Part shown: in pieces, positions 1 through 64,000 of the stretch
Numbering within the stretch: position 1 is the first letter of the stretch
How the letters are laid out: every line of letters begins with the position of its first letter
Source: Terriglobia bacterium
Lineage (GTDB): Bacteria; Acidobacteriota; Terriglobia; Terriglobales; Acidobacteriaceae
Direction of reading: 5' to 3'
Length of the DNA: 64,000 bases
Assembly (NCBI GenBank): GCA_020072585.1
Contig: JAIQGL010000008.1
Span: 62,001-126,000, forward strand
Made by a program: the position numbers and the translations under genes
Notes under the pieces: model-generated
What the model was told of the DNA's origin: nothing
Seen by the model: only the letters and a program-made list of their open reading frames with translations
Databases searched by the model: none

Positions 1-994
1 CGTTGACTACAAAATCGAAAATGGCCGCTATCGCCTTTCCCACATATACCAGGGTGAAAACTGGAACCCGCAGTTGCGTGCTCCGCTGACCCAGCCCGGA
101 GTCAATGTGCAGCAAGGCGACTATCTTCTGGCGGTAAATGGCAGAGAGCTGCGGGCCACGGACGAAGTGTTTGAGTTGTTTGCCGGCACGGCGGACAAAG
201 CAACCGTACTGAAGGTTGGCCCGACTCCGGATGGCAAGGGTGCGCGCACTGTAACAGTAGTGCCAATTGAAAACGAAGCATCACTGCGCAACCGGGCATG
301 GATTGAAGGCAATCTGCGCAAGGTGGATAAGCTCAGCGGCGGCCGCGTTGCGTACGTCTACCTGCCGGACACCGGCTTTGGCGGCTACACATCATTCAAC
401 CGCTACTTCTTTGCGCAGATTGGACGCGAAGGCGCCGTGATTGATGAGCGCTTTAACGGTGGCGGATCAGCGGCGGATTACGTAATCGATTATCTGCGGC
501 GGCCTCTGCAAAACTACTGGATGACCCGCGAGGGCCAGGACTTCACCACACCTGTGGGCGCCATCTTTGGACCCAAGGCTATGATCATCAACATGTATGC
601 CGGCTCCGGAGGAGACGCGCTGCCCTGGTACTTCCATGATGCCAAGCTAGGGCCACTCGTCGGCACGCGCACATGGGGCGGTCTGGTGGGAATTTATGAC
701 TACCCGAACCTCATGGACGGCGGTTCAGTTACGGCTCCACGCGTGGCCTTCTACAATCGCACAGGCGACTGGGACGTGGAGAACCATGGCGTAGCACCGG
801 ATATCGAAGTGGAGATCACACCTAAGGATTGGGCCAGCGGACATGATCCGCAATTGGAAAAAGCGTTGTCATTGGTGATGGATTCGCTCAAGAAGAATCC
901 GCTGCCTGTAGCCAAGCGCCCTGCGTTCCCCAACTACCAAAACCAGCCGAACGAGGGAGTCCCAGCGGCTGGGGGCTCAGGCAAAAAGAAGTAA
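1..994 (+). CDS. Tricorn-like S41 family protease, C-terminal part (5' end outside window)
   Basis: The frame is open from base 2, so the gene begins upstream of the window. Visible are the end of a beta-propeller/PDZ-type region (GVNVQQGDYLLAVNGREL resembles the ligand-binding loop of a PDZ domain) and then an S41 (C-terminal processing peptidase/tricorn) catalytic core. The core has VIDERFNGGGS and the nucleophile region AGSGGDALP, with the likely catalytic serine codon at 604-606, followed by GTRTWGGLVG. These are the usual landmarks of tricorn protease homologues, which degrade peptides of about 6-12 residues. The tail after about base 900 is proline/glycine/lysine-rich and probably disordered. 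No signal peptide can be judged because the N-terminus is missing. Family assignment is firm; the physiological substrate is unknown. Confidence 0.88.
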   Translation, partial: VDYKIENGRYRLSHIYQGENWNPQLRAPLTQPGVNVQQGDYLLAVNGRELRATDEVFELFAGTADKATVLKVGPTPDGKGARTVTVVPIENEASLRNRAWIEGNLRKVDKLSGGRVAYVYLPDTGFGGYTSFNRYFFAQIGREGAVIDERFNGGGSAADYVIDYLRRPLQNYWMTREGQDFTTPVGAIFGPKAMIINMYAGSGGDALPWYFHDAKLGPLVGTRTWGGLVGIYDYPNLMDGGSVTAPRVAFYNRTGDWDVENHGVAPDIEVEITPKDWASGHDPQLEKALSLVMDSLKKNPLPVAKRPAFPNYQNQPNEGVPAAGGSGKKK

Positions 995-1015
995 GGAAAA
1001 ATCGAAATCGGGCCA

Positions 1016-1042
1016 GGCGTCAGATATTTCTTATCTGGCGCC
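1016..1042 (+). terminator. 11-bp hairpin after the tricorn-like gene
   Basis: GGCGTCAGATA (1016-1026) pairs with TATCTGGCGCC (1032-1042) with one G-T wobble and a 5-nt loop, 21 bases after the stop codon. There is no clear T-run immediately after it, so it may be a weak terminator or a 3'-end stabilising hairpin. Confidence 0.45.
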
Positions 1043-1088
1043 CAAGCATGCGTGTAACTTTTTGGGAATTCGCGGGTAGAAAGGAAAT

Positions 1089-1295
1089 ATGGGAAACAGA
1101 CCTACTGGTTATTGGATTTTCTTGGCACTTGCCATCGCGGCAGTAGTCGCCTCTTTCATGATGCGGTCATCGCCTTACCCGCACATTCGTGAGATCGCCC
1201 AATACTTAGGCTACGGCGCAATTGCGTTGTTGCTGATCGCCCGTTTTGGTTTTCGTAGAAAAGTGGATCCGACCCCGCCAATGCCAAAGGACTAG
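1089..1295 (+). CDS. Small two-helix membrane protein of unknown function (68 aa)
   Basis: A short gene preceded by an AAAGGAA ribosome-binding site 5-6 bases before the ATG. The protein has two hydrophobic segments, roughly residues 8-25 (WIFLALAIAAVVASFMM) and 38-54 (YLGYGAIALLLIARFGF), separated by a short polar stretch with YPHIREIAQ, and a charged RRKVDPTPP tail. It is probably an inner-membrane hairpin protein. I do not recognise a named family. The good ribosome-binding site and coherent membrane topology argue that it is real. Confidence 0.6.
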   Translation: MGNRPTGYWIFLALAIAAVVASFMMRSSPYPHIREIAQYLGYGAIALLLIARFGFRRKVDPTPPMPKD

Positions 1296-1341
1296 AAAAA
1301 CAGAATCACCACAACTTTACGGGGTAACGGCTCGGTCAGTC

Positions 1342-1575
1342 TTATGAAGGGATCGAGAACCAGATACGTCCGGCTTCAACCAGCGCAATGAAAATACCAA
1401 TGACAAAGTAGAGGTTCTGCGCGGTCGCATCACTTGGTGGGGCGGGCAACTCGACACCCCGGCTGCGGAAATACCCATCCAGTGCGCGCTCATGCTGCAT
1501 GATCATGCTGGCCAACGGGCGATGGAAGATGGCGATCATCACCCCGAGCAGCAATCTGGCGATTTCTACGATCAT
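1342..1575 (-). CDS. Small membrane protein of unknown function (77 aa)
   Basis: Convergent with the preceding small gene. The N-terminal segment (residues 4-18, EIARLLLGVMIAIFH) and the C-terminal segment (about 54-72, LYFVIGIFIALVEAGRIWF) are hydrophobic. The middle part, HERALDGYFRSRGVELPAPP, is polar. The pattern of two membrane-associated helices with a soluble loop recalls small Acidobacteriota hypothetical proteins, but I cannot assign a function. The gene lacks a strong visible ribosome-binding site, so the start is less certain than the reading frame. Confidence 0.55.
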   Translation of the reverse strand: MIVEIARLLLGVMIAIFHRPLASMIMQHERALDGYFRSRGVELPAPPSDATAQNLYFVIGIFIALVEAGRIWFSIPS

Positions 1576-1695
1576 AATGTGTTGAGTCTAAGCATGGCAT
1601 CGGGCAGCCACAATCAGTAGAAAAACCTAGTTAACAGCACGAAAGTAGCATTCGGCGGCTGTTTACGCGTGTTAGAATTATGATTACTCCTTCCC

Positions 1696-2508
1696 ATGAA
1701 TGCAGATCTGGAAAGACTTATCGAGCTGGAAAAAGTTGATCGGGAGGCTTCCCGCCTGACCGAGGAGGTAGCCAGCCTGCCCAAGCGGGTGGCTGCTATC
1801 GAAGAAAAGCTGGCCGAACACAAGGCCGCGGTGGAGAAGGCCAAGGCCCAGATCAAGAGCAATGAGACGAACCGCCGCCAGTTGGAAACGGACATCAAGG
1901 GCTTCCAGGAAAAAATCGCCAAGTATCGCAGCCAGTCTTCCAGTGTCAAAACCAATGACGAATATCGTGCCCTGATGCACGAGGTGGAATTCGCGGAAAA
2001 GCAGATCAGCACCTGCGAAGACAAGATCCTTGAATTGATGGTAGCGCTGGAGAGCGAAGAAAAGGCCCTGAAGATCGCTGATGCAGAGTTGAAGACCGAG
2101 GCCACGGACGTTGAAAAGGAGAAGGCTGAGGCGCGCGTCCGCACGGCTGAAGACGAGAAGCTGCTGGCGGGACTGAAAGCAAAGCGCGCGGAGCTGCGCT
2201 CCGGCATAAATGACAGCACGCTGGGGCACTATGATCGCGTGATGCGGCAACGGAAATCGGCCATCGCCGAGGCCCGCGACCAGAAATGCATGGCCTGCTT
2301 TGTGATGGTGCGTCCGCAAACCTGGCAGGAAATTCGCACCAACGAGCAGATTGTCACCTGCAACTCCTGCGGCCGCATTCTTTACTATGATCCTGCAAGT
2401 GAGCCGGCGGCGCCCGAACCAGCAAAGAAGAAGAACAAAGCGCGGGCTGCTGAGGTTGAGCCAGAAGCAGAGACTGAGGCAGCCCCTGAAGCCACTTCCA
2501 CGCAATAA
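1696..2508 (+). CDS. Coiled-coil protein with C4 zinc ribbon (zf-RING_7 type)
   Basis: Residues 1-190 are almost entirely charged heptad-type helix (coiled coil), including the family-typical YRSQSSSVKTNDEYRALMHE segment. They are followed by a C4 zinc ribbon with cysteines at 198, 201, 222 and 225 (KCMACF and CNSCGR). The last 40 residues are an Ala/Glu/Pro/Lys-rich disordered tail. This architecture is that of the widespread bacterial zinc-ribbon family often encoded next to ribosome- or RNA-related genes. Its molecular role is unsettled, and nucleic-acid or ribosome association is only inferred. An rRNA methyltransferase gene follows 27 bases downstream on the same strand, which suggests co-transcription. 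Confidence 0.85.
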   Translation: MNADLERLIELEKVDREASRLTEEVASLPKRVAAIEEKLAEHKAAVEKAKAQIKSNETNRRQLETDIKGFQEKIAKYRSQSSSVKTNDEYRALMHEVEFAEKQISTCEDKILELMVALESEEKALKIADAELKTEATDVEKEKAEARVRTAEDEKLLAGLKAKRAELRSGINDSTLGHYDRVMRQRKSAIAEARDQKCMACFVMVRPQTWQEIRTNEQIVTCNSCGRILYYDPASEPAAPEPAKKKNKARAAEVEPEAETEAAPEATSTQ

Positions 2509-2535
2509 CCTGCCTTCCTATATGCTGTTTGCCTG

Positions 2536-3735
2536 ATGGCAAACGGCTTTCCTCAAAAAGTGATAGTGAATGACCGTGCAGCAAAGCGCCTGCGCCAGGG
2601 ACACGTGTGGGTTTACGCTTCCGATGTACTTAACGATGCTGGCACGCATTCCGGCGCTCTGGTTCATGTGATCGGACCCAGGGACAAGGCGCTAGGGTCC
2701 GCAATCTACAGCTCATCTTCGCAGATCAAGCTGCGCCTGCTGGGCAGTTCACTTCTCACCTCAGAAGACGGTCTGCTGGATTTGACACGGCAGCGGCTGG
2801 CGGATGCCATCCAGTACCGGCGAGCGCTGGTGTCTGATTCTGATGCCTGTCGCCTTGTCTTTAGCGAGGCGGACCGGATTCCGGGGCTGATGATTGACCG
2901 CTATAACGACGTTTACACGCTTCAAGTGCTCACACAGGCGTGGGACCGGCCGGAGAGAAAGCAGGCGATCATTGAGGCGCTCAAAAAGCTTACCGGTGCG
3001 GAGCATATTGTGGAGCGCACGGACGACCGCATACGCGAACTGGAACAATTGCCGGCGATGGAGTCCACGCTGGTCTCCGGGGGCAAGAGCAGCACGATCT
3101 TTACCATGAACAAAGTCAGGTTTCACTATGACGCTCTGGGAGGGCAGAAGACCGGCGCCTTTCTTGATCAACGGGAGAACTACGCGGCCACGCTCCAATA
3201 TGCCCACGGCGAAGCGCTTGACGTTTGCACCTATCAGGGCGGCTTCGCGCTGCATCTGGCGCGGGTTTGCGAAAAGGTAACAGCCGTTGATATTTCCCGC
3301 GAGATGCTGGAAGTTGCAGAGCAAAATGAAAAGCTGAATGCCGCCGCGAACAAATCAGAGATCGAATGGATTGAGGGAAATGCCTTTGATCTGATGAAGG
3401 ACTACTCTTCTGCCGGCAAGCTGTATGACGTAATCGTGCTCGATCCGCCCGCGTTCGCCAAATCAAAGAAACAGCTGGAATCAGCCATGCGCGGATACAA
3501 AGAGCTGAATCTGCGTGCGCTGAAAATGCTTCGTCCAGGTGGAATCCTGGTTACATGTTCATGCTCGTTTGCCGTGGGAGAAGAAGATTTTCTGGTGATG
3601 CTTACTGAGGCCGCTCAGGACGCACATCGGTCAGTTCGCATCCTGGAAAAGCGCGCCCAGTCCAAAGACCACCCGATCTTGCTGGGAGTTCCGGAGACTT
3701 TTTATCTGAAGTGTTTTGTGTTATCAGCTGCCTGA
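2536..3735 (+). CDS. rlmI: Class I SAM-dependent rRNA methyltransferase, RlmI-like
   Basis: A 399-residue protein of the RlmI/YccW family, which methylates C5 of a cytosine in 23S rRNA (C1962 in E. coli). An N-terminal PUA-type RNA-binding domain covers about residues 5-85 (VIVNDRAAKRLRQGHVWVY). The central EEHR-like part contains FSEADRIPGLMIDRY. The Rossmann methyltransferase domain includes DVCTYQGGFALHLA (SAM motif I, about 229-242), AVDISREML, and motif IV VLDPPAFAKSK near 301-311. TCSCSF near 346 contains the cysteines expected in this clan. The length matches the family. It follows the zinc-ribbon gene closely and is likely in its operon. Confidence 0.88.
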   Translation: MANGFPQKVIVNDRAAKRLRQGHVWVYASDVLNDAGTHSGALVHVIGPRDKALGSAIYSSSSQIKLRLLGSSLLTSEDGLLDLTRQRLADAIQYRRALVSDSDACRLVFSEADRIPGLMIDRYNDVYTLQVLTQAWDRPERKQAIIEALKKLTGAEHIVERTDDRIRELEQLPAMESTLVSGGKSSTIFTMNKVRFHYDALGGQKTGAFLDQRENYAATLQYAHGEALDVCTYQGGFALHLARVCEKVTAVDISREMLEVAEQNEKLNAAANKSEIEWIEGNAFDLMKDYSSAGKLYDVIVLDPPAFAKSKKQLESAMRGYKELNLRALKMLRPGGILVTCSCSFAVGEEDFLVMLTEAAQDAHRSVRILEKRAQSKDHPILLGVPETFYLKCFVLSAA

Positions 3736-3842
3736 AATGACCCATCAAAAACCCCGACAATAGCATTTTCTATGCACGTCTTGACTCTTTCTGAATCCAT
3801 TTAAACAACAGAAAATAAAAGACATAATTTTTATTTTCAATA

Positions 3843-3871
3843 TTGACAATAATACACTCATATTTTATGAT
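3843..3871 (+). promoter_or_regulatory. Sigma-70-type promoter of the hsp20-clpB unit
   Basis: TTGACA (3843-3848), 17-bp spacer, TATGAT (3866-3871): a perfect -35 and a 5/6 -10 at ideal spacing. It lies in a strongly AT-rich stretch unlike the surrounding genome and about 80 bases before the hsp20 start. I saw no CIRCE-type inverted repeat, so heat control, if any, would come from another factor or from the leader RNA. Confidence 0.75.
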
Positions 3872-3949
3872 TCGTTTGTACTAATAAATCATCTAACGAG
3901 CTGTAACGGCATTCATCAAGTACCAACATCATTTGAAGGAGAAACAAAA

Positions 3950-4390
3950 ATGACCACTATTACTCGAATCGACCCCTTCCGTGAGCTGGCCAGTTTTTTC
4001 CAGAGCTTTGAGCCCAACGGCAAGGACCAGCTAACTGCGGGCAGCTTTGTTCCCCCGGTTGACGTTTATGAGGACGAGCAGAACCTGATCCTCAAGCTGG
4101 AAGTCCCGGGCGTGAATGAAGAGGACCTGAATGTCAGCGTCGAGAACGACACCATGACGATTCAGGGCGAGCGCAAATTTGAAAAAGAAGAAAAAGAGGA
4201 AAACTTCCATCGCATTGAGCGCCGGTATGGATCCTTCCTCCGTACTTTCAAGCTGCCAAACACCGTGGATGCGGAAAAGGTAGAAGCCAGTTACGAAAAA
4301 GGCATCCTGAAGATCACTTTGGCCAAGCGGGCTGAAGCCAAACCCAGGCAGATCAAAGTGGGCAGCGGAGAGAAGACCCTCCAAGGCTAA
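3950..4390 (+). CDS. Hsp20 / alpha-crystallin small heat-shock protein
   Basis: An ATP-independent holdase chaperone that binds unfolding proteins and hands them to the ClpB/DnaK disaggregation machinery. The alpha-crystallin domain spans about residues 38-140, beginning PPVDVYEDEQNLILKLEVPG and ending in the GILKITLAKR strand (the family A-x-x-x-n-G-h-L-h-h motif). A flexible N-terminal arm (ITRIDPFRELASFFQSF) is typical. The 146-aa length is normal. AAGGAG lies 9 bases before the ATG. It is followed by clpB on the same strand with a hairpin in between, so the two form a proteostasis pair. Confidence 0.93.
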   Translation: MTTITRIDPFRELASFFQSFEPNGKDQLTAGSFVPPVDVYEDEQNLILKLEVPGVNEEDLNVSVENDTMTIQGERKFEKEEKEENFHRIERRYGSFLRTFKLPNTVDAEKVEASYEKGILKITLAKRAEAKPRQIKVGSGEKTLQG

Positions 4391-4428
4391 GCCGTGCGGA
4401 AATCCACATTTCAGTGAATAACATCTGT

Positions 4429-4458
4429 ACGGGAGATGGAGACGTCTCCCGTTTTCAT
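4429..4458 (+). terminator. Intrinsic-terminator-like hairpin between hsp20 and clpB
   Basis: ACGGGAGA (4429-4436) pairs perfectly with TCTCCCGT (4445-4452) around an 8-nt loop, and the 3' side runs into TTTTCATTT. It could terminate part of the hsp20 transcript, making ClpB less abundant than Hsp20. Confidence 0.65.
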
Positions 4459-4508
4459 TTAGGGCAGCAGCGAAGGACCTCAGATTCAAGATTTTTTAGG
4501 AGAACGAT

Positions 4509-7157
<2,649 letters not shown>

Positions 7158-7171
7158 ACAGCACAGACCTG

Positions 7172-7224
7172 AAGCCGCGAGCAAGCGCAGATTTTTTTCG
7201 AACAAATGCGTTTGTTCGCGGCTT
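7172..7224 (+). terminator. Nested inverted repeats between convergent clpB and fmdB-type gene
   Basis: CGAACAAA (7199-7206) and TTTGTTCG (7211-7218) form a perfect 8-bp hairpin with loop TGCG. AAGCCGCGA (7172-7180) can alternatively pair with TCGCGGCTT (7216-7224). A run of seven T lies inside (7192-7198). Its position between convergent genes suits a bidirectional terminator. Confidence 0.55.
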
Positions 7225-7232
7225 ATCTCTTT

Positions 7233-7260
7233 GGTAGCAGGAACCAGGTAGCAGGAACCA
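7233..7260. repeat. 14-bp direct tandem repeat, two copies
   Basis: GGTAGCAGGAACCA occurs twice in perfect tandem (7233-7246, 7247-7260). It is intergenic and of unknown role. Confidence 0.8.
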
Positions 7261-7284
7261 GATCCGCACTAAGGAAAGCAGCCT

Positions 7285-7638
7285 TCAGTCCTTGGCCTTC
7301 TTGGTTTCAGACCGTTTGGGCTTGGAATCCTTTTCTTTCTCTTTACCTTTGGCACCGTCTGCCTTGGCAGCTGTATCTTTTTTAGCCTTATCCGATTTTT
7401 CATCCGACTTTTCGGCGTCTGACTTTTCGGAGCCACCATCAGACTTGGAGCTCTCGCTCTTGCCGCCGTAGTCGGTTACGTACCATCCACTGCCCTTGAA
7501 TTGCACGTTCGGGGCATGCTGAATCTTTTCGACCGGGCTGCCGCACTGTGGGCATTTCTTGATCGGACGGTCTGAGAACTTCTGGATCTTTTCGAATTTG
7601 TGTTTGCACTTCTTACACTGGTATTCGTAAAGAGGCAC
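7285..7638 (-). CDS. FmdB-type zinc-ribbon protein with long charged tail
   Basis: The N-terminal 55 residues are a classical FmdB/CxxC_CxxC_SSSS putative regulatory zinc ribbon: MPLYEYQCKKCKHKFEK with C8 and C11, then KCPQCGSPVEKIQ with two more cysteines near 29 and 32, and FKGSGWYVTDY. After residue 60 the protein becomes a low-complexity Ser/Lys/Asp/Glu tail (SEKSDAEKSDEKSDK). Family members are small zinc-binding proteins, some linked to amidase/formamidase regulation, but the function is mostly unknown. The tail is about as long as the folded part, which is longer than in most members I know of. Confidence 0.85.
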   Translation of the reverse strand: MPLYEYQCKKCKHKFEKIQKFSDRPIKKCPQCGSPVEKIQHAPNVQFKGSGWYVTDYGGKSESSKSDGGSEKSDAEKSDEKSDKAKKDTAAKADGAKGKEKEKDSKPKRSETKKAKD

Positions 7639-7811
7639 GCGGAGACTAGACCTCGATTTGTTAGAGTTTCCGGTCTGATTTTAGCAGAGAGCCGGGAATC
7701 GAAAGGAAGGCATCAGAGAGTAAACCACACGGTCGAGCCTTGCCTGCGATTCGCCCGTCGGCACTGAGCAGGTTGTGCTGATGCTATGCTTACCGCGGAT
7801 TCAAATTCACA

Positions 7812-8669
7812 ATGGCCGAACCGACAAAACGGGGCACGCTGTATGTGGTGGCCACTCCGATTGGCAACCTGGAAGACATTACCTATCGCGCGGTGCGTGT
7901 GTTGCGGGAAGCTGACCTGATTGCCTGCGAAGACACTCGCCACACCGCCAAACTGCTACAGCACTACGGAATTGACAAGCCCACGGTGAGCTACCATGAG
8001 CACAATGAGGCGGCGCGCGCGGAAGAGCTGGTGATGAAGCTGGCGCAGGGACTCACCATCGCCCAGGTTTCCGATGCCGGCATGCCGGGAATCTCCGATC
8101 CTGGGTATCGAGTGATCAAGCTGGCGATTGAGCGCGGTGTAACGGTTGTTCCGGTGCCCGGACCTTCCGCTTTGATTGCCGGCCTTGCCGCCAGCGGGCT
8201 TCCGACTGATAGTTTTCAGTTTCTTGGCTTCGTGCCATCCAAATCCGGCCAGAGGCGGACGATGCTGGAGTCACTCCGGCAGGCGCCATACACCACAATT
8301 TTTTATGAAGCGCCGCACCGGATCGCCGCAACCATGCAGGACATCGTGGAGATACTTGGACCAGAGCGGCCTGTTGTGCTGGCGCGCGAGCTAACGAAGA
8401 TCCATGAGGAGTTTATTCGCGGCACGGCAGCAGAGGTACTGGCGCGGACGCAAGCCCAGGAGTTGAAGGGCGAAATCACATTGCTGATCGGCAAGAGCGA
8501 AGCACAGGAAGCTAGAACGGTGGTGAAAGACATCGCACAGCGGCTGGAAGAAATCATGCGTGAACAGAAACTCGATGAGAAAGCGGGGCTCAAAGTCCTG
8601 GCCAAAGAACGAGGGCTTTCCAAGAGCGAGGTTTATCGAGAGTTGCAGCGGGCGAGGCGCAAAAGATAA
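7812..8669 (+). CDS. rsmI: 16S rRNA (cytidine1402-2'-O)-methyltransferase RsmI
   Basis: Transfers a methyl group from SAM to the 2'-O of C1402 in the ribosomal P site of 16S rRNA. It belongs to the tetrapyrrole-methylase fold. Hallmarks are LYVVATPIGNLEDITYRA (9-26), LIACEDTRHT (37-46), SYHEHNE, VSDAGMPGISDPGY (about 87-100) and PGPSALIAGLAASGLPTD. FYEAPHR near 164 is the family's substrate-site signature. Length of 285 aa is normal. The C-terminal helical domain (EKAGLKVLAKERGLSKSEVY) is present. Confidence 0.95.
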   Translation: MAEPTKRGTLYVVATPIGNLEDITYRAVRVLREADLIACEDTRHTAKLLQHYGIDKPTVSYHEHNEAARAEELVMKLAQGLTIAQVSDAGMPGISDPGYRVIKLAIERGVTVVPVPGPSALIAGLAASGLPTDSFQFLGFVPSKSGQRRTMLESLRQAPYTTIFYEAPHRIAATMQDIVEILGPERPVVLARELTKIHEEFIRGTAAEVLARTQAQELKGEITLLIGKSEAQEARTVVKDIAQRLEEIMREQKLDEKAGLKVLAKERGLSKSEVYRELQRARRKR

Positions 8670-8675
8670 GACAAA

Positions 8676-8744
8676 CACAAGGTCCCTCACCCCTATTCGG
8701 GCGCTGATGACAACGCGCCCTCACTTAACGGGGTTCGGGATGAC
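8676..8744. repeat. Structured dispersed repeat B, copy 1
   Basis: Begins 6 bases after the rsmI stop. It aligns over its whole length (69 vs 70 bp) with 33213-33282: shared left end CACAAGGTCCCTC and shared right end TTCGGGATGAC. Internal stem GGGCGC (8699-8704) / GCGCCC (8715-8720). The stem is kept in the other copy with a swapped outer pair. Confidence 0.8.
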
Positions 8745-8806
8745 GGATCTATATTGGAAATTTGGTTTCTCTACGCATCAAATCGCATTTTGACGCAATC
8801 GATGTG

Positions 8807-9334
8807 CTATTCCCCTGACGTGTGGTCGTGAACAATCTTCCATCCGTCGGCTAGACGTTTGAAAACCAGCGTGAATAGGCCATGCGGCTGCTTGCCGTCA
8901 GACATGGTAAGTTGCCATTTCCCGGTCACCACAGCGGACCTCTTGCTGAGCAGATCGATGTTCAACTCCTGAAATTCCAATTTGCCCATCTCTTTGCCTT
9001 CAGCCTGGTAGCGCTGGCGATAGCGTAGCAACGTTGGCTCCCACCCCTTGGTCACCGTGCCACTGGAAAAGAAAATGAGATCGGGCGAGTGCCAATATCC
9101 CTGCATAAAGCCTTCGAGTTTGCCATGGTTCCAGGCTTCAACCTGGGAGAGCAATACATGCCTGATTCCTTCTTCAAGGTCGGCGCGCAGCTCCGCGGGC
9201 GTTTCCTCTGGTTGAGCGTGGGCCGCAGGCGTTTGCGATGGAGCCTGGGCCGCGTTGGGATTGCTTCCCGTTTGCAGTGAGACCAACATGGGAAGAAGCA
9301 ATAAGGCAATCAAATTTAGGCGCATAGCAGGCAT
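8807..9334 (-). CDS. Secreted NTF2-like (DUF4440/SnoaL-type) protein
   Basis: Starts with a signal peptide (MRLNLIALLLLPMLVSLQTG) and an alanine/proline-rich linker. The mature domain of about 120 residues has the NTF2-like pattern of DUF4440: VLLSQVEAWNHGKLEGFMQGY, then SPDLIFFSSG, and the closing strands TLVFKRLADGWKIVHDHTS. NTF2-like proteins are cone-shaped domains used as enzymes or binding modules, and no catalytic function can be inferred here. Another ATG three codons in (9325) would give a more compact signal peptide. The gene stands alone. Confidence 0.8.
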   Translation of the reverse strand: MPAMRLNLIALLLLPMLVSLQTGSNPNAAQAPSQTPAAHAQPEETPAELRADLEEGIRHVLLSQVEAWNHGKLEGFMQGYWHSPDLIFFSSGTVTKGWEPTLLRYRQRYQAEGKEMGKLEFQELNIDLLSKRSAVVTGKWQLTMSDGKQPHGLFTLVFKRLADGWKIVHDHTSGE

Positions 9335-9421
9335 TGTAAGGCGATCACTCCGCCAAATCTAAGGGTTTTCTCCATCGTTTTCGGGCACAAACTAAAGTCA
9401 CATGGCAGGCGTACGCGAGCA

Positions 9422-9451
9422 TTGACCGGGAGTAACGGAATGGGATATTTT
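9422..9451 (+). promoter_or_regulatory. Candidate promoter upstream of the PEGA kinase
   Basis: TTGACC (9422-9427), 18-bp spacer, TATTTT (9446-9451), about 115 bases before the kinase start. Five of six -35 bases and four of six -10 bases match consensus. No other promoter-like sequence stood out in the interval 9335-9564. Confidence 0.4.
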
Positions 9452-9564
9452 CGGGTCACTCGGAGTGTTTATCTCCTGTAAGAAAATGTCGATAATGTTT
9501 TGTACGTCTCTTCCCCCAAGACAAGCAAGGGCGCCACTGAAGTCACTGAGAAATTAAAGCCCCC

Positions 9565-11580
9565 ATGATGTCTCTTCAGACGGTTGGCAGATATGAGATC
9601 ACCGGTGAGCTGGGTCGCGGCGCGATGGGCGTCGTGTACAAAGCCCTGGATCCAACTATTGGCCGGACCGTAGCACTCAAAACGATGCGGCTCGACGTCC
9701 ACGGACTGGACGCGCAGGAGATGGTACGCCGCTTCCAGAATGAAGCCCGCGCCGCAGGCGTGTTGAACCATCCCAACATTGTCACCATCTATGACGCCGG
9801 CGAACAGGATGGGATCTTCTACATTGCCATGGAGTTCATTGAAGGTACCACGCTGCATGAGGTGCTGACGGAGCAGCGCGTGCTGGCAACCGATGAAGTG
9901 CTGCAGCTTACGCGCCAGATTTCCCGCGGTCTGGACTATGCGCATTCCAATGGAATTGTTCATCGTGACATAAAGCCGGCCAACATCATGATTACCGGGA
10001 ACGGCACGGTAAAGATCATGGACTTTGGCATTGCCAAGTCAGGCGGGCAAGTCACAAATACCGGCCAGGTGCTGGGAACGCCCAACTATATGTCTCCCGA
10101 GCAGGTGAAAGGCCGCCCACTGGACGGGCGTTCTGATCTTTTCAGCCTGGGTGTAATTCTTTATGAAATGCTGACCGGCGAAAAACCATTCGTCGGCCAG
10201 AATGTTACGACGATCATTTACAAAATCGTCAATGAAACCCCGATCACGCCACGCGATCTGGATGTAACTGTCCATCCCGGTTTGAGTGCGATTGTCACCA
10301 AGGCCCTGGCCAAAGCGCCTGACGATCGCTATCAGACCGGCGCGGACCTTGTCCGCGATCTTGAAAACTACAAGCTGGCAGGGACAGTGCGCAGCGGCTC
10401 AACCGCTGCCATACCCGTGCCTGCTCCACCTGAGAAAACCGTCGTGCTACCGGTACGAGTTGTTTCCGGCAGCACCGTCAGGGCCGCCGCGGCCGCTACG
10501 GCCCCAGCCAAAGGGCCCATTCCGCTGCTCCGTCCCACGACGGCGATTCTTTCCAGCAAGCGCAGTGTGCTCATTGCAACGATTGTCACTATTCTGGTGC
10601 TGGGCTGCGCCATGGGCGGATACGCTTATCACCGGACGCAGGTAAAGATGCGCCAACTCGCGGAAGAAGCTAAAGCGAGAGAAGCCAGGCTCCAGGCAGA
10701 GCGCGAACCAATTGCCATCGCCATCCCGGCGCCAACGCCGACCCCAGAAGTAATAGCGCCGGACACCACGGTAAGATTTTTCCCGGCCAAGAAACCGGTC
10801 CACGGGCAAAAGCAACCGCCCCCGCCGCAGAAAGCCGCCTTTTCGCCCAATCAGGTTTACATTCAGCAAAGCGAATTGAAACTGAACTCAAAGCCTGACG
10901 GCGCGAAAGTGGAGATTGACGGCTGGAGCGAACCAAACTGGATCACGCCATTCACGGCGTCACACCTTGCCGCCGGGAACCACTTAATCGTCTTCACCAA
11001 AGCTGGTTTTCTGCAGCAGACGCGCGCTATTGAATCTGCCGCCGGCAAGAGCATTGATGTCTCCGCGGAGTTGTCGCCGGCGGTCTCAACCATTGTTGTC
11101 ACCAGCAATCCGCAGGGCGCAAACGTATGGGTTGATGCGAAAGATAGTGGACTGACCACGCCAGCACAACTCACGGTAGAAAAAGGATTTCACAAGGTCA
11201 CGGTGCGCAAGGCGGGATTTAAAGAGGCGTCGACCGAAGAAACGGTTGCTGAAGGGCAGACGATGAGCTTCTCGCCGGTATTGCTGAGCGTGAATCCGCA
11301 GTCGGAAGATGGCAAGAGTCCCACGCTGCTGCGGCGGTTCTTTGGCACGGACACCATTCCTGAAGGCAAAGGGCTGGTCCACATCCGGACGAACCCTGAA
11401 GGCGCAACCATCCTGGTAGACGGCAAAGCCGCTCCCAAGAAAACGAATGCGCGGTGGCCGGCCGATCCGGGCGTGTACAGCATTGTCTTGCAGATGAGCG
11501 GTTACAAATCAGTGCACAGAAACATACGAGTACAAAAAGGCAAGGTCGTCAACATTAACGAACTCCTTGAGAAACAGTGA
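9565..11580 (+). CDS. Transmembrane Ser/Thr protein kinase with three PEGA domains
   Basis: A Hanks-type kinase (about residues 9-270): glycine loop GELGRGAMGVVYKA, lysine VALKTM, catalytic loop HRDIKPANIM, DFGIAK, and activation-segment GTPNYMSPEQ. A proline/alanine-rich juxtamembrane stretch follows, then one transmembrane helix at about 335-356 (VLIATIVTILVLGCAMGGYAY). Outside the membrane a linker leads to three PEGA domains (about 436-508, 510-578, 602-671), each marked by a PxGAxVxVDG-like turn: KPDGAKVEIDG, NPQGANVWVDA, NPEGATILVDG. PEGA domains are linked to the cell envelope or cell-wall binding. It is encoded 10 bases before an FHA-domain cyclase, so its phospho-threonine output may be read by that neighbour. 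Confidence 0.95.
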   Translation: MMSLQTVGRYEITGELGRGAMGVVYKALDPTIGRTVALKTMRLDVHGLDAQEMVRRFQNEARAAGVLNHPNIVTIYDAGEQDGIFYIAMEFIEGTTLHEVLTEQRVLATDEVLQLTRQISRGLDYAHSNGIVHRDIKPANIMITGNGTVKIMDFGIAKSGGQVTNTGQVLGTPNYMSPEQVKGRPLDGRSDLFSLGVILYEMLTGEKPFVGQNVTTIIYKIVNETPITPRDLDVTVHPGLSAIVTKALAKAPDDRYQTGADLVRDLENYKLAGTVRSGSTAAIPVPAPPEKTVVLPVRVVSGSTVRAAAAATAPAKGPIPLLRPTTAILSSKRSVLIATIVTILVLGCAMGGYAYHRTQVKMRQLAEEAKAREARLQAEREPIAIAIPAPTPTPEVIAPDTTVRFFPAKKPVHGQKQPPPPQKAAFSPNQVYIQQSELKLNSKPDGAKVEIDGWSEPNWITPFTASHLAAGNHLIVFTKAGFLQQTRAIESAAGKSIDVSAELSPAVSTIVVTSNPQGANVWVDAKDSGLTTPAQLTVEKGFHKVTVRKAGFKEASTEETVAEGQTMSFSPVLLSVNPQSEDGKSPTLLRRFFGTDTIPEGKGLVHIRTNPEGATILVDGKAAPKKTNARWPADPGVYSIVLQMSGYKSVHRNIRVQKGKVVNINELLEKQ

Positions 11581-11589
11581 CCACCTTCC

Positions 11590-13323
11590 ATGGCACGCCT
11601 CATCATCTCCTCTCCTAACGGGAAAAACGGGATCCTGGAACTCAACAAACCCGTCATTACCGTGGGCCGTGGCAATGCCAACGATCTCGTCCTGAACGAT
11701 TCCAGCGTCAGCCGTTTTCATGCGGTCATCAAGCTTAGAGACAATTCCATCTTTATTGCCGACCGCGGCAGCACGAACGGCATCGTCCTTAATGAAAAGA
11801 AAATCAGCAAGGAAATAGAGCTCAAGAACGGCGATATAGCGCTGGTAGGCCTTTATAAGCTGCTTCTGGAGAGCATTGACGAGCAAGGCATACAGGTGCG
11901 CCGGGGCGAGTGGCCTTCCACACTGAACAACATCATGAGCGGCCGCGTGGAGCAGGCGGTGTTGCCGCGAAGCAGTGACGCTTCCAGCAGTAAATTGAGC
12001 GACCTGGCCGACCGCGTGAAGAAGCTAGAGCGGGAAAATTATCTGCTTACGGTCCTGTATGAAGCCGGCAAGGCGCTGCATTCCAAGCTGGCGCTGGAGC
12101 ATATCTGCGAACAGGTGGTTTCACTGGCCTGCCTGATTGAAGGCGTGGAGCGCGGCTTCGTCATGCTGTTTGACGAGCACGGTGAAGTAGTGCGGCAAAG
12201 CGAAGTACGGTACCGCGATCCTGAAGCTTCGGGGAGCCGTCCCTCCACCCCAGCGCACGCAAAACCGGCGCGCTCCGGGGACCCCAGGCCGCAGATCATC
12301 CTGAGCACCCGCGTGCTGGAGATGATCCGCAAAGAGAGGCAGCCGATTCTGATTGAGGACGTGAGCGCCGACGAGCGCTTCAGCGGCAGCGAAAGCCTTA
12401 AGATTTCCGGGTTGCGCTCCGCCATGTGCGCGCCCCTGGTGGGTAAAGACAGGCTGTTTGGAATCCTCTATGTGGACAATCTGGAGAGGGCATCAGCATT
12501 CACACAGGAAGAGCTCAATGTTTTTGCCCTGGTGGCGGCGCAGGCAGGAGCAGCCATTGACAATGCGGCGGCCCACGAAAAAATCGCGCAGCAATCAGTG
12601 CAACGCTCAGCGCTGGAACGCTTCCTTTCTCCTGAAGTTGTAGAGATGGTCGTGGCCAATCCGGACATCAGGCTGGGCGGCGTGAACCAGGAAGTAACGG
12701 TCATGTTCGCGGACATTCGCGGCTTTACCGCAATGAGCGAGGACATGGAGCCCAGTCGCGTGGTGGAAATTTTGAATGAATATTTCACGCGCGTCACTGA
12801 CGTGATCTTTGATAACGGCGGAACGCTGGATAAATACATTGGAGACGCGGTAATGGCGGTCTTTGGAGCGCCGATCTCAAAAGGCAATGATGCGGCCAGC
12901 GCGGTGACCTCGGCGATCCAGATCCAAAGGCTGCTGATCGAACTAAACCGTGACGCGGTAGCGCGCAACTGGCCCGAACTGCGCGTGGGCATCGGTATCA
13001 ACACGGGGAGCGCCATTGCGGGTAACATCGGCTCGCCGCGGAGACTTGATTACACAGTGGTGGGCGACACCGTGAACACCGCGCAGAGATTAATGACGAA
13101 TGCCGCCGGGGGCCAGATCCTGATTGCCGAGTCCACGGCCAAAAAGCTGGGCAAGAATTTTGATCTGGAGCGGCTGCCTGAGCTGAAGGTAAAAGGCCGC
13201 AGTGAGGCAGTCCCGGTATTCCGTGTGGGCTGGGCAGCGGAGAAACCTGCCGCTACCGTCGTGTTAGCAAAGAAAAGGCGCCCCGCTAAGGGCGCCGCAC
13301 AATCGCGAATGAGATCTACTTAG
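11590..13323 (+). CDS. FHA-GAF-class III adenylate cyclase
   Basis: Three domains in order: FHA (about 1-85, GRGNANDLVLND and SVSRFHAVI, RGSTNG), which binds phosphothreonine; a GAF domain (about 150-325, APLVGKDRLFGILYVDN); and a class III cyclase domain (about 365-545). Both metal-binding aspartates are visible in VMFADIRGFTAM and YIGDAVMAVFGAP. The adenine-recognition lysine (LDKYIGD) and VVGDTVNTAQRL support ATP rather than GTP as substrate. The C-terminus is basic. It is almost certainly co-transcribed with the upstream kinase. Its 3' end overlaps the convergent HhH gene by 8 bases. Confidence 0.93.
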   Translation: MARLIISSPNGKNGILELNKPVITVGRGNANDLVLNDSSVSRFHAVIKLRDNSIFIADRGSTNGIVLNEKKISKEIELKNGDIALVGLYKLLLESIDEQGIQVRRGEWPSTLNNIMSGRVEQAVLPRSSDASSSKLSDLADRVKKLERENYLLTVLYEAGKALHSKLALEHICEQVVSLACLIEGVERGFVMLFDEHGEVVRQSEVRYRDPEASGSRPSTPAHAKPARSGDPRPQIILSTRVLEMIRKERQPILIEDVSADERFSGSESLKISGLRSAMCAPLVGKDRLFGILYVDNLERASAFTQEELNVFALVAAQAGAAIDNAAAHEKIAQQSVQRSALERFLSPEVVEMVVANPDIRLGGVNQEVTVMFADIRGFTAMSEDMEPSRVVEILNEYFTRVTDVIFDNGGTLDKYIGDAVMAVFGAPISKGNDAASAVTSAIQIQRLLIELNRDAVARNWPELRVGIGINTGSAIAGNIGSPRRLDYTVVGDTVNTAQRLMTNAAGGQILIAESTAKKLGKNFDLERLPELKVKGRSEAVPVFRVGWAAEKPAATVVLAKKRRPAKGAAQSRMRST

Positions 13324-13714
13324 GCGAGGCACTGTCCTTTTTAGTTTTAGTCTTCTTTTCACCTGTTCCCGCCGCATGGTGAGCAATGATCTTGTCCTTC
13401 ACCTGATCGTATGTGGCTTGAGGAAGGATTTTCTTGGTCAGTAAATCGCGCTTGGTGTTGTAAGGACGGCCATCAATGATCTTCTGGCTGTACGCATCGC
13501 CGATTCCAGGGAGGGCCGTGAGTTCATCTTTGCTTGCCGCATTGATGTCTACCAGGTCGGCTTTCTTAGTTTTCTTTTCCGCGCTGGCGCCCGATGTTGC
13601 TTTCTTAGCAGCGGGCGCATCTTTGCCGCCGGCAGTGCCTTGCGCGTAACCCATGTTGGCGATCATCGCAAAAGCAATCAAGAAACCAAAGAAGCGGATA
13701 TTTTTCTGCAACAT
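13316..13714 (-). CDS. Secreted helix-hairpin-helix (ComEA-type) protein
   Basis: A signal peptide (IRFFGFLIAFAMIANMGYAQ) is followed by a Lys/Ala-rich spacer. Then comes a ComEA-like helix-hairpin-helix module: LVDINAASKDELTALPGIGDAYSQKI, about residues 53-80, closing with YDQVKDKIIAH. In competent bacteria HhH proteins of this shape bind DNA at the surface or in the periplasm. A comEC gene lies at 37.9 kb, but the two are not adjacent, so a role in DNA uptake is possible and unproven. The tail is Lys-rich. The last bases overlap the convergent cyclase gene. Confidence 0.82.
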   Translation of the reverse strand: MLQKNIRFFGFLIAFAMIANMGYAQGTAGGKDAPAAKKATSGASAEKKTKKADLVDINAASKDELTALPGIGDAYSQKIIDGRPYNTKRDLLTKKILPQATYDQVKDKIIAHHAAGTGEKKTKTKKDSASPK

Positions 13715-13882
13715 GCTGTGGAGTCTCCTTGTTAGCTAGAGAGATAGTACTGCTCCCATCGCGACACAAAGTCTAGGTGTTTTAGAGCTAGATTGTCAAA
13801 AAAAGCAGGTTGGCACAGCGGGAGCTTGCCAGAGGACGGGTTCGGGTTCCTGGGCTTTACGCCGCGGAGCATATGGTGCCGG

Positions 13883-14350
13883 TCAGGCGGGCTTGCGTCC
13901 GGATTTTTTCTTTCCTTCCCAGGCGCGCTGTGGGCGCTGTGCTTCAGGAAGGTCACGGTTCTCCACGCGATCATACGTATAGCGGTCACTCACGGTGCCC
14001 AAAGACTGGTTGTACAAGCTGGTCTCCCCGGTGGCTTCGCGCAACTCTTCTGAAAACTGATGCAGAGCCTGGAGATGGTCGGCAGTGGCTGGAACTTCAG
14101 TCTTTGTGGTCTTCAAAAACTTCTGATATCCCTTATCCACGAGGCGTGAGATTTCACTGCCAATCTGAATGCCCGGCTTGGCAAAAAGGCGCGTTCCGCC
14201 ATCCTCGGCCTTTTCAATGGCCGCAGAGACGCTGATCTTTTTGAGGAAGACGCGGTTCCTGGTACCGGGAGCTTCCAGGATGTCAAATCCATGCTCGCGA
14301 AGCCAGGTCAAGGCTTCTTCATACGTGCGTTTCTCAGTTGTTATTGCCAT
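13883..14350 (-). CDS. Conserved-type hypothetical protein (155 aa)
   Basis: I chose the ATG at 14350 (MAITTEKRTYEEALTWLREH). The longer frame to 14392 only translates tRNA-like DNA. AGGGTGG lies 5 bases before this ATG. The protein is soluble and mixed-charge. The first half (HGFDILEAPGTRNRVFLKK) looks like a small alpha/beta domain. The second half is helical (SEISRLVDKGYQKFLKT, LHQFSEELREA) and ends in a basic tail (KKKSGRKPA). It has no recognisable catalytic motif, and I cannot assign a family. Confidence 0.65.
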   Translation of the reverse strand: MAITTEKRTYEEALTWLREHGFDILEAPGTRNRVFLKKISVSAAIEKAEDGGTRLFAKPGIQIGSEISRLVDKGYQKFLKTTKTEVPATADHLQALHQFSEELREATGETSLYNQSLGTVSDRYTYDRVENRDLPEAQRPQRAWEGKKKSGRKPA

Positions 14351-14361
14351 TAGGCCACCCT

Positions 14362-14388
14362 GTCGCCGGTTCGATTCCGGACACCAAC
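14362..14388 (+). other. tRNA 3'-end remnant (T-arm plus acceptor-like tail)
   Basis: GCCGG-TTCGATT-CCGGA (14365-14381) is a textbook T-arm sequence with one end mismatch, followed by CACCAAC as a 7-nt acceptor-like strand. No matching 5' acceptor strand, D-arm or anticodon arm is present in the 60-90 bases upstream, which are coding for the minus-strand gene. It is therefore a partial tRNA, such as an attachment-site or duplication remnant. Confidence 0.55.
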
Positions 14389-14726
14389 ACACTGTTGCCC
14401 CGGGAAGCAGACGAATCGATACTTTCGCACAACTGGAGCGTTTCCAGCAACATTACTGTTGTGCAAAGAATTACCCCCTACCTGCGGTTCCGGCATTTGC
14501 CTGAGGCAAATGCAAAGCTGCTGTCACCTGGGCGGTGGCCGCCAAATGTACCACGGGGCAAGCGCGGATACAGTTTTTCAGCAGTTCATTCCTATCCAGA
14601 ACCCAGTAATGTTGCCCAGGTTGACGAATCTCAACATTAATTAAGTTGATCTTAGCTTTCATGCGATGAATACTTATGGGCGGCGCACCCCCCACCTATT
14701 CTGCTGCAACGGAGTTCCAAAAGAGA
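14389..14726. other. Intergenic stretch with perfect palindrome at 14493-14513
   Basis: The stretch between divergent genes holds no convincing gene. It has a perfect 10-bp inverted repeat with a 1-nt centre (GCATTTGCCT / AGGCAAATGC, 14493-14513) and smaller hairpins at about 14433-14447 (CTGGA..TCCAG) and 14448-14461 (CAACA..TGTTG). Any of them could serve as an operator, but none can be linked to a regulator. Confidence 0.4.
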
Positions 14727-17222
14727 ATGAAAGTCTTTCTAGTTCGCTTCTACATGGTGCTGATCCTTGCGGGTGGTTGCATGGCGCAGCTGAAAACGAG
14801 ACCGACCCAGGTAAATCCTGCTCCTATCGCGCCGCGCGCATTGGCCAATCAGGACCCAGCTTATTTGAAGTTGCGAACTCTGGGAGTGAGCCCGGAGGAA
14901 ATCCGTGTCCAGGACTTCACCATGAAGCGGGACGCAGGCACTTTTGTTTTTAAATCCGGATCATTCAAGTTGCTGGAACCTGTGAACGGCAAAATCACCG
15001 GGGCCGTATTCCACGGCGAGGCCAGTTTTACATTGACGCCACCGATTGAGACGGAGCGGCACAACCTGGCGATTTTTACCAAAGGCAATCCGTTTGAGGA
15101 GCAGTTTAACAGCGCGCTTTTTCGTTTTACTGATGGCACGGAGGAAGAGATCCGAAAGGCCTCGGCACCAAACGCGCCATCCGCATCTGGAGACGCCGCC
15201 GGCCTGCTCAAAGATGTCCGTCAAGACCTGAAGAAGCATTTGAAACAGAACCTTGATGTCCGGCTCTTGGAGGATGTTCTGAGTTCCGGCCCCGGCGGAA
15301 AGTTTATTGCTTTCATCAAGGGCAAAAAGTACGGCAGCAGGTTCATTTTCGATGTGGACCCATTCGGGGTTGTTACTTATCGTCCGGACCCGGGGCAAGG
15401 GCCGAGCCTGCTGCGGCTACAGGAAAAGTTTTCACTGGAGCCGGAAGAGGTGGCCCTAACCGCGTGGGACTATGACCATTACGGGATCTGGACCGCCTTT
15501 CACTACTCTCCGGAATACTCCGCGGGAACAGCCAGCGGCACAGAACAGAACGGACCGGTCTCCATTGAGCAACAAAAACTCGAGGTTGCAATCTCACAAA
15601 AGGCGCGCATCGATGCCCGCGCGGACACAACCATTACTGCATTGCGTGACGGAGTACGAGTACTGGCACTGGACCTTTTTCCCACGCTGCGGGTTGACTG
15701 GGTAGCAGGGGAAACAGGAGAGCAGCTTTCCTTCATCCAGGAAGACAAGGAAGACGATGCTGATTTCGCGGTGATTCTACCGCGTGAACTGAAAAAGGGC
15801 GAGAAGTACACCATCATCACGAAGTATGCAGGCGACAACGCCGTCACCGACGAGAACAATGGAAACTACTATCCGGTGGCCCGGGAAAACTGGTATCCCA
15901 CGCTGGGCTTTGGACATTACGCAAAATATGAGATGACCTTTCGCATTCCAGGCGGCATGAAGATCGCCGCCACGGGAAAGCTTGTGAGAACCCTGGAGGA
16001 AGGGAAGGAAAACATTACCGAGTGGGAGTCTGAAGTGCCCCAGGCGGTGGCAGGCTTTAATTTTGGCCGCTTCAAGACAGAAGAGTCGAAGGACCTGGGG
16101 CAGCAATACCTCATTGAAACTGACGCAAATACGATGTCCGCGAACGGACTTTACGCTGGCCCTACAACCGGCACGATGAACACCACCACCATGATGAAGA
16201 AGGCCTCCGCGGAAGCGCAAATTGCGCTTGACCTCTATACGAAATATTTCGGAGCGATGCCTTACAAGCGCATGGCCATGACACAACAAACAGCCATGAC
16301 CTACGGGCAGTCATGGCCGGGGCTGGTGTTTTTGCCAACCAGCTATTTTCTGGATTCCACGGCCCGCCATGGTCTGGGGTTTGGACAGGAGCACGGTTTT
16401 TTCAAATCCGTGGGGCCGCATGAAATCGCGCACCAGTGGTGGGGACACATGGTGGGATTCAATTCATACCGCGACCAGTGGATGAGCGAAGGCTTTGCTG
16501 AAATGTCAGCCTCGCTGTTCCTGCAGTCGGTCTATACCGAACATGGGTTGAGTGATTTTCACGAATTCTGGGCGTACGAGCGCAAGTTGTTAACCGATGA
16601 AAACAAAGAAGGCAAACGGGCCATTGATGTGGGTCCGGTAACGCTGGGCTACCGTTTAGCAACCGCCAAAACCGGCTTTGATATTCCGCGCAAGCTGATC
16701 TATCCCAAGGGCGCTTACATCCTGCATATGCTGCGGGTGCTACTGCAGGAGAGCGCATCAGCCGATCCCGACGCAAAATTCAAGGCAATGATGCAGGACT
16801 TTACAGCGACTTATTCAAACCAACCGGCGAGCACGGAAGACTTTAAGGCAATCGTGGAAAAGCATATGACGCGGGAGATGGACCTGGACCGCAATCACAA
16901 AATGAACTGGTTCTTCAACGAGTTCGTCTATGGAACCGACTATCCGAAATACCGTTTTGAACATTCCTTTTCAACCGACGCACAAGGTACGCTGACGCTG
17001 AATTTCAAGCTGTCACAATCACATGTAAGCGATTCGTTCCTGATGCTGGTCCCGGTCTATCTAGAAACCGCGGATGGAAAGGTAGTGCGCCTGGGCCGTG
17101 CGCCCATTAAAGGCAAAAACGATCTGGAACAGCATGTCACGCTGAAAGGTCTGACTACCAAGCCTAAACGAGCCTTCATCGGTTATATGGATGACGTGAT
17201 GGGAGAGATGGAAAACAAGTAA
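14727..17222 (+). CDS. M1-family zinc aminopeptidase, exported
   Basis: The chosen start gives a signal peptide (MKVFLVRFYMVLILAGG) ending near CMAQ. The longer in-frame start at 14676 would bury it. The gluzincin signature HEIAHQWWGH places the zinc ligands at H565 and H569, the catalytic base at E566 and the third ligand at E588 (WMSEGFAE), i.e. HExxH-x18-E. The upstream part (about 40-330) contains no M1 N-terminal domain that I recognise clearly. The SKDLGQQYLIETDAN / PYKRMAMTQQ region resembles M1 catalytic-domain flanks. It probably trims N-terminal residues from peptides in the periplasm. An ICE-like C-terminal beta-domain follows (FKLSQSHVSDSFLMLVPVYLE). Confidence 0.88.
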   Translation: MKVFLVRFYMVLILAGGCMAQLKTRPTQVNPAPIAPRALANQDPAYLKLRTLGVSPEEIRVQDFTMKRDAGTFVFKSGSFKLLEPVNGKITGAVFHGEASFTLTPPIETERHNLAIFTKGNPFEEQFNSALFRFTDGTEEEIRKASAPNAPSASGDAAGLLKDVRQDLKKHLKQNLDVRLLEDVLSSGPGGKFIAFIKGKKYGSRFIFDVDPFGVVTYRPDPGQGPSLLRLQEKFSLEPEEVALTAWDYDHYGIWTAFHYSPEYSAGTASGTEQNGPVSIEQQKLEVAISQKARIDARADTTITALRDGVRVLALDLFPTLRVDWVAGETGEQLSFIQEDKEDDADFAVILPRELKKGEKYTIITKYAGDNAVTDENNGNYYPVARENWYPTLGFGHYAKYEMTFRIPGGMKIAATGKLVRTLEEGKENITEWESEVPQAVAGFNFGRFKTEESKDLGQQYLIETDANTMSANGLYAGPTTGTMNTTTMMKKASAEAQIALDLYTKYFGAMPYKRMAMTQQTAMTYGQSWPGLVFLPTSYFLDSTARHGLGFGQEHGFFKSVGPHEIAHQWWGHMVGFNSYRDQWMSEGFAEMSASLFLQSVYTEHGLSDFHEFWAYERKLLTDENKEGKRAIDVGPVTLGYRLATAKTGFDIPRKLIYPKGAYILHMLRVLLQESASADPDAKFKAMMQDFTATYSNQPASTEDFKAIVEKHMTREMDLDRNHKMNWFFNEFVYGTDYPKYRFEHSFSTDAQGTLTLNFKLSQSHVSDSFLMLVPVYLETADGKVVRLGRAPIKGKNDLEQHVTLKGLTTKPKRAFIGYMDDVMGEMENK

Positions 17223-17908
17223 GGGATCGCTTGCAAAACAAGGATTTCGATGCAATCTCACCCCGACTCCCGCTCGGCTTCCGCCTCGCTCACGGCTTGC
17301 AAAAGCAGATTTTTCGACTCGCTGCGCTCGCTTCGGGATTTCGGCAGGAGGCTCCTGCTCGGCTTCGGCCTCGCTCACGCAATAGATCCTTCGCTTCGCT
17401 CAGGATTTCGCCTGCGGACTCCCGCTCGACTGCGTTTCGCTCACGCCCGCAAAACGGCTCAAAATAAAACCGGCGCCTATTCTCCCCCGAGATTTTCAGC
17501 GCCGGCTTTAAAGTCCTCCCGCAAACGGGAGAACCAGGCCGCTCATCTACTTCCGGCCAACTTGTTCGCAGAGCAGGGGGCTAGTGCCCACCCCACCACG
17601 CGAAAATCGCGCGTGTCGGGGGCCCCGGAAGAAAAGTTCCCTAATGAATCCAAGATGCCTTGCCGCTGTGACATGGGTCAATACCAAAGCAGGCTGCCGG
17701 TATTTACTTAGTCGATAACGAACAAGGTGGCAATGAACCGGCAGCCCTGATGTATACTGTGCCGAACTTGAATTATTTGCGGGGATTCTTAAGTTATTTC
17801 TTAAACCTCGCAGGTCAGGAACGCTGTGGGGGCGGCTACTTATTGGGGGTTTACGGAAGTCATAATTTTTTACCTTGACCAGCAGCAGCCCCGGTCGGGA
17901 GGGTCCTT
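17223..17908. repeat. 686-bp gene-free region rich in short palindromes and direct repeats
   Basis: No convincing gene. The first half is built from variants of CTCGCT/GCGCTCGCTTCG-type words. A 23-bp direct repeat with one mismatch occurs at 17272-17294 and 17357-17379. CCGGCGC (17470-17476) pairs with GCGCCGG (17499-17505) and is followed by CTTTAAAG. CACGCG-AAAAT-CGCGcGTG forms another hairpin at 17597-17615. The last 150 bases before the PIN-TRAM gene are AT-richer (TTCTTAAG, TTTCTTAA) and probably hold its promoter. Confidence 0.7.
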
Positions 17909-19009
17909 ATGGACCTGCTTATTATTCGTATTGTTTTCATTTCTGTTGTAGCGATTACCTGCTATCACCTGCGGCCATTTGGATTGGCCAATCTGCCTGC
18001 CTGGATGGCAGGTGGCGCCGGAATTGTTATCGGACTTGGGGTTGTCTGGTTCGAAGCACGCCTGCGCGTGGTGAGCCTCAAACGGCTTATCGGCGCCGTG
18101 ATCGGCAGCATCCTGGGAATTCTGGGCGCCTATCTTTTTGGCGTTGTTATCAAGAACAGCATTACTCATTCTGAGACGCAACGCTTCCTCATGCTCATGG
18201 TCATGCTGCTGATGTCCTACGTGGGGCTGATCGTGGGCGCGAATAAGGGCGACCTGCTGAACCTGGCTGCCCTGGGCGGCATCTTTGGCGCGGAAAAACA
18301 GGGGCGCAAGAGCTTTAAGATCCTGGATACCAGCGTGATCATTGACGGCCGCATTGCCGATATTGCCGATACCGGCTTTCTTGACGGCATTATCGTCATT
18401 CCGCAATTTGTTCTGCGTGAATTGCAGCTGGTGGCCGATTCAGCCGACTCACTCAAGCGCAACCGGGGACGCCGCGGGCTGGACATTCTGCAACGCGTGC
18501 AAAAAATCGTGACTGTGAGTGTCCAGATCGTGGAAGACGATTTTCCCACCGTCCGCGAGGTCGACCTGAAGTTGATCGAACTGGCGAAGGTGTATGAGGC
18601 AAAGATCATCACGAATGATTTCAACCTCAACAAGGTGGCGCAGTTGCAAGGCGTGGAAGTATTGAACATCAACGAACTGGCCAATGCGCTGAAGCCAATC
18701 GTGCTGCCGGGCGAGACCATGCGCGTCTTCATTCTGAAGGAAGGCAAGGAATACAACCAGGGCGTGGCCTACCTGGATGACGGCACCATGGTTGTGGTGG
18801 ACAATGCACGCAAGCTGATTGGCAAGAACGTGGATATTGCCGTGACCTCAGTGCTGCAAACCACAGCGGGCAAGATGATCTTTGGCAAGTTCGACGAACG
18901 CGCGCGGGGGGGCGAGCGAATTGAACCCAAGGCCGAGGGCGGCAAGCCGGAAATACGGAAGCCGCAACCCATCATTGTGGAATCTGCTCCGCACACGCAA
19001 TCAGAGTAG
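17909..19009 (+). CDS. Membrane-anchored PIN-TRAM domain protein (YacL-like)
   Basis: About 110 N-terminal residues form four hydrophobic helices ([73 protein letters not shown]). A PIN-type nuclease fold follows (about 135-255), with its acidic residues in [22 protein letters not shown] and [21 protein letters not shown] domain comes next (about 275-335, GQ-type beta barrel: [21 protein letters not shown]). The protein ends in a disordered tail. This is the YacL architecture. PIN proteins are usually RNases, and TRAM binds RNA. GGGAGG precedes the ATG by 8 bases. A structured repeat begins 16 bases after the stop. Confidence 0.92.
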
Positions 19010-19024
19010 CTTTTCGATGAACGT

Positions 19025-19103
19025 CCTAAAGGCCCGCGATTCGCAAGCGAATCACTAGACGCTGATACCGGCCATGGGTCGATTTTCAAATCGACCCATG
19101 ACC
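19025..19103. repeat. Two-hairpin repeat A, copy 1
   Basis: Left part 19025-19068 (44 bp) is identical to 24939-24982 except one base and contains hairpin GATTCGC-AA-GCGAATC (19038-19053). It is followed by a second, perfect 13-bp hairpin CATGGGTCGATTT-TC-AAATCGACCCATG (19073-19100) that is unrelated in sequence to the second hairpin of the other copy. It lies between the PIN-TRAM stop and the TonB-receptor start. Confidence 0.85.
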
Positions 19104-19199
19104 AATCGGAACTGGTGATCATCCAGCAGCTCGCATACAATAAAGTCCAGCTTTTGTACCCGCTCGAGAGGGAATAGGGCTCGTCTCGGGAGGCCTACC

Positions 19200-21683
19200 G
19201 TGGTCTTAACGATGTCTCAAAAAACTCAACGGCGCGCTCTTGCAGCCATGCTGATTTGCCTGGTCTTGATGCTGGGGAAGCAGCCATCGTCCGCCAAGGG
19301 CGCATTGCAGACCACGTCCATTTCTCCCGGACAGCTTCAAGTCACCGTAATGGACCAGAATGGCCAGCCTCTGCCGCTGGTCATTGTACTTGTACAGCAG
19401 AATGACAAGACTGTAGCCCAGGAGCGGACCACGCCTTCCGGCAGCGCCGTTCTGCGGCAGCTGCCGCCGGGAACATACAAAATCCTGGTCGAAAAACAAG
19501 GCTTCTATACCACCGCCGTGCCTACGCTGGAGATTGTTTCCGGCCAGCAATTACCGCTGGAAGTCCGCTTGCAGCCGGTGCGGGAGTACAAGGAAGAAAT
19601 AGAAGTAACAGCAGAGCCTTCACCGATTGATCCGGCAGAGAGCGCGAGTTCGCAGTCAGTAACGGCCAACGAGATTTCCAACATCCCCTATTCCAGTACG
19701 CGCGATTATCGCAATGTGCTGCCCTATATTCCCGGCGTCATCGCTGACCGCGGCGGGCAAATCCATGTGGCAGGCGCCACCACGCAGGAGATACAGGATT
19801 ACCTGGACGGATTTGAGGTCAGCCAGCCGGTGACCGGATCGCTTACGGTGAGGCTGAACCCGGATTCGCTACGCAAGATTGATGTGCGCAGCAGCAGATA
19901 TTCAGCTCTCTATGGCAAAGGCTCCGGCGGACTGGTGGACCTGCAAGTCCAGGACGGCGACAACCGCTTCCGCATGAACGCCACCGATTTTGTACCGACG
20001 TTCCAAACAGTAAAGGGCCTTCAGATCAATAACTGGACGCCGCGGGCATACATTTCCGGTCCTCTGGTACGCGACAAGGTCTGGTTTGATCTGTCGCATG
20101 AAGGCGAGACCGACTACAACGTGATTAAAGAATTGCAAGACGGAGAGGACACGAACCGTGTGTGGAGGACAGCCGACCTCGCCCGCGTGCGCATGAACCT
20201 GACTCCCGGCAACGTGCTTACCGGCAACGTGCTGTTGAATGTTCAGGATTCGCAACACTCTGGTATCTCGGCCATTGATCCCTTCTCTGTCTCACTCAAC
20301 AACCACAACTATCTTTATCTGCTGGGTTTCAAAGACCAGATCACCGTGGCCCCGGACACGTTGCTGGAGTTTGGAGCGGCCTATCATCGCGGCCAGGGCT
20401 CTTCTCTTCCCATGGGCGATCTGCCCTATGTGCTGGGAACAGACAAAAGATCTGGAAACTACTACATAACGAACCGCAATTACTACAACCGAACTCAGGG
20501 ATTCGCCAATCTATTCCTGCGGCCCTGGAAATTAGCAGGGACCCACCAGTTCACGGTTGGCGGCCGGGCTGACCGCGTGATTTATCACGCAAAGATTGAC
20601 CGCAGTCCGATCCAGTTTCTTGATGTTGACCGGAACATTGTGCGCGAAATCACTTTCTCTCAAACCCCGGCGTTCGGCCTGAGCACCGTGGAATCCAGCG
20701 CTTACATACAGGACCGCTGGTCACCGGTGCAGCGAGTCCTGATCGAACCCGGAGCGCGGTGGGACCGTGACAGCTATTTACAAAGAGACTTCTTCTCTCC
20801 GCGTATTGCCGGGACGGTCCTGGTGGACCCCAAGAGTGAGACCAAGGTCAGCGCAGGGATTGGCATTTATTACGATCGCACAAACCTCTCGCTGGTAAGC
20901 AATGCCTCACAGGGCTTGCGGACGAATACATTTTTTGCTCCTGATCCGCGGACCTTTTCCGACTCTTTCACGGCAGACCCGCGGCTTCTTACCATGCCGC
21001 GATACACCAACTGGAGCGTGGCCGTTGACCGGCGGCTTCCGGGCAAGGTCTACGCGCGAGTGGAATATCTGAGCCGCCACGGCTCCCATGGATGGGCCTA
21101 TGAGGGTGATCCCGGCAGCGGCTTTACGCTGTTGAGCAACAAAAAAGACCGCTATGATGCCGTGCAGATCACGCTGCGCGAAGAGCTCAAGCGCGGCTAT
21201 CCCATGCTGATTGCGTACACACGGTCAAAAACCACTTCAAGCAAGACCGTTGATTTTTCCATCGACGCGTTTATTGAAGGGACGCAGGCGGCGGGGGCAT
21301 TGCCGTGGGATGCTCCAAACCAGCTTGTAGCCTGGGGTTCCTACCCGATGTTCTGGAAGCTGAAGAAATTCGACTTTGCCTGGTCCATGATCTGGCACAG
21401 CGGGTTTCCGTTCGTCATCATCGACCAGTTTGGCACGATTCTTTCCGGTCCGGGCCAATTCCGTCTGCCCGATTTTTTCACCATGGACCCGGCAATCGAG
21501 CGCAAGTTCGCTTTTCATGGATATCGTTGGGCCGCTCGCGTTGGAATTGACAATGTGACAAACCGATTAAATCCATTCTTTGTCGATAACAATGTGAATT
21601 CGCCAGGGTTCCTGAACTTCTTCGGCACGGGCCATCGTACGCTCAACGGGCGCATTCGCTTTCTGGGCAAAATTACAAAATAG
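19200..21683 (+). CDS. TonB-dependent receptor with carboxypeptidase-regulatory N-domain
   Basis: GTG start, chosen because GGGAGG (19188-19193) sits 6 bases before it. The next ATG is four codons in. A signal peptide (LAAMLICLVLMLGKQPSSAKG) is followed by a CarboxypepD_reg-like domain (about 45-125, VTVMDQNGQPLPLVIVLVQ and LPPGTYKILVEKQGF). A plug domain comes next (about 130-245: ISNIPYSSTRDYRNVLPYIP, YLDGFEVSQP) and then a beta-barrel to the C-terminus (NGRIRFLGKITK). This is a compact 827-aa outer-membrane receptor for energy-dependent uptake of a large ligand. The ligand is unknown. No TonB/ExbBD genes are near. The last strands end in a charged rather than the usual aromatic residue. 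Confidence 0.87.
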   Translation: MVLTMSQKTQRRALAAMLICLVLMLGKQPSSAKGALQTTSISPGQLQVTVMDQNGQPLPLVIVLVQQNDKTVAQERTTPSGSAVLRQLPPGTYKILVEKQGFYTTAVPTLEIVSGQQLPLEVRLQPVREYKEEIEVTAEPSPIDPAESASSQSVTANEISNIPYSSTRDYRNVLPYIPGVIADRGGQIHVAGATTQEIQDYLDGFEVSQPVTGSLTVRLNPDSLRKIDVRSSRYSALYGKGSGGLVDLQVQDGDNRFRMNATDFVPTFQTVKGLQINNWTPRAYISGPLVRDKVWFDLSHEGETDYNVIKELQDGEDTNRVWRTADLARVRMNLTPGNVLTGNVLLNVQDSQHSGISAIDPFSVSLNNHNYLYLLGFKDQITVAPDTLLEFGAAYHRGQGSSLPMGDLPYVLGTDKRSGNYYITNRNYYNRTQGFANLFLRPWKLAGTHQFTVGGRADRVIYHAKIDRSPIQFLDVDRNIVREITFSQTPAFGLSTVESSAYIQDRWSPVQRVLIEPGARWDRDSYLQRDFFSPRIAGTVLVDPKSETKVSAGIGIYYDRTNLSLVSNASQGLRTNTFFAPDPRTFSDSFTADPRLLTMPRYTNWSVAVDRRLPGKVYARVEYLSRHGSHGWAYEGDPGSGFTLLSNKKDRYDAVQITLREELKRGYPMLIAYTRSKTTSSKTVDFSIDAFIEGTQAAGALPWDAPNQLVAWGSYPMFWKLKKFDFAWSMIWHSGFPFVIIDQFGTILSGPGQFRLPDFFTMDPAIERKFAFHGYRWAARVGIDNVTNRLNPFFVDNNVNSPGFLNFFGTGHRTLNGRIRFLGKITK

Positions 21684-21690
21684 CTTCAAG

Positions 21691-22593
21691 TCAGAAGATA
21701 TCCAGATCATGCGCGGATGCCACCGGTCCGGAATAACCCGCCTTGCGCATTTCATCGATCAAAACATCATCCACGTCGTCGGCAGGGCGGAACAACTGAT
21801 GATAGAGCACAAGTTGCTTTGGCGCGGCCGCGGCTGCGATTTTGGCCAGCTCAACACTGGATGTGTGAAACGTGGAGTGATATTTTTGCCAAGCCGGCGT
21901 GCGCTCCCGGAGCCATGCGACCGAGTACACCTCATGCAGAAGGAGATCGCAGCCATGGCAGGCTTGAACGATTTCTTGCGTGGGAGCGGTATCACCGGAG
22001 ATCACAATGCTGCGGCCGGGTGTGTCAAAGCGGTATCCGTAGGAAAAGTCCCACGAGCCGTGCGCCACGGCAAAAGCCCGCACCGTAACGTTTGAGTCCT
22101 TGTAGACAATTCCGGGACGAATCTCATGCGCGTTGATCCGGTACGCTTTTGCGTTGCCATGCTCCAGACCTTGCACGCGAATGGCGACATCTTTCACATA
22201 AGCAGCCTGAATGTGGCGGGCCATCTCCGCAATGCCGGGCGGGCCGTAGAGTTCAAGCGGGCCGGGCCGGCCTTCCACCGCTGGGGTGAGATAAAGATCA
22301 GACAGGCCTGCGGTGTGATCAGAATGCAGGTGCGTGGCAAAGACGACCTTCAGGTTTTTTGGAGTGAGCGCCGTAATTTTTTTGTCGCGCGCGGCTGCCG
22401 CGGCGCGACGTACGACGCCTGGACCAAAGTCCACCAGATACGCCGAGCCATTGACGACTACGGCAACCGATGGACCTGAGCGGTCAGGATTGATGATGGG
22501 TGTTCCGGTGCCCAGGACAACGACCTGGGTGTTGGTTTGGCCCAGGGCGCTGGCCGCGCAGAAGGTGATCGCAAGGAAAAAGAAGACGTGCAT
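21691..22593 (-). CDS. Exported metallo-beta-lactamase-fold hydrolase (RNase Z/arylsulfatase-like)
   Basis: The ATG at 22593 starts a clean signal peptide (MHVFFFLAITFCAASALGQ). A longer frame to 22632 would translate a dispersed repeat, so I rejected it. Catalytic metal motif: THLHSDH (HxHxDH). Further ligands probably lie in VAHGSWDFSYGYRF, VISGDTAPT and the late LVLYHQLF. The placement of motifs, with GDT and a late histidine, is that of the RNase Z/AtsA-like branch rather than true beta-lactamases. A periplasmic location makes a small-molecule ester/sulfate substrate more likely than RNA, but this is inference. The 3' end is 7 bases from the convergent TonB-receptor stop. Confidence 0.85.
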   Translation of the reverse strand: MHVFFFLAITFCAASALGQTNTQVVVLGTGTPIINPDRSGPSVAVVVNGSAYLVDFGPGVVRRAAAAARDKKITALTPKNLKVVFATHLHSDHTAGLSDLYLTPAVEGRPGPLELYGPPGIAEMARHIQAAYVKDVAIRVQGLEHGNAKAYRINAHEIRPGIVYKDSNVTVRAFAVAHGSWDFSYGYRFDTPGRSIVISGDTAPTQEIVQACHGCDLLLHEVYSVAWLRERTPAWQKYHSTFHTSSVELAKIAAAAAPKQLVLYHQLFRPADDVDDVLIDEMRKAGYSGPVASAHDLDIF

Positions 22594-22600
22594 GCGGAGA

Positions 22601-22636
22601 GCAATTGGCAGATGGCAATTGGCAAATAGCATTGGC
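22601..22636. repeat. Tandem 14-bp repeat (2.5 units)
   Basis: GCAATTGGCAGATG, then GCAATTGGCAAATA, then partial GCATTGGC. It occupies the position between the MBL gene start and its likely promoter. Confidence 0.75.
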
Positions 22637-22738
22637 TTCTCGTAAGGAGCTGTGATTCAAGTCTAACCGGATTCAACAACAGGGATATTGTTTTGTGAGA
22701 ACTCCCTGATGCTGTAATTATGAATCGATATTCTCGGG

Positions 22739-22790
22739 GTCCTTCGACTTTACCTCGCTCCTAAAGTCGCGCGGTGCCGCTCAGGATGAC
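22739..22790. repeat. Palindromic intergenic repeat of the GGTCCTTCG..AGGATGAC type
   Basis: CGACTTTA (22745-22752) pairs perfectly with TAAAGTCG (22762-22769). The ends GTCC and AGGATGAC resemble the termini of structured repeat B (GGTCCCTC and GGGATGAC). It may be a degenerate relative of that repeat. Confidence 0.5.
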
Positions 22791-22884
22791 AGATTTTAGG
22801 CGGCTTCGCGCACTGTTTAACCGTTTTGAATTGGATCAGCTTGGATTAGATCAGATGCCTGCATGCATTTGTGCAGCTCGAAAA

Positions 22885-23748
22885 TCAGTCCAACTTAAAT
22901 TCCGGTTCAGGCGTGGCTTCCAGCAGGGTGCGCGTGTATTCGTGTTGCGGGCGCGAGGTGATTTCTACAGACGGGCCGATCTCCACGATCTCACCGCGGC
23001 GCATTACGGCAATGCGATCGCACAGATAGCGCACCACCGGCATGGAGTGGGAGATGAACAGGTAGGTGAGGCCGAAGTCGCGTTGAAGTTTTTTTAGCAG
23101 GTTGACGATTTGCGCGCCCACACTCACATCAAGGGCGGAGACTGGCTCATCGCAGACAACAAATTTAGGCCTCAAGATCAACGCGCGGGCAATGCCGATG
23201 CGCTGACGCTGTCCGCCGGAGAACTCATGGGGATAGCGGCGTAGCGCGGATTCGTCAAGGCCAACGGCGCGCATGATTTCTACTGCGGAATCATGCAATG
23301 ACGTTTTGCTGTTAGCACCGGCGCTCGGATTTTCAGCACGGTTCAAACTATTGGCCGCTTGAGAATGAATGACCAGCGGCTCGGTCACAATCTCTTCCAC
23401 GCGCATGCGCGGGTTGAGCGAGGCAAAGGGATCCTGAAAGATGATCTGCATATCGCGGCGGAGACGGCGAAGCTCTGCGGAGGAAGCAGCTAGAACGTTC
23501 CGGCCGTTGAAGGTAATGCTGCCGGAAGTTGGTTCGATGAGGCGCAGGATCATGCGTCCCAGCGTGGTCTTTCCGCAGCCCGATTCGCCGACCAGCCCAA
23601 GAGTTTCACCCTGAGCGATGTCGAGCGAGACCCCATTGACCGCGCGAATTTCACGGCGGGCTTTGCCGAAGAGACCTTCGTCAGTCTGGTAGATCTTAAC
23701 GAGGTCGCGGATGGAGAGGAGGGGCATATCCGCATCAGTATATTGCAC
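22885..23748 (-). CDS. Peptide/nickel-type ABC transporter ATP-binding protein (DppF/OppF-like)
   Basis: A nucleotide-binding subunit that would energise a DppBC/OppBC-type importer in the inner membrane. Walker A GESGCGKTT (about 54-62), Q-loop IIFQDPFASLNPRMRV, signature FSGGQRQRIGIARAL and Walker B FVVCDEPVSALDVS are all intact, with the switch histidine in FISHSMPV. The start is a GTG at 23748; an ATG at 23727 is the alternative, and neither has a strong ribosome-binding site. The protein ends about 30 residues earlier than usual and lacks the C-terminal oligopeptide-binding HPY motif region. No permease, binding protein or DppD partner lies next to it, so it is an orphan in this window. 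Confidence 0.88.
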   Translation of the reverse strand: MQYTDADMPLLSIRDLVKIYQTDEGLFGKARREIRAVNGVSLDIAQGETLGLVGESGCGKTTLGRMILRLIEPTSGSITFNGRNVLAASSAELRRLRRDMQIIFQDPFASLNPRMRVEEIVTEPLVIHSQAANSLNRAENPSAGANSKTSLHDSAVEIMRAVGLDESALRRYPHEFSGGQRQRIGIARALILRPKFVVCDEPVSALDVSVGAQIVNLLKKLQRDFGLTYLFISHSMPVVRYLCDRIAVMRRGEIVEIGPSVEITSRPQHEYTRTLLEATPEPEFKLD

Positions 23749-24088
23749 CTATTCACCTTCAGCTGACCGCCGGAACCTGGAAAAGGCCAGGCTGGCTGCG
23801 CGCTGCGGCCATCGGCGGCTGATGAACGGGCAATACTGCGGATCTCCGCGCATGAAGGGCAGCAAGTATTGCTATGCCCATGAGCGCTTGATGGCAGCAC
23901 GCACGCAGGACATGGAATTGCCGCCACTGGAGGACGCCAATGCGCTTGTGCTGGGGCTGACCAAGGGGTTACAGGCGATGATGAAGGGACAGATGGACCT
24001 GAAGTCGGCAGGAATGTATTTCTATGGCATGCAGATTTTAGCCAGCGTGATGGGTCGGGTCAGATTTGGCGAGACAGAGGAACGGTAA
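23711..24088 (+). CDS. Small Cys/His-rich hypothetical protein
   Basis: The informative part is residues 33-60: ARCGHRRLMNGQYCGSPRMK, then GSKYCYAHE. The spacing C-x9-C-x9-C-x2-H resembles a small zinc-binding knot seen in short Acidobacteriota proteins. The following 65 residues are amphipathic helix (LEDANALVLGLTKGLQAMMK; MYFYGMQILASVMG). The only ATG lies at 23711, inside the 5' end of the divergent ABC gene, so the first about 13 residues overlap that gene antisense. A later non-ATG start is possible. Function unknown. Confidence 0.6.
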   Translation: MERRGISASVYCTYSPSADRRNLEKARLAARCGHRRLMNGQYCGSPRMKGSKYCYAHERLMAARTQDMELPPLEDANALVLGLTKGLQAMMKGQMDLKSAGMYFYGMQILASVMGRVRFGETEER

Positions 24089-24257
24089 GATCGTGGGCGG
24101 ATCGATTCTAAGGTTTTGTGCAAGGGTCAGGAGGCTGAAACGTTCCCTGGAAGACCACGCTGGGATTAAGGCTTTTTGAATCGGCTTTTATGCCTATAGG
24201 TGAGCGGTCCTGCGTGCTAAAATTTGAATAACTTAAGCAGCAAAGAGACGATCCATT

Positions 24258-24932
24258 GTGGTTGAGCTAGCCCCTTCCATATTGTCGGCGGACTTTGCCC
24301 ATCTGGGCGATCAGATTCAGTTCGTGGTGGAAGGAGGAGCAACGGTACTGCACGTTGACGTGATGGACGGACATTTTGTGCCGAACATCACGATTGGCCC
24401 TCCGGTAGTGGCCAGCGTAAGGAAAGTTACAAACCTGCCGCTGGACGTTCACCTGATGATTGAAAACCCCGACCAGTACATTCCAGCATTTGTCGATGCG
24501 GGAGCGGACTGGATTTCCGTACATCAGGAAGCCTGTGTACACCTGAACCGGACGCTGGAGCTGATCCACAGCCACGGAGTCAATCCGGGCGTGGTGATTA
24601 ATCCGGCAACTCCTGTTGGGAGCCTGGAAGAAGTGCTGGACATGGTGCATCACGTTCTGGTGATGTCCGTGAATCCGGGATTTGGCGGGCAGAAATTTAT
24701 TCCGTCGGCACTGGACAAGGTGCGCAAGCTGGCATTGATGCGCACGGCGCGGAGCGCGAATTTCAGGATCGAGATCGACGGCGGAATAACCACCGAGACG
24801 ATTGGCGAAGCGGTCCGGGCCGGTGTGGAGGTGCTGGTGGCGGGGAATGGGATCTTCGGCAATGGAAATCCCATTGAAAACACCCGACAACTGCTCAAGC
24901 TGGCTAAGGAAGCCACCCTGCAAAGGGTCTGA
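24258..24932 (+). CDS. rpe: Ribulose-phosphate 3-epimerase
   Basis: Interconverts D-ribulose 5-phosphate and D-xylulose 5-phosphate in the pentose phosphate pathway. A TIM barrel with all signature strands: LAPSILSADFAHLGDQI (4-20), HVDVMDGHFVPNITIGPPVV with the catalytic aspartate and zinc-ligand histidine, LDVHLMIENPD, VLVMSVNPGFGGQKFI, and IEIDGGITTET with the second catalytic aspartate, then VAGNGIFG for phosphate binding. GTG start. The 224-aa length is normal. Repeat A copy 2 starts 7 bases after the stop. Confidence 0.96.
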   Translation: MVELAPSILSADFAHLGDQIQFVVEGGATVLHVDVMDGHFVPNITIGPPVVASVRKVTNLPLDVHLMIENPDQYIPAFVDAGADWISVHQEACVHLNRTLELIHSHGVNPGVVINPATPVGSLEEVLDMVHHVLVMSVNPGFGGQKFIPSALDKVRKLALMRTARSANFRIEIDGGITTETIGEAVRAGVEVLVAGNGIFGNGNPIENTRQLLKLAKEATLQRV

Positions 24933-24938
24933 CGTCTG

Positions 24939-25012
24939 CCTAAAGGCCCGCGATTCGCAAGCGAATCGCTAGACGCTGATACGCTAGTGAGTCAGTAAAC
25001 TGACTCATTAGC
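24939..25012. repeat. Two-hairpin repeat A, copy 2
   Basis: 44-bp conserved block (24939-24982, one mismatch to copy 1) with hairpin GATTCGC-AA-GCGAATC, then hairpin GCTAGTGAGTCAGT (24983-24996) / ACTGACTCATTAGC (24999-25012), 14 bp with one wobble and an AA loop. An A-run follows, then the bamD ribosome-binding site. Confidence 0.85.
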
Positions 25013-25031
25013 AAAAAACTGAGGTAGGTAA

Positions 25032-26351
25032 ATGGTGCGAAAAATTCTTGTTTCTACCGTGCTGGCTACGGCGCTGCTGGCTGCTAGCGGATGCCGTCAT
25101 AAAACCCAGAACCCTCTGGCCAACATTGATTCCAAGCAGCCGGACAAGGGCCTGTTTGATCGCGCCATGGACTCCCTGAAGAAAGGCCGGTATCAGGAGG
25201 CCAGGACGCTGCTGGAGACGCTGATCAATACCTATCCTGATTCGGAGTACATTGCGCGGGCCAAGCTATCTCTGGGCGACGCGTGGTATGCGGAAGGCGG
25301 CAAGGCAGCGTGGGACCAGGCAGAGGTGGAATACAAAGACTTCCAGACGTTTTTCCCCAATCTGCCTGAAGCTTCAGAAGCGCAGTTGAAAATCGCCAGC
25401 ATGCACTACCGGCAGATGGAGAAACCGGACCGCGATTTTGCCCAGGCGCAACGCGCGTCTGAGGAGTATAAGTCTCTAATCCAGCAGTACCCTGACAGCC
25501 CGCTGGTACCCCAGGCGAAGCAAAAGTTGCGCGAGGTACAGGAAGTACTGGCAGAACGCCAATATCGCATTGCCCACTTTTACTATCTGCGGGACAATCT
25601 GGCGGCATCCCAGGCGCGTTTGGAGTCTCTAGCGGAATCTTACCCGCTCTACTCCGGCGTGGATGAAGCGCTCTACGAACTGGGCAGTCTGTATGAGAAG
25701 GAAGTTGTCTCCATCAAGAAGCAGAAGATCCCTGAAGCACAAAAAGAAAGAATGGTGGCCCAGTTTGAGAAGAAGGCCATTGAGGCCTATACCAAGATCA
25801 TCAAACGTTATCCCGCCACGGACCGGGTGCCTGATGCAAAGCACAGACTGACAGCGCTCCACGCGCCAATTCCGGAGCCCACCCCGGAAGCATTGGCGGA
25901 GAGCAAGGCGGAAGAAGCAAGCCGGGAAAAGCTTAAGCTGGTGGCCAAGGTCACAGGCAATTTCAAGAAGCACCCGAACGTGGCGCCAGCAACCAAGGTG
26001 GGAGAACCAAACCTGAATGAAGAGACGGTCAAAAGCGCTCCTGCCATGGTCAATGATCTGACAAACCAGATCAATGGCGTGCAGCCGAGCCAGAGCATTG
26101 GCGTGCAGGCTGTAGGCACAGGCACAGGAACGCCAGGCGCGAATGAAGCAGCGCCGGGCAGCAAGAGTTCAGCACCTCTCACAGAGGGCACAGCGCCAGC
26201 ACCAGCGCCGGCGCAAGTGAATGAAATCCAGAAATCGGGCACGGAGACGCAGGCTGCCTCAGCAGGCCAGGCGGCCCCCGTGGATCCCAAGCAGGAATCA
26301 AGCAGCAAGAAAAAAGGCAAGAAGGGGCTGCGCAAGCTGATTCCATTTTGA
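25032..26351 (+). CDS. bamD: Outer-membrane assembly lipoprotein, BamD-like
   Basis: The N-terminus MVRKILVSTVLATALLAASG-C has a clear lipobox (AASGC), so it is a lipoprotein. Residues 35-270 contain TPR-type helices typical of BamD/YfiO: MDSLKKGRYQEARTLLETLI, YPDSEYIARAKLSLGDAWY, a second block YPDSPLVPQAKQKLREVQEV, and a third YPLYSGVDEALYELGSLYEKE. BamD anchors to BamA and helps insert beta-barrel proteins such as the receptor at 19.2 kb. The last about 150 residues are an Ala/Pro/Gly/Ser-rich disordered extension ending in KKKGKKGLRKLIPF. This makes it about 200 residues longer than E. coli BamD. The ribosome-binding site GAGGTAGG lies 4 bases before the ATG. Confidence 0.87.
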   Translation: MVRKILVSTVLATALLAASGCRHKTQNPLANIDSKQPDKGLFDRAMDSLKKGRYQEARTLLETLINTYPDSEYIARAKLSLGDAWYAEGGKAAWDQAEVEYKDFQTFFPNLPEASEAQLKIASMHYRQMEKPDRDFAQAQRASEEYKSLIQQYPDSPLVPQAKQKLREVQEVLAERQYRIAHFYYLRDNLAASQARLESLAESYPLYSGVDEALYELGSLYEKEVVSIKKQKIPEAQKERMVAQFEKKAIEAYTKIIKRYPATDRVPDAKHRLTALHAPIPEPTPEALAESKAEEASREKLKLVAKVTGNFKKHPNVAPATKVGEPNLNEETVKSAPAMVNDLTNQINGVQPSQSIGVQAVGTGTGTPGANEAAPGSKSSAPLTEGTAPAPAPAQVNEIQKSGTETQAASAGQAAPVDPKQESSSKKKGKKGLRKLIPF

Positions 26352-26500
26352 CGGACGCATCCAGAAGCACATAAGGTCTAGTACTTTGGAATGTGTTTCA
26401 GGCATGCTTCAGGAGGTACTGAGGCGGTGTTTCCATTGACTTCAAAGCTAATTATCAGTAAGTTAGCCCTGTTTCCCGCCTAGTTGAAGGTGTTTTTTAC

Positions 26501-28207
26501 GTGTCTTTAAGAATCCTATTCGCCGATGACAGCATGACTGCCCAGAACATGGGCAAAAAGATCCTTTCCGAAGCCGGCTATGACGTTGTAGCGGTCAGCA
26601 ATGGCGCGGCTGCGGTAAAGAAAATTGCAGAGCAGAAACCAGACATCATCATTCTTGATGTCTACATGCCGGGATATTCCGGCCTGGAGGTCTGCGAAAA
26701 AGTGCGCGGATCCCTGGATACGGTGAAGACACCGGTTCTGCTGACCGTCGGCAAGATGGAGCCGTACAAGCCGGAAGACGCCAACCGCGTAAAAGCCGAC
26801 GGCGTAATCATCAAGCCATTTGAGGCAAGCGACCTGCTTGCCATCGTCAAGAAATTTGAAGAGCGCATCTCTCAGATTCCGGTCCCACCGATTGTGGAGC
26901 AAACCGTGCGTCTGGAGCGCCAATATCACGAAGAAGCGATCACAGCGCCGGAATCGCCCATGGAGCACCACGCCACCGGAAAGACAGGCGTGCAGCCGAT
27001 GGTGGACGTACCCGACCACATGGCCAGTTCCGCCGCATTCGGCGATATGCTTGGGACTGACTCGCCCAGCGCTGTGCAGCACTTCGCGGTCAATACACCG
27101 TCAGCGGCGTTTGAAACGTCAGTGATTGTGCCTGCGCCACCTGTGCCGGCCATCGATTACGACCTTCCTGTCTCGTGGAAGGAGGAAGAGCCGGCCGAGC
27201 CGATTGCCTCCGCGCCGGTGGAACCAGCGCCGGAAATCGTAGCCACACCCGCAGTTGCTGATCGAGGACCGGCAACAGAAGCAATAGCACTAGAACCGCA
27301 GGCAAGCGCCATCGTGGTGGAAACAGTCGAGCCGGAGCCTCCGCATCCGCAATTCATACCGGTATTCAAAGAGCCGGAACCGGAACCAGCCTCATCCTAT
27401 GAGGTGATGCCAACATCAGCGCCTCCCGTAGCAGACCTGGAAATCCCGCGAGAACCAGCGCTACAGGAAACAGCCGACATAGCTACACGCAACACAGTGG
27501 TTGATCGGATAGAACCCGGATTACTCTCAACAATCGAGCAACAGATGGGAGCACTCCCTTCAATACCGGCTGAGCCCGCTGCGGTGGGCGTCTCCGCTGA
27601 AGAATCTCCCGCTCACGTGATGGAAGTTGCGACTTCAGAAGTTGCACCCGCGAAGGCCGTAGCCGAGGAGAGCCAGTCCGCTCCCTTGCCCATGATCAAC
27701 GCGACCTCAGAGGTGAGTGATTCAGATTTTGAAGCACGCGTTGCCGCCGCTATGGCTGCGTATAGCCATGCCGCCGAAACTCCGTCTGCACCGTCACCAG
27801 TTGCGGTTGCCGAGAGCCCTGTAACCGTCACAACAGAAGCCGCACCCGCAAGTGTTGGTGAGGCCCGGACAGCGGAAGTGACACATGCCGCCACGGAACC
27901 TGCACCATCCTTTGAATACCAGCCACCAGTGAGCGCTCCTGAACCCGTCCCGGTGGAGCATGCAGCATCTGCCCCTGAAATTGCCTCGGAACCAGTCCCA
28001 GCGCCATCAACGCCTGAGCCAGTTGCCGCCGAGCCAGCCGCAATTCATGACGCTCTGACCTCCAGCGTGGAAGCTGCAGCCGCTGCGGCAGCAGCGGAAA
28101 CCGGAGCGGAACACCACACTATCGCGCAGGCGGTACATCGCGTGATGGAGCGGCTGAAACCCGAATTAGTGGAAGAAATCATGCGCGAGTTGAAATCAAA
28201 GAAGTAG
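26501..28207 (+). CDS. CheY-like receiver protein with very long Ala/Pro/Glu-rich tail
   Basis: Residues 1-125 are a receiver domain: acidic pair D9/D10 (LFADDS), phospho-acceptor D53 (IIILDVYMPG), T/S in LLTVGK and lysine in IIKPFEASD. About 380 residues of low-complexity Ala/Pro/Glu/Val sequence follow, then a short helix at the C-terminus (HTIAQAVHRVMERLKPELVEEI). There is no DNA-binding or enzymatic output domain. A receiver joined by a long flexible linker to a conserved helix suggests an output by protein-protein contact. The function is unknown. It starts at GTG, and no histidine kinase gene is adjacent. Confidence 0.82.
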   Translation: MSLRILFADDSMTAQNMGKKILSEAGYDVVAVSNGAAAVKKIAEQKPDIIILDVYMPGYSGLEVCEKVRGSLDTVKTPVLLTVGKMEPYKPEDANRVKADGVIIKPFEASDLLAIVKKFEERISQIPVPPIVEQTVRLERQYHEEAITAPESPMEHHATGKTGVQPMVDVPDHMASSAAFGDMLGTDSPSAVQHFAVNTPSAAFETSVIVPAPPVPAIDYDLPVSWKEEEPAEPIASAPVEPAPEIVATPAVADRGPATEAIALEPQASAIVVETVEPEPPHPQFIPVFKEPEPEPASSYEVMPTSAPPVADLEIPREPALQETADIATRNTVVDRIEPGLLSTIEQQMGALPSIPAEPAAVGVSAEESPAHVMEVATSEVAPAKAVAEESQSAPLPMINATSEVSDSDFEARVAAAMAAYSHAAETPSAPSPVAVAESPVTVTTEAAPASVGEARTAEVTHAATEPAPSFEYQPPVSAPEPVPVEHAASAPEIASEPVPAPSTPEPVAAEPAAIHDALTSSVEAAAAAAAAETGAEHHTIAQAVHRVMERLKPELVEEIMRELKSKK

Positions 28208-28230
28208 TCGAGCATTGAAAAATGGCTTAA

Positions 28231-28257
28231 AGAGGGGATGCAGGACGCGTCCCCTCT
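28231..28257 (+). terminator. Hairpin terminator after the receiver gene
   Basis: AGAGGGGA (28231-28238) pairs perfectly with TCCCCTCT (28250-28257), with an 11-nt loop, 24 bases past the stop, followed by TTGTGCGTTT. Confidence 0.6.
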
Positions 28258-28435
28258 TGTGCGTTTCAGGACAGTCTGAGGGGGTTGCCCCAACCAGCAA
28301 CTCTGGATCGAAAATTGTGCCGCCAACTGCAGCGTAGAAAGGCGAATCTAACTTACCACCAAAGGATTAGTCAGACCCTTTGATCATCAGAAAAGATGGT
28401 CAGAGAACAATGGTCAGAGAACAAGGGAGAAAAAG

Positions 28436-29314
28436 ATGCGCCGGTTAATCATGAGTGCGGCAGTTGTTTTGTCATTTATTGCGATTCAGGGGAGCGCCTG
28501 CATGGCTCAGTCAGTTCCATCAGGCTCCTACCAGTCGTCGTGTAAAAACATTGATGTGCGGGGAGATGTGCTTTCCGCTAACTGCCAGGATGCTGGCGGC
28601 AGATGGGAAGCCACTCTGCTTCGCGACTACCGCAGCTGCGGCAGCGATATTGTGAATGATAACGGTGCTTTGCGCTGCGGAAACATTGCAGGCGGGTACC
28701 AGACCGGGCTTCAGTCCGGTGTGCCGAACGGTTCTTATACGCAATCGTGCCAGGACATTCGCACCCATGGCGATGATCTGGAAGCGCGTTGCCAGACCTC
28801 TGACGGCAACTGGCACAAAACCAAACTTGATGACTACCAGAAATGCCACGGAGACGTTGCCAATGAGAACGGCAATCTTCGTTGCGTTGCGGGAGGCTAT
28901 GCTGGCGGGTATCAGGGAGGCTATCCGGGCGCGGCAGTCGGTATGCCTTACACGCAAAGCTGCAAAGACATCAAGACTCATGGCGACGATCTGGAAGCAC
29001 GCTGCAAGACCAGAAATGGCGACTGGCACAACACCAGTCTGGACGATTACAGGAAGTGCCACGGACAAATTGTTAATGACGACGGCAATCTGCGCTGCGT
29101 GGCTGGCGCGCCAGGAGCACCGTCCGGCGTTTATTCAGGCGCACCCGGTGGATCCTATATGCGATCCTGCCAGGAAATTCGCGTCCATGGCGATGATCTG
29201 GAAGCGCGCTGCCAGACGAATGGTGGCGATTGGCGCGGGACCAAGCTGGATGACTACGGCAAATGCAGGAGTGACATCATCAATGACGATGGCCGCCTGC
29301 GTTGCTCGAAATAG
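28436..29314 (+). CDS. Secreted protein of four tandem cyanovirin-N-like (CVNH) repeats
   Basis: A signal peptide (MRRLIMSAAVVLSFIAIQGS, cleavage near CMAQ) is followed by four repeats of about 50-60 residues. Each opens with SY-x-x-SC-x-x-I/(S)C-type SCKNIDV / SCQDIRTHGDDLEARC, continues with a W-containing turn (GNWHKTKLDDYQKC) and closes NENGNLRC. This is the CVNH pattern, in which paired halves form a small carbohydrate-binding fold. Repeats 2-4 are nearly alike (THGDDLEARC, VHGDDLEARC) and repeat 1 is more diverged. Gly/Tyr/Pro linkers separate the repeats. CVNH proteins are lectins in cyanobacteria, fungi and some bacteria; glycan binding is inferred here. It has its own 228-bp upstream region and is monocistronic. 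Confidence 0.82.
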   Translation: MRRLIMSAAVVLSFIAIQGSACMAQSVPSGSYQSSCKNIDVRGDVLSANCQDAGGRWEATLLRDYRSCGSDIVNDNGALRCGNIAGGYQTGLQSGVPNGSYTQSCQDIRTHGDDLEARCQTSDGNWHKTKLDDYQKCHGDVANENGNLRCVAGGYAGGYQGGYPGAAVGMPYTQSCKDIKTHGDDLEARCKTRNGDWHNTSLDDYRKCHGQIVNDDGNLRCVAGAPGAPSGVYSGAPGGSYMRSCQEIRVHGDDLEARCQTNGGDWRGTKLDDYGKCRSDIINDDGRLRCSK

Positions 29315-29449
29315 ATCGCTTTCGGATCTCAGTCGCGTAGCTGGGAAGAGTTTTGATAATCTTCCGGCCGCGCGATTTTTCATTTTAGAACGCATTTGCT
29401 CACTCCCGCTCCGCGCCTGTAATATCGAGAATTAGCTCCTTCAGCGCGA

Positions 29450-32134
29450 ATGTCACACGAACTTCCAAAAACATACGACCCCAGCGCTATTGAGGTCCGC
29501 TGGGCGGAATACTGGGTCGCGGAAAAACTGTTTTCCGTGAGGACGCCGGAGCCTGGTTCAGCGGAGGCTGCAAAGCCGATCTTTACCCTTCTGCTGCCGC
29601 CTCCTAATGTCACCGGGCGCCTGCATATGGGCCATATGCTCAACCAGACGGAGATGGACATCATCATCCGCTGGCGGCGTATGCGCGGCTTTCTCACGCT
29701 CTGGCTGCCCGGAACGGACCATGCTGGAATCGCTACCCAGATGATGGTGGAGCGCCAGCTGGCCACGGAAGGCAAGAGCCGGCAAAAGCTGGGACGCGAA
29801 GCCTTCCTGGAGCGCGTGTGGGACTGGAAGAAGCATTACGGAGGCGCGATCCAGGCGCAAATGAAGCGGCTGGGCGCGTCCGTTGACTGGGACCGCGAAT
29901 ACTTCACCATGGACGAGAACCTCTCTCGCGCCGTGACTGAGGTCTTTGTCCGTCTGCATGAACAGGGGCTGATTTACCGTGGCAAGTACATCGTGAATTG
30001 GTGCCCTCGCTGCATGACAGCGATCTCTGATCTGGAAGTTGTGCATGAAGACTTTGCCGGCAAGCTGTATCAGGTCAAGTATCCGCTGGTAGATGATCCC
30101 GGAAAATTTTTGACGGTCGCCACCACGCGTCCTGAGACCATGCTGGGCGATACAGCGGTTGCGGTAAATCCGAAAGACGAGCGCTACAAGGGCCTGGTCG
30201 GCAAGAAGCTGCGGCTACCGCTGATGGACCGCGAAATCCCCATTATCGCGGATGATTTCGCCGATCCGCAGTTTGGCAGCGGCGCGGTGAAAGTTACACC
30301 GGCACACGATCCCAACGATTTCCAGATCGGCCTGCGGCACAACCTTGCGCAGATCAGCGTAATGGACGACCAGGCCCGCATCAACGAGAATGGCGGTCCG
30401 TATAAAGGGCTTGACCGTTATGAGGCGCGGGAAAAGGTCCTGCGCGATCTGGAAGAGCGCGGCTTGCTGACGGGCATTCAAGACCATGCGCATGCCATTG
30501 GCAAGTGTGACCGTTGCAAGACGATTGTAGAGCCCCGGCTTTCCACACAGTGGTTCATCAAGATCCAGCCGCTGGCTGACCGCGCGATTGAAGCCGTGGA
30601 GAAAAGCGAAATCACCTTCACGCCGGAGAACTACGCCAAAACTTATTTCGAGTGGATGCGCAACATCCATGACTGGTGCATCTCTCGCCAGCTGTGGTGG
30701 GGACATCGTATTCCTGCATGGCATTGCGAGTGTGGTGAGATCATCGTCGCCCGTTCAGCGCCGCAGCAATGCGCTAAGTGCGGAGGCAGCAAACTGGAAC
30801 AGGACCATGACGTACTGGACACATGGTTTTCTTCCGGGCTGCTGCCGTTTACGGCCTTTGGCTGGCCGGAGAAGACGCGCGATCTTGATATTTTCTATCC
30901 GACTACGCTGCTGATTACGGGCTTTGACATCCTGTTTTTCTGGGTGGCGCGCATGATCATGCTGGGCTGCCATTTTATGGCCGGCCACCCGCAGGGAAGC
31001 GTGCCCTTCCACAACGTTTACATTCACGCCCTGGTACGCGATGCCGACCGCCAGAAGATGTCCAAGACCAAAGGCAACGTAATCGATCCCATTGAGGTCA
31101 CGGAAAAATACGGCACGGATGCCGTTCGATTCACTCTGGCTTCGATGGCTTCGCCCGGCACGGACATTGCTTTCTCTGAGAGCCGTACAGACGGCTACCG
31201 CGCCTTCGCCAACAAGATATGGAACGCCGCGCGCTTCATGTTCATGAACCTTGACCGCGTAGGTGGAGTCAACCTCACGGCAGGCGCAACGGCAGAGCAC
31301 CTCGGCAAGCTGGAGAACCGCTGGATTTATTCGCGCTTCTATCGCGTCGCCGGCGAAGTAAACCAGGGTTTGGCGGATTATCGCTTTGACGAAGCGGCCA
31401 ATACCATCTACAAATTTTTCTGGGGCGAGTTCTGTGACTGGTATCTGGAGATCATCAAGCCCAGTCTTCTGGGCTCTGAAGAAGAGGCTCGTAGCGCTTT
31501 GATCTTCCTGGGCGATGTTTTTGAAGGCTCTCTACGGCTGCTTTCTCCATTTATGCCGTTCATTACGGAAGAGGTCTGGCATGCGATGTATGACGGGAAA
31601 CCGCCGGCCCAATCCATTGCCCTATCGCGCTATCCTGAGCTCGATCAGCGCTGGCTCAACGATCAGGCGGAAGAGCAGATGGCCGTGCTCCAGGACCTGA
31701 TTGAGAAAATCCGCAATATGCGCGCGGAAATGAAGGTTGAGCCCAAAGTAAAAACACCGGTGAAAATCCACGCCGCCGCTGATGTCCGTACGCTGGTGGA
31801 TGAGAATCGCGGCATGATGGAGCGGCTGGCCAGCGTAAACGGTATCGAGTTTGTGGATGCATCGCTGGCGCAGATGCCGGGCGCGCGCTCCACGCCAAAA
31901 TTCGAAGTCGCACTGGTCTATGAGCAAAAAGTAGACGTTGCCGCCGAGCGTGAGCGCCTGACCAAAGAGTTGAACAAGCTGGAGGGCGAGTTGGCCAACG
32001 CAAACCGGCAGCTTGGCAATGAACAGTTCCTGGCCAAGGCTCCGGGCGCTGTTGTTGAGGGCATTCGCAGGCGCCAGGGCGAGTTGCACATGCTTATAGA
32101 AAAGATAAAGACTGCATCAGCCAAGCTGGGGTAA
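29450..32134 (+). CDS. valS: Valyl-tRNA synthetase
   Basis: A class I aminoacyl-tRNA synthetase charging tRNA-Val. The HIGH-type motif is PPNVTGRLHMGH (about 45-56) and the KMSKS-type motif is KMSKTKGNVIDP (about 534-545). The CP1 editing domain lies between (TTRPETMLGDTAVAVNP and GAVKVTPAHDPNDF). The anticodon-binding domain and the C-terminal coiled-coil arm typical of ValRS (RERLTKELNKLEGELANANRQ) are present. A Cys-rich zinc-knot-like element occurs at about 425-445 (CECGEI, CAKCGG). The length of 894 aa is normal. Confidence 0.97.
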   Translation: MSHELPKTYDPSAIEVRWAEYWVAEKLFSVRTPEPGSAEAAKPIFTLLLPPPNVTGRLHMGHMLNQTEMDIIIRWRRMRGFLTLWLPGTDHAGIATQMMVERQLATEGKSRQKLGREAFLERVWDWKKHYGGAIQAQMKRLGASVDWDREYFTMDENLSRAVTEVFVRLHEQGLIYRGKYIVNWCPRCMTAISDLEVVHEDFAGKLYQVKYPLVDDPGKFLTVATTRPETMLGDTAVAVNPKDERYKGLVGKKLRLPLMDREIPIIADDFADPQFGSGAVKVTPAHDPNDFQIGLRHNLAQISVMDDQARINENGGPYKGLDRYEAREKVLRDLEERGLLTGIQDHAHAIGKCDRCKTIVEPRLSTQWFIKIQPLADRAIEAVEKSEITFTPENYAKTYFEWMRNIHDWCISRQLWWGHRIPAWHCECGEIIVARSAPQQCAKCGGSKLEQDHDVLDTWFSSGLLPFTAFGWPEKTRDLDIFYPTTLLITGFDILFFWVARMIMLGCHFMAGHPQGSVPFHNVYIHALVRDADRQKMSKTKGNVIDPIEVTEKYGTDAVRFTLASMASPGTDIAFSESRTDGYRAFANKIWNAARFMFMNLDRVGGVNLTAGATAEHLGKLENRWIYSRFYRVAGEVNQGLADYRFDEAANTIYKFFWGEFCDWYLEIIKPSLLGSEEEARSALIFLGDVFEGSLRLLSPFMPFITEEVWHAMYDGKPPAQSIALSRYPELDQRWLNDQAEEQMAVLQDLIEKIRNMRAEMKVEPKVKTPVKIHAAADVRTLVDENRGMMERLASVNGIEFVDASLAQMPGARSTPKFEVALVYEQKVDVAAERERLTKELNKLEGELANANRQLGNEQFLAKAPGAVVEGIRRRQGELHMLIEKIKTASAKLG

Positions 32135-32167
32135 GCTCTTGGGGTAAGTACTTAAGAAAATAATTCT

Positions 32168-33046
32168 ATGGACTGGCACACCCGCAGACTCAGCGCCATA
32201 TTGGAACATGCTCTGCTCGAAGATCGGGCAACGAGCGATGCTACCTCGCGTGCCTGCATTGACGCACAGCAGCGCGCCACCGCCACCATCCTGGCAAAAC
32301 AGGATTGCATCTTGTCCGGGGTCGGAGCAATCGCACGCATTTTAGAAATTTATGAGCACCTTGACCACAACGTAATCGGCCACCCGGACGTCATCAGTCA
32401 CGGAGAAATCTTTGATGGCGTGCGCCTGCATAAAGGGCAGGCCATTGCCGTGGTGCGGCACAATGCGCGGGCACTGCTCGCCTGTGAGCGGGTGATCCTG
32501 AACGTTCTGCAGCGCCTGAGCGGAATCGCCACAACCACGCGCAAGTATGTTGACGCCATCCAAGGAACAAAGGCGCGCATCCTGGATACGCGCAAGACCG
32601 CTCCGGGCCTCCGCGTGCTGGATAAGTATGCTGTACGCTGCGGCGGCGGGCAGAACCACCGGCTGGACCTTTCTGACGGCGTGCTGATCAAAAACAACCA
32701 CATCGCGCTTGCGGGAGGCGTGACGGCAGCGTTGCAGAAGGCGTTGCGCAACCGCCGCGAGGAACAGCCTATTGAGATCGAGGTACGGACGCTCGCAGAG
32801 CTGGACGAAGCTCTGGCCAACGGCGCTGAAAGTATCCTGCTGGATAACATGAAGGTTGAAGAAGTTCGCCAAGCGGTGCTGCGCGTGACCAGCCACTCCC
32901 GGCATGTTCCGGTGGAGGCCTCAGGCGGTATACGTTTGGAGAATGTCCGGGATTACGCGGAAACCGGCTTGGATTACATTTCTGTAGGAGCGCTTACGCA
33001 CTCGCCCCAGGCAGTGGACCTGAGCATGCGTATTGTTCCTGCGTAA
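32168..33046 (+). CDS. nadC: Nicotinate-nucleotide pyrophosphorylase (quinolinate phosphoribosyltransferase)
   Basis: Makes nicotinate mononucleotide from quinolinate and PRPP in de novo NAD synthesis. It begins with the family's N-terminal alpha/beta domain (LEHALLEDRATSDATSRACI) and has the barrel motifs LACERVILNVLQRLSGIATT, ILDTRKTAPGLRVLDKYAVR with the catalytic and substrate-binding Arg/Lys, GGGQNHRLDLSDGVLIKNNH, and VEASGGIRLENVRDYAETG. The C-terminus (YISVGALTHSPQAVDLSMRI) is canonical. It sits 33 bases after valS on the same strand. No nadA or nadB is in the window. Confidence 0.96.
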   Translation: MDWHTRRLSAILEHALLEDRATSDATSRACIDAQQRATATILAKQDCILSGVGAIARILEIYEHLDHNVIGHPDVISHGEIFDGVRLHKGQAIAVVRHNARALLACERVILNVLQRLSGIATTTRKYVDAIQGTKARILDTRKTAPGLRVLDKYAVRCGGGQNHRLDLSDGVLIKNNHIALAGGVTAALQKALRNRREEQPIEIEVRTLAELDEALANGAESILLDNMKVEEVRQAVLRVTSHSRHVPVEASGGIRLENVRDYAETGLDYISVGALTHSPQAVDLSMRIVPA

Positions 33047-33517
33047 ACTTGAAGAAACAAGCCAGAACGGGCCCCTTCCGGCCGGCATGATTTCCTGACA
33101 TTCATCGCCGCAAAAAGCGTGCTTCCTGGCTGCGGTAAATGGCAAGATAGAGTGCGAAAAAACACGCTATTGAGAGCGGTTTTATCGACACCGTAAACTT
33201 TTTTAAGGCAAGCACAAGGTCCCTCCGTCCTACTCACGCGCTGATGAAAGCGCGCGCTCGCTTAACGGACGTTCGGGATGACGAGTCAGAAAGGTTTACG
33301 CTAACGCTAGAACTGCTAAAGCGAACCGGAGGGCCCTATTGCATCGCGAAGACAAAGCACTTCCTCCAGTAAGACCAAAGAGCAGCCTAATTGCGTTTGT
33401 TTTCAATGAGATAAATCTAGCAAAAAGGGCCGGCATCAAAGAGATTCTGTATCATAGGCATGTTCTATGGCTCCAAAGATTCTGGCGGTCTTCAAACAAA
33501 GGAGAAACAAACACTCT
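33047..33517. other. 471-bp gene-free stretch between nadC and yceI-type gene
   Basis: Contains repeat B copy 2 (33213-33282) and, in the last 150 bases, AT-richer DNA that probably holds the promoter of the YceI-type gene. Nothing else is recognisable: no tRNA and no open frame with a ribosome-binding site. Confidence 0.6.
33213..33282. repeat. Structured dispersed repeat B, copy 2
   Basis: Aligns end to end with 8676-8744. Stem CGCGC (33237-33241) / GCGCG (33250-33254) around TGATGAAA. Compared with copy 1, one stem pair is swapped from G-C to C-G. Confidence 0.8.
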
Positions 33518-34099
33518 ATGCGTAAAATTCTGGGATTGCTGTTAGCGGTTGTTGCCATTGGTGGTTCTGCTCTGGCAGCGGATGAATTCAAGATTGACCC
33601 GGGCCATTCGTCCGTGAACTTTTCCGTGACTCATATGATGGTCAGCACGGTCAACGGCCGCTTCACCGCTTTTGAAGGCAAGATACTTCTTGACGATAAG
33701 GACATCACCAAATCCTCTGTTAACGTGAGCATCAAAACGGCCAGTATCAACACCGACAATTCCAGCCGCGACAACGATCTGAAGTCGGCGAATTATTTTG
33801 ACGTTGAGAAGCTCCCGGAGATCACATTCCAGAGCAAGTCGATCGACAAGAAGGGCAATGACTATGTGGCCCATGGCACACTTACGATCCATGGCGTTTC
33901 CAAGGATGTTGACATGCCATTTGAGTTGAAAGGACCTGTCGAAGCCGGTAAGGGAAAAGTGATGGGCGCGCATGGCAGCCTTACGGTCAACCGCCAGGAC
34001 TATGGAGTCGGCAAGGCAACGCCGATGATCAGCAATGAAGTAAAGATCGATCTCAACGTTGAAGCCCGCATGGCCCCGCCAGCGCCGGCAGGAAAGTAA
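33518..34099 (+). CDS. YceI-family periplasmic protein
   Basis: Start at 33518 chosen because GGAG lies about 14 bases upstream and it gives a proper signal peptide (MRKILGLLLAVVAIGGSALA). The mature protein is a single YceI lipocalin-like barrel: FKIDPGHSSVNFSVTHMMVS, then FTAFEGKILLDD, VNVSIKTASINTDNSSRDND, LKSANYFDVEKLPEITFQS, and HGTLTIHGVSKDVDMPFEL. All typical segments are present. YceI proteins bind isoprenoid-type lipids in the periplasm; the ligand here is unknown. The C-terminus has a short Pro/Ala tail. The birA start follows 4 bases after the stop. Confidence 0.93.
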   Translation: MRKILGLLLAVVAIGGSALAADEFKIDPGHSSVNFSVTHMMVSTVNGRFTAFEGKILLDDKDITKSSVNVSIKTASINTDNSSRDNDLKSANYFDVEKLPEITFQSKSIDKKGNDYVAHGTLTIHGVSKDVDMPFELKGPVEAGKGKVMGAHGSLTVNRQDYGVGKATPMISNEVKIDLNVEARMAPPAPAGK

Positions 34100-34103
34100 A
34101 TAC

Positions 34104-34967
34104 GTGGCAAATCCGGAGTTGCTATTGCCGGAACTGCTTGCGCCCCTGGTGCGCAACACCATCTTTTCCGGCAATATCCATCATTGTGTACAGGCCGACT
34201 CCACCAACTCTGTAGCGTTGCGTGGAGCGGCCCTGGCTGGGCAGCACCCTGATGACACTCCTGAGGGCGCCATCTTCCTGGCTGAAGAGCAGACCGCCGG
34301 CCGCGGGCGTAGCGCCCATACCTGGCACTCTGAACGCGGCACCGGCATCTACTGCTCTTTTTTGTTGCGCCCACCCATGACGCCCTCGGAATCATTGTGG
34401 CTTTCGCTGATTGCCGGCGTGGCGGTGCAGGACGCGGTGAGAGAGACAACCGGCATGGTCGCGGACATCCGCTGGCCCAACGACCTGCTGATAAACGACA
34501 AGAAATTTACCGGCATTCTCACGGAAATGAGTTCTGAAGCCAGCAAGGTTCACCACGCGGTGATCGGGATAGGAGTGAATGTAAATCAGCATGTTTTTCC
34601 GCCAGAATTGAAGGGCAGCGCCACCTCGCTATGCCTGGAAGCCGGCAGGGAATTCTCACGCGTGGATGTTGCGGCAGCGCTGATCCGTGCTCTGGACCGC
34701 GAATACCGGGCTCTGCTGCGGGCCATGAGCAGCCCCATCCGTACTCCGGCGCTTCGCTTTGAGCCTATTATGCGGAGAGTGGAATCGCGCTCCTCGTATG
34801 CGCAGGGGAAGACAGTGCATGTGGATGAAGATGGCGGCTATACCGGCATCACGGACGGGCTTGATCCACGCGGTTTTCTTCGGGTCAAGACCGACAAGGG
34901 TCTGCGCATTGTGATTTCCGGAAGCGTCAGGCCGCTGCAGAGGAGGAACGATGCTTCTGGTTGTTGA
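34104..34967 (+). CDS. birA: Biotin--[acetyl-CoA-carboxylase] ligase, without DNA-binding domain
   Basis: Activates biotin with ATP and attaches it to the biotin carboxyl carrier protein. GTG start at 34104, 4 bases after the yceI-type stop. The longer upstream frame overlaps that gene. The biotin-loop motif GRGRSAHTWHSERGTGIYCS (about 73-92), the lysine-containing NDLLINDKKFTGILTE and GIGVNVNQ are diagnostic. The small C-terminal SH3-like domain (GKTVHVDEDGGYTGITDGLD) is present. There is no N-terminal winged helix, so it is a class I (monofunctional) ligase that cannot repress bio genes. It overlaps coaX by 17 bases. Confidence 0.93.
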   Translation: MANPELLLPELLAPLVRNTIFSGNIHHCVQADSTNSVALRGAALAGQHPDDTPEGAIFLAEEQTAGRGRSAHTWHSERGTGIYCSFLLRPPMTPSESLWLSLIAGVAVQDAVRETTGMVADIRWPNDLLINDKKFTGILTEMSSEASKVHHAVIGIGVNVNQHVFPPELKGSATSLCLEAGREFSRVDVAAALIRALDREYRALLRAMSSPIRTPALRFEPIMRRVESRSSYAQGKTVHVDEDGGYTGITDGLDPRGFLRVKTDKGLRIVISGSVRPLQRRNDASGC

Positions 34968-35775
34968 CGTCGGCAATACCAACACCGTGCTGGGGGTTTA
35001 TGAAGCCTCTCACCCAGGCTTTGCCGGCAAGACCGCATCACCACGGCTTCTGGCCAACTGGCGCGTGGCTACCGTCATGACCCACACGGTGGACGAATAC
35101 GGCGTCCTCTTCAGAAACCTGTTTGCCATTGGTAAAGTTGAGGCCGCTGAAGTGCGCGGCATCATCATTTCTTCTGTCGTCCCACCCATGGACTCCACGT
35201 TGCGCGAGGTCTGCGAGCGTTACTTTCAACTTAAACCACTGTTTGTGGAACCGGGTATCAAGACAGGCATGCCGGTGCTTTATGAGAATCCGCAGGAGGT
35301 GGGAGCGGACCGCATTGTGAACGGCGTGGCAGCGTTTGAAAAATACGGCGGCCCATGCGTGGTGGTTGACCTGGGCACGGCAACCACATTTGACGCGATT
35401 TCCCGCAAAGGCGAATATCTGGGCGGCGTGATCTCACCCGGCATTGGCATTTCCGCGCGCGCTTTGTTTGAACATACCGCACGCCTGCCTCTGGTCGATA
35501 TTCGCAAGCCCGCCAAGGTAATTGGCACCAACACGGTAGGCAGCATTCAGGCGGGTTTGTTTTTCGGCTATCTGGGTCTGGTGGATGGAATCCTTGAACG
35601 CCTTATCGGCGAGTTGGGGATCGATACCAAAGTGGTGGCAACCGGCGGCCTGGCCAGCCTGATCGGCGATCACTCAAAGTACATCAAGAACGTTGACGAT
35701 CTGCTTACCCTTGACGGACTCCGCATCATCTGGGAGCGAAACATGGCGACGCAAAAACAGAAGCCCGCCTCATGA
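34951..35775 (+). CDS. coaX: Type III pantothenate kinase
   Basis: Phosphorylates pantothenate, the first step of coenzyme A synthesis. CoaX-type ASKHA fold: MLLVVDVGNTNTVLGVY (phosphate-1, 1-17), LFRNLF, ISSVVPPMD, the NPQEVGADRIVNGVAAFEKY signature and CVVVDLGTATTFDAIS (phosphate-2), then GGVISPGIGISARALFEHTARL. 274 residues. It overlaps the end of birA by 17 bases, suggesting translational coupling. panC and panB at the right end of the window feed the same pathway. Confidence 0.96.
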   Translation: MLLVVDVGNTNTVLGVYEASHPGFAGKTASPRLLANWRVATVMTHTVDEYGVLFRNLFAIGKVEAAEVRGIIISSVVPPMDSTLREVCERYFQLKPLFVEPGIKTGMPVLYENPQEVGADRIVNGVAAFEKYGGPCVVVDLGTATTFDAISRKGEYLGGVISPGIGISARALFEHTARLPLVDIRKPAKVIGTNTVGSIQAGLFFGYLGLVDGILERLIGELGIDTKVVATGGLASLIGDHSKYIKNVDDLLTLDGLRIIWERNMATQKQKPAS

Positions 35776-35784
35776 CGGCCAGTT

Positions 35785-36474
35785 GTGGAAAATTACTTTA
35801 ACTACTTTACCGAAATTGAAGAACATTTTTGCCGCCGTCGCGGAACGCTTCTGAATGTCTCGACCCTGGATTGGGCGCTGATGATGACCTGGAAAGACGC
35901 GGGCATTCCGCTTGAAGCTGTCCTGCGCGGGATTGATGAGGCCTTTGACAAATATGATCGTCGTCCGTCAAAGACACAAAAGATCAACGGCCTGGCGTGG
36001 TGTTCACAGGCGGTGCTTACCGCAGCAGAAGAGATGAAAGAGGCTGCGGTGGGCACGCAGACAGCAAAAACCCGTTCCACGCCAGGGCTTGAGTACCAGG
36101 AAATAGAGCGATTTTTTATCAGCAATGCTGAAAAACTTCGCCGGGTACAATCCGCCCTGGCGGTGCAGTTGGTTGCGGAAGAGTGTGCTGTTACACTTAC
36201 GGACTTAGCGGCAGCATTCGGTACGGCAATGAATGTAAAACTGGAGGACCTGGAGCGGCGGCTCACCATGATGGAAGAAAGGCTGCAAGCCGCCCTGACC
36301 ATGACCACTACGGACAATGAGCTTTTTACCCTGCGCACGGAGGCTGACCGCGAAATCGCGCCGTATCGCAGCAAGATGCCGAGTGTGCAGATCGAACAAT
36401 TGCAAAAACAGTTTATTCACAAACGTCTGTTCGAAAAGGCTAAAATTCCACGTCTCAGCCTCTTTTACCTGTGA
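35785..36474 (+). CDS. Hypothetical helical protein (229 aa) between coaX and an rRNA methyltransferase gene
   Basis: GTG start 9 bases after coaX; the stop overlaps the next start by 4 bases (GTGA), so it is within an operon. The protein is soluble and mostly helical. An N-terminal part (NYFNYFTEIEEHFCRRRGT, LDWALMMTWKDAGIPLEAVL) reads like a short winged-helix/replication-protein-like bundle. An amphipathic coil follows (LERRLTMMEERLQAALTM). No catalytic motif is visible. The order coaX-this gene-methyltransferase may be conserved in Acidobacteriota, but I cannot check that. Function unknown. Confidence 0.75.
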   Translation: MENYFNYFTEIEEHFCRRRGTLLNVSTLDWALMMTWKDAGIPLEAVLRGIDEAFDKYDRRPSKTQKINGLAWCSQAVLTAAEEMKEAAVGTQTAKTRSTPGLEYQEIERFFISNAEKLRRVQSALAVQLVAEECAVTLTDLAAAFGTAMNVKLEDLERRLTMMEERLQAALTMTTTDNELFTLRTEADREIAPYRSKMPSVQIEQLQKQFIHKRLFEKAKIPRLSLFYL

Positions 36475-37745
36475 ACCTCACCATTGAAAAGCTCGTCTAT
36501 GGCGGCGATGGCCTCGCCCGCCTTCCTGAGGGGAAGACGGTATTCATGCCGTTTGTCCTGCCCCAGGAAGAGATAAGCGCCACGATCATCCAGGAAAAAA
36601 GCAGCTTTGCCCGTGCCACCGCCGACCAGGTGCTGAAGCCCTCACCGTACAGGGTCCAGCCGCAGTGCCCGTATTTTGCGGCTTGCGGCGGCTGCCACTA
36701 TCAGCACTCCGGTTACACTGCACAATTGGAAAACAAGCGCGCCATTCTGAAGGAAACACTGCTGCGCAACGGCAAGCTCGAGTGGAAAGGGGAAATCATC
36801 ACGCACTCCGGAGAGCCGTGGGGCTATCGCAATCGCTCACGGCTCAAAGTACGCAGCGGCGAGGCTTTTGCTATCGGCTACCACCGCATGGGATCGCACG
36901 ACCTTCTGGCGGTAAAACAGTGTCCCATCAGCTCTCCTGCTATTAACCGCATTTTGACTCACTTGTGGGAGATGGGCGAAGCCGGCAAAGTTCCCGCAGG
37001 CATCAGTGAGATTGAGTTTTTCGCGGACCACGCTGACACCAAGATGGTACTGGAAATTTATCTGGCGCCGGACGCACCTGAGATGCGCGAATTTGCCGCC
37101 GATCTTCAGGCCAAGGCGCCTGAGATCAAGGGCATCGCTTTTTTTGTTGAGAACGCGGGCTCCGAACCGGGCAATCAACAGCCAAAATACACAGTTGGCG
37201 ATGCTGCACTTCCCTATCAGGTAGGGGAGAAAGCTTTTCGCGTGAGCGCTGGCTCCTTCTTTCAGGTGAATCGTTACCTTGTCCGCGAGTTGGTGCAAAC
37301 CGTGGTCGGCGATTTTCATGGCAGGATCGCGCTGGATTTGTACGCCGGCGTGGGACTCTTTGCCACGCATCTGTCCAAGCGGTTTGACCAGGTGTTTGCA
37401 GTGGAATCAGCCCCTGTCTCCGCAACCGATCTACAGGCCAATGCGATCAAAAATGTTGTGCCTGTGCTCAGCACGGCTGAGGGCTTTCTGCCGCGTTGCA
37501 TCAACATGCAACCGGAGCTGGTGGTGGTGGACCCGCCTCGTGCCGGACTGGGAGCAAAAGCCACACAGCTGCTCGCGGCGTTGCGGGTCAAGCGGATCGT
37601 TTATGTCTCGTGCGATCCAGCCACGCTCGCGCGCGATACCAAGCTTTTTCTTGAAACCGGCTATCACGTGGAAGAAGTCCACATGGTCGATCTTTTTCCC
37701 CAGACCTTCCACATTGAGAGCGTTGTGCGATTGGCGCGCTCGTAG
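36471..37745 (+). CDS. rlmD: 23S rRNA (uracil-5-)-methyltransferase, RumA/RlmD-like
   Basis: A TrmA/RlmD-family enzyme methylating C5 of a uridine in 23S rRNA with SAM. An N-terminal TRAM-like domain (LTIEKLVYGGDGLARLPEGK) is followed by an iron-sulfur cysteine cluster (CPYFAACGGCHYQHS with three cysteines; the fourth is probably CPIS near 150). The catalytic domain carries LDLYAGVGLFATHLS (SAM), VVVDPPRAGLG and the nucleophile loop YVSCDPATLARD with C near 380. GTG start overlaps the previous stop. Which uridine is modified, U747 or U1939, cannot be told from this sequence, so the symbol is tentative. Confidence 0.88.
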   Translation: MNLTIEKLVYGGDGLARLPEGKTVFMPFVLPQEEISATIIQEKSSFARATADQVLKPSPYRVQPQCPYFAACGGCHYQHSGYTAQLENKRAILKETLLRNGKLEWKGEIITHSGEPWGYRNRSRLKVRSGEAFAIGYHRMGSHDLLAVKQCPISSPAINRILTHLWEMGEAGKVPAGISEIEFFADHADTKMVLEIYLAPDAPEMREFAADLQAKAPEIKGIAFFVENAGSEPGNQQPKYTVGDAALPYQVGEKAFRVSAGSFFQVNRYLVRELVQTVVGDFHGRIALDLYAGVGLFATHLSKRFDQVFAVESAPVSATDLQANAIKNVVPVLSTAEGFLPRCINMQPELVVVDPPRAGLGAKATQLLAALRVKRIVYVSCDPATLARDTKLFLETGYHVEEVHMVDLFPQTFHIESVVRLARS

Positions 37746-37850
37746 CGGGGGCTCTCAACATTCATCCTGCCACAGTTTCTCCCATTTCTTTTTTGAAGCG
37801 TTTTATTAAGATAGGTATCCGGGAATTAGTCTTTTTGAATATTTGATCGC

Positions 37851-40496
37851 TTGCCGACGAAAGCTCAACCACGAGCCCCTCTTGCCCTGGCTGCCATAGG
37901 GTTCGCGTGCGGCATCTGGTCAACCGGGTATCTGCAACGCTCTCCATCACTTTGGGGATGGTCAGCCGCCGCGCTGGCTCTTTGCACTGTGATTGCTGTG
38001 GCGGCCAGAAGTTTGCGGCTGGCGCAAGCATCCGCTTTCCTGGCGCTGGTATGCGCAGGCGCATTTGCGCGCGTTGCCACTCCAGTTCCTTACAGCGTTG
38101 CTCCTCCGCCGGAGTTCCTCAGCGACGAGCGCGTAGAAATCGTGGCGCATGTCACCAATGACGGCGCACTGCTCGCCGGTGGCGGACCACGCGAGCGCTT
38201 TGATCTCGAAACTGAAGTCATAGAACTCAACGATATAAAGTTCACTCAGCCCGTAGGCATCCGCGCTACTGTCTTTTCGCGCGAACTGGAAGAAGACAAC
38301 GAGGAAGGCGAAACTCCACGTCTTCCTCATTTTGCTTACGGTGACCGCATCCGTCTGACGGCAAGGCTGCGTCTGCCACGTAATTTCCGTAACCCTGGGG
38401 CATTCGACTATGAGGGCTACCTCCGCGGCCACGGCATCAGCACACTGGCGTCAGTGAAAGCAGATTCCATCGAGGTGCTGCCGGGCACATCAGGCAGCCA
38501 TCTGGGCTTCTGGCGCAGCCGGACGCGCCACAGTATTCTGGAACACATTCGCGAGCTAGGTTTGTGGACGCGAGAGGATGCTGCGCTCTTTGCCTCCATG
38601 ATCGTAGGCGATGACTCTCTGCTGCTGCGCGATGTCCGCGAAGAATTCCAGCAAACCGGCGTCTATCACCTGCTGGTGGTCTCCGGCATGAACGTAGCCT
38701 TGCTGGCGTTCGCGGTCTTCTGGCTGGCGCGCAGATTGCGCTTGCCGGATTGGGCTGCGTCTCTGGTGACCATCGCGCTCTCAGTTTTGTATGCCTATAT
38801 CGCCGGAATGGGCGTGCCGATCGTAAGGGCCGTGCTCATGCTGTCACTGTTTCTGGTTGCGCGGCTGCTTTATCGTGACCGAAGCGGGTTGAATGCCACC
38901 GGCTTCGCCGCACTGGTGGTGCTGGTGCTTTCACCCACAGCGTTGTTTGACGCCGGCTTTCAACTGACGTTTCTTGCGCTGCTGGCCATTACAGGCATCA
39001 GCCTGCCGGTCCTGGAGAGAACATCTACTCCTTACCGCCAGGCTTTGCGGCATCTTGACTCCGCTGGCTACGATTTGGCCACGGAGCCTAGACTTGCTCA
39101 GTTTCGCCTGGACCTGCGGCTGGTGGCAGGCAGGGTGGCCCATATCCTTAATGCAAAGATCTTTAACATGAAGACCTTTAACACGAAGACCTTTAATACA
39201 AAGACCTTGGGCGCAACACTGGCAAGAAGCATGGTCACCGGCACAGTATCAGCCGCAATCGCGATATACGAGTTGGTGGTAGTCTCCGCAATTACCCAGG
39301 CAGTGCTGGTACTACCCATGCGAGCGTACTTTCATCGAGCTGCCATTCTGGGATTGCCTGCCAATGTCCTTGTTCTTCCCTTGGCTGGAATTATGCTCAA
39401 TGCAGGTGTGGCAGCGATTGCGTTGAGTTACATTTCTCTTCCGTTTGCGCGGCTTGTTGCCCTGGTGGCCACAGCTGCGCTGCACTGGATCCTGGCTTGT
39501 CTGCATTCACTCGCACAACTTCATATAGCGCAGTGGAGAATGTCTGATCCCGCGCCATTTCTGCTGGTGATAGCGGCAACAGGCATTATGCTGGCGCTTG
39601 TCACTGTACACAGACGGCGCACCATAGCATTTGCCGGTATGGCATTGCTGTTTTTCTCAAGCGGCGTTGCCGCGGTACACCATTCCGCACCCAGGACCAG
39701 GCAGGGGAAATTGGAGATCACCGCGATTGATGTAGGCCAGGGAGATTCTCTGCTGCTGATTTCACCTGAGGGACGCACGATGCTCATTGATGGCGGAGGG
39801 AGCATTGGCCCGGTGCACAGCGAGTTCGATTTTGGTGAGGACGTTGTCGCACCGTATCTCTGGTCAAGAGGCCTTGATCGGCTGGATGTGATTGCTTTGA
39901 CCCACGCACACGGTGACCATATAGGCGGCCTGCCACGCATCATTGAAGATTTTCATCCAAGCGAACTCTGGGTTGGTATCAATCCTGAAATCTCTGCCTT
40001 GCAACGACTTTATGACACCGCCTCAACAAGCCATGTTGCCATCCGCAGACACGTCGCGGGGGACGAACTGGATTGGGGCGGAGCCAAGGTCCGCGTACTC
40101 TCGCCGCCAGCAGACTGGCAGACTAAACAGAAACCGAAGAATGACGATTCGTTGGCTCTTTTGGTGCGCTATGGCGACACCAGCGCCCTGCTGGCCGGCG
40201 ACCTGGAAAAAAAGATGGAGCGATTTGTGGCTACGGAGTCGCCGGGAGCTGATTTGCTGAAGGTGGCGCACCATGGCAGTGCTACCTCCACTACGCCGGA
40301 ACTGCTGACGGCCGTGCATCCGCGCTTCGCAGTGATCTCTGCTGGTTACCGCAACTCATTTGGCCATCCACGGCAAGTGGTACTGGAGCGCTTGCAAGCC
40401 GGTGGGATCAGAACGTACCGCACAGACCTTTTTGGGGGTGTTACATTTCTGCTGGATGGAAAGCAGGTTAAGGCGAGCGTGCATCAGGAGCACTGA
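37851..40496 (+). CDS. comEC: DNA internalisation channel protein ComEC/Rec2
   Basis: Transports single-stranded DNA across the inner membrane during natural transformation. Parts in order: DUF4131-like N-terminal hydrophobic and OB region (about 1-190, with LTARLRLPRNFRNPGAFDYEGYL), the Competence domain of many membrane helices (about 225-520, FQQTGVYHLLVVSGMNVALL), and a C-terminal metallo-beta-lactamase domain (about 620-880) with VGQGDSLLLI, THAHGDHIGG, LAGDLEKKME and KVAHHGSATSTTPELL. The start is a TTG with no strong ribosome-binding site, so the first residues are uncertain. A 15-bp tandem repeat lies inside the gene at 39156-39200. Confidence 0.92.
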   Translation: MPTKAQPRAPLALAAIGFACGIWSTGYLQRSPSLWGWSAAALALCTVIAVAARSLRLAQASAFLALVCAGAFARVATPVPYSVAPPPEFLSDERVEIVAHVTNDGALLAGGGPRERFDLETEVIELNDIKFTQPVGIRATVFSRELEEDNEEGETPRLPHFAYGDRIRLTARLRLPRNFRNPGAFDYEGYLRGHGISTLASVKADSIEVLPGTSGSHLGFWRSRTRHSILEHIRELGLWTREDAALFASMIVGDDSLLLRDVREEFQQTGVYHLLVVSGMNVALLAFAVFWLARRLRLPDWAASLVTIALSVLYAYIAGMGVPIVRAVLMLSLFLVARLLYRDRSGLNATGFAALVVLVLSPTALFDAGFQLTFLALLAITGISLPVLERTSTPYRQALRHLDSAGYDLATEPRLAQFRLDLRLVAGRVAHILNAKIFNMKTFNTKTFNTKTLGATLARSMVTGTVSAAIAIYELVVVSAITQAVLVLPMRAYFHRAAILGLPANVLVLPLAGIMLNAGVAAIALSYISLPFARLVALVATAALHWILACLHSLAQLHIAQWRMSDPAPFLLVIAATGIMLALVTVHRRRTIAFAGMALLFFSSGVAAVHHSAPRTRQGKLEITAIDVGQGDSLLLISPEGRTMLIDGGGSIGPVHSEFDFGEDVVAPYLWSRGLDRLDVIALTHAHGDHIGGLPRIIEDFHPSELWVGINPEISALQRLYDTASTSHVAIRRHVAGDELDWGGAKVRVLSPPADWQTKQKPKNDDSLALLVRYGDTSALLAGDLEKKMERFVATESPGADLLKVAHHGSATSTTPELLTAVHPRFAVISAGYRNSFGHPRQVVLERLQAGGIRTYRTDLFGGVTFLLDGKQVKASVHQEH
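39156..39200 (+). repeat. In-frame 15-bp tandem repeat inside comEC
   Basis: Three units of 15 bp (consensus AAGACCTTTAACACG) plus a partial fourth give the protein string KIFNM-KTFNT-KTFNT-KTL (residues about 436-453) between membrane segments. The surrounding protein is hydrophobic, so this polar insert looks added. Confidence 0.85.
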
Positions 40497-40517
40497 AAGT
40501 ACAGGGGTTGGCCGCTC

Positions 40518-41228
40518 TTACTTTTCATTTTTCCCATTCTTCTCAGTCTTTTCATTTTTGGGATCAGCGGAGAGCATAAATCCGACGCCGCGGGTGGTAT
40601 GAATCAGCGGCTGAGAAAAACCCTGGTCGATCTTGGCGCGCAAATAGCTGATATAAACGTCCACCACGCTGGTTAGTCCGTCAAACCACAGATTCCAGAC
40701 GTGCTCTACCACCATGGTGCGCGTAACCGTGCGCCCGGCATTGCGCATCAGGTACTCCAGCAGTGCATATTCCCGCTGGCTGAGCTTGATTGGCTTCCCT
40801 GCACGTTCAACGGTGTGGCGCTGCGGGTCAAGCACCAGATCGGCTACCGTGAGTGTTTCAGAAGTTTCCTGCGCACGCCGCAGCAGGGTCTGCATCCGGG
40901 CCAGCAGCTCCTGAAAGGAGAATGGTTTGACCAGGTAGTCATCCGCACCCGCTTGCAGCCCGGCTACACGATCAGCCACTTCACGGCGGCCACTCAGAAT
41001 CAACACGCGCGTGCTGGAGCCGGCCTGCCGCAATTTCCTGAGAAGAGATAGACCGTCAAGGCGGGGCAGGTTCCAATCGAGAACGATGCCATCGTAATGA
41101 ATATCGGTGGCCAGCTGGAGTCCCTTCTCACCATCTTCCGCAAGGTCAGCGGAGAAGTGCTCTGCCTCAAACCCCTGAACCAGGCTGAGCGCTATCTTAG
41201 GCTCATCTTCAATGATCAGAATGCGCAC
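40518..41228 (-). CDS. OmpR/PhoB-type response regulator
   Basis: Receiver domain (1-120) with acidic pair E7/D8 in IIEDEP, phospho-acceptor D51 (IVLDWNLPR), the conserved T/S in VLILSGRREV and lysine in LVKPFSFQE. It is joined to a winged-helix DNA-binding domain (about 130-225: LVLDPQRHTVERAG, LSQREYALLEYLMRNAGRTV, VDVYISYLRAKI, ttRGVGFML). This is a complete transcription factor of the OmpR family. The last residues are Glu/Lys/Asn-rich. No sensor kinase gene adjoins it, so its signal is unknown. Confidence 0.93.
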   Translation of the reverse strand: MRILIIEDEPKIALSLVQGFEAEHFSADLAEDGEKGLQLATDIHYDGIVLDWNLPRLDGLSLLRKLRQAGSSTRVLILSGRREVADRVAGLQAGADDYLVKPFSFQELLARMQTLLRRAQETSETLTVADLVLDPQRHTVERAGKPIKLSQREYALLEYLMRNAGRTVTRTMVVEHVWNLWFDGLTSVVDVYISYLRAKIDQGFSQPLIHTTRGVGFMLSADPKNEKTEKNGKNEK

Positions 41229-41450
41229 ATACCACCCGTTGAATCTCCGAGCAAACTCCTCTTGGATCGGCGCCTAAAAAGCACCATGGAAACAGCTTAT
41301 TTCAGTCTCTTTTTGTCGAGCCACATCGAGGAAGGGGCGCAAAATAGTGTACAACGATTTGCAGTCCCCGACGCAGGGCTGCGACCTGCCCTTCCATTAC
41401 TGAAGCAACATGCAAGGCGTAGCGAGGCCGGGAAAGTGGCCTTTTGCATT

Positions 41451-41738
41451 TTACTTCGGTTCGCCGTCGTTATCGTCTGTTGGAGCAGAGTCGTCGTCGG
41501 ACGCGGCGTTGGCCCGGTAATCTTCAATGAGGAGTCGCGCCTCTTTTTCCTGCGCGGGGTTCACGCGGACGGAAATGCCACCTATGCCTGGAAACACGTC
41601 CTGGGGCGCCTGCAAATTCGTAATAGCAGATTCAATTCCGGCGGAAGTCAACAGCCCGTGAACCACCATGGCCTCCGATTCCTGCATCGTGTCAAATACT
41701 TCCACCAATTCCGGATCGGCGTTTGGCTGTGTGCTCAT
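41451..41738 (-). CDS. DUF2007-type small protein (95 aa)
   Basis: Start at 41738, since a strong GGGGGGA precedes that ATG by 4 bases; the longer frame to 41813 lacks one. ELVEVFDTMQESEAMVVHGL, then LLTSAGIESAITNLQ, a turn, and ISVRVNPAQEKEARLLIEDY is the alpha-beta-beta-alpha pattern of DUF2007 (putative signal-transducing domain). The C-terminus is Asp/Glu-rich. Function unknown. Confidence 0.72.
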   Translation of the reverse strand: MSTQPNADPELVEVFDTMQESEAMVVHGLLTSAGIESAITNLQAPQDVFPGIGGISVRVNPAQEKEARLLIEDYRANAASDDDSAPTDDNDGEPK

Positions 41739-41838
41739 CGTTTCCCCCCTCGTGTGCTGCGCAACACCATTATGGCAGAAAACTCGAATCGCAATTGTGC
41801 CTGCGGCTGTCATGGTCGCAAGCGAGGCGTTTAAGGAA

Positions 41839-42705
41839 CTACTTTTTTTCGATTCGCAGCAGGGAAAAAGTCAGAGTGCCCCAGGACATACGCGCGCGCA
41901 TTTGCACAGGGACGCGGGCGGCATCGTCTGAGTACCAGATCCAGATCTTGCCCTTGTCGCGGAGGACGCTGGAAGAGGTTTCCGGCTGCACGCGAATGGC
42001 ATTGAAGGTCCCAGCCGGGGTTTTGACAGCTTCGCGGGCCTCCACATGCACCATGACAGTGAGAGTGGGGCCACCATCATTGATGGGGAAGCTGTACGTC
42101 TTGCCCTGCAGCAGGGGCAGAGAGGCCACGTAAAACACAGAGGAGAGCATGTCCGTCACACAGCCGGGGATTTCATGCTCCTCATGCTTGCTCTCTTTCT
42201 TTTTGATGTTCTTGTGGTCAAGCAAGGCTTTACCGTGCTGATAATCGAAGGTGATGCTGGTTTCAACACGACGGAACCCTTCTTCAAGATGCCGCGAAGT
42301 GCTATGCGAACAGAAATTCGACGGATCAAAGAACGATTCCAGACGGTCCTGAACGTGGTAAAGCAGGGCAACGGTACCTGCGGCATTCGCCGTGGCCACC
42401 ACGCGGTTCTCCCGTCCAGCCTGTTCCACGCGCAGCGTGGCGGTACCAGCGTTGAAGATGCGCCATTCGCCGCCATAGACGTAGGTCTGTCCTACAGGAA
42501 ACTGGTATTCAGCACGCGGCTGGGCGATGGACGGCGCAACAAGCGCAGGCTTCTCACCCGCAGGAGCGGCTGGCGTGGGTGAAAGATCAGGCGCAGCAGC
42601 TTTCTTACCATGCTGCACTGAGGCCGCAAAAACGGCGGTCACGCAGACGAAGGCGATTAAGGCAAAAGCGGTTCGTGATTGCAGGCTGTTGCGAAATCGG
42701 ATCAA
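41839..42705 (-). CDS. DUF3108 domain protein, exported
   Basis: An N-terminal hydrophobic signal (TAFALIAFVCVTAVFAASVQ) is followed by a Pro/Ala spacer and a beta-rich domain: YQFPVGQTYVYGGEWRIFNA, ATLRVEQAGRENRVVATANA, RLESFFDPSNFCSHSTSRHL, VTDMLSSVFYVASLPLLQGK, and GKIWIWYSDDAARVPVQM. This is DUF3108, an envelope-associated family. It overlaps the upstream ICMT-like gene by 4 bases and is at the end of the lipid A/core operon, which suggests a cell-envelope role. Confidence 0.83.
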   Translation of the reverse strand: MIRFRNSLQSRTAFALIAFVCVTAVFAASVQHGKKAAAPDLSPTPAAPAGEKPALVAPSIAQPRAEYQFPVGQTYVYGGEWRIFNAGTATLRVEQAGRENRVVATANAAGTVALLYHVQDRLESFFDPSNFCSHSTSRHLEEGFRRVETSITFDYQHGKALLDHKNIKKKESKHEEHEIPGCVTDMLSSVFYVASLPLLQGKTYSFPINDGGPTLTVMVHVEAREAVKTPAGTFNAIRVQPETSSSVLRDKGKIWIWYSDDAARVPVQMRARMSWGTLTFSLLRIEKK

Positions 42706-43259
42706 TGTTTTACCAGTATCTTCAGCACAAGCGCGACAAGCATCAGAACCGAGCCCAAAGCGGCATTGTACTCGCGATGACGCATATAAAGCTCGCCAGA
42801 AAATCGTGGGCCTTCCTCCGCATCCCCGCCCGGCCTATAGGGAGTTAGACGAGGCAGCAGACGTGGCACCGCATCCGCGTAACGGTCATAACCGGGAAAC
42901 GCGGAGCGCAGGTAACCCTCTTCCGCCTTGATCACTGGCAGATAAATAAAGGCAAACATCGCCAACGTGGCAACACCAATCCATAGATTGCGCGCAGCAA
43001 CAATAAAGCCCAGCGCAATGACGATGGAACCAAGATAGAGCGGGTTGCGCGTGTACGCGTAAGGCCCCGTGGTGGCGAGAGCCGCGTTCTTCCGAATGTG
43101 TCCGGAGGCCAGGGCGCGAATGGCGATACCTGCCAAAGTAATGACCAAACCGGCGATAAGGGAGGTCCAGTCAGGAGCGGCAAACCAAAGATATACTGCG
43201 GCAAAGACAAAACCGAGCGGCACCCGTGAACGGGTGGCCACCCGCGCCCAGCTAGGCAT
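42702..43259 (-). CDS. Isoprenylcysteine methyltransferase (ICMT)-like membrane protein
   Basis: Several hydrophobic helices (VPLGFVFAAVYLWFAA; SLIAGLVITLAGIAIRALASG) are followed by the ICMT/PEMT family core GPYAYTRNPLYLGSIVIALG, VIKAEEGYLRSAFPGYDRYA and PRLLPRLTPY. Such proteins methylate lipidated or small amphipathic substrates with SAM, and the bacterial substrates are mostly unknown. It overlaps waaC by 8 bases and DUF3108 by 4. Confidence 0.82.
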   Translation of the reverse strand: MPSWARVATRSRVPLGFVFAAVYLWFAAPDWTSLIAGLVITLAGIAIRALASGHIRKNAALATTGPYAYTRNPLYLGSIVIALGFIVAARNLWIGVATLAMFAFIYLPVIKAEEGYLRSAFPGYDRYADAVPRLLPRLTPYRPGGDAEEGPRFSGELYMRHREYNAALGSVLMLVALVLKILVKH

Positions 43260-44325
43260 TCCCGCCTCCCAGCAGGTGGCGAGCCGCGGAGATCACTTCT
43301 TCCGCGGTGATCTTCAGCAACCCGGCCTCGGTCTCACGATAATGCGAAAAGGTGGTTTCACTCTCAGGATGACGCAGCGCAATGGACCTGGTACCAAACG
43401 GCCCGGTCCGCGCCGGGTCAGTTGGGCCGAACAGACCAACCACTGGAATCTCAAGCGCTGCGGCAAGGTGCAGAGGGCCGGTATCGCCACCAACAAAGAT
43501 TCGGGCCCGGCGTGTGAGCGCAATCAGTTGCCCAATCGTGCTACGCAACTCAAATGCATTGCCACCACTCGCAGTCACAACCGCCTGTGCCAGTTCAGCT
43601 TCGCCAGATGAAGCATTCACCAGGGTCTTGATGTTGTGCGCCGCCAGCGCCCTGGCCACCTCACCAAACCGCTGCGGCGGCCATTGCTTGGCCCCCCATC
43701 CCGCTCCAGGATTGACGATGGCGAAGCTGGCAATACCCAGGCGGGCGATCTCACAGTCAGCCCAGGCTTCTGCCGTGGGATCCATGGGAAGCTGTGGAGC
43801 GCAAAGCTTAAGTTCGTGGCCGCCCAGAACTGATTTAAGGGCCTGCGCGGCCAAAGCATGGTTTTGTTCAATCACGTGTTCACCGGAGCGTGCCAGCTTT
43901 TTCCGGTAAAAAAACCGCGCTCCAGATTCGCGTGGATCTTCAAATCCTGCAATGATCCTTGCCCCGCCGATTTGCGCGAAAATACCGGACTTGATGGCGC
44001 CCTGAAAATCCAGCGCGAAATCGTATTCAATCCTTCTCACTCTTTTCAGGGCGCCAAGGATTTCCGCCGTGGCTGACGGCCGAAAAAAATTCTTCCGCCA
44101 GCGGATGGTATCCACAGTGTGTATGTTGTTCACCACCGGCTTTTGCGGACTAACAGTATTGGGGCTGGCTTTCCTTCCCTGCGCCGTAAGCAACTCAGAC
44201 CAGCGCTCCTCAACCAGCCAGCCAATCGTGGCGTTTGGCAGAGCGGTACGAATCCCTGTGGCCACCGGCAAAGCATGCAGGATGTCGCCCATGGCGCCGA
44301 GCCGCACGATCAGGATTTTTGCCAT
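43252..44325 (-). CDS. waaC: Lipopolysaccharide heptosyltransferase I
   Basis: Adds the first L-glycero-D-manno-heptose to Kdo in the LPS inner core (glycosyltransferase family 9). Markers: [20 protein letters not shown] (1-20), [34 protein letters not shown] and [20 protein letters not shown], with [16 protein letters not shown]. The last two are the ADP-heptose binding signatures. It overlaps rfaE2 by 16 bases. Heptosyltransferase I rather than II is supported by the adjacent waaA and rfaE genes and the N-terminal motif, but not proven. Confidence 0.88.
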
Positions 44326-44813
44326 TCCCGCCTTCTCAGCAAATCATTTTTCAGCAAATCAGTAGTGGAGTGGTCTTTCGGATCGCCAACAATGGCAACG
44401 CGCCCGCCGCAGGCAGTCACTACGTCACGTTCCGGCACGCTTTCAGCGGTGTAATCAGTTCCCTTGGCATGAATGTCCGGACGCAGAAGGCGGACAAGGT
44501 CTTTCACATCCGGCGAATCGAAGATGATTACAGCATCCACATCCGCCAGTGCGGCCAGCAACTCCGCTCGTTCAGCTTCCGGGACACGCGGCCGTCCTTC
44601 GCCTTTGAGTCCACGCGTACTGGCATCAGAATTCACGGCCACAACCAGTTTGCCGCCAAGCTGCTTGGCTGCCCGTAAATACCGGACATGCCCAACATGA
44701 AGCAAATCAAAACAGCCGTTGGTCAGCACAATCTGGTTGCCCGCGGAGCGCCACTGCCGGACCTGCTCTGCCAGTTCGGAGGCCGCAAAAACTTTTTGGG
44801 CGGTCTCAGACAG
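44310..44813 (-). CDS. rfaE2: D-beta-D-heptose 1-phosphate adenylyltransferase (RfaE2/HldE C-domain)
   Basis: Transfers AMP from ATP to heptose-1-phosphate, giving ADP-heptose for WaaC. A nucleotidyltransferase core: [18 protein letters not shown] with the HxGH motif, [11 protein letters not shown], and [20 protein letters not shown]. Homology continues upstream of the only in-frame GTG (44729): [14 protein letters not shown] reads like the family N-terminus. No ATG, GTG or TTG exists further up, but a CTG at 44813 has GGAGGA 5 bases before it and follows the rfaE1 stop by one base. This start gives 167 aa, normal for the family. The start codon is the uncertain part. Confidence 0.85.
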
Positions 44814-44814
44814 A

Positions 44815-45828
44815 TTAGTCCTCCATAACCGCGCGCAGGAGTTCAGCGCGAGTTACCGTAGCCGTGCCGCGTTTCATGACCACAATTCCCCCGGCGTAAT
44901 TGGCCAGGCGCGCTGCCAGCTCAGGATCGGCCCCGGCGGCAAGGGCGGCCGTATAGGTTGCAATCACGGTATCGCCGGCTCCGGTCACGTCAGCAACTTC
45001 GTCAGATCCATAAATGGGAATAATCACCGGCTTGTTGGCGCGCGAGAAAACCACCATGCCATCTTTGCCGCGCGTCACCAGCAGAGATTGCAGCTTCATC
45101 TTCTGCATGACTGCTTTGCCGGTGGCCATCAGGCGCGCGTTATCGTTGCCGATCCTTGTGCCCAGAACTTCTTCCAACTCAGCCTCATTCGGAGTGGCGG
45201 CAGTTATTCCGTTATAGGCCAGGGTGCGGAAGCGGGAATCAAGCGTTACCGGAATGCCGTTAAGCGATGCACGGGCGCGAATGTTGTCAAAAATCTCAGG
45301 CGTAGCCGCGCCATAACCGTAGTCAGAGATGAGCAAAGCATCAGAAGCACGCACATAGCCGCGGGCCTGGAACGTAATATCGCGGACAGTCGGGCGATCG
45401 AGCGGCGTCTCAGGCTCGCGATCCACGCGTATGACCTGCTGGCGCGGAGAGTGCGTGGTACCAGCCAGAACGCGCGTCTTGGTAACGGTGCCGCGGCCTT
45501 TGATCCTGCGAATGGCAGATACGGAGATATGTTTCTGGCGGAATGCGTGGAGCAGCATGCGCCCCACTTCGTCATCGCCAATGACACCTACCGGCAGCAC
45601 AGTCACGCCTAGATCGGCCAGGTTGTAGATAGCATTTCCGGCGCCTCCGGGCACCACCGTGCGCTCACGATGGCGCAGAATAAGCACCGGCGCTTCCCGC
45701 GAGACCCGTGAAATCTCGCCGTAAATAAATTCGTCGGCGATCAGGTCGCCCAGAACGGTAATGCTGAGCTTGGGAAACTGCTCGATGATCCTGACTAGAC
45801 GGTCTGCCAATTTGGAGGTCTTTTGCAT
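44815..45828 (-). CDS. rfaE1: D-glycero-beta-D-manno-heptose 7-phosphate kinase (RfaE1/HldE N-domain)
   Basis: Phosphorylates heptose 7-phosphate at C1. A PfkB/ribokinase fold: [32 protein letters not shown] (substrate and dimer strand), VIAT/LSITV strands and the C-terminal anion hole [20 protein letters not shown] with catalytic aspartate D in GAGD. Residues [20 protein letters not shown] fit RfaE. Length 337 aa. It is separate from the adenylyltransferase, unlike the fused HldE of E. coli, but the two are separated by only one base. Confidence 0.93.
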
Positions 45829-45854
45829 GGACTCACGATTTTCTCATGCCGGAG

Positions 45855-46793
45855 CTAAAATCGGCAGCCGGAACGTTGTTCTAAGGTCTTGAGCATCCCG
45901 GTTATGGCTTGTTCCGGGGATTCCAGCTCCATGCGAAGCCCGGCGCTTTGCAACGGCTGAAGTTGCGCGGAAAACGCCCCCAGATTGATGATGTCTTTTT
46001 CCGTGGTGATGAATCCATCCGCGCCGGTCTGCTTTTTAAGGCGCAGAAGGTGCTCGATGTCGCGCTGCTCATAGGAATGGTGATCGCGAAAAGCGACCGT
46101 TTCCGCAATCTTCTGGCTGGCTCTCTTCAGTCCATCAAAGAACTGCGCTGGACACCCAATGCCGCAAAAAGCAATCAGATTGCCACCGGCGCCAGAGAGC
46201 TCGATCTGCCGGCGCACCGGCCAGACTTGCCCTACGAAACGCAACTGCTCGATCGGATTTGGCAAGACCACCGCGTCTGCGCGTCGCAGTGCGGTAATTG
46301 GCTCACGCAGCCGCCCCACTGGAAGCAAAGTGCCGCAATAGTCGTCGGCAGGCAGCAGGATAATATTAAAGTCGCGATGCAGGCGGCGATGCTGAAACCC
46401 GTCATCGAGCAAATGAAGCGCGCTGGAAAATTGTTTTTCTGCGGCCAGCCCGGCTTGATAACGATCAGCGCCAACAATCACCGGCACTTGCAGTTTGCGC
46501 GCGAGCAATAGAGGTTCATCGCCGAATTGGCCGGGCGATCCGCTGGGATCGACGACAGCGATCCCGCTGGCAGTGCGTCCGTAGCCGCGGGAGAGGATGT
46601 CAAACGCGATGCCGCGTTGCTTCAGGAGCTCTCCCAGGGCAACAACAAAAGGCGTCTTGCCGGTGCCTCCCACGGATATATTGCCAACACTGACGACGGG
46701 GCGGGCAAGCTTACGAACGTGAAAAATGCCGCGATCATACAGCACGTTTCGCATTGCAACGCCGACGCCAAAAATAGAGGAAACAGGATTCAC
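45855..46793 (-). CDS. lpxK: Tetraacyldisaccharide 4'-kinase
   Basis: Phosphorylates the 4' position of the lipid A precursor (lipid IV-A synthesis) at the inner membrane. Markers: PVVSVGNISVGGTGKTPFVV with P-loop-like GGTGKT (about 37-49), FDILSRGYGR, FGDEPLLLARK, LLDDGFQHRRLHRD with the catalytic DDGFQH and RLREPITALRRADAVVL. The N-terminal hydrophobic anchor found in other LpxKs is shortened here (312 aa). It overlaps waaA by 4 bases. Confidence 0.95.
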   Translation of the reverse strand: MNPVSSIFGVGVAMRNVLYDRGIFHVRKLARPVVSVGNISVGGTGKTPFVVALGELLKQRGIAFDILSRGYGRTASGIAVVDPSGSPGQFGDEPLLLARKLQVPVIVGADRYQAGLAAEKQFSSALHLLDDGFQHRRLHRDFNIILLPADDYCGTLLPVGRLREPITALRRADAVVLPNPIEQLRFVGQVWPVRRQIELSGAGGNLIAFCGIGCPAQFFDGLKRASQKIAETVAFRDHHSYEQRDIEHLLRLKKQTGADGFITTEKDIINLGAFSAQLQPLQSAGLRMELESPEQAITGMLKTLEQRSGCRF

Positions 46794-48073
46794 AGGCCAT
46801 CTCGCTTTTGCCTGGCCAGCAGAGGGCCAAGCGCATCCAGCGTGCGGAGTGTTGCTCCAGCATGGCGCGCAAATAAATCTTTGGCTCTGCCGCCCAGGCG
46901 CTTGCGCTCTTCTGGCTGACTCAGTAATGCCAGCAGCTGGGAGCCAAGGGTTTCAGCGGTGACGATCCTGATGGCATCTCCCTTTTGGAAGAGACTCACG
47001 ATTTCCCTGAAGTTAAACGTCTGCGTACCTGTAACAATTGCAGCGCCATACTGTGCCGGCTCCAGAATGTTGTGGCCGCCGCTGGGAACCAGGCTGCCGC
47101 CGACAAAGGCGATATCAGCCAGGGCATATACCGCGGCAAGTTCACCCACGCTATCGAGCAAAAAAATTCCTGCCTTCACGGGCTGCTGAGGCGACCATAA
47201 ACTGCGGCGCTGCAAAGCGAAGCCTGCGGTTGAGATCAAGTTTGCTACTTTTTCAAATCGCTCCGGATGCCGCGGCGCCAGCACCATAATGGCCGCCTGA
47301 AATTGGCCCTGAACTGTCCTGAACGCTTCCAGCAGGGCCCCTTCTTCGCCTTCCGCAGTGCTGCCGCAGACGATCACCGGGGAATCCTTGCTGATGGCTA
47401 AACGAAGATCGTTCACAAAGGGGAACTGCGAGCTGGGACGAATATCAAACTTCAGATTGCCACTGACCCTTACTCGCTCGGTCGCAGCGCCGATAGCACG
47501 CAATCGGTCCGCATCTTCGGCCGTCTGCGCCAGAAATAAATCCATTTCAGACAGTACGCGGCCAAAAAACCACCTGAACAATCGATATCTTGGAAATGAC
47601 CGGTCAGAAATTCGGGCGTTGACAGTTGCCAATGATGTTCCACGTTTGCCGGCAAGGTGCAACAGATTGGGCCAGAACTCGGTTTCCGCAAGGATAATCA
47701 AATGCGGCTTAAGCACATTGAGATACGGACGCACGGCGAAGCCGAAGTCCAGCGGCATGAAAAATACGCGATCCGGGCCAAAGCGCTCACGCGCCAGGCT
47801 CTGGCCCGTGGCTGTTGTGGTGGAAACAAGAATTTGTCTGTCAGGATATTTTAATTGCAGCTCAGTGATGAGCTGGCTCACCGCCAGCACCTCGCCGACG
47901 GAAACGGCATGCACCCAGATAGCGCCCGGCCTTGTGTTCTTTAACCGCGCCGGCACAGATCCAAGCCTCTCCCAGAGGCCGGAGCGATACTTCCGCAGGC
48001 GCATCTGAAAGACCCACCATGGCAGTGAAAGCACCGCTGCGCAGGCCAAAAGCAAATTGTAGAAAAAAAACAT
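46790..48073 (-). CDS. waaA: 3-deoxy-D-manno-octulosonic acid (Kdo) transferase
   Basis: Adds Kdo from CMP-Kdo to lipid IV-A. Start at 48073, chosen because it begins the typical short N-terminal membrane helix (MFFFYNLLLACAAVLSLPWW); the longer frame upstream overlaps the divergent gene and does not look like protein. Hallmarks: WVHAVSVGEVLAVSQLI, LVSTTTATGQSLA, PLDFGFAVRPYLN, IILAETEFWPNLL with the catalytic glutamate, VNARISDRSFPRY, and HNILEPAQYGAAIVTG. 427 aa. First gene of the LPS operon. Confidence 0.95.
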   Translation of the reverse strand: MFFFYNLLLACAAVLSLPWWVFQMRLRKYRSGLWERLGSVPARLKNTRPGAIWVHAVSVGEVLAVSQLITELQLKYPDRQILVSTTTATGQSLARERFGPDRVFFMPLDFGFAVRPYLNVLKPHLIILAETEFWPNLLHLAGKRGTSLATVNARISDRSFPRYRLFRWFFGRVLSEMDLFLAQTAEDADRLRAIGAATERVRVSGNLKFDIRPSSQFPFVNDLRLAISKDSPVIVCGSTAEGEEGALLEAFRTVQGQFQAAIMVLAPRHPERFEKVANLISTAGFALQRRSLWSPQQPVKAGIFLLDSVGELAAVYALADIAFVGGSLVPSGGHNILEPAQYGAAIVTGTQTFNFREIVSLFQKGDAIRIVTAETLGSQLLALLSQPEERKRLGGRAKDLFARHAGATLRTLDALGPLLARQKRDGL

Positions 48074-48133
48074 TGAAGGACTTGGACATTCTATGGAAAC
48101 TGCGCGGTTGTGCAAACTTACCGGCAAGCTGGA

Positions 48134-48149
48134 TATAATCGGGGATGTG
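48134..48149 (+). promoter_or_regulatory. Possible -10 box immediately before a GTG start
   Basis: A perfect TATAAT (48134-48139) stands 7 bases before the GTG at 48147. If used, transcription would begin at or right next to the start codon, giving a leaderless mRNA. A plausible -35 (TTGTGC, 48108-48113) is spaced 20 bases away, which is too long, so this is tentative. Confidence 0.35.
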
Positions 48150-48788
48150 AAGACCGCAAGGGTTACCGTCTGTGTCGCGCTGCTGACGACGCTGCTTTTC
48201 AGCGAAAAGCACTTCAACCCGCCTCCGGCGGCCCACGCCGGCACATACGCGCTGCATGAGACGCACAGCGACGAGAAGGTCACCATCGCGGCGGAGCCTT
48301 GTGATTCGCCGGAAACAGCGGGCGTTTTCAAAGTTGATTATCGGGGCTATGGCTTTTATGTCGTCCGGCTCGTGATCTCGAATGACAGCGATACCACGCT
48401 GATGCTCGAAGACCTGAAGGTCCAATACATCACGGCGCGCCGGGACAAGATAGAGCCAGCCAGCAATGACGACATCTATCGGAAGTTCGTTCGACCCAAC
48501 CGCGCGGACAAGAGCCATCCAGGCATGCATTTGCCGTTCCCGGTGGGCAAGAAGAAAGAGCCGATCAGCAAAGATACGCGTGAAGAATACGAATCTGCGC
48601 AGTTCCTCGCAGTCCCGGTTACGCCCCACTCTACCCACAGCGGTTACCTCTTTTTCAACCTGGAGGGAGACATCCCCGCTCCAGGAGCTCACTTGTATCT
48701 CTCCGGCATCAAGGCCGGAACCAAAGACCTGTTCTATTTTGAAATTCCCATGAATAAGCCTGTGAGCCCCACCGCATCGTCCCACTAG
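48147..48788 (+). CDS. Hypothetical exported protein (213 aa)
   Basis: GTG start chosen because it gives the signal peptide VKTARVTVCVALLTTLLFS. An ATG at 48093 would add a non-signal-like leader. The mature chain begins ALHETHSDEKVTIAAEPCD and contains a beta-sandwich-like segment (VFKVDYRGYGFYVVRLVIS, NDSDTTLMLEDLKVQY) and FFNLEGDIPAPGAHLYLSG, typical of a periplasmic beta-domain. One cysteine (C near residue 48) and no catalytic motif are visible. It is divergent from waaA (73 bases between starts) and 28 bases ahead of gatB. Function unknown. Confidence 0.7.
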   Translation: MKTARVTVCVALLTTLLFSEKHFNPPPAAHAGTYALHETHSDEKVTIAAEPCDSPETAGVFKVDYRGYGFYVVRLVISNDSDTTLMLEDLKVQYITARRDKIEPASNDDIYRKFVRPNRADKSHPGMHLPFPVGKKKEPISKDTREEYESAQFLAVPVTPHSTHSGYLFFNLEGDIPAPGAHLYLSGIKAGTKDLFYFEIPMNKPVSPTASSH

Positions 48789-48816
48789 CCATACTGATTG
48801 GCCCTATAATCTTTCC

Positions 48817-50289
48817 ATGGCTGCCAGCACACAGAGCTCGTCGGCTTTGCGCGAAAAATACGAACCTGTCATTGGGCTGGAAGTGCACGTCCAGCTGCTC
48901 ACGCAGACAAAAGTCTTCTGTGGCTGTTCCACGCAGTTTGGCGCGCCGCCCAATACCAACGTGTGTCCGGTATGTCTGGGGCTGCCCGGCGCTTTGCCCG
49001 TACTGAACAAACGCGCGGTGCAGTTTGCGGTGCTTGCGGCCCAGGCGTTGAATTGCCAGGTCCGTGAAACCTCCATTTTTGCACGCAAAAATTATTTTTA
49101 CCCTGATCTGCCCAAGGGGTATCAGATCTCACAATTTGATAAGCCCCTGGCTGAACACGGCTATATCGAAATAGCACAAGCAAGCGGCCTCAAAAAAATC
49201 GGGATCACCCGCCTGCACATGGAAGAAGACGCTGGTAAAAGCATTCATGACGGTCTGGCTGATTCTGGCCGCTATACGTCGATCGATCTCAACCGCAGCG
49301 GAACGCCCCTGGTTGAGATTGTCAGCGAGCCTGATATGCGCTCTGCTGATGAGGCTTTCGAGTACCTCACGCTGCTGAAAGAGATCATTCTGTACACCGG
49401 CGTGAGCGACTGCAACATGGAAGAAGGTTCTTTACGTTGTGACGCCAATGTGAGCGTGCGTCCGCGAGGACAGGAAAAGTTCGGCACCAAGACGGAAATC
49501 AAGAATGTGAACTCTTTCCGCTTCATCCGCGAAGCAATTGAATACGAGATTGACCGCCAGATCGAGGTAATTGAAGCGGGCGAAAAGATCCAGCAGGAGA
49601 CGCGGCTTTACAATGCCCAGGAGGGCAGGACCTATAGCATGCGCTCAAAAGAGCAGGCGCATGATTACCGCTACTTCCCTGAGCCTGATCTTCTTCCCCT
49701 GGTGGCAGACGCGCGCTTGCAAGAGACGATACGCAAGACATTACCGGAGCTGCCAGAGACGCGGCGCAAACGGATGGTTGGCGACTACGGTATTACCGAA
49801 TATGACGCCCGCGTGCTCACCGTGAGCAAAACACTTGCTGACCAGTTCGAAGAAGCAGCCAAAGCCGCCAGGAATCCCAAGCGTGTGGCCAATCTGGTGC
49901 AGAGCGAACTGATGGGTCGTCTCAAGGCCAAAGGACTGGAAATCGAGCAGTCTCCTATTTCCATGAAGGGCGTTGCCATGTCCGCGGACCTGGTGGAGTC
50001 CGGCGCAATCTCCAGCAAGATCCTCAAAGACCTCTATGACAAGGCATTTGCTTCGGGAGAAGATTTCCCTGCCGTTTATGAGCGTGAGAAGCCGGAACAG
50101 ATCACAGATACCGTGGCCCTGGAAAAGATCATTGACGAAGTGATTGCCGCCAGTCCCAAACAGGTGGAGCAATATCGTGCCGGCAAAACCACAATCATCG
50201 GTTTCTTCGTCGGCCAGATCATGAAAGCTTCAAAAGGCCGAGCCCAACCGGAACTGGTGAATGAACTGTTGAAGAAGAAATTGCAATAG
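48817..50289 (+). CDS. gatB: Asp/Glu-tRNA(Asn/Gln) amidotransferase subunit B
   Basis: Activates Glu-tRNA(Gln) or Asp-tRNA(Asn) with ATP for transamidation by GatA and GatC. Zinc and kinase-like core: YEPVIGLEVHVQLLTQTKVF, CGCSTQFGAPPNTNVCPVCLG with two CxxC-type pairs, LPGALPVLN, and YFYPDLPKGYQISQFD. It also has IGITRLHMEEDAGKSIHDG and DLNRSGTPLVEIVSEPDMRS. The C-terminal YqeY-like helical tail (VEQYRAGKTTIIGFFVGQIM) is present. 490 aa is normal. gatA and gatC are not in the window. Confidence 0.97.
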   Translation: MAASTQSSSALREKYEPVIGLEVHVQLLTQTKVFCGCSTQFGAPPNTNVCPVCLGLPGALPVLNKRAVQFAVLAAQALNCQVRETSIFARKNYFYPDLPKGYQISQFDKPLAEHGYIEIAQASGLKKIGITRLHMEEDAGKSIHDGLADSGRYTSIDLNRSGTPLVEIVSEPDMRSADEAFEYLTLLKEIILYTGVSDCNMEEGSLRCDANVSVRPRGQEKFGTKTEIKNVNSFRFIREAIEYEIDRQIEVIEAGEKIQQETRLYNAQEGRTYSMRSKEQAHDYRYFPEPDLLPLVADARLQETIRKTLPELPETRRKRMVGDYGITEYDARVLTVSKTLADQFEEAAKAARNPKRVANLVQSELMGRLKAKGLEIEQSPISMKGVAMSADLVESGAISSKILKDLYDKAFASGEDFPAVYEREKPEQITDTVALEKIIDEVIAASPKQVEQYRAGKTTIIGFFVGQIMKASKGRAQPELVNELLKKKLQ

Positions 50290-50306
50290 CACTTTTGTTC
50301 TCTCAA

Positions 50307-50348
50307 AGTCCCCGAGCGGCAGCTGCTCCCTCGCTGCGCTCAGGGACT
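50307..50348. terminator. Long bidirectional hairpin between convergent gatB and MBL gene
   Basis: AGTCCC (50307-50312) pairs with GGGACT (50343-50348), and GAGCGgCAGC with GCTGCGCTC inside, one bulge. It shares the words CTCGCTGCGCTCAGG with other intergenic palindromes in the window. Confidence 0.6.
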
Positions 50349-50356
50349 CAGGAAGG

Positions 50357-51286
50357 CTATTTGTGCAGGTGCCCGTGCGCGTTCTTCGGCCCGGTGGGGC
50401 TGTTCTTCAGGCTGTCATAGAGAATTTCAATAAACACGTCAGTTTTGATAAAGCTCTGCCCCCAGCTGTCCCATTTTGCCAGCACTTTTTCCTGCTTGAG
50501 CTGGTCAAGGGTTTTGCCCTTCTTCATCTCCGCCTGTACCGCGGCTGAGGTCTCTTTCAATACGGTGATGAATTTTTTCAGATCATCCTTGGTGGCAAGC
50601 GGACCGTGGCCGGGAATTATTTTTACGTCGTCAGGGATCTCGGCCAGGACTTTCTCGTCACCGGCAATCATGCCCTGCACACTGCCGCCGCTGTCAAGAT
50701 CGATATACGGAAACATTCCGCCGTTAAAGAAGTCGTCTCCCATGTGGACGACGTTGGACTGTTTGAAAAAGATCACGCTGTCGCCATCGGTATGACCATG
50801 GGGGAAATGGATGGCATGAATGTCTTCGCCGTTCAGATGGACAGAGACGTCATTCTCAAAAGTGATAATGGGCAGGGCTGCTTTTTCCGCCGGCTTGGTT
50901 TCGCCGAAGCGGCCTTTGCCGCCAGAGGCAAGCCTCTTGCGTACATTCTCCTGGGCCACGATTGGGGCCTTCTCGCCAAAATGCTGGTTGCTGCCTGTAT
51001 GGTCGCCATGCCAGTGCGTATTCAGGACGACTTTGACAGGCTTATCGGTAATGCCCTTCAGGGCAGCTTCAATCTTTTCCGCCAGCGGCAGGAACTCATC
51101 GTCCACGATGACAATTCCGTCATCGCCGACTGAAGCGCCGATATTGCCGCCTGCGCCCTGCAGCATGTAAACCGTGCCCGCAACTTTCTCCACTTTCATC
51201 TCGACCTTGCTGAAGTCCTGTCCCTGGGCCTGCATCATGCCGAGAAACGCAACCAGCGCAAACCAAAAAACGCTTTTCCGCATCAT
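50357..51286 (-). CDS. Exported metallo-beta-lactamase-fold hydrolase
   Basis: A signal peptide (RKSVFWFALVAFLGMMQAQG) is followed by a MBL domain: GASVGDDGIVIVDDEF, LNTHWHGDHTGSNQHF with HxHxDH, FPHGHTDGDSVIFF with the next histidine, and IPGHGPLATKDDL with the third. The order is that of subclass B3-/glyoxalase II-like SoxH/QuiP type hydrolases. The true substrate is unknown, and beta-lactamase activity cannot be assumed. It is a second MBL-fold gene in this window (the other is at 21.7 kb), of a different subclass. Confidence 0.87.
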   Translation of the reverse strand: MMRKSVFWFALVAFLGMMQAQGQDFSKVEMKVEKVAGTVYMLQGAGGNIGASVGDDGIVIVDDEFLPLAEKIEAALKGITDKPVKVVLNTHWHGDHTGSNQHFGEKAPIVAQENVRKRLASGGKGRFGETKPAEKAALPIITFENDVSVHLNGEDIHAIHFPHGHTDGDSVIFFKQSNVVHMGDDFFNGGMFPYIDLDSGGSVQGMIAGDEKVLAEIPDDVKIIPGHGPLATKDDLKKFITVLKETSAAVQAEMKKGKTLDQLKQEKVLAKWDSWGQSFIKTDVFIEILYDSLKNSPTGPKNAHGHLHK

Positions 51287-51466
51287 GTCCTCTTTTCATC
51301 TGCCATTGAATTCAAAGAATTGCCTTTTGTGAAACGCACAATCTTAATGGGCGAGACGGTTTGAGTTCAAATTGATTTCGCATGAAAAATCAGGCATGCG
51401 CGCCAGATTGGAAAGTGTGCGGTCCGCCCGATAAAATATTCAGTTCAATTCTTTCGGAGGACAAAC

Positions 51467-52717
51467 ATGCCGTCGGTTCGCCATGTTTCAGCCAAAAAGG
51501 GTGACGTAATCGTTCTTGTGGGGACCATGAAGGGCGCATTTGTGCTGCGCTCCAACGCGGCACGCAAGAAGTGGGATGTGGGCGGGCCTTATTCCATCGG
51601 ATCGCCGGTCTATGCCATGGCGTTTGACCAGCGGCAGGGCCGCCACCGGATATGGTGGGCCCAGCAGAGCTTCCGCTGGGGCACGGTGCTTTGCTCCTCA
51701 GACGATTACGGCAAAACAATCACCGAGCCGGAAGCGTACTCCGTCAAGTTCCCGCCGGAATCAAAACTGACGCTCAAGAACATCTGGCAGATCGCGCTGG
51801 GGCGAGCCGATGATCCCGATACGCTCTATTGTGGAGTTGAACCGGCCGCGCTCTTTGAATCGCACGACGCGGGAAAGAGCTGGACGCCGGTGAAGGGACT
51901 GCTTGACCACCCTCATCGCGACCGATGGGTCCCCGGTGGCGGAGGTATGTGCCTGCACACGATTGTGCCGGACCCGGTAGATCCAAAACGAATGACGATC
52001 GCCATTTCTACAGCCGGCACCTACCGAACAGATGATGGCGGCGCTACCTGGCAGGCGCGGAATCAAGGAGTGCGAGCAGAATTTCTTCCCGATAAATATC
52101 CGGAATTCGGACAATGCGTGCATAAGATCGTCCAGCATCCATCGAAGCCGGGACGGCTGTTCCTACAGAACCATTGGGGCCTCTACCGTAGCGATGACGC
52201 CGGCAACTCATGGAAGGACATCGCCAATGGCGTGCCTTCAGACTTTGGTTTTTGCATGGTGATCCATCCGCACGATCCAGACACGGTGTACATCGTGCCG
52301 ATTGAATCCGACGAGTATCGCTGCACTCCTGAAGGCAAGTTGCGTGTCTATCGCACACGCAATGCAGGCGAAAGCTGGGAGCCACTCACACGCGGCTTGC
52401 CGCAGAAAAACGCCATGGAAACGATTCTGCGCGACTCTCTGGCCGCGGACACATGCGATCCAGCGGGGATTTATTTTGGGACCAGAAGCGGCAAGGTCTA
52501 CGGCTCCAGCGATGACGGCAAATCCTGGCAGGCGATTCTTGAAGGCCTGCCTCCCGTGGTGTGCGTGAGGGCTGCGCTGGTGGGCGAAGGCGGGAAAGAT
52601 TCACCGCGGAGACGCGGAGGCGCGGAGAAAAGAAAAGTACAGGCAAAGAGATCAACTTCCAGAAAAGCGCCGGCGCGACGAGCAGCCAAAAGCCGACCAC
52701 GAGCTGGGAAAAGATAA
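51467..52717 (+). CDS. BNR-repeat beta-propeller (sialidase/VPS10-like) protein
   Basis: No signal peptide is evident. The protein starts MPSVRHVSAKKGDVIVLVGT and is made of repeats with Asp-box turns (S/T-x-D-x-G-x-T-W): SHDAGKSW, RTDDGGATW, RSDDAGNSW, RTRNAGESW, SSDDGKSW. These mark a multi-bladed propeller as in sialidases, xyloglucanases and sortilin. The catalytic residues of sialidases cannot be located, so an enzymatic role is not assured. The C-terminal 40 residues (RRRGGAEKRKVQAKRSTSRK) are basic, and part is encoded by a dispersed 8-bp repeat. A MoaD-like gene follows with a 3-base gap. Confidence 0.83.
   Translation: MPSVRHVSAKKGDVIVLVGTMKGAFVLRSNAARKKWDVGGPYSIGSPVYAMAFDQRQGRHRIWWAQQSFRWGTVLCSSDDYGKTITEPEAYSVKFPPESKLTLKNIWQIALGRADDPDTLYCGVEPAALFESHDAGKSWTPVKGLLDHPHRDRWVPGGGGMCLHTIVPDPVDPKRMTIAISTAGTYRTDDGGATWQARNQGVRAEFLPDKYPEFGQCVHKIVQHPSKPGRLFLQNHWGLYRSDDAGNSWKDIANGVPSDFGFCMVIHPHDPDTVYIVPIESDEYRCTPEGKLRVYRTRNAGESWEPLTRGLPQKNAMETILRDSLAADTCDPAGIYFGTRSGKVYGSSDDGKSWQAILEGLPPVVCVRAALVGEGGKDSPRRRGGAEKRKVQAKRSTSRKAPARRAAKSRPRAGKR
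52602..52626 (+). repeat. 8-bp tandem repeat within the coding tail of the BNR gene
   Basis: GCGGAGAC, GCGGAGGC, GCGGAGAA in tandem (52606-52629 region), read in frame as RRRGGAEK. The same kind of word (CCGCGGAGACGCGGAG) is a common dispersed repeat in bacterial genomes of this type. Confidence 0.7.
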
Positions 52718-52720
52718 GCT

Positions 52721-53002
52721 ATGCCCGTCACGATTCGAATACCGACGTATCTGGCCGCTTTTGCTGGGGGACTTAATTCGCTTGCGATTGAAGGCTCACC
52801 CGCAACGGTCGCGGAGGCGCTTGAATCGCTCTGGAGAGGCAGTCCAGGGCTGAAGGACCGCATTCTCGACGAACAGGGCGAGGTTCGCCAGCACATCAAC
52901 ATATTCGTGGGCGAAGAAGCCATTCGCTTTGCCGACGGACTGTCAACAAAAGTCCCCAACGGTGCGGAGATACTGGTTGTTCCGGCGGTGAGCGGCGGTT
53001 AG
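52721..53002 (+). CDS. MoaD/ThiS-family ubiquitin-like sulfur carrier or modifier
   Basis: A 93-residue beta-grasp protein: VTIRIPTYLAAFAGGLNSLA, ATVAEALESLWRG, INIFVGEEAIRFADGL, and ending in VVPAVSGG, the exposed Gly-Gly that is adenylylated and thiocarboxylated in this family. It begins 3 bases after the BNR-protein stop, so the two are translationally linked. No moaE, moeB/thiF or thiG is in the window. Its role could be molybdopterin or thiamin sulfur donation, or a stand-alone small-modifier function. The BNR-MoaD pairing suggests the last, but this is inference. Confidence 0.85.
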   Translation: MPVTIRIPTYLAAFAGGLNSLAIEGSPATVAEALESLWRGSPGLKDRILDEQGEVRQHINIFVGEEAIRFADGLSTKVPNGAEILVVPAVSGG

Positions 53003-53014
53003 GGCTTCGCGGTA

Positions 53015-53302
53015 TCAGGAAGCAGAGCGAATGAAACGCTCAACAGCGGGAGTAAGTTTGATAACGATGAAGTGGTCTTCGGGATAGAGATAATCCTCTC
53101 CCGACTCGTCTACAACCCGCAGCATTCCGAGCTTGGTTGCTGCCGAGTCACGCATAACCCTGTAAATCTTTCGTATCTCCAATGAGGCCGGATATTCGTC
53201 ATTTTTCACGCAGACGACGTATTGAGAGCCCGATGGGCCTTTTTTCCTAGGAGAGAATCCGTTTGATTTTGGTTTCTTTTCTGCCAATGCCGTGAGCTTC
53301 AT
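53015..53302 (-). CDS. Small uncharacterised protein of an overlapping gene pair (95 aa)
   Basis: A basic N-terminal extension (KKPKSNGFSPRKKGPSG) is followed by a compact domain: QYVVCVKNDEYPASLEIRKI, YRVMRDSAATKLGMLRVVDE, SGEDYLYPEDHFIVIKL, ending VERFIRSAS. The core (VKN-x-YPASLE-x-RKIY and V-DESGEDYLYP) matches what I remember of a widespread family of about 80-aa hypothetical proteins in several phyla. No function is known to me. It overlaps the 77-aa gene by 56 bases (53247-53302), with the starts in different frames. It is the last gene of the three-gene run. Confidence 0.7.
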   Translation of the reverse strand: MKLTALAEKKPKSNGFSPRKKGPSGSQYVVCVKNDEYPASLEIRKIYRVMRDSAATKLGMLRVVDESGEDYLYPEDHFIVIKLTPAVERFIRSAS

Positions 53303-53480
53303 ACCAGTGCAGTTCAGCTAGACATATCGTACCATTGGCAAGGCGAATCGACGCAATTCCTTTCAGTTTCCTCCACCGAACGCCGCCGTAAGCTTTTCGA
53401 AGTCTTTTATGTTCGCGAATTGACTTACCGGATGCGATGATCTGAACTTCCGAAATAGTTCCCACAATATTAAAGTTCAT
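53247..53480 (-). CDS. Small uncharacterised protein of an overlapping gene pair (77 aa)
   Basis: MNFNIVGTISEVQIIASGKS, IREHKRLRKAYGGVRWRKLK, GIASIRLANGTICLAELHWY, then EAHGIGRKETKIKRILS. A small alpha+beta basic protein. The string RWRKLKG and the LAELHWYEAHGIGRKE ending resemble a recurring family of hypothetical proteins, often found with the neighbour family described at 53015 (memory only; not checked). The final histidine/glutamate-containing segment (HWYEAHGIG) is the most conserved-looking part and could be an active site or binding motif. The gene is 13 bases after the Mrr-N gene and overlaps the next gene by 56 bases. Confidence 0.7.
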   Translation of the reverse strand: MNFNIVGTISEVQIIASGKSIREHKRLRKAYGGVRWRKLKGIASIRLANGTICLAELHWYEAHGIGRKETKIKRILS

Positions 53481-53493
53481 TCCACGTCCACCG

Positions 53494-53994
53494 CTATTTC
53501 TGCGTGCGCTTCATTGTTTCCAACCATTGTTTGCCTTCGTCAGTAATCTCCCACACTCCACGAGGAGAACCAGATTTGACAAGCCCCTGACGAACCATAT
53601 TGAATCTTTGCCACGCTGTGCGATTGCGCCATCGCACGTCGATCCCGCTCGGTAGCCTTTCACGATCCCCGGGAGTAAGAATGTGATCCAGTTTCTGTCC
53701 CACCCTCTCTATGACCTGGTCTCCTTTGGCTGAGCCTCCAAACTCGAGGAGCGACTCTAGTATTGCTGGCCAATAAATGTGAGCTGGGGTGAAGTGTTCA
53801 CGAATTGCCGAAAATGCCAGCCCTTCCATATCGGATGGGTGTTCTGGTACGTCAGGAAGCAACCGGTCAATAGCTTCTATCTGCTGACGGATTCTAGACA
53901 TCTTTTGGCTTATTTCTTGGTAATCATCATTCAACTCCACTAACTCTTGTTCCAAGCTCTCTCGCCAAAGACGCAGCTCTTGTTCCATCGCCAT
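53494..53994 (-). CDS. Coiled coil plus Mrr-N-type winged-helix protein (166 aa)
   Basis: Residues 1-48 form a heptad coiled coil (EQELRLWRESLEQELVELND). Residues 70-165 match a winged-helix domain like the N-terminal DNA-binding domain of Mrr restriction systems: PAILESLLEFGGSAKGDQVI, LTPGDRERLPSGIDVRWRNR, TAWQRFNMVRQGLVKSGSPR, GVWEITDEGKQWL. There is no Mrr nuclease domain, so it is likely a stand-alone DNA-binding protein or a regulator. It is preceded by the AT-rich stretch with an inverted repeat (54038-54088) and followed by two small genes. Confidence 0.75.
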   Translation of the reverse strand: MAMEQELRLWRESLEQELVELNDDYQEISQKMSRIRQQIEAIDRLLPDVPEHPSDMEGLAFSAIREHFTPAHIYWPAILESLLEFGGSAKGDQVIERVGQKLDHILTPGDRERLPSGIDVRWRNRTAWQRFNMVRQGLVKSGSPRGVWEITDEGKQWLETMKRTQK

Positions 53995-54037
53995 ATATCA
54001 AACCCACAATTTTACTTTCTTAAATGCTAACCCAACC

Positions 54038-54088
54038 ACAAACAAAACACAACAAACAAAAAGGTAGTTGTTGTGTGTATTTGTTTGT
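54038..54088. promoter_or_regulatory. AT-rich imperfect inverted repeat upstream of the Mrr-N gene
   Basis: ACAAACAAAACACAACAA (54038-54055) pairs with TTGTTGTGTGTATTTGTTTGT (54068-54088, allowing gaps). The region 54001-54170 is markedly AT-richer than the genome. It could be an operator for the winged-helix protein encoded beside it, or a terminator for the gene ending at 54171. Confidence 0.5.
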
Positions 54089-54170
54089 TTATTTTATTGA
54101 TAATAAAGGCTTTATAAGTGAAAAAAATCTGGAGTCATTGTGGCCGGGAAAATTGAAGAAATAAGGTTTT

Positions 54171-55367
54171 TCACTGCAACGGCGTGCTTGCCCCCTCAAA
54201 AACCTTTGTTACCGTACTCCGCCCGACGCCATAGATGATGAAGCTTTTCTCGTCAAAGCTGTATTCACGGAAGAGAAGCTCAGCCAGACCATCGCCATCA
54301 ACATCGACCGCGTCAATCAACTCAAGCCGGGGCGCCACGTCCAAGCGTGAAGAGTCCGTCACACTGGCCGCAAGCTTTTGCGGCACGCCATCAAAATCCA
54401 CACGCGCAATGACAGTCACATATCGTGAGATAAATTTTCCCGGCGTACCTTTGCCGCCGGGAGCCAGATAGCTTCCGGGGACCTCCGCACTCAACACGAT
54501 GACGGCATCATTGCTCATGTCCAGATCAAAGGAACGCATGGCGATGTTCTTGAGCGAGTTCGGCGTGAGCTGAGCGTTCTCCCGGGGGAGCTGCGCCAGG
54601 GCGAGCTTGCGCATCTTGAGTTCCATCTGCTCCGCCTCTCCGGCTTTCCATTTAAATTCATAGGATCGGGGATCCGTGGACTCTGTGTCAGACACAGCCA
54701 CAAGAACCTTGGTGCCGGGTGTGAAGACCCGAGGGGTGGTCGAAGGGACAGCGCCTTCCACCGGAGTTGGTTTGGGCTGCGGTGGCTCGGCCGGTTCCTG
54801 CTTTTGAGGATCGCGCCGCTTCAGCGTTGGACGGTCCGCATCCTCGGATGGAGTAGCTGGAGCAGTGTCTGCCGATCCTGCCCCCGCACCGGACGGAGCG
54901 GGAGTGCCTGTGGGAGCGGCCGCTGTGGTGCTATCGCCGTGACGAATAATCGGCCGGTCGTCGCCGGCGACCACGGGCGGCGGAGGCGGCGGTTTTTTGA
55001 TAAGGTCCACGGGCTGCCACTTACCAAGCGCCGTCCAGCCATGGCTGTTTGTGCCGCTTAAGATGGTGGCATAGCCCGCGGGCATGCCAGACGTCTGCCC
55101 TTCATATACGATTCCGTTCTCAAGGGCCATGGGACGTGGCGACGACTTGTAGATGCCAGCGTCATTGAAGCGGCCTTCATCCAGAATGGTCACCGGGAAA
55201 ACGCGCGTGGAAACAATTCCGGCTGAGTCGGTTGTGATCTCAAGAACGGCGGTGGCACGCAGTTTGTGGGCCTTACGCCGCTGCGCCGTGGCACCAGCAA
55301 GAGCAGCAGCACACACCAGCACAAGAGCCGCGCTGGCCAGAAACTTTCTTCTGCTATATAAATTCAT
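54171..55367 (-). CDS. Exported hypothetical protein with Pro/Ala-rich middle and FG-GAP-like end
   Basis: Start at 55367 chosen because it gives the signal MNLYSRRKFLASAALVLVCA (with a twin-arginine-like SRRKF). The longer frame upstream is mostly antisense to the peroxiredoxin gene. Residues 40-140 are a beta-rich domain, then a low-complexity Pro/Thr/Ala/Glu stretch (KKPPPPPPVV; TPAPSGAGAG), then a second beta domain (YEFKWKAGEAEQMELKMRKL; YVTVIARVDFDGVPQKLAAS). VDVDGDGLAEL near residue 358 is a calcium-binding-like FG-GAP/Dx[DN]xDG turn. The function is unknown. The start is only 24 bases from the divergent peroxiredoxin start. Confidence 0.75.
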   Translation of the reverse strand: MNLYSRRKFLASAALVLVCAAALAGATAQRRKAHKLRATAVLEITTDSAGIVSTRVFPVTILDEGRFNDAGIYKSSPRPMALENGIVYEGQTSGMPAGYATILSGTNSHGWTALGKWQPVDLIKKPPPPPPVVAGDDRPIIRHGDSTTAAAPTGTPAPSGAGAGSADTAPATPSEDADRPTLKRRDPQKQEPAEPPQPKPTPVEGAVPSTTPRVFTPGTKVLVAVSDTESTDPRSYEFKWKAGEAEQMELKMRKLALAQLPRENAQLTPNSLKNIAMRSFDLDMSNDAVIVLSAEVPGSYLAPGGKGTPGKFISRYVTVIARVDFDGVPQKLAASVTDSSRLDVAPRLELIDAVDVDGDGLAELLFREYSFDEKSFIIYGVGRSTVTKVFEGASTPLQ

Positions 55368-55391
55368 TGCCGTTATAAACACAGGAAATCC

Positions 55392-55850
55392 ATGGAAGTT
55401 AATGATAAAGCCCCGGAGTTCTCTCTTGCTAATGAAGAGGGTAAAACAGTCGCACTGAAAGACCATCGAGGAAAGAACGTGGTCCTGTTCTTTTACCCCA
55501 AAGCCAACACGTCCGGTTGAACGATTGAAGCGTGCGGGTTCCGCGACGCATTCCAGAAAATCCAGCGGGCTGGCGCTGTTGTACTCGGCATCTCCGCCGA
55601 TAAGCCGTCTGCCCAGAAGAAGTTCAAAGAGAAAAACGACCTTCCCTATTCGCTTCTGGCGGATGTGGACAAGGCCGTCTGTATCAAGTATGGCGTGCTC
55701 AAGGAAAAGAGCATGTATGGCCGGAAATATATGGGCATCGACCGGACCACGTTCGTGATCAGCCCGGAAGGAAAGATCTCCGCAATTCTCAGCGGGTTGA
55801 AGCCGGACGAGCATGCCGGAGCGGTCATTGCAGCTTTGAAAGGCCTGTAA
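55392..55850 (+). CDS. Selenocysteine-containing Bcp-type peroxiredoxin (in-frame TGA at catalytic position)
   Basis: Read through one in-frame TGA (55518-55520), this is a 152-residue thiol peroxidase of the Bcp/PrxQ family that reduces hydroperoxides. It opens MEVNDKAPEFSLANEEGKTV, then VVLFFYPKANTSG-U-TIEAC, where family members have YPKADTPG-C-TTEAC. The TGA (residue 43) replaces exactly the peroxidatic cysteine, and the resolving cysteine C48 is kept. The rest is intact: GFRDAFQKIQRAGAVVLGIS, ADKPSAQKKF, TTFVISPEGKISAIL. No other stop or frameshift occurs, and codon use is like the neighbours. A SECIS-like hairpin follows the TGA. AGGAA lies 6 bases before the ATG. A plain cysteine-to-stop mutation is less likely, since both motif sides are conserved. 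Confidence 0.9.
55518..55549 (+). promoter_or_regulatory. Bacterial SECIS element directing Sec insertion at the TGA
   Basis: TGA at 55518-55520, then a stem GCGTGCGG (55530-55537) / CCGCgACGC (55541-55549), 8 pairs with one bulged G (55545) and the apical loop GTT. The loop begins with G at 55538, 18 nt past the TGA, inside the 16-37 nt window and with the G near the loop start required in known bacterial SECIS elements. The GU at the loop recalls that of E. coli fdhF. Confidence 0.82.
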
Positions 55851-55897
55851 CAGAGCGTGGCGAAAGTCATTTTTTCGCCAGCGTTTTGTTTTCAGAG

Positions 55898-55919
55898 GCT
55901 TTTCAGCCCCTGAAAAAGC
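55898..55919 (+). terminator. Hairpin after the peroxiredoxin gene
   Basis: GCTTTTCAG (55898-55906) pairs with CTGAAAAAGC (55910-55919) with one extra A and loop CCC. It lies 48 bases after the stop. There is no T-run directly after it. Confidence 0.45.
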
Positions 55920-56084
55920 TGGCATGTTACTTCGGTAACGCCTCATCACGCTGAAGACTGCTGAAGATTGATTGCAATCCTGGCCTGGCTGACAGACAAT
56001 CTGCCGGCAGCCCTCCCATCCACATAATCCAGACAAGTTGCCTTACACCCGTAACTCCCATTTTCGGGAAGGTAAGGAGAACGT

Positions 56085-56810
56085 ATGAAAAATTTATTGG
56101 TAATTGCAGTTATGCTGCTTTTTGGTCTGGCGACTCTCGCTCAGGACGGCAAGGACAAAAAGCAAGACAGAAAAGATCATTCCCCGGCCGCTAAATCCTC
56201 CGACAAACAACACGACAACGAGCAAGCCGAACGGGATGAGCATGGCCGGAAGCACATGAAGTTCACCCAGGAAGGTGAATTCGCTTCCGTCTCCACTGCT
56301 CTCGGTTTCGACGCCAGCATCAACCTGAATGTCTCGCGCGGCTCCAGCTCAACTTCCCCAACCGCAACGTTCATCAATTTCATCTTCTTCCAGTTCTCAA
56401 GCGATCACAGCGTCGAAACCATCACCCAGATCTTCGGGGAGATCCCCAACAGCGCCTTCACTGGCACAAACACGAAAAGCCTGGTTCTGGATCTCGACAC
56501 CAGTACGCTTGATCCCGCCACCTCCTCCAGCACCACGTGCACGCTAGACGTAATTACCTTTACCATCACCTGCGGCCCCGGTACCCTGGGCACAATCCAT
56601 CTGGCGTTTAGCGAAAACGGCATCCAGGCCACCCGCATTCTGAACCTGGTAGAAGAAGATATAGCCGGGCCCGTGACCACGCTCATCCACCGCAAGTCAG
56701 ACAATGGCACGGCGGATGTTCAGGGTTTCGTGTTTGGCATGCCGGTTTCAAGTTCCGCGGCGTCCGTGGGCGTCAACTTTAGCTCGAGCGTGGAGATTAC
56801 CCGGCACTAA
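56085..56810 (+). CDS. Secreted hypothetical protein (241 aa)
   Basis: Signal peptide MKNLLVIAVMLLFGLATLAQ, with GGTAAGGAG just upstream. A Lys/Asp/His/Glu-rich hydrophilic segment follows (DGKDKKQDRKDHSP, EQAERDEHGRKHMKFT). A beta-sandwich-like domain comes next (NVSRGSSSTSPTATFINFIF; DLDTSTLDPATSSSTTCTLD; ITFTITCGPGTLGTIHLAFS) with two cysteines that could form a disulfide. It ends NFSSSVEITRH. Family and function are not recognised. Confidence 0.72.
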   Translation: MKNLLVIAVMLLFGLATLAQDGKDKKQDRKDHSPAAKSSDKQHDNEQAERDEHGRKHMKFTQEGEFASVSTALGFDASINLNVSRGSSSTSPTATFINFIFFQFSSDHSVETITQIFGEIPNSAFTGTNTKSLVLDLDTSTLDPATSSSTTCTLDVITFTITCGPGTLGTIHLAFSENGIQATRILNLVEEDIAGPVTTLIHRKSDNGTADVQGFVFGMPVSSSAASVGVNFSSSVEITRH

Positions 56811-56922
56811 CCGGCGAACGATCGAACGAGCATTGTCTTTGAGATTGAGGCGGGGAAGTAACGGGTCACGCAGACTTATTGCCGACCGTTATCTCCCCGC
56901 ACTTAAGGAAGTGTCTCAGTTT

Positions 56923-56939
56923 GCCGAAGCGACTTCGGC
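56923..56939. terminator. Hairpin between convergent genes
   Basis: GCCGAAG (56923-56929) and CTTCGGC (56933-56939) pair perfectly around CGA, in the gap between the stops at 56810 and 56963. TTC follows on the plus strand, and AAACT precedes (giving a short T-run on the minus strand). Confidence 0.55.
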
Positions 56940-56962
56940 TTCAGCTTCTGTGAGCTGGAGGG

Positions 56963-57511
56963 CTATTTCGATCCAGTAATGGTGAAGGTTAGGACACTCT
57001 CCGCGGGGATTGTGACTTCCTGCTTGCCCGTGGCGGCAGCAACTCCGGTTCCAGCACCGGCTCCGGCGGCAGCGCCAATGGCCGCGCCTTTACCGCCCCC
57101 GGCCAGGGCGCCAATCAGGGCTCCAGCGCCAGCCCCGCCGCCGATCTTGGTGGCGTTGCTCTTGGTGTGGCTCTTGCCTTTGCGGGAAACACGCGAGCTA
57201 TAAACCGTCTCGCCTTTGATTGAGGTAAGGCGCAGGGAAAGCTCTCCTGGTTTGTGCAGGCGTCCGCTGCGGTTCACGTAAGTGACCTTTCCTTTCACCG
57301 GATCGCCGGCCTTAGCCAGGGTCTTACCATCGGCAACAATGTCGCTGGTCAAAGTTCCGCTCCAGGCCTGTTCCTTGTGCGCAGTGGCCGAGCTCAGAGA
57401 AGTATTCAGCCGGACAGTCGCGCGGCTGCCTGAGGGGATTGTTCCCGCGCCAGCCCCCAACGATGATGTAATCAAGAGCATTGCCAGTGCAATAGATCTG
57501 CGAACTTTCAT
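56963..57511 (-). CDS. Exported glycine-zipper protein (182 aa)
   Basis: Start at 57511, chosen because GGAAGG precedes it by 3-8 bases and it begins the signal peptide MKVRRSIALAMLLITSSLGA. The longer frame to 57613 has no signal. The mature part has a beta domain (SRATVRLNTSLSSATAHKEQ; AWSGTLTSDIVADGKTLAKA; GDPVKGKVTYVNRSGRLHKP; ELSLRLTSIKGETVYSS), then a glycine zipper (GGGAGAGALIGALAGGGKGA and AIGAAAGAGAGTGVAAATGK) that would span a membrane or self-associate. It ends TIPAESVLTFTITGSK. This layout, a beta region that modulates the surface followed by a Gly zipper and a final beta-strand, recurs in Acidobacteriota; function unknown. Confidence 0.75.
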   Translation of the reverse strand: MKVRRSIALAMLLITSSLGAGAGTIPSGSRATVRLNTSLSSATAHKEQAWSGTLTSDIVADGKTLAKAGDPVKGKVTYVNRSGRLHKPGELSLRLTSIKGETVYSSRVSRKGKSHTKSNATKIGGGAGAGALIGALAGGGKGAAIGAAAGAGAGTGVAAATGKQEVTIPAESVLTFTITGSK

Positions 57512-57637
57512 AAACCTTCCTCCAGACGCGGCTACCAAAATAGTTTTCTGCCCAGGTTGAGAACTGCTGGTCTCAGGGCATAATTTTAATGCTGGATGTG
57601 TTGTGCTATACACTTTCCGCTGGAAACGGAGGAACTA

Positions 57638-59449
57638 ATGCGATCTTGGCCTTTCGTGCTTTTGCTTTTCGGGCTGTGCGCCAGTGGACGCGCCATTCCA
57701 CGGACAGAGGCCTCCAAAGCCCTGCATGATCTATTTGCAGCAGCCTGGGAACAGGAAATGCAGCAGCACCCTGAAGAAGCGTCCTTGTTGGGTGACCGGC
57801 GCTGGAATGATCGCTGGACGGACAAGAGCCTTGAGGCCTATGCCCGGCGCGACCAAGAAAACCAGGAGGTGCTGGCCAAGCTTAAGAGGATCGACCGCAA
57901 CGCACTGAGCAAAACCGACCAGCTCAATTACGACCTCTTCCAAAAACGCTACCTTGATCGCGTGGAGCAATACAAATCGCACTGGTTTCTGATGAGCTTT
58001 AACCAGCGTGAGGGCCCGCAATCCATTGATGATCTGGGCAGCTCTCTTCGCTTTGAAACTGTCAAAGACTATGAAGACTGGCTGGCCCGGATGCGTGAGC
58101 TTCCTACGCGCCTGGACCAGGAGATTGCCTTGTTGCGCCAGGGAATGCGCGAGCATATGGTCCATCCCAAGATCATCATGGAACGGATCCCAGCTCAGAT
58201 TGACAAGCAGCTCGTAAGCGATCCCACACAGAGCGGATTTTATAAGCCATTTACGAGCTTTCCCAAAGGGATTGGCGCATCCGATCAGCAACGTCTCCAG
58301 CAGGAGGCACGCCAGGCCATTGAGCAGCAGGTTGTACCGGCATTCACCAGGTTCAGGCAATTCTTCGTCGGCGAATACCTGCCCGCATGCTATGACAAGG
58401 TGGGCATCTGGCAGCTTCCGCAAGGCGAGCAGCTTTACGCAGTCTTGATCCGCCATCACACAACCACCAACATGACGCCGGAAGAGGTACACCAGACTGG
58501 CCTGAAGGAAGTGGCACGCATCAACAGTGAAATGGACCGCGTGATGCAGCAAACCGGATTCAAGGGCTCACGCGAGGAGTTCTTTAAATTCTTACGGACT
58601 GATCCGCAGTTTTTTTATAAAACTCCTGAGGAGCTGTTTCGGGCCTACAAAGCGGTGGCCAAAACGATTGATCCAAATCTGGTAAAGGTCTTTCGCACGT
58701 TGCCGCGAGAGCCTTACGGAGTTGAAGAGATTCCGGCAGCGTTTGCGCCGGACACAACGGCTGCCTACTATCGCCCGGGAGCGGCTGACGGATCGCGGGC
58801 CGGAACCTACTTCGTTAACCTTTATAAACCTGATGCCCGCCCCAAGTGGGAAATGATGGCGCTTTCACTCCACGAATCGGTGCCGGGACACCATCTTCAG
58901 ATTGCCAGAGCGCATGAACTGGGAGAAATGCCCAACTTTCGCCGCTATGGTGAATATAGCGCCTATGTTGAAGGTTGGGGGCTCTACGCTGAGTCACTGG
59001 GCGATGACATGGGCCTCTACAGCGATCCATATTCCAAATTCGGCCAGCTCAGCTATGAGATGTGGCGCGCAGTGCGGCTGGTGGTGGATACGGGCATCCA
59101 CGTGAAACATTGGACCCGCGAACAGGCCATCCGTTATTTCATGGAGAACTGCCCTAAACACGAACTGGATATCACCAACGAAATTGATCGTTACATTGCC
59201 TGGCCTGGGCAGGCGCTGGCATACAAGATCGGCGAATTGAAGATCAAGGCGTTGCGTGCGCAGGCACAAGAAAAGCTGGGCGCGAAATTTGACCTGAAGG
59301 AATTCCATGACGTGCTGCTGGGCTCGGGATCGGTGCCTCTGGACATCCTGGAGCGAAATGTGGATGAGTGGATCGCCAGCAAAGCACGGCCCGCGACGAA
59401 TTCCGCTCGTGGGGCTTCGAACGGATCCAGCTCGGCGTTAAAAAAGTAG
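57638..59449 (+). CDS. DUF885-family exported metallohydrolase-like protein
   Basis: Start at 57638, because GGAGG lies 6 bases upstream and it gives the signal MRSWPFVLLLFGLCASGRA. The DUF885 fold is helical with a HExxxGHH-type zinc site: LHESVPGHHLQIARAHE (about 420-437). Other family segments are LFAAAWEQEMQQHPEEASLL, NYDLFQKRYLDRVEQYKSHW, YVEGWGLYAESLGDDMGLYS, VRLVVDTGIHVKHWTREQAI and YIAWPGQALAYKIGELKIK. These resemble M32-like carboxypeptidases. Substrate unknown. It is fused transcriptionally with the acyltransferase gene: the stop and next start abut. Confidence 0.88.
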   Translation: MRSWPFVLLLFGLCASGRAIPRTEASKALHDLFAAAWEQEMQQHPEEASLLGDRRWNDRWTDKSLEAYARRDQENQEVLAKLKRIDRNALSKTDQLNYDLFQKRYLDRVEQYKSHWFLMSFNQREGPQSIDDLGSSLRFETVKDYEDWLARMRELPTRLDQEIALLRQGMREHMVHPKIIMERIPAQIDKQLVSDPTQSGFYKPFTSFPKGIGASDQQRLQQEARQAIEQQVVPAFTRFRQFFVGEYLPACYDKVGIWQLPQGEQLYAVLIRHHTTTNMTPEEVHQTGLKEVARINSEMDRVMQQTGFKGSREEFFKFLRTDPQFFYKTPEELFRAYKAVAKTIDPNLVKVFRTLPREPYGVEEIPAAFAPDTTAAYYRPGAADGSRAGTYFVNLYKPDARPKWEMMALSLHESVPGHHLQIARAHELGEMPNFRRYGEYSAYVEGWGLYAESLGDDMGLYSDPYSKFGQLSYEMWRAVRLVVDTGIHVKHWTREQAIRYFMENCPKHELDITNEIDRYIAWPGQALAYKIGELKIKALRAQAQEKLGAKFDLKEFHDVLLGSGSVPLDILERNVDEWIASKARPATNSARGASNGSSSALKK

Positions 59450-60610
59450 ATGGCCATTGTTGTAGCAGCGCGGTCTGAAGAGGCGGCAACAGCAGAGCGC
59501 AATGAGCGATTCTATCGGCCGGAGCTGGATGCCTTAAGGTTCTTTGCTTTTCTTGGTGTATTCATCTTTCACGCTGCGCCCCGGACGATGGATTTTTATG
59601 CTGCGGCGGGAGTTCCACGCTGGCTGGGCAACCTGCTTATCTCCACCTTTGGTGCAGGTGCGTACGGCGTGGACTTGTTCTTTGCACTAAGCGCTTACCT
59701 GATCACCACTCTCTTACTGCGTGAACGCGCAGCCACGGGAGCTGTGGATCTGCGGGGCTTCTATTTGCGGCGCATTCTTCGCATCTGGCCGCTCTATCTT
59801 ACGTTTGTGTGCTTTGCCGCACTTGCAGCCCTTGCAATTCCCGAACAGCATTTGCCGCTGCGTTATGTGGTTGGCTACTGTCTGTTGGCAGGGAACTGGA
59901 GTTACGTTCTCTACGGCCTGCCTGTTTCGTTTGCTATTCCGCTCTGGACCGTATCGATTGAAGAGCAGTTTTATCTGGCATGGCCGCTGGCGCTTCGCAG
60001 GGCCCCAGTCAGGATGATGGCGGCAATCGCAGTGGGATTGCTGGTGCTCGCCAACGTGTGGCGCGTGTGGCTTGCCTTTTCCTCCGTGCCGATCGAGGCT
60101 ATGGAATACAACACCTTCACCCGCCTCGATCCCATTGCGCTGGGGATACTGATTGCGCTGTTCAGCCACAGACTTCCTCAGCTCTCACGCTGGCAGCGCA
60201 GCGCACTTCTTGGCGGGAGTCTAGCCACATGGATTGCTGTTTATGCGTTCAGCGTTTCCAGCAACCCGCCGCGGCTCAGCACATGGAAGCTGACGCTGGG
60301 GCATCCGCTGACCGCGATCGCAAGTGTTGCAATCCTGCTTGCAGCCATGGGTTCACAGCATGTTTTTCTCCGCAATCGCGCGCTACTTTATCTGGGCAAG
60401 ATTTCGTACGGTTTGTATGTACTGCATGAGTTCGCTCATTACTGCGCAGTCCGTCTGGTTCACGCTTTTTCACCAGCAACGGTCGCTGCGCAATCACTGG
60501 TGGCGTTGGCGCTCACCATCTTGCTGGCGGCCGCTTCCTACCACTGGCTGGAAAGCCCATTTCTACGGCTGAAAGAGCGTTTTGCCCACGTGCAGTCGCG
60601 GCCCGTATGA
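59450..60610 (+). CDS. Membrane-bound acyltransferase (OafA/YrhL, acyltransferase-3 family)
   Basis: Transfers acetyl or acyl groups to envelope glycans such as O-antigen or peptidoglycan. Family motif RPELDALRFFAFLGVFIFHA (about 23-42) contains the catalytic-type His, and FGAGAYGVDLFFALSAYLIT follows with RRILRIWPLYLTF. About 9-10 hydrophobic helices run to the C-terminus (LYLGKISYGLYVLHEFAHYC). The start ATG directly follows the DUF885 stop. ATGA overlaps the AAG start. Confidence 0.9.
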   Translation: MAIVVAARSEEAATAERNERFYRPELDALRFFAFLGVFIFHAAPRTMDFYAAAGVPRWLGNLLISTFGAGAYGVDLFFALSAYLITTLLLRERAATGAVDLRGFYLRRILRIWPLYLTFVCFAALAALAIPEQHLPLRYVVGYCLLAGNWSYVLYGLPVSFAIPLWTVSIEEQFYLAWPLALRRAPVRMMAAIAVGLLVLANVWRVWLAFSSVPIEAMEYNTFTRLDPIALGILIALFSHRLPQLSRWQRSALLGGSLATWIAVYAFSVSSNPPRLSTWKLTLGHPLTAIASVAILLAAMGSQHVFLRNRALLYLGKISYGLYVLHEFAHYCAVRLVHAFSPATVAAQSLVALALTILLAAASYHWLESPFLRLKERFAHVQSRPV

Positions 60611-61224
60611 TTCGTGATGCCAAACTCGTGCGCCGTGCGTTCTTCAACCGTGATCCGCGCCTGGTCGCGTGTGAATTGCTGGGCAAGGTCGTTCTCCGCA
60701 AAGAAGGCCGCAAGATGCTTGCGGGACGCATTGTTGAGGTGGAAGCTTATCTGGGCGCGGATGATCTGGCTGCGCATGCTGCCGCAGGACATACCGCTCG
60801 CAACGCTGTGATATTTGGTCCTCCAGGACATGCCTACGTCTACTTCATTTACGGCGTCCACTACTGCCTGAATATTTCCTGTCTTCCAAAGGGCGATGCG
60901 GGATGCGTGCTGATCCGCGCGCTGGAGCCGGTCAGCGGCTTGCGCGAGATGGCAGAGGCCCGCGGATTTGCCGATCTTGACCTTGCGGCGGCAGGTAATC
61001 TTCGCAAAATCGCCAGCGGTCCGGGAAAGCTTTGCGCAGCGCTCGGCATCACTCGCCCGCGCGACAATGGCAAAGACATGGTTTCGCCGCGCTCTGATCT
61101 GCAAGTGAGAGACGATGGCTTTTGTATTGAGCAAATCGCCGTAACGCCACGGATCGGCATTACCAAGTCAGCGGACTTGCCGTTGCGCTTTGTGATCGCA
61201 AACAGCCACTTCGTCTCACGCTGA
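60607..61224 (+). CDS. 3-methyladenine DNA glycosylase (AAG/MPG family)
   Basis: Excises alkylated and deaminated purines from DNA. AAG fold markers: AGRIVEVEAYLGADDLAAHA with the catalytic glutamate in VEVEAY, then AGHTARNAVIFGPPGHAYVY, FIYGVHYCLNISC with the intercalating-loop tyrosine region, DAGCVLIRALEP, and SGPGKLCAALGI. The length of 205 residues is normal. ATG overlaps the preceding stop by 4 bases, so translation is coupled to the acyltransferase. Confidence 0.93.
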   Translation: MIRDAKLVRRAFFNRDPRLVACELLGKVVLRKEGRKMLAGRIVEVEAYLGADDLAAHAAAGHTARNAVIFGPPGHAYVYFIYGVHYCLNISCLPKGDAGCVLIRALEPVSGLREMAEARGFADLDLAAAGNLRKIASGPGKLCAALGITRPRDNGKDMVSPRSDLQVRDDGFCIEQIAVTPRIGITKSADLPLRFVIANSHFVSR

Positions 61225-61278
61225 ATCTGGGTTCGCGCTGAAGCAGGATGGAAAAATCTCCCACCTAAAAAACTCCCA

Positions 61279-62457
61279 TCATGGTGTGAGGATGATGTTG
61301 CTGGGGATGTCGCTCACCGGCTGCGCAGCCTGCGAAGCCAGGGTCAGTGCTCCGGTGGCAGGATCAATTCTGAAGGTAACAAGCTGCCCCTGGGAGACAT
61401 AAGCGAACTTGCCGGAGCCGTCCACGTTGATGCTGGTGGCGTTGGCAACGGTGGCTCCCGCAATCGCCGTAAACGTGCCGGCCGCTGGATTTACCGCAAA
61501 GCCTTTCACGTGATTCTCCATGGCGTTTTGGAAGGTGATATAGAGAAACCTTCCATCGGGAGAGAGCGACATTCCTGTCGCCTCCACATCTGCGGCAAAC
61601 GGCGATCCGGCCATGAGTGTGAGCGCTCCGTTCGATCCAATGGAAAACACCGCGACCGTTCCTTCAATCGAGTTGGCCACATAAAGGAAACGGCTGTCCG
61701 CGCTTACCGCGATTGGGCCGCCGGAGCCGCCAGTCGCCATGGGCGTGGTGGCGGTGGTGAGTTGTCCGTTCGCCGAGTTGATTCCATACACTTCCACCAG
61801 GCCGTTGCCTTCATCGATGAGGAGCTTGCCGTCAGCGCTGGCGGCGGAGAAGTTACCCACGGCTGGCGCGGGAACGCTGGAAGGCATGGCAGCCAGTTGC
61901 CCGGTGGATTGATTGATGCTGTAAATATCAACCCCGCTCCCATCGGGCTGGTAAAGAAAGCGTCCGGTGCCGTCGATGGCCATCAACCCGAAGCGCTGCG
62001 CGGGGAAGACTATCTGGCCGGGCGCCGGGGACAGCGATCCGCTGCTCTGGTTGATCTGGAGCGCGCTAATTCCGATTTGGCCAAACTGAACGCCGAACGA
62101 ACTGGCTCCGATATCCAAGGCGTAAAGAAAACGTCCCTTGGGATCAGCCAGAAGCTGGATCACAATGTTCTGTCCCAGCGGATTCGCCGTTGGACCCCCG
62201 ATAGGTGTGACCTGTCCGGTGGCGCTGTTGATCTTGCCGCGGAAAAATCCGTCCGCTTCAAAGTCGATGATGCCATAGACAAACCGGCTGGGTGAAGGAG
62301 CAGGCGTAGGCGTCGGAGCAGGCGTTGGAGTGGGCGTGGAGCTTGGTGTGGGCTGTATTGCTCCGTTGGCTGAAACGCCACCACAACCGCCGAATCCTAA
62401 CAGCAGAACGAGCAGCAGCAAGCAAGAGAGATAGAGATAGTGTTTCCTGGTACCCAT
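61279..62457 (-). CDS. Lipoprotein with lactonase-type beta-propeller
   Basis: Starts at the ATG at 62457 (MGTRKHYLYLSCLLLLVLLL then GFGGC lipobox). An in-frame ATG at 62478 adds only seven residues. A Pro/Thr-rich linker with PTPAPT repeats follows, then a seven-bladed propeller-like domain of the 6-phosphogluconolactonase/YVTN type, with blade turns such as DPKGRFLYALD, DGTGRFLYQPDGSG, SADSRFLYVANS, SPDGRFLYITF and DGSGKFAYVSQ. Alternate names in databases are lactonase family or beta-propeller fold protein. Enzymatic activity is not implied, since many are surface proteins. Confidence 0.85.
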   Translation of the reverse strand: MGTRKHYLYLSCLLLLVLLLGFGGCGGVSANGAIQPTPSSTPTPTPAPTPTPAPSPSRFVYGIIDFEADGFFRGKINSATGQVTPIGGPTANPLGQNIVIQLLADPKGRFLYALDIGASSFGVQFGQIGISALQINQSSGSLSPAPGQIVFPAQRFGLMAIDGTGRFLYQPDGSGVDIYSINQSTGQLAAMPSSVPAPAVGNFSAASADGKLLIDEGNGLVEVYGINSANGQLTTATTPMATGGSGGPIAVSADSRFLYVANSIEGTVAVFSIGSNGALTLMAGSPFAADVEATGMSLSPDGRFLYITFQNAMENHVKGFAVNPAAGTFTAIAGATVANATSINVDGSGKFAYVSQGQLVTFRIDPATGALTLASQAAQPVSDIPSNIILTP

Positions 62458-62572
62458 ACTGAAAGCCCCCTGACCCATCTCTCGCTTTGAACGCGAACCC
62501 GGGAATTTGGCGTGTGTGCTTTAAGAAGATGCTTCCGCAGGTTGCGGTGTTGTCAGGAATTTTTATTGTGGG

Positions 62573-63448
62573 CTATTGACGAGGGGAAGTTTTGCCGGCG
62601 GCCGTTCCGTGCACCACGATGTTGTCAATCAATCTTGTACTTCCCACATAAGCGGCCACCGCGATGAGAGCGCCCTGGCCTATTTCGTCTGCCTGATCCA
62701 GCGTCTCTGGATTCACGATCTCAAGGTAATCCAGCTTGACCGTGGGCTCTTCTGCAATCACCTGTTTACCCGCGGCCAGCAGCGTTGTTGATCTTGTCTC
62801 ACCGCGGTCAACCAGCATTTGCAGCCGCATCAGCGAGCGATACAAGACCAGCGCCTGCTTGCGCTGTTCTGGATTGAGATATGCATTGCGTGAGCTCATG
62901 GCCAGCCCGTCGGATTCGCGCACGATGGGGCAGACCACGATCCGAACATCGAAGTTGAGATCGCACACCATCTTCTTCACAATCGCCACCTGGGCTGCGT
63001 CTTTCTGGCCGAAGAACGCAAGATCAGGCTGCACGATGTTGAAGAGCTTGGCTACCACCGTGGTCACGCCGCGAAAGTGTCCGGGCCGCGAACGGCCGTC
63101 CAGCTTTTCGCTCAAGGCTTCCTCGCTGACCCATGAGGTGGCTCCCGGCGGGTACATCTCCTCCACTGACGGCAGAAAGAGATAGTCGGTCTTTTCCGCC
63201 GCCAGCATGGCTGCATCTTTCTCCGCGTTCCTGGGATATTTGGTGAAGTCTTCATTCGGGCCAAACTGTTTGGGATTGACAAAGACTGACGCGATCACCA
63301 CGTCAGACTGCGTCCGCGCCGTGCGTACCAGCGAAAGGTGGCCCTGATGCAATGCGCCCATGGTAGGAACAAAGCCCACGCATTTGGATGCACGGTGCGC
63401 TTCTTTGCTTACGGCTGTGATTTCCGCGGCGGAAGTGAGAGTGAGCAT
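62573..63448 (-). CDS. panC: Pantothenate synthetase
   Basis: Condenses pantoate and beta-alanine with ATP hydrolysis to make pantothenate. Markers: VGFVPTMGALHQGHLSLVRT (24-43) with the nucleotide HxGH, VVIASVFVNPKQFGPNEDF, YLFLPSVEEMYPPG, KLDGRSRPGHFRGVTTVVAK, LFNIVQPDLAFFGQKDAAQV, and VRESDGLAMSSRNAYLNPEQ. 291 residues. It is downstream of panB on the minus strand with 227 bases between, which holds repeats; coaX at 35 kb uses the product. Confidence 0.97.
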   Translation of the reverse strand: MLTLTSAAEITAVSKEAHRASKCVGFVPTMGALHQGHLSLVRTARTQSDVVIASVFVNPKQFGPNEDFTKYPRNAEKDAAMLAAEKTDYLFLPSVEEMYPPGATSWVSEEALSEKLDGRSRPGHFRGVTTVVAKLFNIVQPDLAFFGQKDAAQVAIVKKMVCDLNFDVRIVVCPIVRESDGLAMSSRNAYLNPEQRKQALVLYRSLMRLQMLVDRGETRSTTLLAAGKQVIAEEPTVKLDYLEIVNPETLDQADEIGQGALIAVAAYVGSTRLIDNIVVHGTAAGKTSPRQ

Positions 63449-63675
63449 GAGATCAGCAGTTAGCCATTAGCGCTTGGCCTTTGGCTTTGTCTGTTAGCTC
63501 CTGGCTCTTTGGCTTTCATCTTTTGAAATTTACAGCTGGCAATGATCAGAGATTTTAACGCATCCATCACTTTGCAATGCAAAGCACACACGACCGGCAC
63601 TGAGAGACCTGCTCTGGAATGCTTGCGCCTAAATACAAGGCGAATGGCTAAGAGCTAACAGCTAAGTGCTAGTTG
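63449..63675. repeat. Repeat-rich spacer between panB and panC
   Basis: Contains degenerate words such as TTAGCCATTAGC, CTGTTAGCTCCTGGC, GAGCTAACAGCTAAG and TAAGTGCTAGTTGC in both orientations, at 63451-63520 and 63645-63675. These are short AGCTAAC-type repeats, of the same kind as seen near 22.6 kb (AATTGGCA). No gene. Confidence 0.6.
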
Positions 63676-64000
63676 CTACTTCGCGTACGCCTTCATTTCT
63701 TTCCGCCGCAAAATCGCTTCCAGCTCCATCTTGGTTCCCTTGGGCAGATGGTACGACTCAGCGTCAGACGGATAGCCGCCACTCTCAACGTCAGCCTTGA
63801 ACTGCTGGACTGCGCCCGTGATCACGGCAGCGGCATCTCCGTAGCGACGCACAAACTTGGCCGGCTCGGCAAACGTCAGATTCACAATGTCATGCAGGAC
63901 CAGCACCTGGCCGTCACAATCCGGCCCGGCTCCAATTCCAATGGTCGGCGCGCTCACTTCGCGTGTAATCATCGCGGCAACTTCACGCGGCACGCCTTCC
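63676..64000 (-). CDS. panB: Ketopantoate hydroxymethyltransferase, C-terminal part (5' end outside window)
   Basis: Makes ketopantoate from 2-oxoisovalerate and methylene-THF, the first step of pantothenate synthesis. The C-terminal segment has GVPREVAAMITREVSAPTIG, IGAGPDCDGQVLVLHDIVNL and a typical FVRRYGDAAAVITGAVQQF. The frame is open to the window end and the start lies beyond 64000. The end KGTKMELEAILRRKEMKAYA is less usual. Confidence 0.93.
   Translation of the reverse strand, partial: EGVPREVAAMITREVSAPTIGIGAGPDCDGQVLVLHDIVNLTFAEPAKFVRRYGDAAAVITGAVQQFKADVESGGYPSDAESYHLPKGTKMELEAILRRKEMKAYAK

Follow-up and report, generated by a model that had tools for sequence, protein, structure and literature searches.

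Peroxiredoxins (Prx) of the Bcp type in which selenocysteine (Sec) takes the peroxidatic place are an established selenoprotein family. The extract of PMC9312934 used here lists the family as Prx, COG1225 Bcp, with the motif TxxU, citing the selenoperoxiredoxin of Eubacterium acidaminophilum, and that of PMC13188914 sets Prx (PF00578, TxxU) above the heading 'Predicted with high confidence', that is, apparently among the verified families, and gives its motif as PxxxTxxU. According to similarly partial texts, 43 such Prx genes were present in the Sargasso Sea set (PMC1088965), four selenoproteins of three families had been counted in Acidobacteria by 2006 (PMC1794560), and Occallatibacter riparius has three known selenoprotein genes (PMC12013277). 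Because of these published listings and counts, neither the family nor the use of Sec in Acidobacteriota is new, and the gene described here adds one member to the family. Further Sec-carrying relatives among the peroxiredoxins are PrxU and Prx-SUH.

The window, which is the whole stretch of 64,000 nucleotides analysed from a Terriglobia bacterium (contig JAIQGL010000008.1), contains a Bcp/PrxQ-type gene whose reading frame passes through an in-frame TGA (Table 1). The sequence-only reading had described it as one intact peroxiredoxin gene once this TGA is decoded, free of any other disruption, and both points hold, the TGA being the sole stop between the ATG and the terminal TAA. The TGA had also been placed at the peroxidatic cysteine (C_P) with a second cysteine five residues on, as is borne out by the frame PKANTSG-U-TIEAC; this cysteine at +5 presumably occupies the place of the resolving cysteine (C_R) in E. 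coli-type Bcp. The read-through protein is a member of NCBIfam NF006960, thioredoxin-dependent thiol peroxidase (155.3 bits, curated cut-off 140), has the AhpC-TSA domain (137 bits, cut-off 26) and aligns over nearly its whole length, residues 2-151, with the solved peroxiredoxin chain 5enu_A (E 4.8e-34). In both solved Bcp-type chains with alignments shown, a cysteine lies opposite residue 43. The protein thus shares with the Bcp/PrxQ thiol peroxidases of NF006960 the curated score, the C_P position and the cysteine at +5, and differs from them in its predicted Sec, not Cys, at C_P.

Like the listed Prx selenoproteins, the protein is of the Bcp type, with a putative peroxidatic Sec in PxxxTxxU (P-KAN-T-SG-U) and a UGA followed by a stem-loop of the bacterial SECIS type; in the extracts available this likeness is one of listed family and motif, not of example sequence. 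It differs from them in its lineage, probably Acidobacteriota, and in having the C_R codon within the SECIS stem, some relatives having lost that cysteine. Membership in PrxU (NF040737) or Prx-SUH (NF045827), which are likewise peroxiredoxin relatives, was rejected, the scores lying far under both curated cut-offs (46.7 of 270 and 31.7 of 298 bits, respectively). The WAxxUGC_long model (19 of 300 bits) and the SelL-related model (19.1 of 120 bits) also remained below their cut-offs for this protein. As no Sec-specific NCBIfam model among the matches reaches its cut-off, it is plausible that annotation pipelines miss the gene.

Table 1. Features of the probable selenoperoxiredoxin locus (window coordinates) and further TGA-containing AhpC-TSA genes of the host genome.
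Feature	Coordinates	Strand	Remarks
Bcp/PrxQ-type selenoperoxiredoxin gene (predicted)	55392..55850	+	152 residues; TAA stop 55848-55850; putative Sec at residue 43
TGA, putative selenocysteine codon	55518..55520	+	peroxidatic position, PxxxTxxU motif; TGA at aligned codon in 63 of 168 loci
Bacterial SECIS-type stem-loop	55527..55553	+	core 55530-55537 with 55541-55549; bulged G 55545; loop GUU 55538-55540
Resolving-Cys codon TGC (residue 48)	55533..55535	+	within 5' arm of SECIS stem
Cys codon of residue 97	55680..55682	+	only other Cys besides residue 48; variable among orthologues
AhpC-TSA gene with TGA, L002 (outside window)			TGGUT
AhpC-TSA gene with TGA, L003 (outside window)			SPTUT
AhpC-TSA gene with TGA, L008 (outside window)		reverse	YWUPFC
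AhpC-TSA gene with TGA, L029 (outside window)			WASWUGC
AhpC-TSA gene with TGA, L030 (outside window)			HYGUIFC

The position of the TGA, the intactness, conservation and selection of the frame, the decoding machinery and the fit of the downstream stem-loop to a SECIS, all read from the sequence, point with a probability of about 96% to an atypical 2-Cys-type Bcp/PrxQ peroxiredoxin with Sec as its peroxidatic residue, the UGA being decoded via SECIS and SelB. By analogy with known families, the source for the insertion of Sec, the binding of SelB and all of the catalytic steps, a tRNA-Sec (UCA) would be charged via SerRS, SelA and SelD, and SelB would bind the stem-loop (core from the 10th nucleotide after the UGA) and bring the Sec-tRNA to this codon. 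At the active site, H2O2 or organic peroxides would be reduced by the selenolate of U43, giving a selenenic acid, which C48 would resolve as a selenenylsulfide that could subsequently be reduced by thioredoxin or a similar thiol. So read, the gene represents a well-supported selenoperoxiredoxin that recurs across many genomes within a single bacterial order.

By open-reading-frame rules alone, reading through a single TGA is possible in 129 stretches of the window; an open frame through a TGA therefore means little by itself, and it is the continuing homology that counts. All nine same-genus genomes drawn, host included, have TGA at the aligned codon with one stop in each alignment, so that close relatives share the TGA and show no further disruption. 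At the level of the order, 397 genomes were searched, the matches listed covering 149 of them (61 with TGA and 88 with no stop) and not the other 248. Codon 43 was read in 168 loci, made up of the 61 TGA orthologues, 27 of the 88 stop-free ones and the best 80 of 580 relatives, and is TGA in 63, TGC in 67 and TGT in 38, cysteine being the only other residue (105 of the 105 loci without TGA). TGA occurs in two of the best 80 relatives, L061 from an Acidobacteriota MAG and L062 from a Candidatus Sulfotelmatobacter MAG; these are identical to L054 and L149, and the 63 TGA loci, a count that includes both, therefore represent 61 distinct genes. The named relatives also point to Acidobacteriota, probably Terriglobales, as the source of the window. 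Each of the 63 has a single stop in its alignment, at the catalytic codon. An extra TAA or TAG in the G041, G187 and G140 alignments was taken for the normal terminator, because in all three the frame stays open for 108 residues from the TGA.

The host genome, 6.9 Mb in 74 contigs with a listed completeness of 96.8, encodes tRNA-Sec (73.9 bits, anticodon TCA), SelA (542.7 bits), SelB (385.2 bits) and SelD (371.5 bits, with a TGA of its own in AAGUASKL), the three proteins scoring above their curated cut-offs. A search for these four had been suggested from the sequence, absence of selA, selB and selC being named as an argument against Sec, and all are present. The marks of a Prx selenoprotein are thus present: a UGA at the peroxidatic codon in PxxxTxxU, for which other orthologues have a Cys codon, and, in the host, the complete set of SelA, SelB, SelD and tRNA-Sec. 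Among the relatives, SelA (E < 1e-60) was found in 59 of the 61 TGA-Bcp genomes versus 41 of the 88 others (Fisher p 7e-12, uncorrected for kinship), the latter figure meaning that the Sec pathway alone does not imply Sec in Bcp. The two TGA genomes without a strong SelA (G145 with none, G356 with 3.9e-11) both have tRNA-Sec. A search for tRNA-Sec in 35 genomes, with 88 first-look candidates scored per genome, gave matches of at least 57 bits in 16 of the 20 TGA-Bcp genomes tested, in none of the 14 Cys-Bcp genomes lacking SelA at E < 1e-60 (best 50.5 bits), and in G042, which is counted in neither group. The four TGA genomes with no strong tRNA-Sec match, G187, G366, G188 and G317, have listed completeness of 92, 81, 90 and 76, respectively.

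Since UGA has other meanings in some natural variants, there is some precedent for the view that the TGA here specifies a different amino acid (Cys, Trp or one inserted by near-cognate suppression) or acts as a regulated stop. This view is nevertheless highly improbable, given that the genome retains the full Sec pathway with its TCA tRNA-Sec, that the one stop of every TGA locus falls on the catalytic codon, and that in all 105 loci read without TGA at this codon a cysteine stands in its place. Decoding as Sec also agrees with the protein-level conservation that the sequence-only reading had claimed past the TGA, since homology continues there and purifying selection on the two sides of the TGA is alike. 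In comparisons with seven relatives of the genus, in most of which dS is high, dN/dS ranges over 0.042-0.181 upstream of the TGA and over 0.038-0.118 in the 84 codons downstream; an eighth relative (L037) was left out because of a two-residue insert and saturated dS. An in-frame stop at residue 43 does have the look of a disrupted gene, and a nonsense mutation in a recent pseudogene would produce it; however, the purifying selection past the TGA, the lack of any other stop inside these alignments and the recurrence of TGA at the same codon, both throughout the genus sample and in 61 distinct genes overall, leave a pseudogene even less probable than an alternative decoding.

For the decoding signal, the sequence-only reading had pointed to a stem-loop with an apical GTT beginning 18 nt past the TGA. 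The hairpin and its apical GTT are present; the 18th nucleotide after the TGA, however, is the start of the loop and not of the stem. Pairing of the core stem begins with the 10th nucleotide, preceded by three weaker outer pairs from the 7th, and 17 nt lie between the TGA and the loop. The core has 8 bp with one bulge and a GUU loop, and the 43-nt stretch folds with an energy of -12.4 kcal/mol. These values fit the bacterial SECIS constraints in the figure legend of PMC13188914, namely a loop of 3-9 nt having G within its first two positions, an upper stem of 4-16 bp, 16-37 nt from the UGA to the loop and a minimum free energy of -7.5 kcal/mol or lower. Significance was not reached from the window sequence alone, where the hairpin is not beyond chance: 26 of 200 shuffles of the 43 nt fold as well, as do 164 of 200 for 61 nt and 142 of 200 for 89 nt (z of -1.27, 0.91 and 0.66, respectively).

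The SECIS signal resides in the contrast between groups, and the hairpin is convincing solely by comparison. A complete stem of one or another of three designs is present in 54 of the 63 TGA loci, or 52 when only distinct genes are counted (of 61), versus 3 of the 27 Cys orthologues; synonymous codon shuffling predicts about 10.5 complete stems among the 63, a comparison that overstates independence because the stem models were derived from the very sequences scored, which are moreover related to one another. The loop Gly codon is GGG in 57 of 63 TGA loci versus 3 of 27 Cys loci, and the Ala codon is GCG in 46 of 63 versus 5 of 27. Energies relative to synonymous shuffles of 39 nt have a mean z of -0.72 in the 63 TGA loci versus +0.25 in the 27 Cys loci (p about 3e-6, uncorrected for kinship), the same contrast giving p 0.086 at 45 nt. 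Taken singly, 0, 2 and 3 of the 63 TGA loci fall at or below 0.05 against synonymous shuffles of 33, 39 and 45 nt, respectively. A sequencing or assembly error for TGC or TGT, codons one base away from TGA, is very unlikely and the least probable reading of all, because the same TGA recurs across separate assemblies, in 61 distinct genes, and the codons after it are under SECIS-type constraint in TGA loci and not in most Cys loci; like the pseudogene, it was set aside on the recurrence of the TGA and on selection.

Five TGA loci of one genus (code g30; L142, L145, L161, L176 and L177) are without the common stem and have a different, longer hairpin, which may be a further SECIS design. A complete stem is also missing from two TGA loci with Ser and two with Arg at the C_R position. 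The Cys loci with a full stem are L196 and L198 (TGC and TGT), together with a third; L196 and L198 adjoin Sec proteins on the protein tree and are probable recent Sec-to-Cys reversions keeping the SECIS stem as a relic.

With the U of the UGA as nucleotide 1, the C_R codon occupies nucleotides 16-18 and lies inside the SECIS stem. The host protein itself retains C_R; the 63 TGA loci have Cys at this position in 43 cases, Ser in 7 and Arg in 13. C_R is therefore absent from 20 of 63 TGA loci (19 of the 61 distinct genes) versus 3 of 105 Cys loci (Fisher p 2e-7, uncorrected). In 14 of these 20 loci (13 of the 19 distinct genes) there is no other Cys at all, so that Sec would be the only such redox residue. 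The stem design follows the residue at C_R: UGC with a bulged G for Cys; for Ser, UCC together with a shift of the bulge and a change of CGC to CGU; and CGC with an unbulged stem for Arg. The shifted-bulge stem is formed by five loci with TCC, GGG and CGT, and the unbulged one by 11 of the 13 Arg loci. In the open-licence literature searched, judged mostly from listings, no paper was found on a Sec Prx losing its resolving Cys, nor on a resolving-Cys codon inside a SECIS stem.

On a protein tree of 93 rows and 143 columns, with residues 43-54 left out and 40 of 88 inner branches open, Sec and Cys interchange at least seven times and C_R changes at least five times. The link between Sec and C_R loss is represented by two independent pairs on supported branches and by seven on all branches, the sign test being not significant. 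Coupling between Sec and C_R loss is accordingly a suggestive lead, given the few columns, the many open branches and the non-significant independent-pairs test. With two other Acidobacteria (L090 and L104) as root, Sec appears basal and most changes read from Sec to Cys, in a sample that was picked by likeness to a Sec protein and so favours a Sec-first view. Here a tentative scenario is proposed, with odds a little short of even, in which the SECIS stem is built from the nucleotides of the C_R codon, Sec relaxes the need for C_R and in part yields '1-Sec' peroxiredoxins, the stem is rebuilt in step with the residue, and Sec is old, with several later reversions to Cys. The locus offers a natural experiment on the evolution of an RNA decoding signal overlapping a catalytic residue and on the effect of Sec on the need for a resolving Cys. 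Sec and Cys forms occur within one genus (g24, g17), which makes the question directly testable.

The AhpC-TSA search of the host genome gave 31 places, six of them with one TGA, each at an apparent active-site Cys; the five besides Bcp are included in Table 1. SelD (L026), also outside the window, has a single TGA at an apparent active-site Cys, so that candidate redox or selenium genes with a TGA number seven in the host genome. On the SelL-related model L030 scores 133.6 bits, above the cut-off of 120, whereas L029 falls just under the cut-off of WAxxUGC_long (291.5 of 300 bits). No NCBIfam cut-off is reached by L002, L003 or L008, which may be selenoproteins of a less well characterised kind.

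In the window, eight of the 129 TGA read-through candidates, Bcp not among them, were scanned with Pfam, six being without a family, one having a domain solely upstream of the TGA and one consisting of two same-frame genes. In this last case (9565-13323), a Ser/Thr kinase-PEGA gene ends at the TGA at 11578 and an FHA-GAF-cyclase gene starts in the same frame at the ATG at 11590; a read-through gene was rejected here, the stretch being most simply two neighbouring genes. No tRNAs or Rfam families were found in the window at default thresholds. The Bcp gene adjoins a divergent gene with, presumably, a twin-arginine-like signal at its N-terminus, the two start codons being 24 nt apart (55365-55394). 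The sequence ATATAAATTCAT at this place is kept in seven of nine genomes of the genus, perhaps conserved as coding sequence of the divergent gene.
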